Shown here: positions 1-64,000 of the stretch, piece by piece | Position numbering within the stretch: the stretch's first letter is position 1 | Layout: each line of letters opens with the position of its first letter | Source of the DNA: Buttiauxella gaviniae | Lineage (GTDB): Bacteria; Pseudomonadota; Gammaproteobacteria; Enterobacterales; Enterobacteriaceae | Length of the DNA stretch: 64,000 bases | Assembly (NCBI RefSeq): GCF_040786275.1 | Contig: NZ_JBFMVT010000002.1 | Span: 3,410,001-3,474,000 of the forward strand | Direction: 5' to 3' | Translations under genes and position numbers: made by a program | Notes under the pieces: model-generated | Databases searched by the model: none | What the model was told of the DNA's origin: nothing | The model's input: the letters and a program-made list of their open reading frames with translations, nothing else

Positions 1-1279
1 AACTGATTTGCTCGCGCCACCATGTAGGGTCCAGTTCCGCAAGCTCCACACCGTTAATCAGTAATTGCCCTTGATAGGGTAAAAAACCTGACAGCACGTT
101 CAGTAATGAGCTTTTCCCCGCGCCGCTTTGCCCGACCAACACTACGCGTTGCCTGGCTGAAAGAGTGAAGTTCAGGGGCCCTGCGAGCACTTTTTCTTCC
201 GTTGAAAGAATAACTAAATCACGTGCTTCAATGTTTATCGGCTCATTATTGTTGAACTGAGCGGTGCCCTGTTTACGCTGCTGGAGCGGAGCATCCAGGA
301 AAGTCATTAGGCTGTCGGCGGCGCCCACGGCCTGCGCTTTGGCATGATAAAAAGTGCCGAGATCGCGCAGCGGCTGGAAAAATTCAGGTGCCAGAATCAA
401 GGCCAGGAAACCGGCGAAAAGCGTTACGCCTGTGCTGTAGTGGCCAAAGTTTAACTCGCCTAAATACGAGAAACCGAAGTAAACCGCGACGAGGGCGATA
501 GAAAGCGAGGCGAAAAACTCCAGAACGCCAGATGAAAGGAACGCCAGGCGCAACACTTCCATTGTGCGCTGACGAAAATCCTGTGAGGCAAGGCGAATAT
601 TTTCGGTTTCTGCATTTCCTCGGTTAAACAGACGCAGCGTTTCCATCCCGCGCAGACGGTCAAGAAAGTGACCACTCAGCCGTGCAAGCGCCTGGAAGTT
701 ACGACGGTTAGCATCGGCTGCACCCATTCCCACCATTGCCATAAATAACGGGATAAGCGGGGCGGTGCATAGCAAAATAAGTGCTGCCACCCAGTTTGAT
801 GGGAAGATGGCGACCAGAATAAGCACCGGCACCATGACCGCCAGCGACATTTGCGGCAGGTAACGCGCATAGTAATCGTGCATATCCTCGATTTGTTCCA
901 GCACAAGCGTAGCCCAACTGCCGACAGGTTTATCCTGAATCCAGGCGGGGCCCGCTTGATGGACGCGGTCGAGCACTTTTCGGCGAATTTCCTGGCGAAT
1001 ATGCACGCCCGCATAGAAGCCGACTTTTTCGCGCAGCCAGACCACCCAGGCACGTAATACGAAAATCAGTATCAAAATAATGAACAGCAGAAGCAGGGCT
1101 TCGCGAGGGATATTATCCATAATCATATGCTGCAACATCCGGGCTAACAGCCAGGCCTGGGCAACAATTAAAAGTCCACTGACCAGACCCAATACGCGGG
1201 AAAGTCCTAACCAGCGGCGTGAAATAATACTTTGTTGTTTTAGCCAGCGGCTAAGTTCTTGTTGACGGGTTTTGTTCAT
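1..1279 (-). CDS. cydD: CydD, ABC exporter subunit for cysteine/glutathione (partial, runs off the left edge)
   Basis: Half of the CydDC heterodimeric ABC exporter, which moves cysteine and glutathione to the periplasm and is needed to assemble cytochrome bd oxidase. The window holds the first 426 codons from the ATG at 1279, of about 588 expected. The N-terminal part is a hydrophobic transmembrane domain. A Walker A motif (GQSGAGKSS) lies near residue 381 at about 120-140, so only the start of the ATPase domain is present and the signature and Walker B motifs lie outside. It is downstream of and co-directional with trxB, as in E. coli, where cydC follows cydD. Identification rests on close resemblance to E. 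coli CydD along the whole visible length. Confidence 0.96.
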   Translation of the reverse strand, partial: MNKTRQQELSRWLKQQSIISRRWLGLSRVLGLVSGLLIVAQAWLLARMLQHMIMDNIPREALLLLFIILILIFVLRAWVVWLREKVGFYAGVHIRQEIRRKVLDRVHQAGPAWIQDKPVGSWATLVLEQIEDMHDYYARYLPQMSLAVMVPVLILVAIFPSNWVAALILLCTAPLIPLFMAMVGMGAADANRRNFQALARLSGHFLDRLRGMETLRLFNRGNAETENIRLASQDFRQRTMEVLRLAFLSSGVLEFFASLSIALVAVYFGFSYLGELNFGHYSTGVTLFAGFLALILAPEFFQPLRDLGTFYHAKAQAVGAADSLMTFLDAPLQQRKQGTAQFNNNEPINIEARDLVILSTEEKVLAGPLNFTLSARQRVVLVGQSGAGKSSLLNVLSGFLPYQGQLLINGVELAELDPTWWREQIS

Positions 1280-1361
1280 AGATGCCAGTCGTTGCCAGTG
1301 CAGGTAAATAATGAATTATCAGGCAAAATTTGCGGGCAATGTTACAACGGAGTTAGAAGAA

Positions 1362-1432
1362 AGGCGACCTATTCAGTCGCCTACCCCTATCCTTCGAGCC
1401 AACACCCTTGTGACTCGAATCATAAGGGTAGG
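1362..1432. repeat. Two adjacent inverted repeats between trxB and cydD
   Basis: A 7-bp perfect stem (AGGCGAC 1362-1368 with GTCGCCT 1376-1382) overlaps a longer imperfect hairpin. The longer one has outer arms 1380-1390 and 1422-1432 (one mismatch) and inner arms TTCGAG 1393-1398 with CTCGAA 1414-1419. No strong T-run follows on either strand. It may end trxB transcription or be a degenerate intergenic repeat; I do not recognise the family. Confidence 0.5.
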
Positions 1433-1445
1433 AAGCATGTAGAAA

Positions 1446-2916
<1,471 letters not shown>

Positions 2917-3411
2917 ATGGTAGATAGCAAGAAGCGCCCTGGCAAAGATCTCGACCGTATCGATCGCAACATCCTTAATGAGCTGCAGAAGGATGGGCGT
3001 ATTTCTAACGTCGAGCTTTCGAAGCGTGTAGGGCTTTCACCGACTCCGTGCCTTGAGCGCGTGCGTCGTCTGGAACGACAGGGTTTCATTCAGGGCTACA
3101 CAGCGCTGTTGAACCCGCATTATCTGGATGCATCACTTCTGGTTTTTGTTGAGATTACTCTGAATCGTGGCGCACCGGATGTGTTTGAGCAATTTAATGC
3201 CGCAGTTCAAAAACTTGAAGAAATTCAAGAATGTCATTTGGTATCCGGTGATTTTGACTATCTGTTGAAAACCCGTGTACCTGATATGTCAGCGTACCGC
3301 AAATTATTAGGCGAAACCTTGTTGCGACTGCCGGGTGTGAACGATACCCGTACCTATGTGGTCATGGAAGAGGTCAAACAGAGCAATCGTCTGGTTATTA
3401 AGACCCGCTAA
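2917..3411 (+). CDS. lrp: Leucine-responsive regulatory protein Lrp
   Basis: Global transcription regulator of amino-acid metabolism, transport and pili, and a nucleoid-organising protein. The 164 aa look identical or almost identical to E. coli Lrp. An AsnC-type helix-turn-helix occupies about residues 10-65 (DRIDRNILNELQKDG, then VELSKRVGLSPTPCLERVRR). A C-terminal RAM domain that binds leucine and forms the octamer follows. It is a single gene with a long leader. Its extreme conservation makes the assignment secure. Confidence 0.99.
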   Translation: MVDSKKRPGKDLDRIDRNILNELQKDGRISNVELSKRVGLSPTPCLERVRRLERQGFIQGYTALLNPHYLDASLLVFVEITLNRGAPDVFEQFNAAVQKLEEIQECHLVSGDFDYLLKTRVPDMSAYRKLLGETLLRLPGVNDTRTYVVMEEVKQSNRLVIKTR

Positions 3412-3466
3412 CAACGGGCCAGGTGCAAAATCTGCGTATTTTGGTTACACTCCTGGTAATTCATAC

Positions 3467-3500
3467 AGCAACAGTGCCGGGAATGCCCGGCGCTGTTGCT
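3467..3500 (+). terminator. Strong hairpin between lrp and ftsK
   Basis: Arms 3467-3481 and 3486-3500 pair over 15 bp with one G-T wobble around the loop AATG. No proper T-run follows (CTCCATACTT), so it may be a terminator or an mRNA-stabilising structure for lrp rather than a full intrinsic terminator. Confidence 0.6.
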
Positions 3501-3533
3501 CTCCATACTTATTAAGGACCTGGAGAGTCTTAC

Positions 3534-6500
3534 TTGAGCCAGGAATACACCGAAGAAAAAGAAGTTACATTGAGGAAACTCAGCAGCGGGCGTCGTTTAT
3601 TAGAGGCGTTACTGCTTCTTGTCGCCATTTTTGCCGTCTATTTGATGGGGGCGTTGCTCAGTTTTAATCCTTCCGATCCGAGTTGGTCACAAACCGCATG
3701 GCATGAACCTATCCATAATTTGGGCGGGATGCCGGGTGCGTGGTTGGCCGACACTCTGCTATTCATTTTTGGCGTAATGGCCTACACCATCCCGATAATT
3801 ATTATTGGCGCGTGTTGGTTTACTTACCGCAACCGCGATAGCGAAGAGTTTATCGATTATTTCGCCGTTTCCTTGCGCCTGATTGGCGTATTGGCAATGG
3901 TGCTTACGGCTTGTGGCCTTGCTGCTATTAACGCCGATGATATCTGGTACTTCGCCTCGGGCGGTGTCATTGGCAGTTTGCTGAGCACGGCGATGATGCC
4001 GGTGCTAAACAGTAGCGGCGGAACTATTGCATTGTTGTGCGTATGGGCTGCAGGCTTAACGCTGTTTACCGGTTGGTCGTGGGTGAGCATTGCTGAGAAA
4101 ATTGGCAGCGCAACGTTGAGCGTGCTGACTTTTGCCAGCAACCGCACACGCCGTGATAACACATGGCAGGACGACGATTACGACGACGAAGAAGAAGCAC
4201 ATGACGAAGAACACGCGCCAGCAGTAGAAAAGCGCGAATCCCGTCGTGCGCGCATTTTGCGTGGTGCCTTAGCACGTAAGCAGCGTATCTCTGAGAAATT
4301 TGCCAATCCTAATGCACGTAAAACAGACTCAGCGCTGTTTTCCGGTAAGCGTATGGATGATGCTGAAGACGATGTTCTGTTCTCGGGCAATAAAGCAACG
4401 TTACCGGAAGATGATGTCCTATTCTCAGGTAACAAAGCGACTATGCCTGAAAGTGACGAATACGATCCGCTCCTGCACGGCCAGTCAATCGTTGCTCCAG
4501 TCGCAGCATCGGTGGCTACCGGCGCGACAATGGCAAACCCTGCTTATGCGGCAACGGTCATGCCTACGGCAACCGTGTCTCCGGTTAGCGCGCCTGCGCC
4601 TGAAGTCGAACAGACTCTGGCTATAGCGTGGGAGCCTGCACCAACGCCTGTCACCCCAGAACCGGTTATTGCCCCTGCGCCTGAGAGTTACCACGCACCT
4701 CGCGAAGCAGATCAATACCACCCGCAGCAGGTCACCACCCATTGGGCAGAGGCCGTAGCAGCACAGCCTGTTGTTGAGCAAGCTCCGGTTGAACCAACGT
4801 ACTATGATCCCTCGTACTTTGAACCCATAAATTCTGAACCGGCGTACCATGAACCCGCTCCGGTTGAGACAGTTGTTCAACCTGAACCTGTTGAAGAGAT
4901 AAAACCGGCTGTACGCCCGCCTATCTATCACTTTGAAGAAGTTGAAGCGAAGCGTGCTCGCGAACGCGAACAACTTGCAGCCTGGTACCAGCCGGTCAAT
5001 GAACCTAAGCCTGATCCATACGGCTACGACAGCTCTCCGGCCTTTGCATCTACGTTATCAACGGACAGCTCGCGTGTTGAAGCACCGGCAATGCCGCAAA
5101 CCAACGCTAATGTAGTGCCTGAAGTTCCGGTCATACCGACGCCGCCAATGCCGCAGGGTGTTAAAGAGGCAGCAAAAGTTGCAGGTGCAGCAGGTGCATT
5201 TAGCCCGGTATTTGGTATTGCAGCCGATGCACCGCGTCCGCAGGTAAAAGAGGGGATAGGCCCGCAATTACCCCGTCCAAATCGTGTTCGGGTGCCGACG
5301 CGTCGTGAGCTTGCCTCATACGGAATTAAGTTACCGTCGCAGCGCATGGCTGAAGAAGAAGCCCGTCGCCAAAATGGTATAAACAACGAAGAAGATGATT
5401 ATGCCGATGAGGTAGAAGAACTTCAGCAGCATGAGCTGGCTCGTCAGTTTGCGGCTCAACAACAGCAACGTTATGGCGATGAGTATGAAGAAGACGCATC
5501 GCAGCAAGACGAAGATGAGGCCGAGCAGGCAGAATTAGCGCGTCAGTTTGCGGCACAACAGCAACAGCGCTATTCGGCCGTTGAGCAACAACCGGCTCAG
5601 CAACAGGTAAGAAATGCCCCATTAACACTGGATGACTTTGAATTTTCGCCTACGAAAATGTTAGTCAACGATGGGCCAAGCGAGCCATTGTTCACGCTGA
5701 GTCCGGTTGAGGAACCTGCGCCTGTCCAACAGCCACAAAGCTGGCAGGCAGCAGTGCAACAGCCTGTGCAGCCACAATCTGCACCGGTCGCCGCACCGCA
5801 GATCAAAGAAAGTTTGATTCATCCGTTCTTAATGCGTAACGGAGACGATCGTCCTTTACAGCGCCCGACAACGCCGTTGCCGTCTCTGGATTTGCTGACC
5901 TCTCCGCCAGCAGAAATTGAGCCGGTAGACACGTTTGCATTAGAGCAAATGGCGCGCCTTGTTGAAGCTCGTTTGGCGGATTACCGCATCAAAGCCGATG
6001 TGGTGGATTACTCTCCGGGTCCGGTGATCACCCGTTTTGAACTCGATCTCGCCCCAGGGGTTAAAGCCGCACGTATTTCTAACTTGTCGCGTGACCTTGC
6101 GCGTTCGTTATCAACGGTGGCGGTGCGTGTTGTCGAAGTTATTCCAGGCAAACCTTATGTCGGCCTGGAGCTTCCAAACAAAAAGCGCCAGACCGTCTAC
6201 CTGCGAGAAGTGCTGGATTGCGCTAAATTCCGCGAAAGTGCTTCGCCTTTAACGGTCGTATTGGGTAAAGATATCGGCGGCGAACCGGTCATAGCCGATC
6301 TGGCAAAAATGCCGCATTTGCTGGTTGCCGGTACCACCGGTTCTGGTAAGTCCGTGGGCGTTAATGCCATGATCCTCAGCATGCTGTATAAAGCGACGCC
6401 AGATGAAGTCCGCTTCATTATGATCGACCCGAAAATGCTTGAGCTATCAGTGTATGAAGGTATTCCACATCTGTTAACTGAAGTGGTTACGGATATGAAA

Positions 6501-7352
6501 GACGCCGCCAATGCATTGCGCTGGAGCGTAAATGAAATGGAACGCCGCTACAAACTGATGTCTGCATTGGGCGTGCGAAATCTGGCGGGCTATAACGAAC
6601 GCGTGCTAGAAGCCGAGCGCATGGGCCGCCCGATTCCGGATCCGTTCTGGAAACCAGGCGACAGCATGGAAGTTTCACATCCAATGCTTGAAAAACTGCC
6701 GTATATCGTGGTTCTGGTGGACGAATTTGCTGACCTGATGATGACGGTTGGCAAAAAAGTGGAAGAGCTGATCGCTCGTCTCGCGCAGAAAGCACGTGCC
6801 GCAGGTATTCACCTGGTGCTGGCAACTCAGCGCCCATCTGTGGATGTTATTACCGGTTTGATTAAAGCGAACATCCCGACGCGCGTTGCGTTTACGGTGT
6901 CGAGCAAAATTGACTCCCGCACGATCCTCGATCAGGGCGGCGCTGAATCCCTGCTGGGAATGGGTGACATGCTCTATTCAGGGCCAAACTCGACCCTGCC
7001 AGTGCGTGTTCACGGCGCGTTTGTTCGCGATCAGGAAGTGCATGCTGTGGTTCAGGACTGGAAAGCGCGTGGTCGTCCGCAATACATCACCGGTATTACA
7101 TCTGATAGCGAAGGTGAAGGTGGTTCAGGTGGTGGTCTTGACGGTGATGAAGAGCTCGATCCGCTGTTTGATCAAGCCGTCGCTTTTGTGGTCGAAAAAC
7201 GTAAAGCGTCTATTTCGGGTGTTCAGCGTCAGTTCCGTATCGGTTACAACCGCGCGGCACGCATTGTTGAGCAGATGGAAGCGCAAGGTATTGTGAGCCC
7301 GCAGGGGCATAACGGTAACCGTGAAGTGCTTGCGCCACCGCCATTCGAGTAA
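3534..7352 (+). CDS. ftsK: DNA translocase FtsK
   Basis: Septum-located DNA pump that clears chromosome termini and activates XerCD recombination at dif. The 1272 aa are slightly shorter than the E. coli protein (1329). The start is TTG at 3534, giving [10 protein letters not shown] as in E. coli. Four or more membrane segments fill about residues 20-190. A long acidic and Pro/Gln-rich linker spans about 200-770. The RecA-like motor has Walker A GTTGSGKS at residues 933-940 and Walker [13 protein letters not shown]-terminal gamma winged helix (about 1205-1272) reads KOPS. The linker holds tandem repeats ([11 protein letters not shown] twice, [14 protein letters not shown] twice), which accounts for its variable length. 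Confidence 0.98.
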
Positions 7353-7359
7353 TTCTTGC

Positions 7360-7383
7360 AAAGAGTCGCTGTTGCGGCTCTTT
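7360..7383 (+). terminator. Hairpin downstream of ftsK
   Basis: Arms 7360-7369 and 7374-7383 pair around TGTT with one G-T wobble. The arm ends in CTCTTTT, but the T-run is short. Likely the ftsK terminator ahead of lolA. Confidence 0.6.
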
Positions 7384-7512
7384 TGCAAAGAAGGGTAAAT
7401 TACCGGAAAATCAGCTTTTTCTTCTGTTGCCCTTCATTTGCTCTCCATTAAAGTGGGCAACAGAAAGCCACAGTGCAGTCGCTTTGTGGCGCATGAATTT
7501 AAAGGGATCATA

Positions 7513-8124
7513 ATGAAAAAAATCGCTATTACTTGTGCTTTGTTGACTGCATTGACGGCAACCGCCGCTTGGGCTGATGCCGCAGGCGATCTAAAAGCGC
7601 GTCTGGATAAAGTCAGCAGCTTCCACGCCAGTTTTACTCAGAAAGTGACGGATGGCAGCGGGGCGGCTGTTCAGGAAGGTCAGGGTGATTTATGGGTTAA
7701 GCGCCCGAACCTGTTCAACTGGCATATGACTCAGCCCGATGAAAGTATTCTGGTGTCAGACGGTAAAACATTATGGTTCTACAATCCGTTTGTTGAACAA
7801 GTGAGTGCGACCTGGCTGAAAGATGCAACGGGCAACACACCGTTTATGTTGATTGCACGTAACCAAAGCAGTGACTGGCAGCAATATAACATCAAACAAA
7901 ACGGTGATGATTTTGTCCTGACGCCAAAAACCAGCGCCGGGAACCTCAAGCAGTTCACGATTAATGTCGGCCGTGACGGGACTATCCATCAGTTCAGTGC
8001 GATTGAGCAAGACGATCAACGCAGTAACTATGCGTTGAAAACTCAGCAAAATGGTGCGGTGGATATGAGTAAGTTTACGTTTACCCCGCCTAAAGGCGTG
8101 ACGGTGGACGACCAACGTAAGTAG
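7513..8124 (+). CDS. lolA: Outer-membrane lipoprotein carrier protein LolA
   Basis: Periplasmic chaperone that takes lipoproteins from LolCDE and hands them to LolB. The start at 7513 gives 203 aa, the E. coli length; an in-frame ATG at 7438 would bury the signal peptide. A Sec signal peptide covers residues 1-21, with probable cleavage after Ala21 (AAWA before DAAG). The mature part is the single LolA beta-barrel fold, with no enzymatic motif. The rarA start follows its stop by only 8 bp, so the two are cotranscribed. Confidence 0.97.
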
Positions 8125-8132
8125 AGGTATGA

Positions 8133-9476
8133 GTGGGCAACCTGTCGCTCGATTTTTCTGAAAATACCTTCCAGCCTCTGGCCGCGCGTATGCGGCCGGA
8201 GAACCTCGCGCAGTATATCGGTCAACAACATCTCCTTGCACCCGGCAAGCCGCTTCCTAAAGCAATCGTAGCAGGGCATCTCCATTCAATGATTTTGTGG
8301 GGGCCGCCGGGTACCGGCAAAACGACGCTAGCTGAAGTGATTGCTCACTATGCCGATGCGGATGTAGAACGCATTTCTGCTGTTACTTCAGGTGTAAAAG
8401 AGATCCGTGAAGCGATAGAGCGAGCGCGTCAAAATCGCAATGCCGGGCGGCGCACAATTCTGTTTGTTGACGAAGTGCATCGCTTCAACAAAAGCCAGCA
8501 AGATGCGTTTTTGCCTCATATTGAAGATGGCACCATCACATTTATTGGGGCAACGACCGAAAACCCTTCGTTCGAACTGAATTCAGCACTTCTGTCGCGC
8601 GCTCGCGTTTACTTGCTCAAGTCCCTCACCACTGAAGATATTGAGAAAGTGCTCGATCAAGCGATGAGTGATGCTGCGCGCGGCTACGGTGGGCAGAATA
8701 TTCTTTTGCCAAATGAGACGCGTCTTGCGATCGCAGAGCTGGTCAATGGTGATGCCCGTCGCGCATTGAATACGTTAGAAATGATGGCTGATATGGCTGA
8801 AATTGATGCCAGCGGTCAGCGTGTTCTGCACATTGCGTTGTTAACTGAAATTGCAGGTGAGCGCAGCGCGCGCTTCGATAATAAAGGCGACCGTTTCTAC
8901 GATCTGATTTCTGCCTTACACAAATCGGTTCGCGGTTCATCCCCCGATGCGGCGCTGTACTGGTATGCGCGTATTATTACTGCGGGCGGCGATCCGCTAT
9001 ATGTGGCTCGCCGCTTACTGGCGATTGCCTCTGAAGATGTGGGGAATGCCGATCCCCGTGGTATGCAGGTGGCTATTGCGGCATGGGATTGTTTCACTCG
9101 CGTTGGCCCGGCGGAAGGTGAGCGTGCAATTGCTCAGGCCATCGTTTACCTGGCTTGCGCACCCAAAAGTAATGCGGTTTACACGGCATTCAAGGCGGCA
9201 ATGGCGGATGCCCGTGAGCGCCCGGATTATGACGTTCCTGTTCATCTGCGTAATGCACCGACCAAACTGATGAAAGAAATGGGTTACGGGCAGGAATACC
9301 GCTACGCCCACGACGAGCCTAATGCTTATGCTTCAGGTGAGGTCTACTTCCCGCAGGAAATGGCACAAACACGCTACTATCAGCCGACAAACAGAGGTCT
9401 TGAAGGCAAGATTGGTGAAAAGCTCGCCTGGCTTGCTGAACAGGATCAAAATAGCCCGACAAAACGCTACCGCTAA
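8133..9476 (+). CDS. rarA: Replication-associated recombination protein RarA (MgsA)
   Basis: AAA+ ATPase related to clamp-loader and RuvB proteins, acting at stalled replication forks. It has 447 aa, the same as E. coli. The start is GTG at 8133, giving MGNLSLDF against MSNLSLDF in E. coli. Walker A GPPGTGKT is at residues 57-64, Walker [11 protein letters not shown] near 110, and sensor-1 GATTENPSF follows. A C-terminal helical tetramerisation domain makes up the rest. It lies in a lolA-rarA operon upstream of serS. Confidence 0.97.
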
Positions 9477-9549
9477 AGCAGACGTTGCGGTAAGGTTAGC
9501 AAGACTATCAAAGCGGTTGCAGGCTGTGACCGCTATCCCCTTCATTTAA

Positions 9550-10863
<1,314 letters not shown>

Positions 10864-10887
10864 TGCATTTGTGCTGTTTTATTCTTT

Positions 10888-10911
10888 AAAAGCGCCTTCG
10901 GGCGCTTTTTT
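10888..10911 (+). terminator. Intrinsic terminator of serS
   Basis: The stem AAAGCGCC / GGCGCTTT around the tetraloop TTCG (10897-10900) is followed by a run of T. Textbook rho-independent terminator. Confidence 0.92.
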
Positions 10912-10952
10912 ATTGCTTAAATATCCCCATTCCCCTGGATAATCTGCCTTTA

Positions 10953-10966
10953 TTGATACCCGACAA
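10953..10966 (+). promoter_or_regulatory. FNR-type site upstream of dmsA
   Basis: TTGATACCCGACAA fits the FNR consensus TTGAT-N4-ATCAA at 8 of 10 positions. It lies 250 bp before the dmsA start, where the E. coli dmsA FNR site also lies in a long leader. TACCTCC and a GGGTA-type heptamer just downstream (about 10973-10990) could be NarL sites for nitrate repression. The rest of the 352-bp gap (10864-11215) holds the serS terminator and a long dmsA leader, including a 7-bp stem (11180-11186 with 11200-11206) just before the dmsA start. Confidence 0.7.
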
Positions 10967-11215
10967 TAACCCGTACCTCCAAGTGGGTATTATCACATCC
11001 GGAAAGAGAGTGATGATTACTCATACAACTCATTCAGTACCTTTATCATTTGGCAGCTTCAGGTTGCACGAGGTAACCGAACTGTCAGGCGTAGGACTGG
11101 CATAAATTAAGACACTCCTTTCTCTTTTGGCTGAGCAATGGAAACGCGGGCCGCACTTCCCCTGAGTCACCACTGCCGGCTTGTTTAAATGTGAGCACGA
11201 AACAAGTGGGTCATT

Positions 11216-13660
11216 ATGAAAGAGAAAACTTCTAATGCGGTTCTTGCCGCACAAGTGAGCCGCCGTAAACTAATGAAAACTACGGCTATCGGTGGACTTG
11301 CTGCAGCGAGTGGCGCATTAACTCTTCCCTTTAGCCGTCTGGCTTATGCACAAACCGCCGCTGATAATGCGAGTGCGGCTGAAAAAGTGGTTTGGAGCGC
11401 ATGTACTGTAAACTGCGGCAGCCGTTGTCCACTCAGGATGCATGTTGTGGATGGCGAAATTAAATATGTCGAGACAGACAATACCGGTAACGATGATTAC
11501 GAAGGGTTGCATCAGGTTCGGGCCTGTTTGCGTGGTCGTTCAATGCGACGTCGCGTCTATAACGCCGATCGTCTGAAATACCCTATGAAACGCGTTGGGG
11601 CGCGTGGAGAAGGGAAATTTGAGCGCATCAGTTGGGATGAGGCTTTCAGTACCATCGCCAACAGTATGAAAGACATCATCAAAGAGTATGGTAACGAAGC
11701 CATTTATCTGAACTACGGCACAGGTACATTAGGTGGCACCATGACTCGCTCATGGCCGCCGGGTTCGACACTCATCGCTCGCCTGATGAACTGCTGCGGT
11801 GGTTATCTGAATCATTATGGTGACTATTCAACCGCGCAAATCGCCGCAGGTCTGAACTACACCTATGGCGGCTGGGCGGATGGTAATAGCCCGTCCGATA
11901 TCGAAAACAGCAAGCTGGTTGTGCTGTTTGGCAATAACCCTGGCGAAACACGGATGAGCGGCGGCGGGGTAACCTATTACCTCGAACAAGCACGCCAGAA
12001 ATCCAATGCTCGCATGATTATCATCGACCCGCGTTACACCGATACGGGAGCCGGGCGTGAAGATGAGTGGATTCCGATTCGCCCGGGTACGGACGCAGCT
12101 CTTATCTCTGCGTTGGCGTGGGTAATGATCACCGAAAACCTCGTTGATCAGCCATTCCTTGATAAATATTGTGTCGGTTACGATGAGAAAACGCTGCCCA
12201 ACACTGCCCCTGCTAATGGTCACTATAAGGCTTATATTCTCGGCGAGGGTGCTGATGGTTTGGCGAAAACGCCACAATGGGCAGCCCAAATCACCGGTAT
12301 TCCTGCTGAACGCATCACGCAACTGGCTCGCGAAATTGCTACGGCAAAACCGGCGTTTATCAGCCAGGGCTGGGGGCCGCAGCGCCACTCAAATGGCGAA
12401 CTGGTTTCCCGTGCCATTGCCATGCTGTCGATCCTTACGGGTAACGTGGGGATTCACGGCGGTAACAGCGGGGCCCGTGAAGGATCTTACAGTTTGCCTT
12501 TTGTGCGTATGCCGACGCTGGAAAACCCGGTACAGACCAGTATCTCGATGTTCCTCTGGACCGATGCCATTGAGCGCGGCCCGGAAATGACCGCCACACG
12601 CGATGGCGTGCGTGGCAAAGATAAACTGGATGTGCCGATCAAAATGGTCTGGAACTACGCCAGTAACTGTCTGATCAACCAGCATTCGGAAATTAACCGC
12701 ACCCACGACATCCTCCAGGATGACAAAAAATGCGAGATGATTGTGGTGATCGATAACCACATGACCTCCTCAGCGAAATACGCTGACATTTTGCTGCCGG
12801 ACTGCACGGCTTCCGAACAGATGGATTTCTGCCTCGATGCCTCTTGCGGCAACATGGCGTACGTGATTTTTGCCGGACAAGCCATCAAACCGCGCTTTGA
12901 GTGCAAGACCATTTACGAGATGACCACTGAACTTGCCAGACGCATGGGCGTGGAGTCGCAATTTACCGAAGGCCGCAACCAGGAAGAGTGGATGCGCCAT
13001 CTGTATAAACAATCTCAGGAAGCGATCCCTGAACTTCCAGGTTTTGAAGAGTTTAGCGAGCAAGGCATTTTCAAAAAACGCGATCCTGAAGGGCATCATG
13101 TTGCTTATAAAGCGTTCCGCGAAGATCCCGTTGCTAACCCATTGACTACGCCGTCCGGGAAAATTGAAATCTACTCTGAACAACTGGCAGAGATTGCGGC
13201 GACCTGGCAACTCAACGAAGACGATGTCATCGATCCACTGCCGGTTTATAGCGCGGGCTTCGAAAACGTTGGCGATCCTCTGGCCGAGAAATGGCCGTTG
13301 CAAATGACAGGGTTCCACTACAAAGCTCGCACTCACTCAACTTACGGCAATGTGGATGTGCTAAAAGCAGCCTGTCGTCAGGAGATGTGGATCAATCCTA
13401 TTGATGCGCAGCAGCGTGGGATTAAGAACGGCGACATGGTGCGTATCTTCAACGGACGTGGCCAGGTTCAAATCAATGCCAAAGTGACACCGCGTATTAT
13501 TCCAGGCGTTGTCGCGATGGGGGAAGGGGCATGGTATAGCCCGGATGCCAATAAAGTTGACCATGCTGGCAGCATTAACGTGTTAACCACTCAGCGACCA
13601 TCGCCGCTGGCGAAAGGTAACCCATCCCACAGTAACCTTGTCCAGGTCGAGAAGGCGTAA
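11216..13660 (+). CDS. dmsA: DMSO reductase catalytic subunit DmsA
   Basis: Molybdopterin-guanine-dinucleotide enzyme that reduces dimethyl sulfoxide and related S- and N-oxides in anaerobic respiration. It has 814 aa. A Tat signal (SRRKLMK, Arg16-Arg17) with probable cleavage after Ala45 exports it folded with DmsB. Cys63, Cys67, Cys71 and Cys104 are the 4Fe-4S ligands of the catalytic subunit. The serine of TMTRSWPPG is the expected Mo ligand. The rest follows the usual four-domain DMSO-reductase fold, ending in the dinucleotide-binding domain (QRPSPLAKGNPSH). It is first in dmsABC, 10 bp before dmsB, and probably FNR-activated. Confidence 0.97.
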   Translation: MKEKTSNAVLAAQVSRRKLMKTTAIGGLAAASGALTLPFSRLAYAQTAADNASAAEKVVWSACTVNCGSRCPLRMHVVDGEIKYVETDNTGNDDYEGLHQVRACLRGRSMRRRVYNADRLKYPMKRVGARGEGKFERISWDEAFSTIANSMKDIIKEYGNEAIYLNYGTGTLGGTMTRSWPPGSTLIARLMNCCGGYLNHYGDYSTAQIAAGLNYTYGGWADGNSPSDIENSKLVVLFGNNPGETRMSGGGVTYYLEQARQKSNARMIIIDPRYTDTGAGREDEWIPIRPGTDAALISALAWVMITENLVDQPFLDKYCVGYDEKTLPNTAPANGHYKAYILGEGADGLAKTPQWAAQITGIPAERITQLAREIATAKPAFISQGWGPQRHSNGELVSRAIAMLSILTGNVGIHGGNSGAREGSYSLPFVRMPTLENPVQTSISMFLWTDAIERGPEMTATRDGVRGKDKLDVPIKMVWNYASNCLINQHSEINRTHDILQDDKKCEMIVVIDNHMTSSAKYADILLPDCTASEQMDFCLDASCGNMAYVIFAGQAIKPRFECKTIYEMTTELARRMGVESQFTEGRNQEEWMRHLYKQSQEAIPELPGFEEFSEQGIFKKRDPEGHHVAYKAFREDPVANPLTTPSGKIEIYSEQLAEIAATWQLNEDDVIDPLPVYSAGFENVGDPLAEKWPLQMTGFHYKARTHSTYGNVDVLKAACRQEMWINPIDAQQRGIKNGDMVRIFNGRGQVQINAKVTPRIIPGVVAMGEGAWYSPDANKVDHAGSINVLTTQRPSPLAKGNPSHSNLVQVEKA

Positions 13661-13670
13661 GGAATAGCTG

Positions 13671-14288
13671 ATGACAACCCAATACGGATTTTATATTGAT
13701 TCCAGCCGCTGCACCGGTTGCAAGACTTGCGAGCTGGCTTGTAAAGATTACAAAAACTTAGGCCCGGATGTCAGTTTCCGCCGTATTTATGAATATGCGG
13801 GCGGCGACTGGCAGGAAGACAACGGCGTCTGGCAGCAAAATGTGTTCGCCTATTATCTGTCGATTGCCTGTAACCATTGCGAAGATCCGGCGTGCACCAA
13901 GGTTTGCCCAAGCGGTGCAATGCATAAGCGTGAAGATGGTTTTGTGGTGGTAAACGAGGATGTTTGTATTGGCTGCCGTTATTGCCACATGGCTTGTCCA
14001 TACGGTGCGCCGCAATACAATGCCGAAAAAGGTCACATGACGAAATGCGACGGTTGCTATTCGCGTATTGCGGAAGGCAAAAAACCAATTTGTGTCGAGT
14101 CGTGCCCGTTGCGTGCGTTGGATATGGCGCCTATCGACGAATTGCGTAAAAAGTATGGCGAGCAGGCGGCTATTGCTCCGCTGCCATCGGCACATTTCAC
14201 CAGGCCAAATATCGTTATTAAACCGAACGCCAACAGCCGCCCCTGTGGGGATAAAACGGGCTACCTGGCAAACCCTAAGGAGGTGTGA
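13671..14288 (+). CDS. dmsB: DMSO reductase iron-sulfur subunit DmsB
   Basis: Electron-transfer subunit that carries electrons from DmsC to DmsA. It has 205 aa with four cysteine groups for four 4Fe-4S clusters: CTGCKTCELAC, CNHCEDPACTKVCP, CIGCRYCHMACP and CDGCYSR with a later CVESCP. It has no signal peptide and is expected to be co-exported with DmsA by Tat. It ends 1 bp before the dmsC start, indicating translational coupling. Confidence 0.97.
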   Translation: MTTQYGFYIDSSRCTGCKTCELACKDYKNLGPDVSFRRIYEYAGGDWQEDNGVWQQNVFAYYLSIACNHCEDPACTKVCPSGAMHKREDGFVVVNEDVCIGCRYCHMACPYGAPQYNAEKGHMTKCDGCYSRIAEGKKPICVESCPLRALDMAPIDELRKKYGEQAAIAPLPSAHFTRPNIVIKPNANSRPCGDKTGYLANPKEV

Positions 14289-14289
14289 G

Positions 14290-15150
14290 ATGGGTAACGG
14301 ATGGCATGAATGGCCGCTGATGGTCTTTACCGTGTTGGGGCAGTGCGTCGCTGGTGGTTTTATCGTCATGGCGCTGGCTTTGCTGACAGGTGTTTCCGAT
14401 CGCGCACAGCAAAAGCGTGTGCACTGGGCGATGATCGTGCTGTGGGTGCTGATGGGGATTGGGTTTATGGCCTCTGTTCTTCATCTCGGTTCACCAATGC
14501 GCGCCTTTAACTCACTTAATCGTATTGGTGATTCGGCGCTGAGTAATGAGATTGCCAGTGGGTCGGTCTTCTTTGCGGTAGGCGGTTTCTGGTGGTTGAT
14601 TACTCTATTGGGCAAAATGCCGCAGACACTGGGTAGGATCTGGATGATTCTGACGATGATTCTGGGCGTGTTTTTTGTCTGGATGATGTGCAAGGTCTAT
14701 CTGATTGATACTGTGCCGACATGGGATAGCGCTTATACGCCGTTCAGTTTCTTCCTGACGATGTTTATTGGTGGGCCGTTGCTCGGTTATTTGCTACTGC
14801 GAGTTGCAGGTGTCACTGGCTGGGGAATGCGTATTCTACCTGCAATTTCTCTGCTGGCAGTGATTGTGAGTACGACTGTGGTGCTGTTGCAGGGTATGGA
14901 TCTGGCAACGATTCAAAGCTCAATCGCCCAGGCATCTACCCTTGTGCCGCAATACGGCGCGTTAATGTCATGGCGGCTGCTGGTATTGGCTGCAGCTCTG
15001 GTTTGTTGGATTATCCCGCAGTTGAAAGGCGGGATGGCAAGCCCTGCAATACTGGCGTTTGCCTTTGTACTGGTGATTGCCGGCGAGCTAATCGGACGCG
15101 GTGTGTTCTACGGTCTGCATATGACAGTAGGTATGGCGATCGCCAGCTGA
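14290..15150 (+). CDS. dmsC: DMSO reductase membrane anchor DmsC
   Basis: Integral inner-membrane subunit that oxidises menaquinol and anchors DmsAB. The start at 14290 gives 286 aa (E. coli about 287) and follows AAGGAGGTG, a strong ribosome site at the end of dmsB. Eight hydrophobic segments are visible along the protein. An upstream in-frame start at 14068 would read through dmsB and is rejected. Last gene of dmsABC; a terminator follows at once. Confidence 0.95.
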   Translation: MGNGWHEWPLMVFTVLGQCVAGGFIVMALALLTGVSDRAQQKRVHWAMIVLWVLMGIGFMASVLHLGSPMRAFNSLNRIGDSALSNEIASGSVFFAVGGFWWLITLLGKMPQTLGRIWMILTMILGVFFVWMMCKVYLIDTVPTWDSAYTPFSFFLTMFIGGPLLGYLLLRVAGVTGWGMRILPAISLLAVIVSTTVVLLQGMDLATIQSSIAQASTLVPQYGALMSWRLLVLAAALVCWIIPQLKGGMASPAILAFAFVLVIAGELIGRGVFYGLHMTVGMAIAS

Positions 15151-15165
15151 ACAATGCTCACTTCT

Positions 15166-15191
15166 AAATGCGCCTTATGGCGCATTTTTTT
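15166..15191 (+). terminator. Intrinsic terminator of dmsABC
   Basis: The 9-bp stem AAATGCGCC / GGCGCATTT with loop TTAT (15175-15178) is followed by T7. Strong rho-independent terminator. Confidence 0.92.
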
Positions 15192-15438
15192 AGATTCAGA
15201 TAAGAAAATATCATCTGATTTACCATGAAATTTTTCATCCAACCCGCTTCGATTTACAATCCCCGATCCCATCAAAAACAGCGAGATAGCCTTTGTGGTT
15301 GCTGTTTCGCTTAATAGTTAGATAAGTTTTATCAATCGACAGTTTTCAAATCGTGCCAGCCCCCGTCAGCACTGGATTGACAATCATTTTTCCAGTGGCA
15401 TGATGCGCACAAATTATTCTCTTCCTCGCGGTTTTTAC

Positions 15439-16587
15439 ATGTCCACCTATACCCGGCCAGTGATGCTTTTGCTCTGTGGTCTGATGCTTTTGACCCTGGC
15501 GATTGCGGTTTTAAACACGCTGGTTCCACTCTGGTTAGCCCATGAAGATCTTCCCACCTGGCAAGTCGGGATGGTGGGGTCGTCATACTTTACTGGAAAC
15601 TTACTGGGTACTTTGCTGACCGGCTGGCTGATTAAGCGCCAGGGCTTTAACCGTAGCTACTATCTTGCCTCGCTGATCTTTGCCGCCGGTTGTGCTGGGC
15701 TCGGTTTAATGACCGGATTCATGAGCTGGATGATGTGGCGTTTTATCGCAGGCATTGGCTGCGCAATGATTTGGGTGGTGGTTGAGAGCGCATTAATGTG
15801 CAGTGGAACCTCCCGTAATCGTGGACGCCTGTTGGCGGCATACATGATGGTTTATTACGTTGGAACGGTTCTCGGCCAATTAATGATCAGCAAAATGCCG
15901 ACGGATTTAGCCAGCGTTTTGCCGTGGGTTACCGCGCTAATCTTAGCAGCCATTCTTCCTTTGTTGTTTACTCGTATTGTGAACGATAACCGTGAAAACC
16001 AGGAAGCGACAGCCGTGTGGCCAATGCTGCGCCTGCGGCATGCGCGTCTTGGCGTGAATGGTTGCATTATTTCGGGCATTGTTCTCGGTTCACTGTACGG
16101 ATTAATGCCGTTGTATTTAAATCATCAAGGCATTAGTGACGCTGGTATTGGGTTCTGGATGGCGGTGATGGTCAGCGCGGGTATCGTTGGGCAGTGGCCG
16201 GTAGGGCGCCTGGCGGATCGTTTTGGCCGGTTACTTGTGCTTCGTGTGCAGGTATTTATTGTTATCCTGGGCTGCATGGCGATGCTGACGCATGCCGCAA
16301 TGGGGCCGACATTGTTTGTGTTGGGCGCGGCGGGATTCACACTCTATCCGGTGGCGATGGCGTGGGCCTGCGAGAAAGTTGAGCACCATCAACTGGTGGC
16401 AATGAATCAGGCTTTATTACTGAGTTACACCGTTGGCAGTTTGCTTGGCCCAACGTTGACTTCCATGCTGATGCAAAGTTATTCCGACAGCCTGCTCTTC
16501 GTCATGATCGCGGGCGTTGCGTTTGTTTATTTGCTGATGCTGCTGCGCAAGGCAGGGCATCACTCAACGCCGGTGGCGCATGCCTGA
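15439..16587 (+). CDS. ycaD: Major facilitator superfamily transporter YcaD
   Basis: Predicted inner-membrane transporter of the MFS with unknown substrate. The ATG at 15439 gives 382 aa, the E. coli length; an in-frame ATG at 15400 would add 13 residues with no counterpart. Twelve hydrophobic segments are visible. An MFS loop motif GRLADRFGR lies between segments 8 and 9, and [11 protein letters not shown] occurs in the first half. It comes straight after dmsC, whereas E. coli has ycaC between them. It converges on pflA. Confidence 0.93.
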
Positions 16588-16591
16588 TATG

Positions 16592-16618
16592 AAAAAGCCC
16601 TCAATATTTGAGGGCTTT
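16592..16618. terminator. Bidirectional terminator between ycaD and pflA
   Basis: Perfect 11-bp stem AAAGCCCTCAA / TTGAGGGCTTT (16594-16604 with 16608-16618), loop TAT. The T5 run is on the minus strand (A5 at 16592-16596), so it is strongest for pflA and weaker for ycaD. Confidence 0.85.
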
Positions 16619-16694
16619 AGACGCTTTGTAGTGGGATAAGCTTGAAACGAGCTTGCGGCGGGTGGCACTTCATTTATCCGCACTACGAATGAAA

Positions 16695-17435
16695 TTAGTA
16701 CATCACCTTATGACCATACTGTTCCAGAATGCCTTTTACGCGTTCCATGGTCTCTTTCTTCGGAGGGTGTACGCCATCAAGTTTGTACTCTTCGCCCATC
16801 GCGACCCATTTGTGTTTGCCCAACTCGTGGTACGGCAGCAGTTCAATTTTTTCCACGTTGCCCATATCACGGGTAAACTCGCCTAAGCGGTGCGCTGAAT
16901 CGTCATCGTCAGACCAGCCTGGTACCACAACGTAGCGAATCCAGACGTTAACGTTTTTATCTTTCAGATAGCGGGCAAATTCCAGCGTACGATGGTTAGA
17001 AACACCCACCAGATTCTGGTGAATTTCATCGTTCATCTGTTTTAAATCCAGCATCACCAGATCGGTCACTTCCAATAATTCGTCGACAACCGGATCATAG
17101 CGGCGCACAAAACCGTTTGTATCAAGACAGGTATGAATGCCTTCTTTGCGGCAGGCGCGGAACCAGTCACGTACGAATTCAGCTTGCAACATTGCCTCAC
17201 CGCCCGAGGCGGTCACGCCGCCACCGGATGCGTTCATAAAGTGGCGATAGGTCACCACTTCTTTCATCAGTTCTTCAACGGTAATCTCTTTGCCGCCGTG
17301 CGTATCCCATGTATCACGGTTATGGCAATACAGGCAGCGCATCAGGCAGCCCTGGAAGAAGGTGATAAAACGAATACCGGGACCATCCACGGTACCGCAG
17401 GATTCAAAGGAATGAATTCGGCCAATTACTGACAT
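16695..17435 (-). CDS. pflA: Pyruvate formate-lyase activating enzyme PflA
   Basis: Radical SAM enzyme that makes the glycyl radical on PflB under anaerobic conditions. It has 246 aa, the E. coli length. The 4Fe-4S ligands are Cys30, Cys34 and Cys37 in [16 protein letters not shown]-binding GGE-type motif follows (TASGGEAML). It lies downstream of pflB in the same direction but is separated by a terminator and an ERIC repeat, so it probably has its own promoter, as in E. coli. Confidence 0.98.
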
Positions 17436-17582
17436 TGCGGTGTTCTCTCCAGTATTGGTTCATGCGTTAAAAGCATGAGCCAGGTTGAGCGCGGTCGAAT
17501 AAAATCCTTGCCGCGTCGAATCAATTTTGCGAGATACCTTAAACGTAGCAGTTATCTTGCAAAATCGGTTCATACATAAGAA

Positions 17583-17606
17583 AAGGCCCCACCGGAGTGG
17601 AGCCTT
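17583..17606 (-). terminator. Terminator downstream of pflB
   Basis: Stem 17583-17592 with 17597-17606 (one mismatch) around CGGA. Read on the minus strand it ends in CCTTTT, so it would stop focA-pflB transcription before pflA. Confidence 0.75.
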
Positions 17607-17613
17607 CATTCTA

Positions 17614-17736
17614 TACCCGTCGCCCTTCAAATTGCAGGGGTGTTGGCTGCATTCCCTCACCCGAATCACTTACCTGAGTAAGCTCATCGGGATTCACTCT
17701 CTTGCCGCCTACCTGCAATTCGAATGTCATAGGGTA
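17614..17736. repeat. ERIC element (enterobacterial repetitive intergenic consensus)
   Basis: 123 bp bounded by TACCC (17614-17618) and GGGTA (17732-17736). The core read on the minus strand is GTGAATCCCGATGAGCTTAC followed by TCAGGTAAGTGATTCGGGTG, close to the ERIC consensus core from which the ERIC-PCR primers derive. The whole unit folds into one long imperfect hairpin. With the terminator at 17583-17606 it fills most of the 325-bp pflB-pflA gap. Confidence 0.9.
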
Positions 17737-17760
17737 ATGCCTTTTCAGACAAACCGTGAA

Positions 17761-20043
17761 TTACATGGTTTGAGTGAAGGTACGGGTAATAACGTCCTGC
17801 TGTTGTTCTTTAGTCAGGGAGTTAAAACGTACAGCGTAACCAGAAACACGAATGGTCAACTGAGGATATTTCTCAGGGTGTTCCATCGCATCCAGCAACA
17901 TTTCACGGTTCATTACGTTCACGTTCAGGTGTTGACCACCTTCGATGGACGCTTCGTGGTGGAAGTAACCATCCATCAGACCCGCGAGGTTAGTTTTACG
18001 AACTTCGTCGTCTTTACCCAGTGCGTTAGGAACGATAGAGAAGGTGTAAGAGATACCATCTTTAGCGTAAGCAAACGGCAGTTTAGCAACGGAGGTCAGA
18101 GAGGCAACAGCACCTTTCTGGTCACGACCGTGCATTGGGTTAGCACCAGGACCGAATGGAGCGCCTGCACGACGACCGTCTGGGGTGTTACCGGTTTTCT
18201 TACCATAAACCACGTTAGAGGTGATGGTCAGAACAGACTGAGTCGGGATAGCGTTACGGTAAGTAGTCAGTTTCTGAATTTTCTTCATGAAACGTTCTAC
18301 CAGGTCAACAGCGATGTCATCTACGCGAGAATCGTTGTTACCGAACTGCGGGTATTCGCCTTCGATTTCGAAGTCTACAGCCAGGCCGTCTTCGTCACGA
18401 ATTGGTTTAACTTTCGCGTACTTGATTGCAGACAGGGAGTCAGCTGCAACAGACAGACCCGCGATACCACAAGCCATGGTGCGAACAACGTCACGGTCAT
18501 GCAGAGCCATCAGAGACGCTTCGTAGCTGTACTTATCATGCATGTAGTGAATGATGTTCAGCGCGGTGACGTACTGTTTAGCCAACCAGTCCATGAAGTG
18601 ATCAAGACGGTCAAGAACGTTATCGTAGTCCAGAACGTCAGCCATGATAGGCGCTTCTTTAGGACCGATCTGCAGTTTCAGTTTTTCATCAACGCCGCCG
18701 TTGATTGCATACAGCATGGTTTTCGCGAGGTTAGCACGAGCACCGAAGAACTGCATTTGCTTACCAACAACCATTGGGCTTACGCAGCAAGCGATCGCGT
18801 AGTCGTCGTTGTTAAAGTCAGGACGCATCAGATCATCGTTCTCGTATTGCAGAGAAGAGGTATCGATGGAAACTTTAGCAGCAAATTTCTTGAAGTTCAG
18901 TGGCAGTTTTTCAGACCACAGAATAGTGATGTTCGGCTCCGGAGACGGCCCCATGGTGTACAGGGTGTTCAGGAAACGGAAGCTGGATTTGGTAACCAGA
19001 GTACGGCCATCTACGCCCATACCGGCGATAGATTCAGTTGCCCAGATTGGGTCACCAGAGAACAGCTCATCATACTCAGGGGTACGCAGGAAGCGAACCA
19101 TACGCAGTTTCATGACCAGGTGGTCAATCATTTCCTGAGCTTCTTGCTCGGTGATTTTGCCTGCTTTCAGGTCACGTTCGATGTATGCATCCAGGAAGGT
19201 GGATACGCGGCCGAAGGACATTGCAGCGCCGTTCTGAGATTTAACCGCAGCCAGGTAGCCGAAGTAAGTCCACTGAATCGCTTCTTGAGCATTTTTAGCA
19301 GGACCAGAGATATCGCAGCCATATTTAGCAGCCATTTCTTTGATCTGACCCAGAGCACGGTGCTGCTCGGAGATTTCTTCACGCAGACGGATAGTTGCTT
19401 CCAGATCTTCGCCGTTTTCCAGTTTGTTCTGCAGAGAATTGAACTGAGCAAATTTGTCTTTCATCAGGAAGTCGATACCGTACAGTGCTACACGACGGTA
19501 GTCACCAATGATACGACCACGACCGTAAGCATCCGGCAGACCGGTGATTACGCCTGATTTACGGCAGTTCAGGATGTCTTTGGTGTAAACGTCGAACACA
19601 CCCTGGTTGTGAGTTTTACGGTATTCGGTGAAGATCTTTTTCAGCATTGGGTCAAGTTCACGACCGTATACTTTGCAAGAACCTTCAACCATTTTGATGC
19701 CGCCGAACGGAATAATTGCACGTTTCAGAGGAGCATCAGTTTGCAGACCCACGATAGTTTCGAGGGACTTGTTGATGTAACCAGCATCATGAGAGGTGAT
19801 GGTGGAAGCGAGGTCAGTGTCGAAATCAACAGGCGCGTGAGTGCGGTTTTCCTGTTTAACACCTTCCATGACGCTGTCCCACAGAGTGGTAGTTGCTTCG
19901 GTAGCACCTGCCAGGAAGGATTCGTCGCCCTCGTAAGGGGTGTAGTTTTTCTGAATAAAGTCACGCACGTTGACTTCATTCTGCCATTCGCCTTTGGCAA
20001 AACCTTCCCAGGCTGTGGCTAACTTCTCATTAAGCTCGGACAT
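17761..20043 (-). CDS. pflB: Formate acetyltransferase (pyruvate formate-lyase) PflB
   Basis: Glycyl-radical enzyme that converts pyruvate and CoA to acetyl-CoA and formate in anaerobic mixed-acid fermentation. It has 760 aa, as in E. coli. The catalytic Cys pair is in IACCVSP near residue 419. The radical glycine is Gly735 counting Met (RVSGYAVRF near the C-terminus). Codon use is strongly biased towards preferred codons, as expected for a very abundant protein. It lies 53 bp downstream of focA in the focA-pflB operon. Confidence 0.99.
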
Positions 20044-20096
20044 TTAACACCTACCTTCTAATGTGGATTTCTTATTCCCTACGCCGTGGTTAGCAC

Positions 20097-20954
20097 TTAG
20101 TGCTTATCGCCACCGCGCAGATAAATTACCCAGTACGTCAACCCAACCAGTAAACCACCGCCGATAATGTTCCCGATTGTCACAGGAATCAGGTTGTCAG
20201 TGATGAAGTTCAACACGGTCAAGTGTGTGAAATTGTCCGGAGACGACCCAACTGCGGTCCAGAATTCCGGGCTTGCAAAGTTGCGTACTACAATACCCAT
20301 AGGGATCATAAACATATTTGCAATGCTGTGTTCAAAACCACAAGCAACAAACATGGCGACCGGGAGGATCATAGCAAACATCTTGTCCATCAAACTGCGA
20401 CCAGAGTAGCTCATCCAGACGGCCAGACAGACCATCAGGTTAGCTAAAATACCGAGGCACACAGCTTCAATAAAGGTGTGATGCATTTTGTGGTCTGCGG
20501 TTTGTAAAACATTCAGACCCCACGCACCGTTCGCTGTCATATACATGCCCGACAGCCAAATCAGCAACACAAAGAGCAGTGCGCCAACCAAGTTACCAAC
20601 GTAAACGTTGATCCAGTTTTTGGCGAGCTGTCCCCATGTAATACGGCCACTGGCTTTAGCGACAACAATCAACACCGTTGAGGTGAAGAGGTCTGCACCG
20701 CAAATGACACAAAGGATAAGCCCTAAGGAGAAGCAAGTCCCGCCAATCAGTTTCGCAATCCCAAAGGGAATGGTTGCAGTACCTGTAGTGGCAGTGATGT
20801 AAAAGACAAAGGCAATCGAGATGAACATGCCCGCAGTGATCGCTAAATAAAACGTGGTCAGCGGGTGTTTTGTTGCTTTATAGACGCCAGCATCTTCGGC
20901 GACTTTCGCCATAGCAGCGGGGAGCAATAGATCAAAAGGGTTGTCAGCTTTCAC
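20097..20954 (-). CDS. focA: Formate channel FocA
   Basis: Pentameric inner-membrane channel that exports formate made by PflB and imports it at low pH. It has 285 aa, the E. coli length. Six hydrophobic segments of the formate/nitrite transporter family are visible. A central GGTCFSLGLILCVICGADLF segment and an FEHSIANMF loop bear the gating and selectivity residues of the family. First gene of focA-pflB. Confidence 0.97.
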   Translation of the reverse strand: MKADNPFDLLLPAAMAKVAEDAGVYKATKHPLTTFYLAITAGMFISIAFVFYITATTGTATIPFGIAKLIGGTCFSLGLILCVICGADLFTSTVLIVVAKASGRITWGQLAKNWINVYVGNLVGALLFVLLIWLSGMYMTANGAWGLNVLQTADHKMHHTFIEAVCLGILANLMVCLAVWMSYSGRSLMDKMFAMILPVAMFVACGFEHSIANMFMIPMGIVVRNFASPEFWTAVGSSPDNFTHLTVLNFITDNLIPVTIGNIIGGGLLVGLTYWVIYLRGGDKH

Positions 20955-21285
20955 ACTAACTCTCTCTTATTTAATTCGGCGAGGAGATACTAACAAAGCA
21001 TTATAGAGTAAAATTTGATATGGATCATATCTCGCCAAGCTTATAGGCCTGAAAAAAGAAGGTGTTTATTCGTTTTTCAGTTCAAGTTGTTGATTGTAAT
21101 GATAAAAATAAAGTTTAAAATTTATAATGTAATTTGATATTTAGCCTCTCAGCATCAGTGCCAGGTTAATTAGAATGGAGTATTTCAATAATTTGGCAAC
21201 AATATTTGCAGTATAAAATAATAATATTTTCACTGATATTTAACTATTGAGTTACAAATGAAATTATTACGCTGCCAATAAAAAC
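20955..21285 (-). promoter_or_regulatory. focA-pflB promoter region with an FNR site
   Basis: AT-rich region upstream of focA with no gene; together with the ycaO terminator hairpins it makes a 407-bp gap. TTGATATGGATCAT at 21015-21028 fits the FNR consensus TTGAT-N4-ATCAA at 9 of 10 positions, on a site readable from both strands. E. coli pfl has several FNR- and ArcA-dependent promoters here. The A/T-rich stretch 21050-21280 is consistent with ArcA and IHF binding, but I cannot place those sites. Confidence 0.75.
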
Positions 21286-21337
21286 ACGGGGCAATAAAAA
21301 TCGCCCCGTAATATAGCGTAAACATTATAGTTTACGC
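21286..21337 (-). terminator. Two tandem hairpins downstream of ycaO
   Basis: ACGGGGC 21286-21292 pairs with GCCCCGT 21303-21309 over a 10-base loop. GCGTAAAC 21316-21323 pairs perfectly with GTTTACGC 21330-21337. On the minus strand the first is followed by TGTTTTTATTGG, a fair T-run, so it is a likely ycaO terminator protecting the pfl promoters. Confidence 0.7.
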
Positions 21338-21361
21338 ACCTTTGAGTGATGTTTTGTTACT

Positions 21362-23119
21362 TTATTTCCAGAAAGCCGCTTTAGCTCGTTGCAGTTTTTC
21401 ATAAGCTGCCAGCAGCGCCTGATGAGCCGGGAAAGCTTTAAGGTCACTGTCTACTGCTTGCAGGCCGTAGAATGGCGCTTCACCACTTAGCGCAGCACTG
21501 GCGGCCTCAACCGTTTCTGCACCGTACATGCGTACGAAGGCATTCAGATACTGCAGCGGCTGGCGATCTTCTTCCATCGCCAGCAACAGTAACGTTTGCA
21601 GGCAACGGTAGTAATTAGCACGCTCGGCGCTGAAAATAGACGCGTTAAACTCCATCGTCCATTCAGTCCAGATGAGTGCTTGCTCGGTATCACCGCCCGC
21701 CAACGCTAGCATGGCTTTCAATTCACCAATACGCAGCGTGTACCAACCATTGTCTTTGCCTGTTGCCAGACCAAGCAGTTCACGTACGCGGGTGAAATCA
21801 TCGTGGCCTTCTTCATCTAATTGCGCGATGAGATCCAGATAGTCTTGCTTCTCCCACTCGCTCCCCGGCAGAGCCAGGATCGTGTCGCGAAGGTGATAAC
21901 CCATATTGTTGTTAGCAAGCAGCAGATCTTCCGCAGGATAAATATCAGACATGCCAGGCACGATGATACGGCAAGCGTACACATCCAGATGTTGGTAGTC
22001 CGCGATGTAAACTTCCTGATCTTCTGCGTTAAAGATTGCCATTAATGTGGCGAACTCTTCTTCGGTTGTACCGGAGAAACTCCAGTCAACAAATGGATAG
22101 TCAGCATCTTGCTTGAACATATCCCAGGAGATCAGACCGCTGGAGTCGATAAAGTGAGTTTCGAGGTTGGCGTGCTCAGCCACTTCTTCGTCATCAAACG
22201 TTGGTGGAGTGAACACATCCAGATCTTTCAGGCCACGGCCTTGCAAAAGTTCGGTCACGGTGCGCTCTAATGCCACACCAAAGTCTGGGTGAGCACCGAA
22301 CGACGCAAAACAGGTACCGTTTGCCGGGTTGAACAGTACAACACAGATAACCGGGTATTTGCCGCCTAAAGAACCGTCGTATGCGAAGATTGGGAAACCT
22401 TCAGCTTCCAGCGTGTTAATTGACTCAACCACGCCCGGATAGCGAGCCAGCACTTCTTGTGGGATCTCTGGCAGACTGATGCTCTCGGCAATAATGCGAT
22501 TCTTGATATGGCGTTCGAAAACCTCTGAAAGCCCCTGTACGCGAGCTTCGTTTGCGGTGTTCCCTGCAGACATCCCATTTGAAACATACAGATTACCGAT
22601 AATGTTCATCGGAATATAAACCGTTTCTAAATCGGACTGACGGGTAAATGGCAGAGCGCAAATTCCGCGTTCTTCATTACCGGATTGCAGGTCGATAAGC
22701 ATACCCGCAGTCACTTCGTTTTCAGGATCGTAAAACGCACGCAGACGATCGTCGAGAATGCCTTCCGGCAGTTGCTCATCTTCTGGAATCGGGAACCACT
22801 TCTCGTTTGGGTAATGTACAAACGGGCCGTTGGCGATGGTTTTACCCAACCAGAAATCAGCAAAGAAATAGTTAGTCGACAGACGTTCGAAATATTCACC
22901 GAGGGCTGATGCTAACGCCGCTTTTTTTGTCGCGCCTTTACCATTGGTAAAGCACAGCGCGCTGTCTTTATCACGGATATGCACTGACCAGACGTTAGGC
23001 ACCGGGTTTAACCAGGAAGCTTCTTCAATATTAAAGCCAAGGTCGGCGAGCTTAGTCTGGAAGCGAGCGATGGAATCTTCCAGTGCGGCATCTTTGCCAG
23101 GAATAAAGGTTTGAGTCAT
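21362..23119 (-). CDS. ycaO: YcaO, ATP-dependent cyclodehydratase-family protein
   Basis: Founding member of the YcaO family. In E. coli it strengthens RimO-dependent beta-methylthiolation of ribosomal protein S12; its own reaction is not settled. It has 585 aa (586 in E. coli). The N-terminal two-thirds is the YcaO ATP-binding domain, including CFTNGKGATKKAALASALGE and NEARVQGLSEVFERH with Glu/Arg ligands for Mg-ATP. The C-terminal third is helical and TPR-like. There is no peptide precursor or partner gene nearby, so it is the housekeeping YcaO and not an azoline biosynthetic one. Single gene upstream of focA. Confidence 0.96.
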   Translation of the reverse strand: MTQTFIPGKDAALEDSIARFQTKLADLGFNIEEASWLNPVPNVWSVHIRDKDSALCFTNGKGATKKAALASALGEYFERLSTNYFFADFWLGKTIANGPFVHYPNEKWFPIPEDEQLPEGILDDRLRAFYDPENEVTAGMLIDLQSGNEERGICALPFTRQSDLETVYIPMNIIGNLYVSNGMSAGNTANEARVQGLSEVFERHIKNRIIAESISLPEIPQEVLARYPGVVESINTLEAEGFPIFAYDGSLGGKYPVICVVLFNPANGTCFASFGAHPDFGVALERTVTELLQGRGLKDLDVFTPPTFDDEEVAEHANLETHFIDSSGLISWDMFKQDADYPFVDWSFSGTTEEEFATLMAIFNAEDQEVYIADYQHLDVYACRIIVPGMSDIYPAEDLLLANNNMGYHLRDTILALPGSEWEKQDYLDLIAQLDEEGHDDFTRVRELLGLATGKDNGWYTLRIGELKAMLALAGGDTEQALIWTEWTMEFNASIFSAERANYYRCLQTLLLLAMEEDRQPLQYLNAFVRMYGAETVEAASAALSGEAPFYGLQAVDSDLKAFPAHQALLAAYEKLQRAKAAFWK

Positions 23120-23257
23120 GAGGTTTCACTTTTGTCGTACGCAAAGCGCGCAATGATACGGGTTTTAGCGGGCGGACGCTATTGTCAGCCGCAAGCAGGC
23201 GGCAATAGCATAACAGGCTATGCTTACTGTCAGTAACCCACTGTTATGGCGGTATAA

Positions 23258-23950
23258 ATGAAGAGCTTTGATCTCCAACGGATGGCTTTAAACGATGTTC
23301 CTCTCGATTTTCTCTGGGAAGTCTCTCTTCGTAGCCTCTACACCTTTATATTAGTGTTCCTGTTTTTGAAGATAACCGGGAGACGTGGCGTACGGCAGAT
23401 GTCGCTCTTTGAAGTGTTGATAATCCTGACGCTCGGCTCAGCGGCTGGGGACGTTGCGTTCTATCATGACGTTCCGATGTTGCCAGTTTTCGTCGTATTT
23501 ATCACACTCGCCTGTTTGTACCGTTTGGCAATGTGGTTGATGAGCCACAGCGAAAAACTGGAAAATCTCCTCGAAGGAAAACCGGCGGTTATTATCGAAG
23601 ATGGGGAGTTTGCCTGGGAGAAAATGAATGCCCAGAACATGACCGAATTTGAGTTTTTTATGGAGTTACGCCTGCATGGCGTGGAGCATCTGGGGCAGGT
23701 GCGCCTGGCGATTCTTGAAACCGATGGTCAGATTAGCGTTTATTACTTTCCGGACGATCTTGTCCGCCCTGGGCTGTCGATATTGCCAGAATATTGCAGT
23801 GAACGCTTCGAAGTGACGCCCGAGGATGGAGATTATGCCTGCATTCATTGTAGCGAAGTGCTGACATTCGATGCCGGGACAAAAATGAAGTGCCCGCGCT
23901 GCCAGCATCATTTATGGGTCAAAGCCAGTACCGCCAAACGAGTGACCTGA
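23258..23950 (+). CDS. ycaP: DUF421 membrane protein YcaP
   Basis: Inner-membrane protein of unknown function, 230 aa as in E. coli. Three hydrophobic segments lie within about residues 20-90. A cytoplasmic DUF421 domain follows (residues 100-190, with KPAVIIEDGEF). A C-terminal zinc-ribbon-like part has two CxxC pairs (CIHC and CPRC). Divergent from ycaO and upstream of serC. Confidence 0.9.
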   Translation: MKSFDLQRMALNDVPLDFLWEVSLRSLYTFILVFLFLKITGRRGVRQMSLFEVLIILTLGSAAGDVAFYHDVPMLPVFVVFITLACLYRLAMWLMSHSEKLENLLEGKPAVIIEDGEFAWEKMNAQNMTEFEFFMELRLHGVEHLGQVRLAILETDGQISVYYFPDDLVRPGLSILPEYCSERFEVTPEDGDYACIHCSEVLTFDAGTKMKCPRCQHHLWVKASTAKRVT

Positions 23951-24110
23951 CGGGCATTTATCGGGCGTTTAAATCAGCGGCTGGTTGATTCTGTTGTGTG
24001 ATTTTGCGCACATTACCCCGCCGCGCCTGATTAACCATTGCAGCCTCTGCCACTGAATGATAAAACCGATACCGTGATAAAACTTATTGCTCTAAGCGTG
24101 GTGAGGGGAA

Positions 24111-25196
24111 ATGACTCAGGTATACAATTTTAGTTCCGGCCCGGCGATGCTACCGGCTGATGTGCTCCGTCGTGCGCAACATGAACTTTGCGACTGGCAG
24201 GGTTTAGGCACTTCCGTAATGGAGATTAGCCACCGTGGTAAAGAGTTTATTCAGGTTGCTGAAGAAGCAGAAAAAGATTTTCGCGATCTGCTGCAAATCC
24301 CCTCGAACTACAAAGTTTTGTTCTGTCATGGCGGCGGTCGCGGTCAATTCGCAGGTGTTCCATTAAACCTGCTGGGCGACAAAACCACGGCTGACTACGT
24401 TGATGGCGGCTACTGGGCGAGCAGCGCAGTCAAAGAAGCGCATAAATACTGCACCCCTAATGTTATAGATGCCAAAGTCACCGTCGACGGCTTACGCGCC
24501 ATCAAACCGATGAGCGAATGGCAGGTTTCTGAAGACAGCGCCTACCTGCATTACTGCCCGAATGAAACGATTGATGGTATCGCAACTCACGAAACGCCTG
24601 ATTTTGGCGATAAAGTCGTTGTGGCTGATTATTCTTCTTCTATTTTGTCGCACCCGCTTGATATTAGCCGTTTCGGCGTAATCTACGCTGGTGCGCAGAA
24701 AAACATCGGCCCTGCGGGGTTGACGTTGGTAATAGTACGTGAAGATTTGCTCGGTAAAGCGCATAAAGCCTGCCCATCAATCCTTGATTACACCGTACTT
24801 AACGACAACGACTCCATGTTCAACACCCCGCCAACGTTTGCCTGGTATCTTTCCGGCCTGGTCTTTAAATGGCTGAAAGAGCAGGGGGGGGTGGAAGCCA
24901 TGGATAAAACTAACAGGGCGAAGGCTGAACTGTTATATGGTGTTATCGATAAAAGCGATTTCTACCGTAACGATGTCGCCGCTGCTAACCGTTCACGCAT
25001 GAACGTGCCATTCCAGTTGGCTGACAGTGCGCTGGATAAGCTCTTCCTTGAAGAGTCGTTTGCTGCTGGTCTGCATGCTCTGAAGGGCCACCGCGTAGTA
25101 GGCGGAATGCGAGCCTCTATCTACAATGCTATGCCGCTGGAAGGCGTAAAAGCATTAACCGACTTTATGGTCGACTTCGAACGTCGCCACGGTTAA
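24111..25196 (+). CDS. serC: Phosphoserine aminotransferase SerC
   Basis: PLP enzyme that makes 3-phosphoserine from 3-phosphohydroxypyruvate with glutamate; it also serves pyridoxine synthesis. It has 361 aa (362 in E. coli). The PLP lysine is Lys197 in [12 protein letters not shown]8 run lies in the coding sequence at 24884-24891 but the frame stays open. First gene of serC-aroA, with an attenuator-like hairpin before aroA. Confidence 0.98.
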
Positions 25197-25216
25197 TTTT
25201 TGCTCGTTGTTATTCT

Positions 25217-25243
25217 CCCCGCGGCATGGTTCGCGGGGTTTTT
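25217..25243 (+). terminator. Attenuator-like terminator between serC and aroA
   Basis: Stem CCCCGCG 25217-25223 / CGCGGGG 25232-25238 followed by T5. It lies within the serC-aroA operon and should lower aroA expression relative to serC, as known in E. coli and Salmonella. Confidence 0.85.
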
Positions 25244-25272
25244 ATTCTGTTTGAGTTGAGAGTATTTTCCCC

Positions 25273-26559
25273 ATGCTGGAATCCCTGACGTTACACCCCA
25301 TCGCACTGGTCGACGGCACGATTAATCTTCCTGGTTCAAAAAGTGTTTCTAACCGCGCGCTGCTGCTTGCCGCACTCGCTTCTGGCACGACTGAACTGAC
25401 TAATTTGCTGGATAGTGACGATGTGCGCCATATGCTTAACGCGCTGAAAGCATTGGGTGTAAACTACACGCTTTCTGCCGACCGTACGCGTTGTGAAGTG
25501 ACAGGTATGGGGGGGCCATTACAGGCTGCAGGTGAACTGGAGTTGTTTTTGGGGAATGCGGGTACAGCAATGCGCCCATTGGCGGCAGCATTATGCCTGG
25601 GGAACAACAACATTGTGTTGACCGGTGAGCCGCGCATGAAAGAACGCCCGATTGGCCACCTGGTAGATGCTTTACGGCAGGGCGGCGCGCAGATTGATTA
25701 TCTGGAGCAGGAAAATTATCCTCCATTGCGTTTACGTGGTGGCTTTAGCGGTGGTCAGGTTTCTGTTGATGGTAGTGTTTCTAGCCAGTTCCTGACCGCT
25801 CTCTTAATGACGGCTCCACTTGCTGCAAATGACACAGAAATCGCCATTAAAGGTGAGCTGGTATCGAAACCCTACATCGACATCACATTACACCTGATGA
25901 AAACCTTTGGTGTGGAAGTGGAGAACCGCGATTACCGCAGTTTTGTTATTCGTGGCGGCCAGCAATACATTTCACCGGGTGCTTATCTGGTGGAAGGTGA
26001 TGCGTCTTCAGCGTCTTACTTCCTCGCTGCTGGTGCAATCAAAGGTGGCACGGTAAAAGTGACCGGTATCGGGCGCAACAGCGTGCAGGGCGATATCCGC
26101 TTTGCTGACGTTCTGGAAAAAATGGGCGCAAAAATCACCTGGGGTGAGGATTTCATCTCATGCGAACGTGGTGAGTTAAACGCTATTGATATGGACATGA
26201 ACCACATCCCTGATGCGGCAATGACTATCGCTACAACTGCGTTATTTGCCAAAGGCACAACCACGCTGCGTAATATTTATAACTGGCGCGTCAAAGAAAC
26301 TGACCGCCTGAGCGCGATGGCAACCGAGTTGCGTAAAGTCGGTGCCGTTGTGGAAGAGGGTGAAGACTACATTACCGTGACGCCACCGGCTCAGCTACAA
26401 ATCGCGGAAATTGGGACTTATAACGATCACCGTATGGCGATGTGTTTCTCGCTGGTGGCATTGTCTGACACCCCGGTTACAATCCTTGACCCGAAATGTA
26501 CTGCGAAAACTTTCCCTGACTATTTCGAACAATTAGCACGTATTAGCACCCCCGCTTAA
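25273..26559 (+). CDS. aroA: 3-phosphoshikimate 1-carboxyvinyltransferase (EPSP synthase) AroA
   Basis: Sixth step of the shikimate pathway: joins phosphoenolpyruvate to shikimate-3-phosphate. It has 428 aa (427 in E. coli). [16 protein letters not shown] at residues 20-35 holds the substrate-binding lysine (Lys23). [11 protein letters not shown] is the class I, glyphosate-sensitive form of the phosphate-binding loop. RVKETDRL and NDHRMAM motifs lie in the second half. Downstream of serC. Confidence 0.98.
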
Positions 26560-26572
26560 TGCGTGAAAACTT

Positions 26573-26603
26573 GCTCCGGTAGCACTGCGCACCGGAGCGA
26601 TTT
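26573..26603 (+). terminator. Terminator of serC-aroA
   Basis: Perfect 8-bp stem GCTCCGGT 26573-26580 / ACCGGAGC 26591-26598 followed by GATTTTC. Confidence 0.75.
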
Positions 26604-26748
26604 TCTGCAATAAACCTTTCACCGATGCAACTCCGTTTCCGTACCTCTTCCCTTATTGCACCCGCCTGCGCCGCTGTTAATCTCTCTTCCGATTTAGCTG
26701 ATAAATTAATGATTTATTAAATTTATGATTCATCAACGGAAGATAATT

Positions 26749-27507
26749 ATGAAGATTTTTAAAACGGTAGCACTGGTGACATTCATTGCAGGGGCGCTTG
26801 CGGGCTGTCAGGGTATGAATGGCGATAAAATAGCGTCGTCCGGTATGTCAGCTTACAAAGCGGCAACTCTTACCGATGCGGATGTTAAAGCGGTTGCCAA
26901 CCAGTCTTGCAAAGAGATGGACAACCAAAATGAAATCGCCGGTAAATCGAGCAAGTACACAAAACGCCTGAACAAAATCGCGAAAGCGCTGGGCAACCAA
27001 ATTAACGGCACCCCGGTAAATTACAAAGTCTATATGACCAGCGATATTAATGCCTGGGCAATGGCGAATGGCTGTGTCCGTGTGTATAGCGGTTTGATGG
27101 ATATGATGAACGACAATGAAGTCGAAGGCGTTCTGGGCCATGAAATGGGGCACGTTGCGCTGGGGCATTCTCGCGAGAAACTACAAACTGCTTATGCCAC
27201 TCTCGCCGCGCGAGATGCGGTTTCTGCTACCAGCGGTGTTGCCTCTCAACTTTCCCAGTCTCAGCTCGGTGATTTGGCAGAAGGCGTCATTAATGCCACG
27301 TTTTCCCGCAGTGAAGAATCAGAAGCCGATGACTTCTCTTACGATCTGCTGAAAAAACGTAAGATTAACACCCAGGGGCTGGCGAGCAGTTTTGATAAAC
27401 TTTCCACGCTTGACGGCGGCACATCTAAATCTATGTTTGACTCACACCCTCCATCGGCCGAGCGCGCACAACATATTCGCGATCGTATCGCAGCTGACAA
27501 AAAATAA
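26749..27507 (+). CDS. ycaL: M48-family metalloprotease lipoprotein YcaL
   Basis: Predicted outer-membrane-attached zinc metalloprotease, paralogue of LoiP and BepA, linked in E. coli to quality control of stalled LptD. The start at 26749 gives 252 aa and puts the lipobox LAGC at residues 17-20, with Cys20 lipidated. The in-frame ATG at 26725 would leave 8 extra residues and is less likely. The zinc motif is HEMGH (His131, Glu132, His135); the third ligand is probably the Glu of SEESEADDF. Located between aroA and cmk as in E. coli. Confidence 0.92.
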   Translation: MKIFKTVALVTFIAGALAGCQGMNGDKIASSGMSAYKAATLTDADVKAVANQSCKEMDNQNEIAGKSSKYTKRLNKIAKALGNQINGTPVNYKVYMTSDINAWAMANGCVRVYSGLMDMMNDNEVEGVLGHEMGHVALGHSREKLQTAYATLAARDAVSATSGVASQLSQSQLGDLAEGVINATFSRSEESEADDFSYDLLKKRKINTQGLASSFDKLSTLDGGTSKSMFDSHPPSAERAQHIRDRIAADKK

Positions 27508-27523
27508 TTCTATTTCACACTCT

Positions 27524-27548
27524 ACGAACTGGCCTTCTGCCAGTTCGT
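27524..27548 (+). terminator. Hairpin downstream of ycaL
   Basis: Perfect 10-bp stem ACGAACTGGC 27524-27533 / GCCAGTTCGT 27539-27548 with loop CTTCT. No T-run follows, so termination is uncertain. Confidence 0.6.
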
Positions 27549-27687
27549 ACTCAAGTTGCGCAATTCTTCTACACTCAGCTTCATTAACGACGATAATTGG
27601 CATGAAAGATAACGGTCAGGATTCTGGCGGCGTATAATATGCGGCGTTGATATTTTAGGTCCGCAATTCCAGCGAGAGGAGAGTACG

Positions 27688-28374
27688 ATGACGGCACCCG
27701 CCCCGGTAATAACGATTGATGGCCCAAGCGGCGCAGGTAAAGGCACGCTGTGTAAAGCCATGGCGGAAGCGTTACAATGGCATCTGCTTGATTCTGGAGC
27801 AATTTATCGAGTGCTAGCATTGGCGGCCCTGCACCATCAGGTTGACGTTGCCTCCGAAGATGCGCTGGTCCCGCTAGCGGCACACCTTGACGTCCGTTTT
27901 GTTGCGAATAATGGCAATCTGGAAGTGATCCTCGAAGGCGAAGACGTTAGCGCAGAAATTCGTACTCAAGAAGTGGCGAACGCGGCTTCCCAGGTGGCGG
28001 CTTTCCCTCGAGTTCGCGAAGCATTATTACGTCGTCAACGTGCATTCAGAGAGGCACCAGGCCTGATTGCTGATGGCCGTGATATGGGGACCGTGGTTTT
28101 CCCTGATGCGCCAGTAAAAATATTCCTTGACGCCTCCTCCGAAGAACGTGCGCACAGGCGTATGCTGCAGTTGCAGGAGAAGGGCTTTAGTGTTAACTTT
28201 GAGCGCCTTTTGGCAGAAATTAAAGAACGTGATGACCGCGATCGCAATCGGGCTGTAGCGCCGTTAGTGCCTGCCGCAGATGCGTTGGTGCTGGATTCAA
28301 CCAGCATGTCCATCGACGATGTCATCAAACAAGCGCTGACATACGCGCAGAAAATTTTAACACCAGCACAGTAG
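27688..28374 (+). CDS. cmk: Cytidylate kinase Cmk
   Basis: Phosphorylates CMP and dCMP with ATP for nucleotide recycling. It has 228 aa (227 in E. coli). The P-loop GPSGAGKGT is at residues 12-20. LDSGAIYR forms the NMP-binding site, and [13 protein letters not shown] is the family signature. It precedes rpsA as in E. coli, and part of the rpsA message may start within or upstream of cmk. Confidence 0.98.
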
Positions 28375-28396
28375 AAATAGTGTGCTGGTGGCTGTT
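28361..28396 (+). terminator. Hairpin overlapping the cmk stop codon
   Basis: Perfect 10-bp stem CACCAGCACA 28361-28370 / TGTGCTGGTG 28381-28390; the cmk TAG lies at its loop edge. GCTGTTTTGTC follows, a weak T-run. Possibly a partial terminator ahead of the rpsA promoter. Confidence 0.6.
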
Positions 28397-28568
28397 TTGT
28401 CATATTTGTCATGATATTGCCATAATGGTATCCTGACATATCGGGTAGTTTTTTACCCCTGTAACCTAAACCCTGTCGGCATGGAGCCAATGGCGGGGTA
28501 TGTGAAACAACCCCATTCGGCGGGATGCTAAATGGACGTTAAACTAAAGAACCTTGAAGATTAACAAC
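28391..28568 (+). promoter_or_regulatory. rpsA leader without a clear Shine-Dalgarno
   Basis: The 178 bp before the rpsA ATG contain GC-rich stem-forming stretches (CCTGTCGGCATGGAGCC, then GGCGGGG) and end in AAGATTAACAAC, with no good GGAGG match. In E. coli this structured leader replaces a Shine-Dalgarno and is the target of S1 autoregulation; the same appears to hold here. Confidence 0.6.
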
Positions 28569-30245
28569 ATGACTGAATCTTTCGCTCAACTCTTTGAAGA
28601 ATCCCTGAAAACAATCGAAACCCGTCCGGGTTCCATCGTTCGTGGCGTAGTAGTTGCTATCGACAAAGACGTAGTACTGGTTGACGCCGGTCTGAAATCT
28701 GAGTCTGCAATTCCTGCAGAGCAGTTCAAAAACGCTGCTGGCGAGCTGGAAATCCAGGTTGGTGACGAAGTTGATGTTGCTCTGGACGCTGTTGAAGATG
28801 GCTTTGGCGAAACTCTGCTGTCCCGTGAAAAAGCTAAGCGTCACGAAGCTTGGATCACGCTGGAAAAAGCTTACGAAGAAGCTGAAACTGTGGTCGGTAT
28901 CATCAACGGCAAAGTTAAGGGTGGCTTCACTGTAGAGCTGAACGGTATTCGTGCGTTCCTGCCAGGTTCCCTGGTTGACGTTCGTCCGGTACGTGACACT
29001 CTGCACCTGGAAGGCAAAGAGCTTGAGTTCAAAGTCATCAAGCTGGACCAGAAGCGTAACAACGTTGTTGTTTCTCGTCGTGCAGTTATCGAATCCGAAA
29101 ACAGCGCAGAACGTGATCAACTGCTGGAAAACCTGCAAGAAGGCATGGAAGTTAAAGGTATCGTTAAGAACCTCACTGACTACGGTGCATTCGTTGATCT
29201 GGGCGGCGTTGACGGCCTGCTGCACATCACTGATATGGCATGGAAACGCGTTAAGCATCCAAGCGAAATCGTGAATGTTGGCGATGAAATTACCGTTAAA
29301 GTACTGAAGTTCGACCGTGAGCGTACTCGTGTGTCTCTGGGTCTGAAACAACTGGGCGAAGATCCATGGGTCGCAATCGCTAAGCGTTATCCAGAAGGTA
29401 CCAAACTGACTGGTCGCGTGACTAACCTGACTGATTACGGCTGCTTCGTAGAAATCGAAGAAGGCGTTGAAGGTCTGGTTCACGTTTCCGAAATGGATTG
29501 GACCAACAAAAACATCCACCCATCCAAAGTTGTTAACGTTGGTGATGTAGTGGAAGTTATGGTTCTGGATATCGACGAAGAACGTCGTCGTATCTCCCTG
29601 GGTCTGAAGCAGTGCAAATCTAACCCATGGCAGCTGTTCGCTGAAACCCACAACAAGGGCGACCGCGTTGAAGGTAAAATCAAGTCTATCACTGACTTCG
29701 GTATCTTCATCGGCCTGGACGGTGGCATCGACGGCCTGGTTCACCTGTCTGATATCTCCTGGAACGTTGCAGGCGAAGAAGCAGTTCGTGAATACAAAAA
29801 AGGCGACGAAATCGCGGCTGTGGTTCTGCAAGTTGACGCAGAACGTGAGCGTATCTCCCTGGGTGTTAAACAACTCGCAGAAGATCCGTTCAACAACTAC
29901 GTTGCGCTGAACAAGAAAGGTACTATCGTTACTGGTAAAGTAACAGCAGTTGACGCGAAAGGTGCTACAGTTGAATTAGCAGATGGCGTAGAAGGCTACC
30001 TGCGTGCTTCTGAAGCTTCCCGTGACCGCGTTGAAGATGCAACTCTGGTTCTGAGCGTAGGCGACGACGTTGAAGCTAAATTCACTGGCGTTGACCGTAA
30101 AAACCGTGTTGTAAGCCTGTCTGTTCGTGCTAAAGACGAAGCTGACGAGAAAGATGCAATCGCTTCTGTTAACAACAAACAGGAAGATGCACCGAACTTC
30201 TCTAACGCTATGGCTGAAGCATTCAAAGCAGCTAAAGGCGAGTAA
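28569..30245 (+). CDS. rpsA: 30S ribosomal protein S1
   Basis: Largest ribosomal protein; binds mRNA and unfolds structured leaders. The ATG at 28569 gives 558 aa starting [10 protein letters not shown] (557 in E. coli); a TTG five codons upstream is not needed. Six S1 RNA-binding repeats run through the protein, the first two degenerate ones holding the ribosome-docking part. Codon bias is extreme. It is probably autoregulated through its leader. Confidence 0.98.
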
Positions 30246-30263
30246 TCGTCTGAGCACTAAATC

Positions 30264-30283
30264 AGGGCGGCTACGGCCGCCCT
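30264..30283 (+). terminator. Hairpin downstream of rpsA
   Basis: Perfect 8-bp stem AGGGCGGC 30264-30271 / GCCGCCCT 30276-30283 with loop TACG, followed by TGTTCG. The poor T-run suggests partial read-through to ihfB. Confidence 0.7.
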
Positions 30284-30335
30284 TGTTCGATTGATTGGTG
30301 TAAGCTAATTTTCCTGAAAGGAAACCGGAGGAATC

Positions 30336-30623
30336 ATGACCAAGTCAGAATTGATAGAAAGACTTGCAACTCAGCAATCTCACATCCCAGCGAAAGCTGT
30401 AGAAGATGCAGTAAAAGAGATGCTGGAGCATATGGCCTCTACTCTTGCCCAAGGTGAGCGTATTGAAATCCGGGGTTTCGGCAGTTTTTCCTTACACTAT
30501 CGCGCACCTCGCACCGGACGTAACCCAAAAACTGGCGATAAAGTGGATCTGGAAGGTAAATACGTTCCGCACTTTAAACCAGGTAAAGAGTTGCGTGACC
30601 GCGCCAACATTTACGGTAATTAA
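30336..30623 (+). CDS. ihfB: Integration host factor subunit beta
   Basis: Half of the IHF heterodimer that bends DNA sharply at specific sites for replication, recombination and sigma-54 promoters. It has 95 aa, one more than E. coli. It is a standard HU/IHF fold; the beta-arm has RNPKTGDKV with the intercalating proline. The preceding GGAGG in GAAACCGGAGGAATC is a strong ribosome site. Downstream of rpsA as in E. coli. Confidence 0.98.
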
Positions 30624-30645
30624 ATCTTCGGATTTAATCCCTAAG

Positions 30646-30672
30646 AACGGTACCTACGGGTGCCGTTTTTTT
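30646..30672 (+). terminator. Intrinsic terminator of ihfB
   Basis: Stem AACGGTACC 30646-30654 / GGTGCCGTT 30659-30667 (one G-T wobble), followed by T5. Confidence 0.9.
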
Positions 30673-30826
30673 ATGCCCAAAATCTCTCTTTTCGAGCAGG
30701 TTCGCAAAATCGTTAGCTCTATTTTCATTCTTCATAAAATGTCTGGAAACCTCCTCGTAATACTAATAAAGCGTCGCTGACGCAAACATAGAGATACCTC
30801 AGACTGCCCGTAACAGGGAGGTGGTC

Positions 30827-33097
30827 GTGGGAAATCTTATTGGGTTATGTTTCAGCGCAGTGTTTGGCATTGTCCCTTTAATGTGGCTGCCGTCGATTCC
30901 TCGTCTTCCGATTATGGCAGCCCTGTTTATTGCTACATTATGTATCGCGCTCATCCGCCATCAATGGGCGCGTTACGCAGCATTTGGCCTGCTCTGTTTG
31001 TGCTGGGCGTTATTTAATGCCAGAGAAACTCTGATGCCCTTTGAGCAATGGACGAGAAAAGCAGTAGTTGTTGAAGCCGTTGTTGAACGTAGTGATGGCA
31101 AACAGAATCATGAATTAAAAATCGTTTCTCTGGAGGGTAAAAGAGTTTTTCCTCCTGTAGGAATCAGAAGCTTGGGCAGCTATTTATCAGACGATCTTTG
31201 TGCTGGGCAACGTTTTCGCATGAAGGTGCACCTACGGCCAGTCCATGGGCAGCTTAACGAGGGGGGCTTCGATAGCCAGCGGTACGCCCTCGCGCAGCAC
31301 CAACTTTTAAGCGCGCGTATTCTCGATGCAAAACGAATCTCTTCGGTATGCAGCTTGCGTTCCTACTGGCTTACTGCGGTAGAAAAGACGACACAACAGT
31401 TACCTTATCAAGGGGTCATTCTGGCCCTCGCTTTTGGTGAACGTGCTGGAGTGAGTGACGAGCAGAAAAACTTACTGCGCCAGAGTGGAACCGCTCATCT
31501 TATGGCTATCTCAGGGATGCATATTTCACTGGCTGCGATGGTCGGCTGGCTCATCGCTCGTTTAGTGCAATTCGCTTTTCCCGCTCATCGAATCCATTTC
31601 AGAATGCCTCTTCTCGCCAGCGTCTTTGCTGCGGCTATTTATACCTGGCTTGCAGGAGGAAACCCACCTGCTGCAAGAGCGCTAATTGGCGTAACGATCT
31701 GGTTATTTCTTCGGTTGCAGGGGCGTTATTGGTCGAGCTGGGAGGTATGGCTTTGTTGTATCGCAGGAATATTGATTTATGATCCCCTAACGGTATTGTC
31801 AGATAGCTTTTTGTTATCAGTATTGGCCGTGGCGTCTCTTATCTTCTGGTACCAGTGGATGCCGCTTCCTCGATTCATTGCTACGGCGAAAGGGATTTTT
31901 CGTTATCCATTGGCGTTATTGCACTTACAAATTGGCATTATGGTTTTGCTGTTGCCGCTACAAATTTTCATTTTCCACGGGCTCAGCCTCAGTGCACTGC
32001 TAGCAAATTTAGTGGCGGTGCCGTTGATTTCTTTTGCCGTTGTGCCGCTGCTATTGGCGGGCTTAGTACTCACTAATATTCCGTGGATAGGGGAGTATTT
32101 ATGGTGGGGAGTGGATCGACTCTTAGCCCTGCTTTTTACTACGTTGGCATGGTTGCCAGATGGTTGGTTTGAAGTGGCTAAACGCTTTCAGATTCTCAGC
32201 CTCAGTGGTTGGATTGCCGTGTTTATCTACCGTTTATCGCTATGGCGCAGTGCGCCTTTCTCTATGATTGCGCTGATGCTGACGCTGGCTGTCTCCACCT
32301 CTCGGGAAGAGGAAAAAGACGATGCGTGGCAAGTTAATATGCTCGATGTGGGACACGGCCTGGCGATTGCCATTGTCCGGCAGGGTAAAGTCTTTTTATA
32401 CGATACAGGGAATGCCTGGCCTGGAGGAGACGCGGCCCGGCAAGTGATTATTCCCTGGCTACGTTGGCACAATTTATCTCTTGAGCAGGTGGTCATCAGT
32501 CATGAGCACCTCGATCATCGGGGTGGATTGAATAGTTTGCTCTATGAATGGCCTGCGCTGAAAATTCGAAGCCCTTTGCGATGGGCAGGGCATCATCCCT
32601 GTTTTCAGGGGGAGCGGTGGGAATGGCAAGGTTTACAGTTTACCGTGCAGTGGCCACCGCCTCAGCCCGTAATGACGGGTAATAATGGCTCATGCGTGGT
32701 GATGGTCAGTGACGGGCACTTTCGCATTTTGCTTACCGGTGATGTGGAAGTCGAAGCGGAATTAGCTATGCTGAAGAGGCGATGGGGGCTGTTACATGCT
32801 GATATTGTTCAGGTGCCTCATCACGGTAGCCGTACTTCTTCGGGCGCACCGTTGTTACGTGCGGTAAAGGGAAGTGCTGCCTTAGCGTCCACATCGCGCT
32901 ACAACGCCTGGCATTTACCGTCCAGTAAAGTAATCAAACACTACCAATCTCAGGGTTACGTTTGGTACGACACAGCACAATCAGGCCAACTCACTATCGA
33001 TATAAATAGTGATAAATGGCAAATCAATGGCTTCAGAGCGCAAATTTTACCCCGTTGGTATCATCAGTGGTTTGGTGTATCGAGGGATAATGGGTAG
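30827..33097 (+). CDS. ycaI: ComEC/Rec2-family membrane protein YcaI
   Basis: Relative of the DNA-uptake channel ComEC. Its role in Enterobacteriaceae is not established, though it is linked to natural uptake of DNA. I prefer the GTG at 30827 (756 aa), six bases after GGGAG; GTG 30821 abuts that ribosome site and is unlikely. The N-terminal DUF4131-like part is followed by the multi-span competence domain (about residues 200-480, TAHLMAISGMHISL). A C-terminal metallo-beta-lactamase domain has LDVGHG and SHEHLDHRGG, later QVPHHGS. Just upstream of msbA as in E. coli. Confidence 0.92.
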   Translation: MGNLIGLCFSAVFGIVPLMWLPSIPRLPIMAALFIATLCIALIRHQWARYAAFGLLCLCWALFNARETLMPFEQWTRKAVVVEAVVERSDGKQNHELKIVSLEGKRVFPPVGIRSLGSYLSDDLCAGQRFRMKVHLRPVHGQLNEGGFDSQRYALAQHQLLSARILDAKRISSVCSLRSYWLTAVEKTTQQLPYQGVILALAFGERAGVSDEQKNLLRQSGTAHLMAISGMHISLAAMVGWLIARLVQFAFPAHRIHFRMPLLASVFAAAIYTWLAGGNPPAARALIGVTIWLFLRLQGRYWSSWEVWLCCIAGILIYDPLTVLSDSFLLSVLAVASLIFWYQWMPLPRFIATAKGIFRYPLALLHLQIGIMVLLLPLQIFIFHGLSLSALLANLVAVPLISFAVVPLLLAGLVLTNIPWIGEYLWWGVDRLLALLFTTLAWLPDGWFEVAKRFQILSLSGWIAVFIYRLSLWRSAPFSMIALMLTLAVSTSREEEKDDAWQVNMLDVGHGLAIAIVRQGKVFLYDTGNAWPGGDAARQVIIPWLRWHNLSLEQVVISHEHLDHRGGLNSLLYEWPALKIRSPLRWAGHHPCFQGERWEWQGLQFTVQWPPPQPVMTGNNGSCVVMVSDGHFRILLTGDVEVEAELAMLKRRWGLLHADIVQVPHHGSRTSSGAPLLRAVKGSAALASTSRYNAWHLPSSKVIKHYQSQGYVWYDTAQSGQLTIDINSDKWQINGFRAQILPRWYHQWFGVSRDNG

Positions 33098-33134
33098 AAT
33101 ATGCGGCTATTTCATCTAATGCTGGTTTGACTTA

Positions 33135-34883
33135 ATGCATAACGATAAAGATCTATCCACGTGGCAGACCTTCCGCCGTCTTTGGCCGATAATCGCACCT
33201 TTTAAACCCGGTCTGATTGTGGCAGGGATTGCGTTAATCCTTAACGCTGCCAGTGATACCTATATGCTGTCTTTGCTTAAACCGTTACTGGATGATGGTT
33301 TTGGAAAAACCGATAAATCGGTTCTGCTATGGATGCCGTTAGTTGTTATCGCACTGATGGTGTTGCGTGGCGTTACGAGCTACGTCTCAAGCTACTGCAT
33401 ATCCTGGGTTTCCGGTCAGGTCGTCATGAACATGCGTCGCCGCCTGTTCAGCCATATGATGGGGATGCCGGTTGCGTTCTTCGACCAACAATCTACCGGT
33501 ACGCTGCTTTCTCGTATTACTTATGATTCGGAGCAGGTTGCCTCTTCATCCTCAAGTGCACTGATAACGGTTGTGCGCGAAGGTGCGTCCATTATCGGCT
33601 TGTTCGTGTTGATGTTCTGGTACAGCTGGCAGCTTTCGTTGATTCTGATTGTCCTCGCACCAATTGTCTCTTTTGCGATTCGCATGGTTTCTAAGCGTTT
33701 CCGTAATATCAGCAAAAATATGCAAAACACGATGGGGCAGGTGACTACCAGTGCTGAGCAGATGCTGAAAGGCCATAAAGAAGTTCTGATCTTCGGCGGC
33801 CAGGAAGTTGAAACCGAACGCTTCAACAAAGTCAGCAACCGTATGCGTCGCCAGGGGATGAAACTGGTGTCGGCATCGTCTATTTCTGACCCAATTATTC
33901 AGCTGATTGCTTCTCTGGCACTGGCTTTCGTTATTTATGCCGCAAGCTTCCCAAGTGTGATGGAAACGCTGACCGCCGGTACCATTACCGTTGTGTTCTC
34001 TTCCATGATTGCACTGATGCGCCCACTGAAATCACTGACTAACGTGAATGCTCAGTTCCAGCGCGGTATGGCTGCTTGCCAGACGTTATTCTCTATCCTC
34101 GATTCTGAACAGGAAAAAGACGAAGGGACTCGCGTAATTGAGCGTGCTAAAGGCGACGTTGAATTCCGTGACGTAACCTTCACCTATCCTGGTCGTGAAG
34201 TGCCTGCGCTTCGCAATATCAATCTGACTATCCCTGCCGGGAAAACCGTGGCACTGGTTGGCCGTTCTGGTTCTGGTAAATCTACCATCGCCAGCCTGAT
34301 GACGCGTTTTTACGATATTCAGGAAGGTAATATTCTGATTGATGGCGTGGATATTCGTGAGTACACCTTATCTTCTCTGCGTAACCAGGTCGCACTTGTT
34401 TCTCAGAATGTCCACTTGTTCAACGATACGGTAGCGAACAATATCGCTTACGCACGTACTGAGCAGTACGGCCGGGAAGATATCGAAAAAGCGGCACGCA
34501 TGGCTTACGCTATGGACTTCATCGGCAAAATGGATAATGGTCTGGATACCATCATTGGCGAAAACGGTGTGTTGCTGTCTGGTGGTCAACGCCAGCGTAT
34601 CGCCATCGCTCGTGCTTTGTTGCGCGACAGCCCAATCCTGATTCTTGATGAAGCGACATCTGCTCTGGATACAGAATCAGAACGTGCTATTCAGGCGGCG
34701 TTAGATGAGTTGCAGAAAAACCGTACTTCACTGGTGATTGCTCACCGTTTATCAACCATTGAACAGGCGGATGAAATCGTGGTGGTGGAAGACGGGCGCA
34801 TCGTAGAACGCGGTTCACACGCAGAATTGCTTGAACATCGCGGGGTTTACGCCCAACTGCATCGGATGCAATTCGGTTCATGA
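33135..34883 (+). CDS. msbA: Lipid A flippase MsbA
   Basis: Homodimeric ABC exporter that flips core lipid A across the inner membrane. It has 582 aa, as in E. coli. Six transmembrane segments fill residues 1-320. Walker A GRSGSGKS is at 376-383, the ABC signature LSGGQ at 481-485, and Walker [12 protein letters not shown] follows. Its stop overlaps the lpxK start by 4 bp (ATGA), so the two essential lipid A genes are coupled. Confidence 0.98.
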
Positions 34884-35869
34884 TAGAACGCATTTGGTCG
34901 GGGAAATCTCCTCTCTACCTTTTGCTGTTACCGCTCTCCTGGCTTTATGGCCTGGTGAGCGGTGCTATTCGTCTGAGCTACCGCTTAGGGCTTAAAAAGA
35001 GCTGGCATGCGCCCGTACCCGTGGTCGTTGTTGGAAATCTGACAGCGGGTGGTAATGGCAAAACGCCGGTTGTGATCTGGTTGGTAGAACAGTTGCAGCA
35101 GCGAGGGATTCGCGTGGGTGTGGTTTCTCGCGGCTACGGCGGTAAAGCAGAGCACTATCCGTTATTACTTGACCAAAAAACCACTACCGCCCAGGCGGGT
35201 GATGAACCGGTTCTTATCTACCAGCGTACCGGTGCGGCAGTTGCGGTTGCTCCGCGGCGAAGTGACGCGGTGCAAATGCTGGTGGAAAAAGTACAGCCGC
35301 AGTTAATCATCACCGATGACGGTTTGCAGCATTACGCGCTGGCGCGTGATAAAGAGATTGTAGTTGTCGATGGGGTCAGGCGGTTTGGCAACGGCTGGTG
35401 GCTTCCTGCCGGGCCAATGCGAGAACGTACTGGTCGCCTTGCTTCCGTTGATGCAGTTATCGCCAACGGTGGTGATGCAAAAGCGGGTGAAATTGCCATG
35501 ACGTTGCAGCCCGGCGAGGCGGTGAATCTGCTGACGGGTGATCGTCGCCCGGTAAATCAATTGGAAAACGTAGTCGCCATGGCGGGTATTGGCCATCCAC
35601 CACGCTTTTTCGCTACATTACAACAATGCGGCGTTACCCCTGTTCAGACTGTTAGCCTTGCCGATCATCAGGCTCTGAGCGAAAGCGATGTTGTAAAATT
35701 AGTCCAGGCGGGGCAAACCCTGCTTATGACTGAGAAAGATGCGGTGAAGTGCCGGGCATTTGTGAACGGCCACGATAACTGGTGGTATTTACCGGTTGAT
35801 GCGCATCTGGCACAGCCCCAGGCTGATGCATTATTGCAGTCCCTTGTGGCGCTGGTGCGCGATGCGTAA
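34880..35869 (+). CDS. lpxK: Tetraacyldisaccharide 4'-kinase LpxK
   Basis: Adds the 4'-phosphate to the lipid A precursor at the inner membrane. It has 329 aa (328 in E. coli). One N-terminal hydrophobic anchor is at about residues 12-30. An unusual P-loop [12 protein letters not shown] is near residue 55. DDGLQH, which carries the catalytic and Mg-binding residues, is near residue 146. Coupled to msbA by overlap. Confidence 0.97.
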
Positions 35870-35917
35870 GTGAGTGCGCCAGGCAAAATCTGAGTTTGCT
35901 GACGACAGGATCCCTTC

Positions 35918-37153
35918 ATGTCTGTACCGCAACTGACTTTACGTGCAGCGCGCAACCTTCATCTTTCCGCCCAAGGCTTATTGCTAAAACCTCGCCGTCG
36001 CCCTAAGCCTGCCGATGTTACCGCCACGATTTCCCGCATGTCACTGCTTCAGATTGATACCATCAATATCGTTGCCCGCAGCCCCTACCTGGTGCTATTC
36101 AGCCGCTTAGGTAATTTCCCGCAACACTGGCTTGATGATGCGCTGCTTCGTGGCGAACTCATGGAGTATTGGGCGCACGAAGCCTGTTTTTTACCCCGAG
36201 AAGATTTTTCGCTAATACGCCATCGAATGTTGAACCCAGAGAAAATGGGCTGGAAATACCGCTCTGAATGGATGGTTGAGCATGCTGAAGAGATTGAAAA
36301 GTTACTAGCGTACATTGAGAGCAATGGCCCGGTGCGTTCAGTCGATTTTGAACATCCCCGCAAAGGTGCGAGCGGCTGGTGGGAATGGAAGCCTCATAAA
36401 AAGCACCTTGAAGGTCTGTTCACCGCTGGCAAAGTGATGGTGATTGAGCGGCGTAACTTCCAGCGCGTCTACGATCTGACTTCTCGCGTGATGCCGCACT
36501 GGAATGACGACCTGCATCTGATTCACAAACTCGATGCTGAGCAACAAATGCTGGAAAACAGTGCGCGTAGCCTCGGCATTTTCCGCCCTGAGTGGCTGGC
36601 AGATTACTACCGGCTGCGAAATATCCCGCTTAAACCGCTGTTAGCCCAGTGGCAGGAGAAGGGCATTGTGATGCCGGTGAATGTCGATGATATGGGTGAG
36701 ATGTGGCTTCATCGCGACCAACTACCACTGCTGGAGAAAGCTGAACAAAATGTGCTCCGTGCTACCCATAGCGCAGTGTTATCGCCTTTTGATCCCGTCG
36801 TCTGGGATCGCAAGCGTGCTGAGGCACTATTTAACTTTTCTTATCGCCTTGAATGTTATACCCCTGCTGAAAAACGTAAATACGGCTATTTTGTTTTGCC
36901 GCTGCTACATCAGGGTGTGTTAGTCGGGCGAATGGATGCAAAAATGCACCGTAAAACTCAGGAGCTGGAAGTGATCAGCCTTTATCTTGAAGAGGGCATT
37001 AAGCCCACTCAATCATTGAATAACGGCTTGCACACAGCGCTCACGGATTTCGCTCGCTGGCAGGGGGCAACGCTGATTCGCCTTGGAAATATTCCCGCAA
37101 TGTTAGCGTCATCATGGGGTAAAGGTTGGGAAATTAGCCCGGTGAACGAATGA
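35918..37153 (+). CDS. ycaQ: Interstrand-crosslink DNA glycosylase YcaQ
   Basis: Winged-helix (HTH_42) DNA glycosylase that unhooks interstrand crosslinks and removes alkylated bases (AlkX in recent naming). It has 411 aa (410 in E. coli). The N-terminus has ARNLHLSAQGL and TISRMSLLQIDTINIVARSP, as in the family; an EYWAHEA segment follows near residue 85. Single gene 48 bp after lpxK. Confidence 0.93.
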   Translation: MSVPQLTLRAARNLHLSAQGLLLKPRRRPKPADVTATISRMSLLQIDTINIVARSPYLVLFSRLGNFPQHWLDDALLRGELMEYWAHEACFLPREDFSLIRHRMLNPEKMGWKYRSEWMVEHAEEIEKLLAYIESNGPVRSVDFEHPRKGASGWWEWKPHKKHLEGLFTAGKVMVIERRNFQRVYDLTSRVMPHWNDDLHLIHKLDAEQQMLENSARSLGIFRPEWLADYYRLRNIPLKPLLAQWQEKGIVMPVNVDDMGEMWLHRDQLPLLEKAEQNVLRATHSAVLSPFDPVVWDRKRAEALFNFSYRLECYTPAEKRKYGYFVLPLLHQGVLVGRMDAKMHRKTQELEVISLYLEEGIKPTQSLNNGLHTALTDFARWQGATLIRLGNIPAMLASSWGKGWEISPVNE

Positions 37154-37199
37154 GTTATGATATTCTGTTGCCTTTGATGGCAGCCATTCTGGAGTAACC

Positions 37200-37382
37200 A
37201 TGGATCATCGATTACTTGAAATCATTGCTTGCCCTGTTTGTAACGGCAAGCTCTACTTTAATCAGGAAAAGCAGGAGCTTATCTGCAAACCTGATCGCCT
37301 GGCCTTCCCTCTGCGCGATGGTATTCCCGTGCTGCTGGAGACCGAAGCTCGCGTTCTGACTTCTGACGAGACGAATCCATGA
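37200..37382 (+). CDS. ycaR: Small Trm112-like protein YcaR
   Basis: A 60-aa protein of unknown function, the same length as in E. coli. It has a single CPVC pair (residues 11-14) and a later Cys, as in Trm112-like small zinc-ribbon relatives. [15 protein letters not shown] is the conserved C-terminal motif. Its stop overlaps the kdsB start by 4 bp (ATGA), so translation is coupled to the Kdo pathway gene. Confidence 0.95.
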
Positions 37383-38125
37383 GTTTTGTGGCAATAATTC
37401 CAGCTCGCTATGCCTCTACGCGCTTGCCGGGCAAACCGCTTAAAGATATTAACGGTAAACCGATGGTCGTTCACGTTATGGAACGTGCTCGTGAATCGGG
37501 CGCCGAACGTATCATCGTAGCAACCGATCACGAAGAAGTGGCTCGCGCGGTTGAAGCCGCAGGCGGTGAAGTTTGTATGACCCGAGCCGACCACCAGTCT
37601 GGTACAGAACGTCTTGCTGAAGTCATTGAAAAATGCGGATTTAGCGACGATACCGTGATTGTGAATGTGCAAGGTGATGAGCCGATGATCCCTCCTGCAA
37701 TCATCAGCCAGGTTGCCAGCAATCTGGCGAATAGCCAGGCGGGCATGGCAACACTTGCCGTGCCAATTGACTCTGCGGAAGAAGCGTTTAACCCGAATGC
37801 AGTAAAAGTGGTGATGGATGCGCAAGGCTACGCGCTCTATTTCTCCCGTGCGACCATTCCATGGGACAGAGACCGTTTTGCTCAGTCGCGTGAAGCGATT
37901 GGTGATTCTCTACTGCGTCACATTGGTATCTACGGTTACCGCGCTGGTTTCATCCGCCGCTATGTGACCTGGGCACCAAGCCAACTTGAGCAAATCGAAA
38001 TGCTCGAACAACTGCGTGTTCTGTGGAATGGTGAAAAAATCCACGTCGCCGTAGCGAAAGAGATCCCAAGTATCGGTGTTGATACGCCAGAAGATCTGGA
38101 GCGTGTGCGTCAGGCAATGTCTTAA
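37379..38125 (+). CDS. kdsB: CMP-Kdo synthetase KdsB
   Basis: Activates Kdo with CTP for the LPS inner core; cytoplasmic. It has 248 aa, as in E. coli. [14 protein letters not shown] at residues 8-21 is the nucleotide-binding loop. NVQGDEP near residue 98 carries the Mg-binding aspartate. Overlaps ycaR; a terminator follows. Confidence 0.98.
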
Positions 38126-38151
38126 TAGCCGTCTTTTAAGGCTCACACGTT

Positions 38152-38178
38152 AAAAACCGGTGCCCAGCGCCGGTTTTT
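38152..38178 (+). terminator. Intrinsic terminator of ycaR-kdsB
   Basis: Stem AAAAACCGG 38152-38160 / CCGGTTTTT 38170-38178 with a 9-base loop and trailing T residues; the A-run makes it usable on both strands. Confidence 0.88.
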
Positions 38179-38270
38179 TTATTATCTGAAGCCATATTGA
38201 TCTGAGGTGATGACATCTCTAGCAAGCAAGCTCATTATAAAACCACCAGTGTTGTAAGGGGTAATGAGTC

Positions 38271-39164
38271 ATGGAGTTGCTACGCAAGGAATTGAGTCAT
38301 CTGCTGGGTGAAAAACTAAGCCGGATTGAATGTATCAATGAACAGCCAAACACCTCGCTGTGGTCGCTGTATGACAGCGACGGGAATGCGATGTCGTTGC
38401 TGGCAAAAAGTTTTAGTACCCCAGGCATCGCCGCCCAGTTAGCCTGGAAAATGTCCATGCTGGCGCGTTCCGGCACGGTGCGTATGCCAGTGGTTTACGG
38501 TGTAGTAACACATGAAGATACGCCGGGGCCGGACGTATTATTGATGGAGCGCTTGCGCGGTGTTCCGGTGGAAGCGCCAACCCGCACGCCTGACCGCTGG
38601 GAGCATCTCAAAGATCAAATTGTTGAAGGGCTTCTGGCCTGGCATCGCGTTGACAGTCGCGGCTGCGTTGGCAATGTCGATAGCACCCAGGAAAATATCT
38701 GGCCATCCTGGTATCGGCAGCGCGTCGAAACACTCTGGGCCACCATCAATCAATATCCGAATAATGGCCTCACCATGCAGGACAGGCGCATTCTGTTCCG
38801 CACCCGCGAATGCTTACCGCGTCTGTTCGAGGGTTTCAACGATAATTGCGTGCTGGTGCATGGCAACTTTACGCTTAGCAGTATGCTAAAAGATGGACGC
38901 AGCGACCAGCTACTGGCAATGCTTAATCCAGGCATGACGCTATGGGCACCGCGAGAATATGAAATTTTCCGCCTGTACGAGCAGGGGCAGTCGGAAAGTC
39001 TGATGTGGCACTACTTGCAACGCGCACCCGTAGCGGAATCATTCCTGTGGCGGCGCTGGCTGTATGTTCTCTGGGATGGTGTTGCGCAACTGCTACAGAC
39101 GGGCCGACTCAATCGACCCGCCTTCGATATTGCGGCGAAAAACTTACTGCCCTGGATCGCCTGA
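38271..39164 (+). CDS. ycbJ: Phosphotransferase-fold protein YcbJ
   Basis: Uncharacterised protein, 297 aa as in E. coli. It resembles the aminoglycoside-phosphotransferase/kinase fold: LMERLRGVPVE (hinge), LLAWHR, then CVLVHGNFTLSSML where the usual HGDxxxxN catalytic loop has Asn in place of Asp (HGN). This may mean a pseudokinase. Its last 21 bp overlap the convergent elyC. Confidence 0.9.
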   Translation: MELLRKELSHLLGEKLSRIECINEQPNTSLWSLYDSDGNAMSLLAKSFSTPGIAAQLAWKMSMLARSGTVRMPVVYGVVTHEDTPGPDVLLMERLRGVPVEAPTRTPDRWEHLKDQIVEGLLAWHRVDSRGCVGNVDSTQENIWPSWYRQRVETLWATINQYPNNGLTMQDRRILFRTRECLPRLFEGFNDNCVLVHGNFTLSSMLKDGRSDQLLAMLNPGMTLWAPREYEIFRLYEQGQSESLMWHYLQRAPVAESFLWRRWLYVLWDGVAQLLQTGRLNRPAFDIAAKNLLPWIA

Positions 39165-39920
39165 TGGTCCTTTCAGCCATTGCCAGATGCGACCCAGGGT
39201 TTCATACCCGACGCGGTCGCTGTGCATTAACCAAATTGGCGACGGAATGATGCGCTCCCAGGGATTGAGAGGCGAGTCGATCGCCAACTGATTAGCGGGG
39301 GCCGGAATAGGGTGCAGGCCAGCATTGCGGAAGAAGATCATCGCCCGTGGCAAATGAGATGCAGATGTCACCAGTAAGAACGGTTGTTGCCCAATCGCTT
39401 TTGCAACGGCCTGCGCCTCTTCTTCGGTATCTTTCGGATCATCCAGAGTGATGATTTGCGAACGCGGCACCCCTAAACTTTCTGCAACCCGCGCACCCGC
39501 TTCTGCGGTGCTGACTGAATTCGTCATCGCCCGAGCACCGGTAAAGATCATTTTAGCGCCAGGATTTGCCTGCCATAAACGCACACCTTCGGCGAGGCGA
39601 GGCAAACTATTGTTAATGAGATTGGAGCTTGGCGCCCATTCTGGGTTCCAGGTATAGCCGCCGCCGAGCACCACGACGTAACTGACCCGCTCACCACCGC
39701 GCCACGTCGGGTAAGTATTCTCGATAGGTTTGAGCATTTTATCAGCCACCGGCTGAAGGCTAATCAGCAGCAAAACTAACCAACTCACGCTTAACAGCGC
39801 TTTGGCGCTTTTTTGCCAGCGGGTGAACCACAGTAAGCCAAGCGCTGCACCCATCACCAATAACAAAAAGGGTAAAGGCAGCAGTAATCCGCCGATAAAT
39901 TTTTTAAGGATGAAAAGCAT
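39144..39920 (-). CDS. elyC: Envelope biogenesis factor ElyC
   Basis: Inner-membrane DUF218 protein needed for peptidoglycan synthesis at low temperature in E. coli. It has 258 aa (259 in E. coli). Two N-terminal hydrophobic segments lie at about residues 8-30 and 37-55. The DUF218 domain has VVLGGGYTWN, TGARAMTNSVSTAEAGA and LVTSASHLPRAM. Its 3' end overlaps the convergent ycbJ by 21 bp. Divergent from cmoM. Confidence 0.95.
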   Translation of the reverse strand: MLFILKKFIGGLLLPLPFLLLVMGAALGLLWFTRWQKSAKALLSVSWLVLLLISLQPVADKMLKPIENTYPTWRGGERVSYVVVLGGGYTWNPEWAPSSNLINNSLPRLAEGVRLWQANPGAKMIFTGARAMTNSVSTAEAGARVAESLGVPRSQIITLDDPKDTEEEAQAVAKAIGQQPFLLVTSASHLPRAMIFFRNAGLHPIPAPANQLAIDSPLNPWERIIPSPIWLMHSDRVGYETLGRIWQWLKGPSGDPGQ

Positions 39921-40051
39921 GAATATTGGGTCCTTTTTTAGCCATACAGCAGGTAAACGCCGGTGATATTACACCAGACGGGTTCATTCTTGGCTCGGCT
40001 GTGCCAAAATAGCGCCTTTCTGAAATGATCCTTTCCCCTGGAGCCGTACCC

Positions 40052-40840
40052 GTGCGTGACCGCAATTTTGACGACATTGCTGAGAAGTTCTCACGCAACA
40101 TCTACGGTACAACCAAAGGGCAGCTCCGCCAGGCCATCTTATGGCAAGATCTTGATGCTTTGCTTACGACTTTACCTGAAAAACTCCGCGTTCTGGATGC
40201 GGGTGGCGGAGAAGGGCAAACGGCATGCGGGCTTGCCGAACGTGGTCATGATGTCCTGCTTTGTGATGTCTCCGCCGAAATGATCTCTCGCGCCCAGGCT
40301 CAAGCCTGCGAAAAAGGTGTGAGCAGCAACATGCATTTCATACATTCTTCGGCCCAGGATATTGGTCAACATTTGGAAAAACCGGTTGATCTGATATTGT
40401 TCCACGCTGTGCTGGAATGGGTTGTCGACCCGCAGGCCGTGCTCAAAACGCTGTGGGATTGCCTGGCACCCGGCGGTGCTTTATCCCTGATGTTCTACAA
40501 TGCTAACGGCTTGCTGATGCGCAACATGTTTGTCGGCAACTTCGAATATGTTCTTCAGGGTATGAAAAAGAATAAAAGAAAAACACTTTCGCCTGACAAT
40601 CCGCTACAGCCAGAACAGGTTTATCACTGGCTGGAGCAAATTGGCTGGCAGATTACCGGAAAAACCGGGGTACGAGTGTTCCACGATTACTTGCGTGATA
40701 AGCACAAACAACGCGATGGTTTTGACGATTTGCTTGAACTTGAAACGCGTTATTGTCGGCAGGAGCCTTTTGTGAGCTTAGGCCGCTATATCCACGTGAC
40801 AGCTATCAAGCCGCTTGAGCCAAGGAAAAATTATGAGTGA
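40052..40840 (+). CDS. cmoM: tRNA 5-carboxymethoxyuridine methyltransferase CmoM
   Basis: SAM-dependent enzyme that methyl-esterifies cmo5U34 in tRNA to mcmo5U. The start chosen is GTG at 40052 (262 aa, MRDRNFDD), which matches the E. coli N-terminus MQDRNFDD and lies 8 bases after CTGGAG. An ATG at 40025 would add nine residues. The SAM-binding motif [11 protein letters not shown] is near residue 50. Its end overlaps mukF by 8 bp. First gene of cmoM-mukFEB. Confidence 0.95.
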
Positions 40841-42155
40841 CGTTTCCCAGACAGTGCCGGAACTGGTTGCCTGGGCCAGAAAAAATGACTATTCGATTTC
40901 GCTCCCGACGGAACGCCTGACGTTCCTGCTGGCGATCGCCACCTTAAATGGTGAGCGCCTGGACGGCGAAATGAGCGAGGGTGAACTGATCGATGCATTC
41001 CGTCACGTGAGTGATGGCTTTGAGCAGACCAGTGAAACCATTAACGTTCGCGCCAATAACGCCATAAATGACATGGTGCGCCAGCGTTTGATCAACCGTT
41101 TTGTCAGTGAAATCAACGAAGGTAATGCTATCTATCGCCTGACACCGCTCGGCATTGGCATTACTGACTACTACATTCGCCAGCGCGAATTTTCTACGCT
41201 GCGTCTATCTATGCAGTTGTCGATTGTGGCCGGTGAACTGAAACGCGCCGCTGACTCAGCAGACGAAGGCGGCGATGAGTTCCACTGGCACCGTAACGTC
41301 TTCGCCCCGCTGAAATACTCCGTGGCCGAGATTTTTGACAGTATCGATCTCACCCAGCGCATTATGGATGAACACCAGCAACAGGTTAAAGACGATATTG
41401 CGCAACTGCTGAACAAAGACTGGCGTGCGGCCATTTCCAGTTGCGAAATGTTGCTATCTGAAACCTCCGGCACATTACGTGAGTTACAGGACACCCTGGA
41501 AGCCGCGGGTGACAAACTCCAGGCGAATCTGCTGCGTATTCAGGATGCGATCATCGGGCGTGACGATCTGCACTTTGTCGATCGTTTAGTATTTGATCTG
41601 CAAAGCAAACTCGACCGCATCGTTAGTTGGGGCCAGCAAGCCATCGACTTATGGATCGGTTATGACCGCCACGTGCATAAATTCATTCGTACCGCTATCG
41701 ACATGGATAAAAACCGCGTCTTTGCACAACGTTTGCGTGTCTCAGTACAGAACTATTTCGATGCGCCATGGGCTTTGACTTACGCCAACGCCGATCGTCT
41801 GCTGGATATGCGTGATGAAGAAATGACGCTCCGCGACGAGGAAGTGACGGGCGAACTGCCAACGGACCTGGAATTCGAAGAGTTTAATGAAATCCGCGAA
41901 CAGCTCGCCGCCATGATTGAAGCGGCGCTTCAGGTCTATAAAACCAGACAAGTGCCGCTAGATTTAGGTGTAGTAATGCGGGACTATCTCGCGCAATACC
42001 CGCGCGCGCGCCATTTTGATGTGGCGAGAATCGTAGTCGACCAGGCCGTGCGCCTGGGTGTGGCTGAAGCAGACTTTACTGGCTTGCCGCCGCAGTGGCA
42101 GGCAATTAACGATTACGGAGCCAAGGTACAGGCGCATGTCATCAACAAATATTGA
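40833..42155 (+). CDS. mukF: Chromosome partition protein MukF (kleisin)
   Basis: Kleisin subunit of the MukBEF condensin, bridging the MukB heads. The start at 40833 gives 440 aa, as in E. coli; a TTG-type extension to 40815 is not needed. The N-terminal winged-helix dimer domain (residues 1-120) is followed by a helical middle and a C-terminal winged helix binding the MukB head. Overlaps cmoM by 8 bp and mukE by 20 bp. Confidence 0.97.
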
Positions 42156-42855
42156 AAAAGTGATGCCAGTTAAACTGGCACAGGCGTTGGCCAATCCGTT
42201 ATTTCCAGCGCTCGATAGTCAGTTACGTGCCGGTCGGCATGTGGGGCTCGATGAGCTGGATAATCATGCTTACTTGATGGACTTCCAGGATGAGCTGGAA
42301 GAGTTTTACACCCGTTATAACGTGGAGCTAATTCGCGCGCCGGAAGGGTTCTTCTATTTGCGCCCGCGCTCCACCACACTCATTCCACGTTCGGTCTTGT
42401 CTGAGCTGGACATGATGGTCGGTAAAATTCTCTGTTATCTCTACCTCAGCCCGGAGCGCCTCGCCAACGAAGGTATCTTCACCCAGGCAGAGCTGTACGA
42501 CGAACTCCTGACGCTGGCTGATGAAAACAAACTGCTAAAACTGGTTAATAACCGCTCCACGGGGTCTGACCTTGACCGCCAGAAGTTGCAAGAAAAAGTC
42601 CGCGCCTCGTTAACGCGTTTGCGCCGCCTTGGCATGATCTGGTTTATGGGCCACGACAGCAGCAAATTCCGCATTACCGAATCCGTATTCCGCTTTGGTG
42701 CCGATGTGCGCGCCGGTGACGATGCGCGTGAAGCGCAATTACGCATGATCCGCGATGGTGAAGCCATGCCGATAGAAACTCGTTTGCAACTCAATGATGA
42801 AACGGAAGAAGAGTCGCAAACTGCTCAGGATAACGCGGAGGATGAACAGGAATGA
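42136..42855 (+). CDS. mukE: Chromosome partition protein MukE
   Basis: Kleisin-associated winged-helix protein of MukBEF. The start at 42136 ([11 protein letters not shown]) gives 239 aa, five more than E. coli because of a longer acidic tail ([16 protein letters not shown]). The upstream in-frame start at 42058 lies deep in mukF and is rejected. It overlaps mukF by 20 bp and mukB by 4 bp. Confidence 0.96.
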
Positions 42856-45800
42856 TTGAACGCGGAAAGTTTCGCTCACTAACGCTGATTAACTGGAATG
42901 GTTTCTTCGCGCGTACTTTTGATTTAGATGAACTGGTTACCACGCTTTCAGGCGGTAACGGTGCAGGTAAATCCACCACCATGGCGGCGTTCGTTACGGC
43001 GCTGATCCCTGATTTAACGCTGCTGCACTTCCGTAACACCACCGAAGCGGGGGCCACATCGGGTTCACGTGACAAAGGTCTGCACGGTAAGTTAAAAGCG
43101 GGCGTCTGTTACTCATTACTGGATGTGGTCAATTCACGTAACCAGCGCGTTGTTGTGGGTGTGCGTCTGCAACAGATCGCGGGCCGTGACCGTAAAGTCG
43201 ACATCAAACCGTTTGCGATTCAAGGTTTACCGTCTTCCATTCAGCCTACTCAGTTGCTGACGGAAACGTTAAACGAGCGCCAGGCGCGTGTGCTGACGCT
43301 GCAAGAACTGAAAGACAAAGTGGAAGCCATCGAAGGCGTTCAGTTTAAACAGTTCAACTCAATTACCGATTACCACTCGCTGATGTTCGATTTGGGCATC
43401 GTGGCGCGCCGTCTGCGCAGTGCGTCAGATCGTAGCAAGTACTATCGTCTTATCGAAGCCTCGCTGTACGGCGGGATTTCCAGCGCCATCACCCGCTCAC
43501 TGCGCGACTACCTGTTGCCAGAAAACGGCGGCGTGCGTAAAGCCTTCCAGGATATGGAAGCCGCATTGCGCGAAAACCGTATGACGCTAGAAGCGATTCG
43601 CGTCACTCAGTCCGATCGTGACCTGTTTAAGCATTTGATTTCTGAAGCGACCAACTATGTGGCTGCGGATTACATGCGTCACGCCAACGAACGTCGTATC
43701 CATCTGGATAAAGCGCTCGAATTCCGCCGTGAATTATTGACCAGCCGTAAGCAACTGGCTGCGGAGCAATATAAACATGTCGAAATGGCGCGTGAGCTTG
43801 CGGAACATAGCGGAGCAGAAGGGGATCTGGAAACGGATTACCAGGCGGCCAGCGATCACCTGAACCTGGTGCAAACCGCGATTCGCCAGCAGGAAAAAAT
43901 CGAGCGCTATGAAGCCGACCTCGACGAACTGCAAATGCGCCTCGAAGAACAGAATGAAATTGTTGCCGAAGCCGCTGAACAGCAGGAAGAGAACGAAGCT
44001 CGCGCCGAAGCTGCTGAACTGGAAGTGGACGAACTCAAGAGCCAGCTTGCCGACTACCAGCAAGCGCTGGACGTTCAGCAAACCCGTGCGATTCAGTATC
44101 AGCAGGCGTTGCAGGCGCTTGAACGCGCGCGCACGCTTTGCCATATCCCGGATTTAACCGCGCAAAGTGCGGAAGAGTGGCTGGAAACCTTCCAGGCTAA
44201 AGAGCAGGAAACCACTGAAAAACTGCTGACGCTCGAACAGAAAATGAGCGTAGCGCAAACGGCGCACAGCCAGTTTGAGCATGCTTATCAGCTAGTTACC
44301 GCCATCAGCGGGCCGGTTAGCCGCAGTGAGGCGTGGGAGGTTGCACGCGAATTATTGCGCGACAGCAACAACCAGCGCCACCTGATGGAGCAAGTTCAGC
44401 CCCTCCGATCGCGTCTTAACGAACTTGAGCAACGTCTACGCGAGCAGCAAGAAGCGGAGCGAATGCTCGCTGAGTTCTGCAAACGCCAGGGCAAACACTT
44501 TGATCCTGAAGATCTTGAAGTGCTGCATGACGAACTGTCTGAACGCATCGAAACCTTACAGCAGCGCGTTTCTGATGCCAGCGACCAGCGTGCAAACCTG
44601 CGTCAGGAGCAAGAGCAGATCCAGGCGCGTATTAAACGCCTCCAGCAGCGCGCGCCTGTCTGGTTAGCCGCACAAACGAGCCTTACGCAACTGTGCGAGC
44701 AGAGCCACGAGCAGTTTGAAAGCAGCCAGCATGTTACCGAATACATGCAGCAACTGCTCGAGCGTGAGCGTGAAGTTACGGTGGAACGCGATGAAGTCGG
44801 GGCGCGTAAACGAGCTATTGACGAAGAAATCGAACGTCTGAGCCAACCTGGCGGTGCGGAAGATCCACGTTTAAATGCGCTGGCTGAACGCTTTGGCGGC
44901 GTGCTGTTGTCAGAAATTTATGACGATATTAGCCTTGATGATGCCCCGTACTTCTCGGCGTTGTATGGACCATCACGTCACGCCATTGTGGTGCCAGATT
45001 TATCGCTGGTTCGCGAACAGTTAGACAACCTCGAGGATTGCCCGGAAGACCTGTATCTGATTGAAGGGGACCCCTCTTCCTTCGATGACAGCGTGTTTAA
45101 CGTTGAAGAGCTAAATGCCGCAGTTCTGGTGAAAACCGCCGAACGCCAGTGGCGTTATTCGCGCTTGCCGACGTTGCCAATCTTTGGCCGCGCCGCGCGT
45201 GAAAACCGCCTTGAAAACCTGCATGCCGAACGTGAAACCCTGGCTGAACGTTTTGCGACGCTCTCATTTGATGTTCAGAAATCGCAGCGTTTACATCAGG
45301 CATTTAGCCGTTTCATCGGCCAGCATCTGGGCGTGGCCTTTGATGACGATCCGGAAGCGGAAATTCGCCAGCTCAACACCCGCCGTGGCGAAGTTGAACG
45401 CGCGATTAATAGCCATGAAAACGACAACCAGCAGCAACGTCAGCAGTATGACCAGGCGAAAGAAGGTGTCGATCAACTGAACCGCCTGTTGCCGCGCATC
45501 AACTTGCTTAACGATGAAACGCTGGCCGATCGCTGCGATGAAATCCGTGAACGCCTCGATGAAGCGCAAGAAGCTGCTCGTTTCCTGCAGCAGTTTGGCA
45601 ATCCACTTGCGAAACTCGAAGCCGTGGCGTCGGTGCTGCAAAGCGATCCTGAGCAATTTGAGCAGTTAAAAGAAGATTACCAATACGCACAGCAAGTGCA
45701 GCGCGATGCGCGTCAGCAGGCATTTGCCTTGACCGAAGTCGTGCAGCGTCGGGCGCATTTTAGCTACTCCGACTCCGCTGCAATGCTCGACGGCAACAGC

Positions 45801-47300
45801 GATTTAAATGAGAAATTGCGCAACCGTCTGGAACATGCCGAAGCGGAGCGCACACGTTCTCGCGAAGCATTACGCCAGCACGCGCAGCAGCTCAGCCAGT
45901 TCAGCCAGCTAATGGCCTCGCTGAAAAGCTCTTTTGATACCAAAAAAGAGCTGTTAAACGACCTGCACAAAGAGCTGCAAGATATTGGCGTACGTGCCGA
46001 TCTCGGGGCTGAAGAGCGTGCCCGTGCGCGCCGTGACGAACTTCATACCGCCTTGAGCAACAACCGTTCACGTCGTAACCAGCTCGAAAAAGCGCTGACT
46101 TACTGTGAAGCGGAAATGAGCAACCTGACCCGTAAACTGAAACAGCTAGAGCGCAGCTATTTCGAAATGCGCGAGCACGTTGTGACGGCGAAAGCAGGCT
46201 GGTGCGCCGTGATGCGTATGGTGAAAGACAATGGTGTTGAGCGCCGTCTCCATCGTCGCGAACTGGCGTATGTCACCGGCGATGAGCTGCGTTCTATCTC
46301 GGATAAGGCGTTGGGGGCATTGCGTCTGGCGGTTGCGGATAACGAACACCTGCGCGACGTGCTGCGCATGTCAGAAGATCCAAAACGCCCTGAACGTAAA
46401 ATCCAGTTCTTCGTTGCGGTTTACCAGCACCTTCGCGAACGTATCCGCCAGGATATTATCCGCACCGACGACCCGGTAGAAGCCATCGAACAGATGGAAA
46501 TCGAACTGAGCCGTCTGACGGAAGAGCTGACTTCGCGTGAGCAAAAACTGGCGATCAGCTCGCGTAGCGTGGCGAATATTATTCGCAAGACGATCCAGCG
46601 CGAGCAGAACCGTATCCGTATGCTCAACCAGGGCTTGCAAAGCGTCTCCTTCGGCCAGGTGAATAGCGTCCGCTTAAACGTGAACGTGCGTGAAACTCAC
46701 GCCATGCTGCTGGATGTGCTTTCCGAACAGCACGAGCAGCATCAGGATCTGTTTAACAGCAACCGCCTGAGCTTCTCAGAAGCACTGGCGAAGCTGTATC
46801 AACGCCTGAATCCACAAATCGATATGGGGCAGCGTACACCGCAAACCATTGGTGAAGAGCTGCTGGATTACCGTAACTACCTGGAAATGGAAGTTGAAGT
46901 TAACCGTGGTTCAGACGGCTGGCTGCGTGCGGAAAGTGGTGCGTTGTCCACCGGTGAGGCTATCGGTACCGGGATGTCGATTCTGGTCATGGTTGTGCAA
47001 AGCTGGGAAGAGGAGTCACGCCGTCTGCGCGGGAAAGACATTTCGCCTTGCCGTTTGCTGTTCCTTGACGAAGCCGCGCGACTGGATGCCAAGTCGATTG
47101 CCACACTCTTTGAGCTGTGCGAACGCCTTGAAATGCAATTGATCATTGCTGCACCAGAGAACATCAGCCCAGAAAAAGGCACCACCTATAAGCTGGTTCG
47201 TAAAGTGGTTCAGAACCACGAACACGTACACGTTGTAGGACTCAGAGGCTTCGCGCCAACGCTCCCCGAGCCGGTTGCGGGCACGGTAGATGTAGAGTAA
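42852..47300 (+). CDS. mukB: Chromosome partition protein MukB (SMC-like ATPase)
   Basis: SMC-like ATPase of the bacterial condensin that organises and segregates the chromosome. It has 1482 aa (1486 in E. coli). Walker A GGNGAGKS is at residues 34-41. Long coiled coils (about 280-650 and 780-1200) flank a central hinge near 660-780. The C-terminal head has [10 protein letters not shown] and Walker [12 protein letters not shown]. It is coupled to mukE by ATGA. In E. coli ldtD (ycbB) follows; here metG does. Confidence 0.98.
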
Positions 47301-47317
47301 AGAAAGATGTCATAAAA

Positions 47318-47344
47318 AACGCGAGCTTCGGCCCGCGTTGTGTT
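47318..47344 (+). terminator. First terminator after mukB
   Basis: Stem AACGCGAGC 47318-47326 / GCCCGCGTT 47331-47339 (one A-C mismatch), tetraloop TTCG, then GTGTTTTT. Confidence 0.85.
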
Positions 47345-47354
47345 TTTCGCTTTT

Positions 47355-47386
47355 AAAGCCACCTTTTGAAGAGGTGGCTTTTTACT
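47355..47386. terminator. Second terminator between convergent mukB and metG
   Basis: Perfect 10-bp stem AAAGCCACCT 47355-47364 / AGGTGGCTTT 47372-47381 followed by TTTA; A-rich on the other side. Likely bidirectional. Confidence 0.85.
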
Positions 47387-47400
47387 TTTAGCGTCAGGTA

Positions 47401-49434
47401 TTACTTAACGGCCATACCTGCCTGTGCGCCGCTGTCCGGGCTTAGCAGGAAGATATCTTTCCCGCCAGGACCCGCTGCCATCACCATCCCTTCGGAGATG
47501 CCAAAGCGCATTTTACGCGGTGCCAGGTTTGCGACCATCACCGTCAGGCGGCCTTCCAGCGCGGACGGTTCAGGGTACGCTGAGCGAATGCCAGAGAACA
47601 CATTGCGTTTCTCACCGCCCAGATCCAGTGTCAGGCGCAGCAGTTTGTCAGAACCTTCAACAAACTCTGCTTTTTCAATCAGCGCAACGCGCAGATCCAC
47701 TTTCGCAAAATCATCAAAGGAGATGGTTTCCGCGATCGGATCGTCAGCCAGAGGGCCCGTTACCGGCGCGCTTGCTGCTTTCACTTCTTCTTTTGACGCT
47801 TCAACCAAGGCTTCAACCTGTTTCATTTCAATGCGGTTATACAGTGCTTTGAAATTATTCACTTTATGGTTCAGCAGCGGCTGCTGAATAGCATCCCAGG
47901 TCATTTCGCTGTTCAGGAACGCTTCAGCACGTTCAGCCAGGGTTGGCAGGACGGGTTTCAGCCAGGTCATCAGCACGCGGAACATGTTGATACCCATGGT
48001 GCAGATGCTTTGCAGATCGGCATCACGGCCTTCCTGTTTCGCAACAACCCACGGAGCCTGTTCGTCAACATAGCGGTTTGCCACATCGGCCAGCGCCATG
48101 ATTTCGCGCACGGCGCGGCCAAACTCACGGCTTTCCCATGCTTCACCAATACTTTGTGCAGCGTCAGTAAAGGTTTTGTACAACGCCGGGTCAGCAATTT
48201 CAGCAGACAATTGGCCATCAAAGCGCTTGGCAATAAAGCCTGCGTTACGCGATGCCAGGTTGACGACTTTGTTGACGATGTCGCTGTTCACACGCTGCAC
48301 GAAATCTTCCAGATTCAGGTCGATATCGTCGATGCGCGAAGACAGTTTTGCGGTGTAGTAATAGCGCAGGCTGTCAGCGTCAAAGTGGTTCAGCCAGGTG
48401 CTGGCCTTAATGAAGGTGCCGCGTGACTTGGACATCTTCGCGCCGTTTACCGTCACGTAGCCGTGAACGAACAGGTTAGTTGGCTTGCGGAAGTTGCTGC
48501 CTTCGAGCATTGCTGGCCAGAACAGGCTGTGGAAGTAAACGATATCTTTGCCGATGAAGTGATACAGCTCAGCGGTAGAGTCTTTCTTCCAGTATTCGTC
48601 AAAGCTTTCGGTATCACCGCGTTTGTCGCACAGGTTTTTGAACGAACCCATATAACCGATTGGCGCATCCAGCCAGACGTAGAAATATTTACCCGGAGCA
48701 TTCGGGATCTCAAAGCCGAAGTACGGTGCATCGCGGGAAATATCCCACTGTTGCAGACCGTGCTCAAACCACTCCTGCATTTTGTTCGCCACTTGTTCTT
48801 GCAGCGCACCAGAACGGGTCCATGCCTGCAACATTTCGCTAAACGACGGCAAATCAAAGAAGAAGTGTTCGGAATCACGCATTTCAGGCGTCGCGCCGGA
48901 CACTACGGATTTTGGATCGATAAGCTCGGTTGGGCTGTAAGTTGCGCCGCAAACCTCGCAGTTATCGCCGTATTGATCCGGAGATTTACATTTCGGGCAG
49001 GTGCCTTTTACGAAACGGTCCGGCAGGAACATGCCTTTTTCCGGATCGTAGAGCTGAGAAATGGTACGGTTTTTAATAAAACCGTTCTCTTTCAGGCGAC
49101 CATAAATCAGCTCTGACAGCTCGCGGTTTTCATCACTGTGCGTGGAATGATAGTTGTCATAGCTGATGTTAAAGCCAGCAAAATCAGTCTGATGCTCCTG
49201 GCTCATTTCGCCAATCATCTGCTCTGGAGTGATCCCTAATTGCTGTGCTTTCAGCATGATAGGGGTGCCGTGAGCATCGTCTGCGCAGATGAAGTTTACC
49301 GTGTTGCCGCGCATTCGTTGGTAACGGACCCAGACATCAGCCTGAATGTGCTCCAGCATGTGACCGAGGTGGATTGAACCGTTAGCGTACGGAAGTGCGC
49401 ACGTTACCAATATTTTTTTCGCGACATGAGCCAT
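47401..49434 (-). CDS. metG: Methionyl-tRNA synthetase MetG
   Basis: Class I synthetase that charges elongator and initiator tRNA-Met. The start at 49434 ([10 protein letters not shown]) gives exactly the E. coli length of 677 aa; the reading frame stays open 43 codons upstream but without support. HLGH (residues 22-25) is the HIGH motif and KMSKS is at 333-337. Zinc-knuckle cysteines are in CPKCKSP and CEVCG. The C-terminal EMAP-like tRNA-binding domain starts near [10 protein letters not shown]. Divergent from apbC as in E. coli, but next to mukB. Confidence 0.98.
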
Positions 49435-49597
49435 AGTAGGAATTGCATCTTCTATAGATAAAAGGGCTTTGATGTTAACCGAAAGCCCGCCCCGCGGTAA
49501 ACCACACAAGGTGATCAAGGAAATTTTATCGTGGCTGCGGGCCATCTGGTATGCTTGAAGCATTCCAATGTCCGATAAAAAAACATAAGGAGCCGGG

Positions 49598-50710
49598 ATG
49601 AATTCTCAATCCCCGTCAAGCCGTTCCCCTGAGCAGTTACGTGCTATGGTCGCCGGGACGCTGGCCAATTTTCAGCACCCAACCCTCAAACACAATCTGA
49701 CCGCGCTTAAAGCGTTGCACCATGTCGCTATGCTTGATGACACGCTGCATGTCGAATTGTTGATGCCGTTCGTCTGGAGCAGTGGTTTTGAAGCGCTGCA
49801 AGAGCAGTGCAGCTCGGATTTGCTGCGTATTACCGGCGCTAAAGCGGTGGACTGGAAACTCAGCCATAACATCGCCACGCTTAAACGCGTGAAAAATCAC
49901 CCTGGCATTAACGGCGTGAAGAATATTATTGCGGTGAGCTCTGGCAAAGGTGGCGTCGGAAAATCGAGCACTGCGGTAAACCTGGCGCTGGCGCTTATCG
50001 CTGAAGGGGCGAAAGTCGGGATTCTGGATGCGGATATTTACGGCCCGTCGATCCCCACAATGTTAGGCGCGGAACACGAACGTCCAACCTCTCCAGACGG
50101 CACGCACATGACGCCTATTATGGCGCACGGCCTGGCAACCAACTCCATTGGTTATCTGGTCACGGATGAAAATGCCATGGTGTGGCGCGGCCCGATGGCC
50201 AGCAAAGCGCTGATGCAAATGCTGCAAGAAACCATGTGGCCGGATCTGGATTACCTGGTGCTGGATATGCCGCCGGGCACCGGTGACATCCAACTGACGC
50301 TTGCGCAAAACATTCCGGTAACGGGGGCCGTTGTCGTCACCACGCCGCAGGATATTGCCCTGATTGACGCCCGCAAAGGCATTGTGATGTTCGAGAAAGT
50401 TGACGTGCCGGTGCTGGGTATCGTTGAGAACATGAGCATGCATATTTGCAGCAACTGCGGTCATCATGAAGCGATTTTCGGTACCGGAGGTGCGCAGAAA
50501 CTCGCGGATCAGTACCACACTAACTTGCTGGGGCAGATGCCGCTGCACATCACGTTGCGCGAAGATCTTGATGCCGGTAAACCGACGGTTATCAACCGCC
50601 CGGAAAGCGAATTTACGGCAGTCTATCGCCAGTTAGCAGGTAGCGTTGCGGCACAGCTTTACTGGCAGGGCGAAGTGATCCCTGCGGAGATTTCATTCCG
50701 CGCAGTGTAA
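49598..50710 (+). CDS. apbC: Iron-sulfur cluster carrier protein ApbC (Mrp)
   Basis: MinD/Mrp-family ATPase that carries Fe-S clusters to apoproteins. It has 370 aa (369 in E. coli). The deviant Walker A GKGGVGKS is at residues 116-123. CSNCG near residue 284 is the cluster-binding CxxC. An N-terminal MIP18-like domain covers about residues 1-85. Divergent from metG. Confidence 0.97.
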
Positions 50711-50718
50711 GTCCAAAA

Positions 50719-50745
50719 GTCGGGCGGCATTTACGCTTGCCCGAC
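50719..50745. repeat. REP-like palindrome after apbC
   Basis: GTCGGGC 50719-50725 pairs perfectly with GCCCGAC 50739-50745, with an internal GGCATTTACGCTT as in REP/BIME units. It may stabilise or end the apbC message. Confidence 0.7.
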
Positions 50746-50876
50746 CCATTCATCCCCGCGATTGTCTTAATTTTTGCTTTCATCCCCACTAAATCAAAAA
50801 TTATTGAAACCCTTCAAAGAAAGTTATGCCGCCAACGTGTATGTTACGCCGCCTCTGAAACGGATTGGCGGATGCA

Positions 50877-52565
50877 ATGTACGAATTTAACCTGGTGTTA
50901 CTGCTGCTTCAGCAGATGTGTGTCTACCTGGTTATTGCCTGGTTGATGAGTAAAACGCGGCTGTTTATCCCGCTGATGCAGGTCACCGTACGTTTGCCCC
51001 ACAAACTACTTTGCTACGTCACTTTCTCCATTTTCTGCATTATGGGCACCTATTTTGGGCTGCACATTGATGATTCCATCGCCAACACGCGCGCAATCGG
51101 CGCAGTGATGGGCGGACTACTCGGTGGGCCAATGGTCGGCGGCCTGGTAGGGTTAACCGGAGGCTTACATCGCTATTCGATGGGCGGTATGACCGCGTTG
51201 AGCTGCATGTTTTCCACCATCGTGGAAGGGTTACTGGGCGGCCTGTTACACCGCTTGCTGATTCGCCGTGGCCGCAGTGATTTGCTGTTTAATCCTCTCA
51301 CCGCAGGCGGTATTACGCTGGTGGCTGAATTCTTCCAGATGGGCATTATTTTGCTAATTGCCCGCCCGTTTGCCGACGCTCTGCATCTGGTGAAAAGTAT
51401 TGCCGCGCCGATGGTCGTCACCAACACCGTAGGGGCCGCGTTGTTCATGCGTATTCTGCTGGATAAACGCGCGATGCTTGAAAAATACACCTCGGCTTTC
51501 TCAGCCACCGCCTTGAAAGTGGCTGCCTCTACAGAAGGGATTTTGCGCCAGGGTTTTAACCAGGAAAACAGCATGAAAGTGGCGCAGGTGCTGCATCAGG
51601 AGCTGGACATCGGCGCGGTCGCGATCACCGATAATGAGAAATTACTGGCTTTTACCGGCATTGGCGCAGACCACCATTTGCCAGGCCGCCCGATCTCCTC
51701 TGACTATACCTGGCAGGCCATTGAGCGCGGGGAAGTGGTATATGCCGATGGCAATGAAATGCCGTACCGCTGTTCGCTGCACCCAAATTGCAAATTGGGG
51801 TCGACGCTGGTTATCCCGCTATACGGCGAAAATAGCCGCGTGATTGGCACTATCAAACTCTATGAAGCGAAAAACCGACTTTTCAGTTCGATTAACCGCA
51901 CGCTAGGTGAAGGCATCGCACAACTGTTATCCGCGCAGATTCTGGCGGGTCAGTACGAACGGCAAAAGCAGATGCTGACGCAATCCGAGATCAAACTGCT
52001 GCACGCCCAGGTGAATCCCCATTTTCTGTTTAATGCCCTCAATACGCTGGTGGCGGTGATCCGCCGGGATAACGAGCAAGCCTGCCAACTGGTGCAGTAT
52101 CTTTCGACCTTTTTCCGCAAAAACCTGAAACGCCCGACGGAAATCGTCACGCTGGCTGATGAAATTGAGCATGTGAACGCCTATTTGCAAATTGAACAGG
52201 CACGTTTTCAGTCGCGCTTGTGCGTGCAACTGAATGTCCCGCAGGAGTTAGCGCAGGTAAGGCTCCCGGCGTTTACCCTACAGCCGATTGTCGAAAATGC
52301 GATTAAACACGGGACTTCGCAGCTACTCGGCGTGGGTGAAATAAGCGTGAGCGCGTGCCAACAAGGTGAGCATCTGCACTTGTCCATCGAAGACAACGCC
52401 GGTTTGTATCAGGAAAATATCAGCGCCAACGGATTGGGCATGAGTCTGGTCGATAAACGACTGCGCGCCCGTTACGGTGACGATTGCGGCATTAAAGTGG
52501 ATGTCGAGCCAGACCGATTTACCCGCATTACCCTACGTTTACCTCTGGAGGAAACCCCATGTTAA
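50877..52565 (+). CDS. btsS: High-affinity pyruvate sensor histidine kinase BtsS
   Basis: LytS-type sensor kinase that responds to external pyruvate and phosphorylates BtsR. The start at 50877 ([13 protein letters not shown]) gives 562 aa (561 in E. coli). Multiple transmembrane helices of the 5TM-LYT type fill residues 1-210. A GAF domain follows (about 220-360). The kinase core has His382 in [11 protein letters not shown] and an HATPase domain with a VENAIKHG N-box. It overlaps btsR by 7 bp. In E. coli this pair also precedes yehS. Confidence 0.96.
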
Positions 52566-53287
52566 AAGTGCTGATTGTCGATGACGAGCCGCTGGCGCGT
52601 GAAAATCTGCGAATAATGCTACAAAACGAGCCTGATATTTCAATCGTGGGGGAGTGTGGGAATGCGGTGGAAGCGATTGGCGCGGTGCATCGTTTGCACC
52701 CGGACGTGGTGTTTTTAGATATCCAGATGCCGCGCATCAGCGGGCTAGAAATGGCCAGCATGCTCGATCCTGAACAGCGGCCTTACATTGTGTTTCTCAC
52801 CGCGTTTGATGAATACGCGGTGCAGGCCTTTGAAGAACACGCTTTTGACTACTTGCTCAAACCGATTGATAGCAAACGATTAGAGAAAACCCTGCACCGC
52901 TTGCGCCATGAACGTGCCGATCAGGACATCACGCTGCTCGCACCCAATCAGGAAGATCTCAAATTCATTCCCTGCACCGGCCAAAGCCGTATTTACCTGC
53001 TGCAAATGGACGATGTGATGTTCGCCAGCAGCCGCATGAGCGGCGTGTATGTCACCAACGTGCAGGGTGCCGAAGGTTTTACCGAGCTAACCTTACGCAC
53101 GCTGGAAAGCCGCACATCCTTAGTGCGCTGCCATCGGCAATACCTGGTGAATATGGCGCATCTCAAAGAAATCCGCTTTGAAGAGGGTGGGCAGGCCGAG
53201 TTGATGCTGCGCGACGGGCAATCTGTACCGGTAAGCCGCCGTTATCTGAAGAGCCTGAAAGAGGCTTTGGGGCTTAAAGCGGTGTAG
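52559..53287 (+). CDS. btsR: Response regulator BtsR
   Basis: LytTR-type regulator that in E. coli activates btsT, a CstA-family pyruvate transporter. It has 242 aa (239 in E. coli). The receiver domain has Asp54 as phospho-acceptor ([10 protein letters not shown]). The C-terminal LytTR DNA-binding domain starts near residue 135. Overlaps btsS. A possible target promoter lies in this window at 62229-62277. Confidence 0.96.
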
Positions 53288-53310
53288 TTTTTGTACCAAT
53301 AGTGACATAT

Positions 53311-53334
53311 ACTTGTACTGTAAATTGTACAAGT
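53311..53334 (+). promoter_or_regulatory. Palindromic operator of yefM-yoeB
   Basis: Perfect 8-bp arms ACTTGTAC 53311-53318 and GTACAAGT 53327-53334, 8-base spacer, 10 bp before the yefM ATG. YefM is known to bind TGTACA-type palindromes, so this is the likely autorepression site. Confidence 0.75.
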
Positions 53335-53343
53335 GGAGTGGTT

Positions 53344-53607
53344 ATGCAAGTTATTACTTTTTCTGAAGCACGCAATCGTCTCAAATCCGTTCTTGATGAA
53401 GTTGCGGATAATGCAGATATCACCGTTATCACACGCCGTGATGCAGAAGATTCGGTGGTGATGTCCCTGGATTACTACAATTCTCTAATGGAAACGGTTC
53501 ATCTGCTTAGTTCCCCAGCTAATGCAATGCGTCTGATGGAATCAATGGCGCAAGCCCAGGCAGGCAAAATCTCAAGGAGAGAGATTATTGATGAAGACGA
53601 CGAATAG
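53344..53607 (+). CDS. yefM: YefM-family antitoxin
   Basis: Phd/YefM antitoxin that blocks YoeB and represses its own operon. The start at 53344 gives 87 aa; the frame is open from 53302 but that would run through the operator. The N-terminal Phd fold has VITFSEARNRL and VVMSLDYYNSL. The acidic C-terminus (EIIDEDDE) is the flexible toxin-binding tail. It overlaps yoeB by 17 bp. It lies between btsR and yehS, whereas yefM-yoeB is near hisL in E. coli. Confidence 0.92.
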   Translation: MQVITFSEARNRLKSVLDEVADNADITVITRRDAEDSVVMSLDYYNSLMETVHLLSSPANAMRLMESMAQAQAGKISRREIIDEDDE

Positions 53608-53860
53608 AATGCTGGCATGGACGGACCATGCCTGGGACGATTACCTGTGGTGGCAAACGCAGGACAAAAAAACGCTAAAGCGAATCAATAAGCTAATTGA
53701 AGATGCCAAACGCGAGCCTTTTACCGGTCTGGGGAAACCTGAACCATTGCGTGAAAATCTCAGTGGATTATGGTCAAGGCGCATTAATAATTCTGACCGT
53801 CTGGTGTATAGCGTCAGCGATGAACTCCTCATCATCATTCAATGCCGTCTTCATTACTAA
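53591..53860 (+). CDS. yoeB: YoeB-family mRNA-cleaving toxin
   Basis: RelE/YoeB-fold endoribonuclease that cleaves mRNA in the ribosomal A site. The ATG at 53591 (89 aa) has AGGAGA 10 bases upstream; an internal ATG at 53609 would give 83 aa, nearer the E. coli length of 84, so the start is not certain. The family motifs are KPEPLRENLSGLWSRRI and a C-terminal CRLHY with the catalytic His next to last. Catalytic Glu and Arg positions appear kept. It overlaps yefM. Confidence 0.92.
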   Translation: MKTTNRMLAWTDHAWDDYLWWQTQDKKTLKRINKLIEDAKREPFTGLGKPEPLRENLSGLWSRRINNSDRLVYSVSDELLIIIQCRLHY

Positions 53861-53928
53861 ATCTGCATACGGCAGCAGAACGCTATATACTGCCCGCTTT
53901 CAAGATTTAGAACGAGAGAATCACCACT

Positions 53929-54399
53929 ATGATGAATAACGATGTATTACGCAGCGTGCGCTACATGCTGAATTTGGGCAATGACGATATGGTGAAAATT
54001 TTCGCCCTGACCGACACCGCCGTTACCGCTGAGCAAATTGTTACCTGGACCAAAAAAGAAGACGAAGAGAACTTCAAACTTTGCCCGGACATTCTGATGG
54101 CAAACTTCCTTAACGGTTTGATTTACTTCAAACGCGGCAAAGACGAAAGCAAACCGGCTCCGAAAATCGAACGCAAGATGACGAATAACATCATCCTGAA
54201 AAAACTGCGTATTGCGTTTGATTTGAAAACCGACGACGTGCTGGAAATTTTGACCTCTCAGGAATTTCGCATCTCCATGCCAGAAATTACCGCGATGATG
54301 CGTGCGCCAGAGAACAAAAACTTCCGCGAGTGTGGCGACCAGTTCCTGCGCTACTTCCTGCGTGGGTTAACTTCACGCGTGCACGTCGCGAAGAAGTAA
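53929..54399 (+). CDS. yehS: DUF1456 protein YehS
   Basis: Unknown function, 156 aa as in E. coli. It has two tandem DUF1456 repeats of about 70 aa, each starting LRxxRxxLxLxxDD (residues 4-25 and about 88-110). In E. coli yehS follows btsSR directly; here yefM-yoeB is in between. A small gap with a possible own promoter (CTATATACT at about 53882) precedes it. Confidence 0.93.
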   Translation: MMNNDVLRSVRYMLNLGNDDMVKIFALTDTAVTAEQIVTWTKKEDEENFKLCPDILMANFLNGLIYFKRGKDESKPAPKIERKMTNNIILKKLRIAFDLKTDDVLEILTSQEFRISMPEITAMMRAPENKNFRECGDQFLRYFLRGLTSRVHVAKK

Positions 54400-54409
54400 G
54401 CTTTATTGC

Positions 54410-54440
54410 GGCGGATGGCGCTTGCGCTTATCCGCCCTAC
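54410..54440. repeat. REP element between yehS and the XdhC-like gene
   Basis: GGCGGA 54410-54415 / TCCGCC 54431-54436 with GGCGCTTGCGCTTA between them, followed by CTAC, as in classical REP/PU units. It lies between convergent genes. Confidence 0.8.
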
Positions 54441-54467
54441 AAATCATCATCCGACATCAAACCGCGA

Positions 54468-55436
54468 TTATCCCCGCGCTTCGTTCTTCCTTTTCACAAT
54501 ATCTGCCATTACCGCCAGCGCTATTTCAGCCGGCGTTTTGCTGCCCAATGGCAAACCGATTGGCGCGTGAATGCGTTGAAGCTGCGCCGGGCTTAACTCC
54601 GCAATTTTCTGCAAACGTTCCAGCCTTCGCGCACTGTTCTTCTGCGAGCCCATCGCCCCTATGTAAAACGCAGGCGTATTTACCGCCTCCATCATCGTCA
54701 GGTCATCCATACGCGGATCGTGGGTCAGCGCCACAATTGCGGTGTTGGCGTGGCAGGCGTTTTGTTCGAGATAGTTCGCAGGAAATTGCTTCAGCAGGGT
54801 AATGTCAGATTTAAGCGACGCGGCGAAATTTTCCAGCGCGTCCGGGCGATTTTCACAAACCAGCACTTCAAACCCTAACGAACTGGCAAAGTCGGCGCAG
54901 TACAACGCAACGCTCGACAGCCCGGCAATCAGCAAGCGCGGCGCGGCGGCAACATGGACCGTAACCTGTTGCCCATTACGTTCGACCTGCGTCACATCAG
55001 CAAATTCTGTGATCTCCAGGTGGCGGCACGGCTCGGGAAGCGTGAGGCATTTTTGCAAGGCAAAATGCCCCTTCAGCGCATCAGCCATTTTTTCCAGATA
55101 CTGCACACTCCCTGTAGTGGCAGGCAGGTACTCAACCAGAATATCCAGAACGCCACCGCAGGGTAGCGCGATTCCCGGCTCCAGCCCGCCTTCTCCATAC
55201 CGCACAATCTGGCTGGCTTGCTGGTATTCCCCCTGAGCAATACGCTGCAAAAAATCCTCTTCAACACATCCGCCTGAAAGCGAGCCGCAAAAGTGTCTAT
55301 CGGCGGTTGCTGCCATTAACGCACCGGGCGAGCGGGGCGATGAACCAAAGGTATTTAACACCGTACACAGCCAGACAGGTTGTTGCTCAAGCCACTCACT
55401 CGCCTTGCGAATAACACTCATATCAAGATGTTGCAT
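54468..55436 (-). CDS. XdhC/CoxI-family molybdenum-cofactor chaperone
   Basis: Binds molybdopterin cytosine dinucleotide cofactor and inserts it, after sulfuration, into molybdenum hydroxylases. The start at 55436 gives 322 aa, the size of E. coli PaoD. GSSPRSPGALM and GSLSGGCVEE (Cys57) are the N-terminal XdhC signature. A C-terminal Rossmann-like domain has VALTHDPRMDD and YIGAMGSQKN. It overlaps the MocA-like gene by 14 bp and is divergent from the hydroxylase it probably matures. Exact target is inferred from context. Confidence 0.88.
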   Translation of the reverse strand: MQHLDMSVIRKASEWLEQQPVWLCTVLNTFGSSPRSPGALMAATADRHFCGSLSGGCVEEDFLQRIAQGEYQQASQIVRYGEGGLEPGIALPCGGVLDILVEYLPATTGSVQYLEKMADALKGHFALQKCLTLPEPCRHLEITEFADVTQVERNGQQVTVHVAAAPRLLIAGLSSVALYCADFASSLGFEVLVCENRPDALENFAASLKSDITLLKQFPANYLEQNACHANTAIVALTHDPRMDDLTMMEAVNTPAFYIGAMGSQKNSARRLERLQKIAELSPAQLQRIHAPIGLPLGSKTPAEIALAVMADIVKRKNEARG

Positions 55437-56013
55437 GGTTATGTTCACTCCTTTGAGCCAGATGCGAGGGAAGATCGATATCGCGTTGCGAACCGGCATC
55501 ATCAATATCTACAAAGTGCATCATGTCCTCGTGTAGTAGTTCACGTGCGCCGCCATCCCCGGTTAACAGACAAAGTTTTGGGTACCAGCACCGGGCAAAT
55601 CCTACCGGATGCCCTGGTTGCGCATTTGCGCGTGGGCGAGCCAGCTTGTGGGAGTCCAGCGCATCAGCCACCTGTAAAAACACCGCTGGCGGAACAAAAG
55701 GCATATCAGCCAGATGAATCAGCCAGCCGTGCCAGTTGGGCGTTGCGCAAACCCCAGCGGCAATTGACTCGCCTAATCCGTTGCTATCAATAAGCGTGAC
55801 GGGAACCCGTTGTGCGCGGCAAACCGCTTGAATTTCACTATTTTCAGGGCGAGTGACAACATGAATTGCCAGGCCTGACAGTTGGGCATGCCGTAGCGTT
55901 TGCGCAAATACCGTGCAATCGCTCAGGCAAGCATTGAGTTTGTTGCCTGTTCCACCCGCTTTTTGGAAGCGTTCTGCCCGTCCGGCGGCGGTAATAATAA
56001 TGCCTGGTTTCAT
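55423..56013 (-). CDS. MocA-like molybdenum cofactor cytidylyltransferase
   Basis: Nucleotidyltransferase-family protein, 196 aa, that probably attaches CMP to molybdopterin for hydroxylase-type enzymes. ITAAGRAERF (residues 7-16) is a form of the NTP-binding loop, Asp103 in HLADMPFV is the Mg-binding residue, and GHPVGF is typical of MocA. It is divergent from the large-subunit gene across 193 bp and coupled with the XdhC-like gene. A MobA-type guanylyltransferase is possible but the XdhC partner favours MocA. Confidence 0.85.
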   Translation of the reverse strand: MKPGIIITAAGRAERFQKAGGTGNKLNACLSDCTVFAQTLRHAQLSGLAIHVVTRPENSEIQAVCRAQRVPVTLIDSNGLGESIAAGVCATPNWHGWLIHLADMPFVPPAVFLQVADALDSHKLARPRANAQPGHPVGFARCWYPKLCLLTGDGGARELLHEDMMHFVDIDDAGSQRDIDLPSHLAQRSEHNHATS

Positions 56014-56206
56014 GTCGGGTGCATGGTCCTTGATTGCGCAAATAAATTTAACAATTAGCTATTGATGTTTTTTTTATGAAAATGAGATGTTAATTCTTAC
56101 ATGATTTAGGTTAAATGAATATACTCATAATCACTACGGAGATGTGTTTTAAATACGCTCAATTAGCTCAAAATAAAGACAATAATAAATTTCAACGGGA
56201 TGTTTT
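56014..56206. promoter_or_regulatory. Divergent promoter region of the molybdenum-hydroxylase locus
   Basis: AT-rich 193 bp between the maturation genes and the structural operon. It must hold both promoters. TTGATGTTTTTTTTATGAAA (56062-56081) has an FNR-like half-site only. No ACC(G/A)CT(C/T)A motif is seen here. No firm site is assigned. Confidence 0.5.
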
Positions 56207-58996
56207 ATGAGTAATTTCAATCCATCACGGCGTCGCTTTATCAAAAGCGCCGTGGTCGCAGGAGTAGCGGTTTACCTGGCCCCTCTTTATAGCCGTGCTT
56301 ATGCCGCGCTATTCGAACAAAAAATCCTCCACTCCCCCAACTGGGATGACAAAAATAAGCGCATCCGCTTCCGCATTGACGGTCAATCGAAAGTGATGGG
56401 GCATAAAGTGTTCGTGCGTGATATTCGTGCCGTGGACATGCCGCACTGGCCGCAGAAACAGGCGCACGCTTTTATTTTACGCACCACCAAAGCAGACAGG
56501 CTGTTTAGCGGTATCGACCTCTCATTGTTAGGTGACGATCTGAAACCTGATCGCCTGGTCACCGCTGAGGATTTAGCGCGTGATGGCCTGGCCTTCCCGG
56601 CGTTTTATGGCGAAGACATGCTGCTGCCAACCGGCAAAACCCCGGCGTATCTGGGCCAGGCCGTCGCTATTTTGATTTACCATGACTTTGCCCGCTTCCG
56701 CTTTGCCAAAGACAAACTGAAATTCAAAGATGAAGTGATCCAGTACGGGGCCGAAACCGGCCCGCTGGAGCGCGATCCCTGGGGAACCTTCCGCTTTGTG
56801 CGCGTAGGCGGCGCGACCTCACAAGATGATGACCAATTCTCCAGCCTGAAAGACATGCCTATCTTCCCGGTGTCGATGAAAAAACATCTCCCGGTTTGGC
56901 CCGAAGGGCGCGAGGGCGGCAAGCTGGATGAAGAAGGGATGCATTACGCCAGCCAAATTTCTGATGAATTAAAGAATCCGCCGGAAGACTGGCTGGTATT
57001 GCAACGCCGCTACACCACGCAATCTATCGACACCGCCGCGCTTGAGCCAGATAACGCCAACGGCTGGTTCGACGAAGCCACGCAAACTTTACATATGGTG
57101 GTGCCAACTCAGTCGCCGCAGGAAGTGGCCGACGAGATGCCGCGCATGCTGGCAAAACGCACTCAGCCGGTAAAACAACTGATCCTGCATCCATGTTACA
57201 CGGTGGGTTACGGCTCAAAAGATCACTATAACTTCCCGTATTACGGCGCAGTGGCGGCGATGTATGGCGACGGGCACCCGGTGCGCCTTGCCAACGACCG
57301 TTACGAACAGTTCCAGAGTTCACTCAAACGCCACGCGTTTGACATGGACTACACCATCGCGGTGAATAAAAAGACCGGCATCCTGCAATCATTCCTCGGG
57401 GCGATGACCGCTAACGGCGGCGGGCGCAGCAACTTTACCCCGTCCGTATCGATGGTAGGTGCGACCGCCGCGCAATCCATTTATTACTTCCCGAAAAGCG
57501 ATTTATCGGCAGTGGGCGTGGCTTCCCGGGCAATCGACGCCGGTTCCGCTCGTGGCTACGGCACGTTGCAAAGCATGGCGGCTACGGAAATGATGGTCGA
57601 TGAAATCGCCGCAGCCTTGGATATCGACCCGATTGAATTTCGTATGCGTAACGCGCTGAAATCCGGCATGAAAAATACCCAGGGGGCGATTCCCGCCGGA
57701 GCGATTCGTGTCGACGAAGTATTGGCGAAAGCAGCAAAGCATGAAATCTGGCTTAAACGTGCAGAACGCAAAGCTGAATTTGAAATGAAAAATCCAGGCA
57801 AACGCTACGGCGTGGGCTTTGGTTGCGTGCAAAAAGACTTTGGCACGGGGGCTGAAACCTCATTTGCCCGCGTGGAGGTAAGCGCTGATGGGCGCATTAC
57901 TTTGCACCACAGCGGCGCAGAAATGGGCACCGGGATGTCCACCTCGCAATCCGTACTGTGCGCACAGTGGCTGGGCAAACCGGCGGATGAAGCGCACTTC
58001 TCGGTGACTGACTGGTCAACGCTGCCAATTGTCACCAGCGGCGACCCGTACATCATGTCCCAGGAAGAACAGGACAAACTGGCCGCTAATCCGGCCTGGT
58101 CACCGTCTTACTGCTCGCCATCCAGCGCCAGTAACTCTGCTTATTACTTCTCACACAGCACCCGTGAAGCGGCGCGTTTAGTCTTTGAACAGGGCTTATG
58201 GCCTGCGGCGATGGCTATCTGGACCACCGGCATTGGCGGCGGCCAGGCGGCTCCGCTAGTGGTGCGCATCGACGACGCTCGTTGGGTTGAAGGTGGCTTA
58301 ACCGCTGCGGGGATGGAAATTTTAAGCCTCGAAATCCTTGCGAAAAAAGCGCATGAAATGGGGCTGATGACCGGAGCCGTGGTTCACGTATTTAACCGCT
58401 GGCAGTGGGCAGAAGCCGATTTCAAACTGGGCGAGCAAAGCAAACGCCTGCCGATTGATGCCCTGGCGGTGCGCCACGGCAGCGGTCAATTCACAACGCT
58501 TGCGCGCGAGCACGTTTATTACCCGCCAACCCAGCGCAACAACGCGGCGGTGACCTATTACAGCGCCGTCGGCACGCTGGCAGAAGTGGCGGTAAGCCTT
58601 GCCACCGGCGACGTTGAACTGCTCAACCACCACTCGATTATGGAGTGCGGCAACTTAATCGTGCCGGAACTGGTCTCCGGGCAGTTGCAGGGCGGGCTGG
58701 CAATGGGAATCGGCCACGCGCTACACGAATATTTACCTCTCTATGAAGACGGACCAGGCAACGGGACATGGAACTTCAACCGTTATCACCTGCCGCGAGC
58801 AAGCGACGTTGCGGTCTGGAAACAGACCGGCGATGTGCTGCCTGCGCTTTCGGAAACCGACCCGCCAAAAGGTATGGCTGAAGTCGTGATGATTCCGGTT
58901 GTCGCCGCCATCGTCAACGCCATTGCCGACGCGACCGGCCACCGTTTCCGTGATCTGCCCGTCCGTGCTGAAAATATTCGTGAGGTATTACCATGA
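56207..58996 (+). CDS. Tat-exported molybdopterin-binding subunit of a molybdenum hydroxylase
   Basis: Large catalytic subunit of the xanthine oxidase/isoquinoline-1-oxidoreductase family, 929 aa. It hydroxylates an aldehyde or N-heterocycle using water; the substrate is unknown. A Tat signal (SRRRFIKSAVV, Arg8-Arg10) with likely cleavage near Ala33 sends it to the periplasm. Family motifs include an ARGYG-type segment at residues 448-452 and KGMAE with the catalytic Glu892. Its stop overlaps the 2Fe-2S gene by 4 bp. It has no E. coli K-12 counterpart: PaoABC has an FAD subunit and a different order. First gene of a three-gene operon. Confidence 0.9.
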   Translation: MSNFNPSRRRFIKSAVVAGVAVYLAPLYSRAYAALFEQKILHSPNWDDKNKRIRFRIDGQSKVMGHKVFVRDIRAVDMPHWPQKQAHAFILRTTKADRLFSGIDLSLLGDDLKPDRLVTAEDLARDGLAFPAFYGEDMLLPTGKTPAYLGQAVAILIYHDFARFRFAKDKLKFKDEVIQYGAETGPLERDPWGTFRFVRVGGATSQDDDQFSSLKDMPIFPVSMKKHLPVWPEGREGGKLDEEGMHYASQISDELKNPPEDWLVLQRRYTTQSIDTAALEPDNANGWFDEATQTLHMVVPTQSPQEVADEMPRMLAKRTQPVKQLILHPCYTVGYGSKDHYNFPYYGAVAAMYGDGHPVRLANDRYEQFQSSLKRHAFDMDYTIAVNKKTGILQSFLGAMTANGGGRSNFTPSVSMVGATAAQSIYYFPKSDLSAVGVASRAIDAGSARGYGTLQSMAATEMMVDEIAAALDIDPIEFRMRNALKSGMKNTQGAIPAGAIRVDEVLAKAAKHEIWLKRAERKAEFEMKNPGKRYGVGFGCVQKDFGTGAETSFARVEVSADGRITLHHSGAEMGTGMSTSQSVLCAQWLGKPADEAHFSVTDWSTLPIVTSGDPYIMSQEEQDKLAANPAWSPSYCSPSSASNSAYYFSHSTREAARLVFEQGLWPAAMAIWTTGIGGGQAAPLVVRIDDARWVEGGLTAAGMEILSLEILAKKAHEMGLMTGAVVHVFNRWQWAEADFKLGEQSKRLPIDALAVRHGSGQFTTLAREHVYYPPTQRNNAAVTYYSAVGTLAEVAVSLATGDVELLNHHSIMECGNLIVPELVSGQLQGGLAMGIGHALHEYLPLYEDGPGNGTWNFNRYHLPRASDVAVWKQTGDVLPALSETDPPKGMAEVVMIPVVAAIVNAIADATGHRFRDLPVRAENIREVLP

Positions 58997-59547
58997 GCAT
59001 CAAAACTAAACCAATGACCCTGACCATCAACAACAAATCCTACGGCCCGATTGACGTGCCGGAAGGGCTGATGATGATCGATTTCCTGCACGAATACGTC
59101 TATCTGACCGGTTCGCGCCTGGGCTGCGGGCAGGGTATTTGCCACGCTTGCGTGGCGATTGTCGATAACCCAAGCGGCACCAGCGAAGAAGTGCGTACCT
59201 GCATTACCGGCGCTCATTTCTTTAACGGCAAAAAAGTGCGTACCGTTGAAGGCCACGCCAAAGTGGATGAGCAGGGCGAAGTCGTCGAACTCTCGCCTAT
59301 TCAGCAGTCATTCCTTGACCACTACAGCTTCCAGTGCGGCTACTGCACGCCGGGCTTTGTGAACGCGGCGACCATTTTTGTGGAAAAGCTCAAACGTGAA
59401 CCGATCGCTCGTGACGAGCTGGAAGGCGCAATCTCTCACGCGTTGGAAAACCATATCTGCCGTTGTACCGGCTATGTGCGTTACTACGAAGCGGTGCGCG
59501 ACGTGGTACTGAAAACGCCGGGGCTGGTGAAGGAGGCGGTGAAATGA
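58993..59547 (+). CDS. 2Fe-2S subunit of the molybdenum hydroxylase
   Basis: Electron-transfer subunit with two 2Fe-2S clusters, 184 aa. The N-terminal plant-ferredoxin-type cluster uses Cys45, Cys50, Cys53 and Cys70. The C-terminal helical cluster uses Cys115, Cys118, Cys156 and Cys158 (CGYC and CRC). It has no signal peptide of its own, so it is expected to be carried out by Tat together with the large subunit. It overlaps both neighbours by 4 bp. Confidence 0.94.
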   Translation: MSIKTKPMTLTINNKSYGPIDVPEGLMMIDFLHEYVYLTGSRLGCGQGICHACVAIVDNPSGTSEEVRTCITGAHFFNGKKVRTVEGHAKVDEQGEVVELSPIQQSFLDHYSFQCGYCTPGFVNAATIFVEKLKREPIARDELEGAISHALENHICRCTGYVRYYEAVRDVVLKTPGLVKEAVK

Positions 59548-60785
59548 AAAAGCGTCTCGCGCTGATTGTGCTGGCGATAATCATTATTGTGGTGGCGATT
59601 TTGTACTGGCGGGAATACCGAACGTATGACGGCCCGGTGCAAAAAGTGGCCGCCAGCAAAGAGCAAATCGAACGCGGCAGTTATCTGGCAAAAGCCGCTG
59701 ACTGCGCGGCTTGCCACACGGCTTCTGGCGGTGCGCCGCTTGCGGGGGGCTATCCGCTGGAATCCCCCTACGGCACGATTTATGGCAGCAACCTGACACC
59801 ATCGGCTGATTACGGCATTGGCCGCTGGACGAAAGATGATTTCTACAAAGCGCTGACTGAAGGCGTGACACCAACCGGTCGTCATCTGTTCCCGGCGATG
59901 CCGTATACCTCGTACAAAAACATCTCGCGCCAGGATTCAGACGATATTTATGCTTACCTGATGACGCGCCCGGCGGTAGACGTGGCGACGCCGGATAACG
60001 AAATGAGCTTCCCGTTCAACCAGCGTATTGCGCTGATTGGCTGGAATATTCTGTTCCACAGCCAGGTTCCGCTTCCGGCAATTTCAACCGGTGATTCCGC
60101 CGACTGGCATCGCGGGCGCTACCTGGCAGATGTGCTTGGGCACTGCGGCGAATGCCATACCGAGCGCGGCTTGTTAGGCCAGATGAAGCTGGATAAAGCA
60201 ATGCAGGGCGGGGAATTAGGGCGCTTTATGGCGCCGGATATTACGCCTAAAGCATTAGCGCAACGTGGCTGGACGCCGCAGGATGTGAGCCAATTCCTCT
60301 CGACCGGCTTCGCACCGCAGGGCAGCGCGTTTAGCGAAATGCACATGGTGGTGGATTTGAGTACTCAACACCTGACCGCCGCCGATCAAAAAGCGATGGC
60401 GACATATCTAATGGGTGAGGCGCCTCCCGCTGCGGTTCCGGCACCTCTGGGTAACGGCAATGAAGCAGGGCGCATGACCTATCTGGATCAGTGTTCTGGT
60501 TGCCATGCGCGTGAAGGGGAAGGCAAACCACACGTTGCCGTATCGATGCTTAACAACGCAACGCTGCGCCAGCCGGATGCAAAAAACCTGATTGTTTCAG
60601 TGCTCGACGGCCTGCCTGCGCAGAGTTTCCCGAACGGGGAAAGTATGCAAAGTATGCCGGGTTTTGGCGACCGTTTGAATGACGAACAAGTGGCCGAACT
60701 GGTGAACTACCTGCGAGTGACCTGGGGTGGATTGCCGGGTGATGTGACCGCCGAGCAGGTGAAGGCGTTGCGGGCGGCGAAATAA
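59544..60785 (+). CDS. Membrane-anchored triheme cytochrome c
   Basis: Electron acceptor of the hydroxylase, 413 aa from the ATG at 59544. An uncleaved N-terminal anchor (about residues 4-21, very hydrophobic) is followed by three cytochrome c domains with CxxCH at Cys54-His58 (CAACH), Cys201-His205 (CGECH) and Cys317-His321 (CSGCH). This matches the triheme subunits of membrane-bound alcohol, gluconate and aldehyde dehydrogenases, which reduce ubiquinone. It is coupled to the 2Fe-2S gene by ATGA. Maturation needs the Ccm system. Confidence 0.94.
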   Translation: MKKRLALIVLAIIIIVVAILYWREYRTYDGPVQKVAASKEQIERGSYLAKAADCAACHTASGGAPLAGGYPLESPYGTIYGSNLTPSADYGIGRWTKDDFYKALTEGVTPTGRHLFPAMPYTSYKNISRQDSDDIYAYLMTRPAVDVATPDNEMSFPFNQRIALIGWNILFHSQVPLPAISTGDSADWHRGRYLADVLGHCGECHTERGLLGQMKLDKAMQGGELGRFMAPDITPKALAQRGWTPQDVSQFLSTGFAPQGSAFSEMHMVVDLSTQHLTAADQKAMATYLMGEAPPAAVPAPLGNGNEAGRMTYLDQCSGCHAREGEGKPHVAVSMLNNATLRQPDAKNLIVSVLDGLPAQSFPNGESMQSMPGFGDRLNDEQVAELVNYLRVTWGGLPGDVTAEQVKALRAAK

Positions 60786-60837
60786 GGTATCGGCAAGAAT
60801 CCAGTTCGGACCCCACCCCAACCCTCCCCTTACCAGG

Positions 60838-62119
60838 TGTACAGTCCGGGGACATGGTAGACAGGTGTTCGGACACATGGTGAACACTTTTTAACATCCT
60901 TTACCCATCGTGATCGACCTGTTTTTCAGGTCGATCACGCCCACTCTTGTGCTGTACCACCACACTTCATATTGTCCCTCTCCTGTCTCCTTCAACCCGA
61001 CATGCTCGCCGATAAACGCCTTGCCCGCCTTCAGTTGCATCCCCTTAATACTGAGTTTTCCGCTTATATCCACCTTCCTGACCATCATCCCGGCATCATA
61101 CTCTGCCGCCGCCGGACGGGCCTGATACTGCCGCGATGAGGGCTGGTAGCGTGATGCCGGCACCTGCATTCCCAGGGCCTCATGAGGCCGTTCCAGGTTG
61201 TATCTGTCCCGCCAGCTGTCGAACGTCTGCTGCAGCTGCTCACTGCTGAGGAACCAGCGCCCCTGCAGCAGTTCAGCCTTCAGGCTGCGGTGAAACCGCT
61301 CCAGCTTGCCCTGGGTCTGCGGGTGATAAGGCCGTGAGTGCCCGACGCAGATACCCTGGCGCATCAGCCACAGCTCCAGCGCTGTCCACGTTCCGGTGGT
61401 ATCTCCCCAGGGCGCGCCGTTGTCCATGGTCATCCGCTCCGGCAAACCGTAGCGTTCGAAGACCTGCCGCAACTGAGCCTGTACGGTCCCGCGGCGCTCG
61501 TCGGCACAATGGGCCAGGCACAGGGAGAAACGGGAGTGGTCATCGAGCAGGGTGAGTGGATGGCAGCGACCGGCGGCAAACGGAAAATGCCCTTTAAAAT
61601 CCATCTGCCAGAGCTGGTTAGGGGCAGCATGTTCGAAACGCCCGGTGGCAGGAATGCCGGACGGGAGGCCGGGCAACAGCCCATGGCGTGCCATCAGGTT
61701 ATGGACGGTGCTGAAGGCAGGCAGGGTGTGGCCCTGGCGCTCGAGTGCGACCTTTATCTTGCGGGCGCCCCATGCCGGATAGCGTGCGTGAGCCTGGCGT
61801 AACAGGTCGACAACAGCCTCAGGCGTGCAGTGGGGAGAATGACGGGGTGTTCGCGGGCGCTCAGTGAGGCCCGCGTGGCCTTCAGCCAGCCAGCGGCGCA
61901 GCCACTTGTAACCTGTGGCAGGCGCAATGTTAAAGCGACGACAGAGCGCCCGGATGTTGGCCCCGTCCTGCGAGGCAAAGTGAACGAACTCGGTACGTAA
62001 TGACATGGTATCTCTCGCATCCCACGGCATAAGCGGCTCCTGAAAGAAGTACTCATGCCTTAGTTGTAAGTGTCTACCATGTCCCCGAACAAGTGTTCAC
62101 GATGTCCCCGGACTGTACA
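60838..62119 (-). mobile_element. Complete IS481-family insertion sequence, 1282 bp
   Basis: Both ends start TGTACAGTCCGGGGACAT (18 identical bases, left at 60838, right reading back from 62119), then continue as imperfect inverted repeats. Each end holds two related GGACATNGTRRACA-type boxes, likely transposase sites. The 5-bp direct repeat CCAGG flanks it (60833-60837 and 62120-62124). The element contains one intact transposase gene. I cannot name the exact IS. Confidence 0.93.
60891..62030 (-). CDS. IS481-family transposase
   Basis: DDE transposase of the element, 379 aa and intact. The N-terminal helix-turn-helix (about residues 25-50, ALCRRFNIAPATGYKWLRR) is followed by the rve integrase core. 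The catalytic triad is likely Asp144 (WQMDFKG), Asp203 (TMDNGAPWG) and Glu244 (GKLERFHRSLK). A later in-frame ATG at 62006 (MSLRTEF) could also be the start. Confidence 0.94.
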   Translation of the reverse strand: MPWDARDTMSLRTEFVHFASQDGANIRALCRRFNIAPATGYKWLRRWLAEGHAGLTERPRTPRHSPHCTPEAVVDLLRQAHARYPAWGARKIKVALERQGHTLPAFSTVHNLMARHGLLPGLPSGIPATGRFEHAAPNQLWQMDFKGHFPFAAGRCHPLTLLDDHSRFSLCLAHCADERRGTVQAQLRQVFERYGLPERMTMDNGAPWGDTTGTWTALELWLMRQGICVGHSRPYHPQTQGKLERFHRSLKAELLQGRWFLSSEQLQQTFDSWRDRYNLERPHEALGMQVPASRYQPSSRQYQARPAAAEYDAGMMVRKVDISGKLSIKGMQLKAGKAFIGEHVGLKETGEGQYEVWWYSTRVGVIDLKNRSITMGKGC

Positions 62120-62228
62120 CCAGGGGAGGGAGCTATTAGCGCCGCCATCTGCAACGTCTTTAACTCCTCCCCCTGGTAAGGGGGAGGCTGGGTGGGGGTC
62201 ATTTAGTTCCCGGCACTGACAGAGAAAA

Positions 62229-62277
62229 ACCACTCATCCCACCAATCCAACCGCTTAACGCCCAATATGACCACTCA
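62229..62277 (+). promoter_or_regulatory. Three BtsR-type direct repeats upstream of the CstA-like gene
   Basis: ACCACTCA at 62229-62236, ACCGCTTA at 62250-62257 and ACCACTCA at 62270-62277. All three fit ACC(G/A)CT(C/T)A exactly, the motif described for BtsR at E. coli btsT, with 13- and 12-base spacers (about two helical turns). They lie 78-126 bp before the start codon and to the right of the IS, which leaves them intact. Confidence 0.82.
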
Positions 62278-62354
62278 CTAAAACTCCCACCTATTGCTTC
62301 TCAAACCCATGCCAGCATAGCGCTGAATTTTTTCTCTTTGGCCTGGAGTGGGTT

Positions 62355-64000
62355 ATGCAACACGCACTAACTTTTGTTATCGCGACTCTGTGTATTCTTG
62401 CTATTTGCTATCGCCTTTATGGGGTGTTCTTCGTCCGTAAAGTGCTGAATGCTGATGACTCAGAAATCACACCGTCACATATTCTTGAGGACGGCAAAGA
62501 CTACGTCCCGACTAAAAAATGGGTGAACTTCGGCAGTCACTTTGCTGCAATCGCCGCCGCGGGCCCGCTGGTAGGGCCGGTTCTGGCTGCACAATACGGT
62601 TATCTGCCAAGTTTCTTATGGCTACTGATTGGTTGTGTTGTCGGCGGGGCGGTGCACGACACCGTGGTGCTGTTTGCCTCCATGAAACATCGCGGTAAGT
62701 CGCTCTCAGAAGTGGCAAAAGCGGAACTTGGCCCCGTTGCTGGCTGGTGTACCGGCCTTGCGATGCTGTTTATCATCACTATCACCATGGCAGGTTTGTC
62801 GATGGTGGTGGTTCACGCCCTGGAGCGTAACCCGTGGGGCACCTTCGCGGTGTTTATGACTATTCCGGTCGCGATTTGCGTTGGCCTGTGGGAGCGTTAT
62901 ACCGGAAGCATGCGCGGAGCGACCTGGGTCGGCATTATCGTGATTTTTGCCTGCGTCATCATCGGCCCGTACATTCAGGAATCTTCTTTCGGTGAATGGC
63001 TGAGCCTGCGCGCCTCAACGGTTAGCCTGGTGCTGCCATTCTATGCGTTCTTCGCAACCGCCCTGCCAGTCTGGATGCTGCTGACTCCGCGCGGTTACCT
63101 TTCCAGCTTTATGAAAATTGGCGTGTTCGGCGCGCTGGTGATTGGCGTGGTGTTCATCAACCCGGAAATCCAGTTCCCGGCGGTGACGCAGTTTATCCAC
63201 GGTAATGGCCCGGTTCTCGCAGGCCCGGTTTGGCCGTTTATCTCCATCACGATTGCCTGTGGCGCGATTTCTGGCTTCCATGCGTTTATCGGTTCCGGCA
63301 CCACGCCGAAGCAAATCGACAAATGGAACGATATTCTGCCGGTCGCGTTTGGCGCTATGCTGGCGGAATGTGTGGTGGGTGTGATGGCGCTGATTGCCGC
63401 CACCGCGCTGCATCCTGCTGACTATTTTGCCATTAACTCCTCGCCGGAAGTGTTTGCCGGCCTGGGGATGAACGTGGTGAATCTGCCGCAGCTCAGCGAG
63501 TCTATCGGCCTCGATCTTTATGGTCGTACCGGTGGAGCGGTGACGCTGGCGGTGGGTATGGCGGACATCTTCACCCGCATTCCATGGTTCAGCCATTTAG
63601 CCTCTTATTTCTTCCAGTTCGTGGTGATGTTTGAAGCGGTGTTTATTCTGACTGCGGTCGATTCCGGCACCCGTGTTGCGCGCTACCTGCTGCAAGATTT
63701 CCTGGGTGACATTTGGGCTCCGCTCAAACGTACTAACTGGATGCCGGGCGCGATTGGTTGCAGCATCGTGGCTTGCCTGCTGTGGGGCTATCTGCTGAAC
63801 TCCGGCGACATCAATTCCGTGTGGGCGTTGTTTGGTGTTTCTAACCAGTTAATGGCATCCATCGGCCTGATGATTGGGGCAACCATCATCCTGCGTATGT
63901 CGGAAAAACGCTGGTATGTGCTGACTTGCCTGGTGCCGCTGTCCTATCTTTATATGACCGTGAACTATGCAGCTTACTGGATGGTGAAAAACGTCTACTT
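62355..64000 (+). CDS. CstA-family carbon starvation/pyruvate transporter (partial, runs off the right edge)
   Basis: Multi-span inner-membrane transporter of the CstA family, whose E. coli members (CstA, BtsT) take up peptides or pyruvate. The window holds 548 codons from the ATG at 62355. Family motifs are HFAAIAAAGPLVGPVLAAQ and ISGFHAFIGSGTTPKQI. It starts one helix later than CstA and BtsT and is clearly diverged from both, so I do not call it btsT. CTGGAG lies 8 bases upstream of the ATG. The BtsR-type sites in front suggest pyruvate-responsive control. Confidence 0.9.
   Translation, partial: MQHALTFVIATLCILAICYRLYGVFFVRKVLNADDSEITPSHILEDGKDYVPTKKWVNFGSHFAAIAAAGPLVGPVLAAQYGYLPSFLWLLIGCVVGGAVHDTVVLFASMKHRGKSLSEVAKAELGPVAGWCTGLAMLFIITITMAGLSMVVVHALERNPWGTFAVFMTIPVAICVGLWERYTGSMRGATWVGIIVIFACVIIGPYIQESSFGEWLSLRASTVSLVLPFYAFFATALPVWMLLTPRGYLSSFMKIGVFGALVIGVVFINPEIQFPAVTQFIHGNGPVLAGPVWPFISITIACGAISGFHAFIGSGTTPKQIDKWNDILPVAFGAMLAECVVGVMALIAATALHPADYFAINSSPEVFAGLGMNVVNLPQLSESIGLDLYGRTGGAVTLAVGMADIFTRIPWFSHLASYFFQFVVMFEAVFILTAVDSGTRVARYLLQDFLGDIWAPLKRTNWMPGAIGCSIVACLLWGYLLNSGDINSVWALFGVSNQLMASIGLMIGATIILRMSEKRWYVLTCLVPLSYLYMTVNYAAYWMVKNVY

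Follow-up and report, generated by a model that had tools for sequence, protein, structure and literature searches.

A short CstA-family transporter gene preceded by three BtsR-type sites in Buttiauxella gaviniae: a predicted BtsR target in place of BtsT

The BtsSR–BtsT system serves as the reference case for pyruvate sensing in enterobacteria. At btsT of E. coli, BtsR is said to use two motif copies with a 13-base spacer, the motif reportedly going back to Kraxenberger 2012. In the accessible text of a study on the sensor, the pyruvate-contact residues of E. coli BtsS are given as Arg72, Arg99, Cys110, and Ser113 (PMC10653868). CstA and BtsT, which are 61.1% identical to each other, are both described as pyruvate transporters in the available part of another report (PMC7730263). 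According to the portion of Behr et al. (2017) at hand, E. coli reporters were tested in nine gamma-proteobacteria, BtsR motifs precede putative yjiY targets in most species, including Yersinia (YE1981) and Xenorhabdus, and the targets adjoin the sensor genes in Aeromonas and Vibrio (PMC5552118). The targets are treated there as yjiY, and this portion contains neither two mutually exclusive clades nor a third site. A LytTR-type regulator of Pseudomonas aeruginosa, AlgR, is said in an excerpt to use three binding sites at algD (PMC4064291), so that three sites are not unheard of for a LytTR regulator. AlgR–algD and the BtsR array described below are alike in the number of sites, but differ in regulator, sites, and target.

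The window examined here is a stretch of 64,000 nucleotides from the genome of Buttiauxella gaviniae (Table 1). It resembles the E. coli BtsSR–btsT (YehUT–YjiY) system in that the sensor and the regulator are the same, the 8-bp repeat and its 20/21-bp steps are the same, the target belongs to the CstA family, and CstA is also encoded in the genome. The differences concern the target and the sites. The Buttiauxella protein (hereafter the short type) has 599 aa as compared to 716 aa in BtsT, neither yjiX nor yjiA is located behind its gene, and three exact sites stand against two exact sites and one with a mismatch at E. coli btsT. CstA (TC 2.A.114) of E. coli and of this genome shares PF02554 with the short transporter, but has 701 aa, a ybdD-type gene next to it, and no BtsR array. 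The gene starting at 62355 is, very probably, a BtsR target in this Buttiauxella, encoding a BtsSR-activated putative pyruvate transporter that stands in for BtsT.

Table 1. Positions of the btsSR genes, the insertion element, the BtsR-type sites, and the transporter gene in the window
Feature	Position	Strand	Remarks
btsS, LytS-type pyruvate-sensor kinase	50877..52565	+	84% identical to E. coli BtsS; mechanical ORF starts at TTG 50865
btsR, LytTR response regulator	52559..53287	+	BtsR equivalog, 400.6 bits (cut-off 246); 79% identical to E. coli BtsR
IS481-family insertion, 1,282 bp	60838..62119	- (transposase)	ends 109 bp before site 1; sites untouched
BtsR-type site 1 (ACCACTCA)	62229..62236	+	exact ACC(G/A)CT(C/T)A; starts 126 bp 5' of ATG
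BtsR-type site 2 (ACCGCTTA)	62250..62257	+	exact ACC(G/A)CT(C/T)A; starts 105 bp 5' of ATG
BtsR-type site 3 (ACCACTCA)	62270..62277	+	exact ACC(G/A)CT(C/T)A; starts 85 bp 5' of ATG
CstA-family (PF02554) transporter, 599 aa; predicted BtsR target and predicted pyruvate transporter	62355..64000, end beyond window; whole gene L005:856-2655	+	profile match, genome read

The transporter, its upstream sites, and btsSR in the window

The short transporter passes PF02554 with 601.1 bits (gathering score 27) and fails the CstA equivalog NF011590 with 470.8 bits (cut-off 1188), for which the other gene of this genome scores 1518.9. Two PF02554 genes are present in the genome, namely cstA and the 599-aa gene. 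The clear divergence from CstA and BtsT that had been claimed for the transporter is borne out: it shares 43% identity with the genome's own CstA and 40% with E. coli BtsT, the latter two being 62% identical. It is not, however, peculiar to this genome, but belongs to a widespread clade, often located beside btsSR. Its counterparts in nine named Buttiauxella loci are 97–99% identical to it. A search with E. coli BtsT (E ≤ 1e-280) revealed no BtsT in the genome and did not retrieve the 599-aa gene either. Judged by its identity to BtsT, its place in the short clade (SH-aLRT 100), and the absence of a yjiX-type neighbour, this gene is not a BtsT ortholog. A yjiX-type gene is located within 1.5 kb of none of 19 short genes vs. 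29 of 30 BtsT genes; among 80 named short loci, one (Ewingella) has such a gene, ~2.5 kb downstream. No solved structures matched the transporter at E 0.001.

The three exact sites were found as originally predicted, on the forward strand and in steps of 21 and 20 bp. Site 2 is the best conserved of them in a promoter alignment of 25 rows, and the upstream homology between the window and nine other Buttiauxella loci restarts at 62224–62229, that is, at site 1. Single ACC(G/A)CT(C/T)A 8-mers number 13 in the window, as compared to a mean of 6.3 in shuffled sequences. Across the 4.76 Mb genome, ACCRCTYA-N(11-15)-ACCRCTYA occurs solely as the two overlapping pairs of the triplet at 62229–62277, and the reversed pattern gave zero matches. 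With up to two mismatches, 31 places with N12 and 30 with N13 were detected in the whole genome, the reversed-pattern controls being higher (50 and 91). The triplet aside, all of these relaxed places have two mismatches, save one with a single mismatch at C2:4023030. The chance expectation is ~6e-6 exact triplets per genome (first-order Markov DNA of the window's composition), and no N12/N13 pairs were found in four simulated genomes. Many similar motifs elsewhere in the genome had been named as an argument against the original prediction; exact phased pairs are present at the triplet only, and the prediction was not refuted on this count. Chance as the origin of the motifs was rejected on the grounds of these unique pairs, the low expectation, and the retention of the array in relatives. 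A simple consensus scan revealed no sigma-70 promoter before the 62355 gene. By eye only, a conserved CAGNATAGC block at 62313–62321 may represent a candidate -10 region; a similar block is present upstream of E. coli btsT.

The btsSR genes had been placed ~9 kb upstream on the same strand, which agrees with the distance of 9,067 bp between the end of btsR and the transporter gene. Arg72, Arg99, Cys110, Ser113, and His382 of E. coli BtsS are all present in the BtsS of the window, and the LytTR domain of its BtsR is 81% identical to that of E. coli. Both features expected of a BtsR-regulon member, phased upstream repeats and a genome encoding BtsS and BtsR with intact sensing residues, were thus found for the 62355 gene. 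The btsSR genes lie in a metG-mrp-btsSR-yehS neighbourhood, the E. coli counterparts likewise being located within ~20 kb. The frame directly behind btsR (53302–53607) resembles, by eye, a YefM-type antitoxin.

Between btsR and the transporter gene, the window contains a cluster of aldehyde-oxidase genes and one copy of IS481. An aldehyde oxidase gene is also found upstream of the transporter in eight of the nine other Buttiauxella loci; the ninth (L016, a MAG) has btsS-btsR-yehS there instead. The IS481 element possesses imperfect terminal inverted repeats and, by eye, an apparent CCAGG target duplication. Seven full-length copies with 100% (rounded) identity are present in the genome, which suggests recent activity, and no match to the element was detected in the nine other Buttiauxella loci. 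As a cause of regulation IS481 was rejected, because it ends before site 1 and because IS481-free Buttiauxella loci share the array, though not always with three exact sites.

The array and the two transporter types in relatives

The 300 bp upstream of each gene were scanned for three ACCRCTYA copies in 20/21-bp steps with ≤4 mismatches in 24 positions. This triplet was present before 18 of the 19 short genes; for btsT, where the 30 most E. coli-like of 86 genes were taken, the figure is 29 of 30. Among the named short loci, it was found in 38 of 42 Enterobacterales and in 19 of 38 loci outside NCBI Enterobacterales. Shuffled controls with ≤4 mismatches yielded 1–3 matches in 950 for the set of 19 short genes and none for btsT (0/1500), the named Enterobacterales (0/2100), and the other loci (0/1900), while alternative steps (15, 17, 18, 19, and 22–25) gave 0 or 1 match per set. 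None of 21 cstA upstream regions contained a triplet (minimum 8 mismatches), with cstA starts set 96 nt before the Pfam match, not taken from a gene call, and ≤3 mismatches also required in the first site. The best triplet of the short gene L100 has 5 mismatches. Two exact sites of the btsT gene L137 (>4 mismatches) are located where the 300-bp scan ends, so that a farther third one would escape.

E. coli btsT possesses a third site copy with one mismatch (GCCGCTCA), 20 bp farther upstream, and this copy is contained in the SPR fragment published for YehT binding, as given in the available part of that paper (PMC4847170). The E. coli-like arrangement of the original prediction stands with regard to the repeat and the steps, but not to the count of two copies: three sites are usual, also before btsT. 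That the triplet is a peculiarity of the 599-aa gene was rejected, since btsT promoters share it. The distance from site 1 to the ATG is 121–127 bp in short promoters vs. 156–250 bp in btsT promoters.

An exact pair is located before 10 of the 19 short and 57 of the 86 btsT genes, and is missing from the other nine and 29, respectively. For the 198 family genomes, 75 of which gave a match, the listing comprises 115 exact pairs; 99 of these begin no more than 400 bp before a short or btsT gene and share its strand. Among the 16 remaining listed pairs, two are simple repeats (G333) and two occur in G316, a genome of 49% completeness with no btsT detected. The reversed-pattern control gave ~60 matches in the same 198 genomes (tally by eye); the pair alone, without position, is therefore weak evidence, and location carries more. 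A phased exact triplet at G343:C6:85094-85142, away from the btsT of that genome, possibly marks a second BtsR target.

The same 198 family genomes were searched for the short transporter (E ≤ 1e-200), E. coli BtsT (E ≤ 1e-280), and BtsR (NCBIfam NF008677; E ≤ 1e-60), at thresholds that would miss broken or partial transporter copies. The short transporter was identified in 19 genomes, BtsT in 86, and both in none. BtsR was present in 103 genomes, 84 with BtsT and 19 with the short type, and none of these had neither. BtsT without BtsR occurred in two genomes (G394 and G433), and five of the 86 BtsT genomes contain a second, CstA-like gene (63–64% identity) that narrowly passed the threshold too. 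The probability of no overlap by chance among the 103 BtsR genomes is ~4e-21 on the assumption of independent genomes, a value that overstates the case, since the genomes are related; for the same reason, the BtsSR tree is a better guide than chance values. Genus g134 has both states in different species, the short type in G329 and BtsT in G457.

The original prediction had offered an extra or a replacement member of the regulon. Of these, the replacement of BtsT as the predicted BtsR target is strongly supported by the genome comparison: BtsT is absent here, the two types never co-occur in the 198 genomes, and 103 of 103 BtsR genomes are covered by one or the other. An extra regulon member was rejected for the first two of these reasons, at the thresholds used. 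Judging from the genomes surveyed, the replacement of BtsT by the short type is systematic.

The position of btsR in the 19 short-type family genomes varies: ≤670 bp away on the same strand in eight, 7–9 kb away on the same strand in four (three genomes of the window's genus and G412), and elsewhere in seven. For the named loci, which overlap in part with the family genomes, fetched stretches of ≤6 kb were inspected. They contain both btsS and btsR on the upstream side of the short gene in 17 of the 42 Enterobacterales loci and in 29 of the 38 from outside NCBI Enterobacterales. The latter include Azospirillum, Chromobacterium, Aeromonas, and Tolumonas. The short type, together with the sites, is also present in the Yersinia loci retrieved here. 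No btsS was detected within 1.7 kb upstream of btsR in 12 stretches (L192-L196, L200, L202, L215-L217, L219, and L220); the sensor gene is probably located apart from the regulator gene at these loci.

In an order-wide sample of 295 genomes, 76 of which have an exact pair, comparison of two tables by eye revealed at least 14 genomes with an exact pair just upstream of another class of PF02554 genes, with open frames of 485–552 aa. These include G233 (L243), G253 (L244), and 12 others of the order. The two genes of this third class that were examined encode proteins of 480 and 478 aa, whose aligned parts share 27–37% identity with the other types.

Transporter history and alternative readings

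In the transporter tree (57 rows, quick method), a fully supported branch separates all 36 short rows from all 19 BtsT rows and two CstA rows. The CstA rows were left uncounted, their position relative to BtsT not being settled by this tree. On this topology, the short type is a clade separate from BtsT. The BtsSR tree was rooted at the midpoint and comprised 45 of 58 rows; 12 rows without BtsS and one without BtsR in the fetched stretch were dropped. The transporter label requires four changes in this tree, all of them forced by well-supported branches. By our reading, with the short-only Aeromonas/Chromobacterium/Azospirillum side as the outgroup, four separate changes from the short type to BtsT would explain it.

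We give about even weight to a broader reading, in which the BtsR operator would generally be a three-site phased array, a fixed socket for at least three CstA subfamilies (716, 599, and ~480 aa). In that case, BtsSR would have been paired across Proteobacteria with the short transporter first; the BtsT–YjiX unit of E. coli would have come later and ousted it on at least four occasions, the other transporter being lost every time. A different history, compatible with the role proposed for the 62355 gene, is that btsSR and the transporter moved between lineages as a cassette, with no swap under a resident sensor. The arrangement btsS-btsR-transporter is indeed common in alpha-, beta-, and gamma-proteobacteria, and G318 has an early-branching BtsSR, yet a BtsT nested among others. 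The Buttiauxella sensor, however, looks resident because its BtsSR branch among other Enterobacteriaceae and because of the metG-mrp-btsSR-yehS neighbourhood, whose genes lie within ~20 kb in E. coli as well. Transfer as a cassette is a possible but rather doubtful history.

As for the function of the 62355 gene, the preferred reading is that BtsS would sense extracellular pyruvate and activate BtsR, which would bind the three sites, phased by about two helical turns along the same face of the DNA. Bound BtsR would turn on the 599-aa CstA-family transporter, and this protein would import pyruvate, the job of BtsT in E. coli. The case would represent a non-orthologous replacement, in which sensor, regulator, and operator were kept and the transporter is different. 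BtsR binding, activation by pyruvate, pyruvate as the substrate, and proton coupling are what we infer from sequence; the substrate is suggested by the regulation and the one-for-one replacement of BtsT.

It is unlikely, but conceivable, that BtsR regulates the gene while the short transporter carries another substrate (another keto acid, a peptide, or an amino acid), the output of the regulon having changed. The identity of only 40–43% to BtsT and CstA, the separate clade, and the contrast in YjiX-type genes within 1.5 kb (0/19 vs. 29/30 for BtsT) are consistent with such a change. Its partner BtsS, however, keeps all four reported pyruvate-contact residues, the short type substitutes BtsT one for one, and CstA and BtsT are both described as pyruvate transporters in the available text (PMC7730263). 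We consider it highly improbable that the sites are relics or chance and that the gene is outside BtsR control. Although the window contains twice the expected number of single 8-mers, sites are degenerate in several relatives, and pairs of the reversed-pattern control are not uncommon among family genomes, the triplet holds the sole exact pairs of the genome, its register and distance to the start codon (121–127 bp) are kept in 18 of 19 family genomes, and the Buttiauxella upstream homology begins at site 1.

BtsR motifs before yjiY genes in several genera are already known; the alternation of transporters and the triplet are apparently new, no prior report of either being found in the literature searched, mostly without subscription journals. 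The second clade goes unmentioned in the accessible parts of publications dealing with BtsS, BtsT, CstA, and further pyruvate transporters (PMC10653868, PMC9504724, PMC7730263, PMC5431176, PMC12632267). If sensor and switch are kept in many bacteria but serve another transporter, findings on E. coli BtsT, such as affinity or any role of YjiX, would not be transferable by annotation. The one-or-other pattern provides a natural experiment on why bacteria manage with a single regulated pyruvate transporter, and the conserved third site makes it easy to test how LytTR regulators use arrays instead of pairs.

Also, inspection by eye revealed similar G+C-rich repeat blocks of the CCCACCCAGCCTCCCCC type before both of the genome's CstA-family genes, at window positions 62125–62205 and at L006:2060-2150. 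A gene for a YjiA-like GTPase (L006:4782-5804; 279.8 bits, under the model cut-off of 361) is located behind cstA and the ybdD-type gene. The E. coli order is yjiA after btsT-yjiX and hcxA after cstA-ybdD; the YjiA-like gene behind cstA may be linked to the lack of btsT here.
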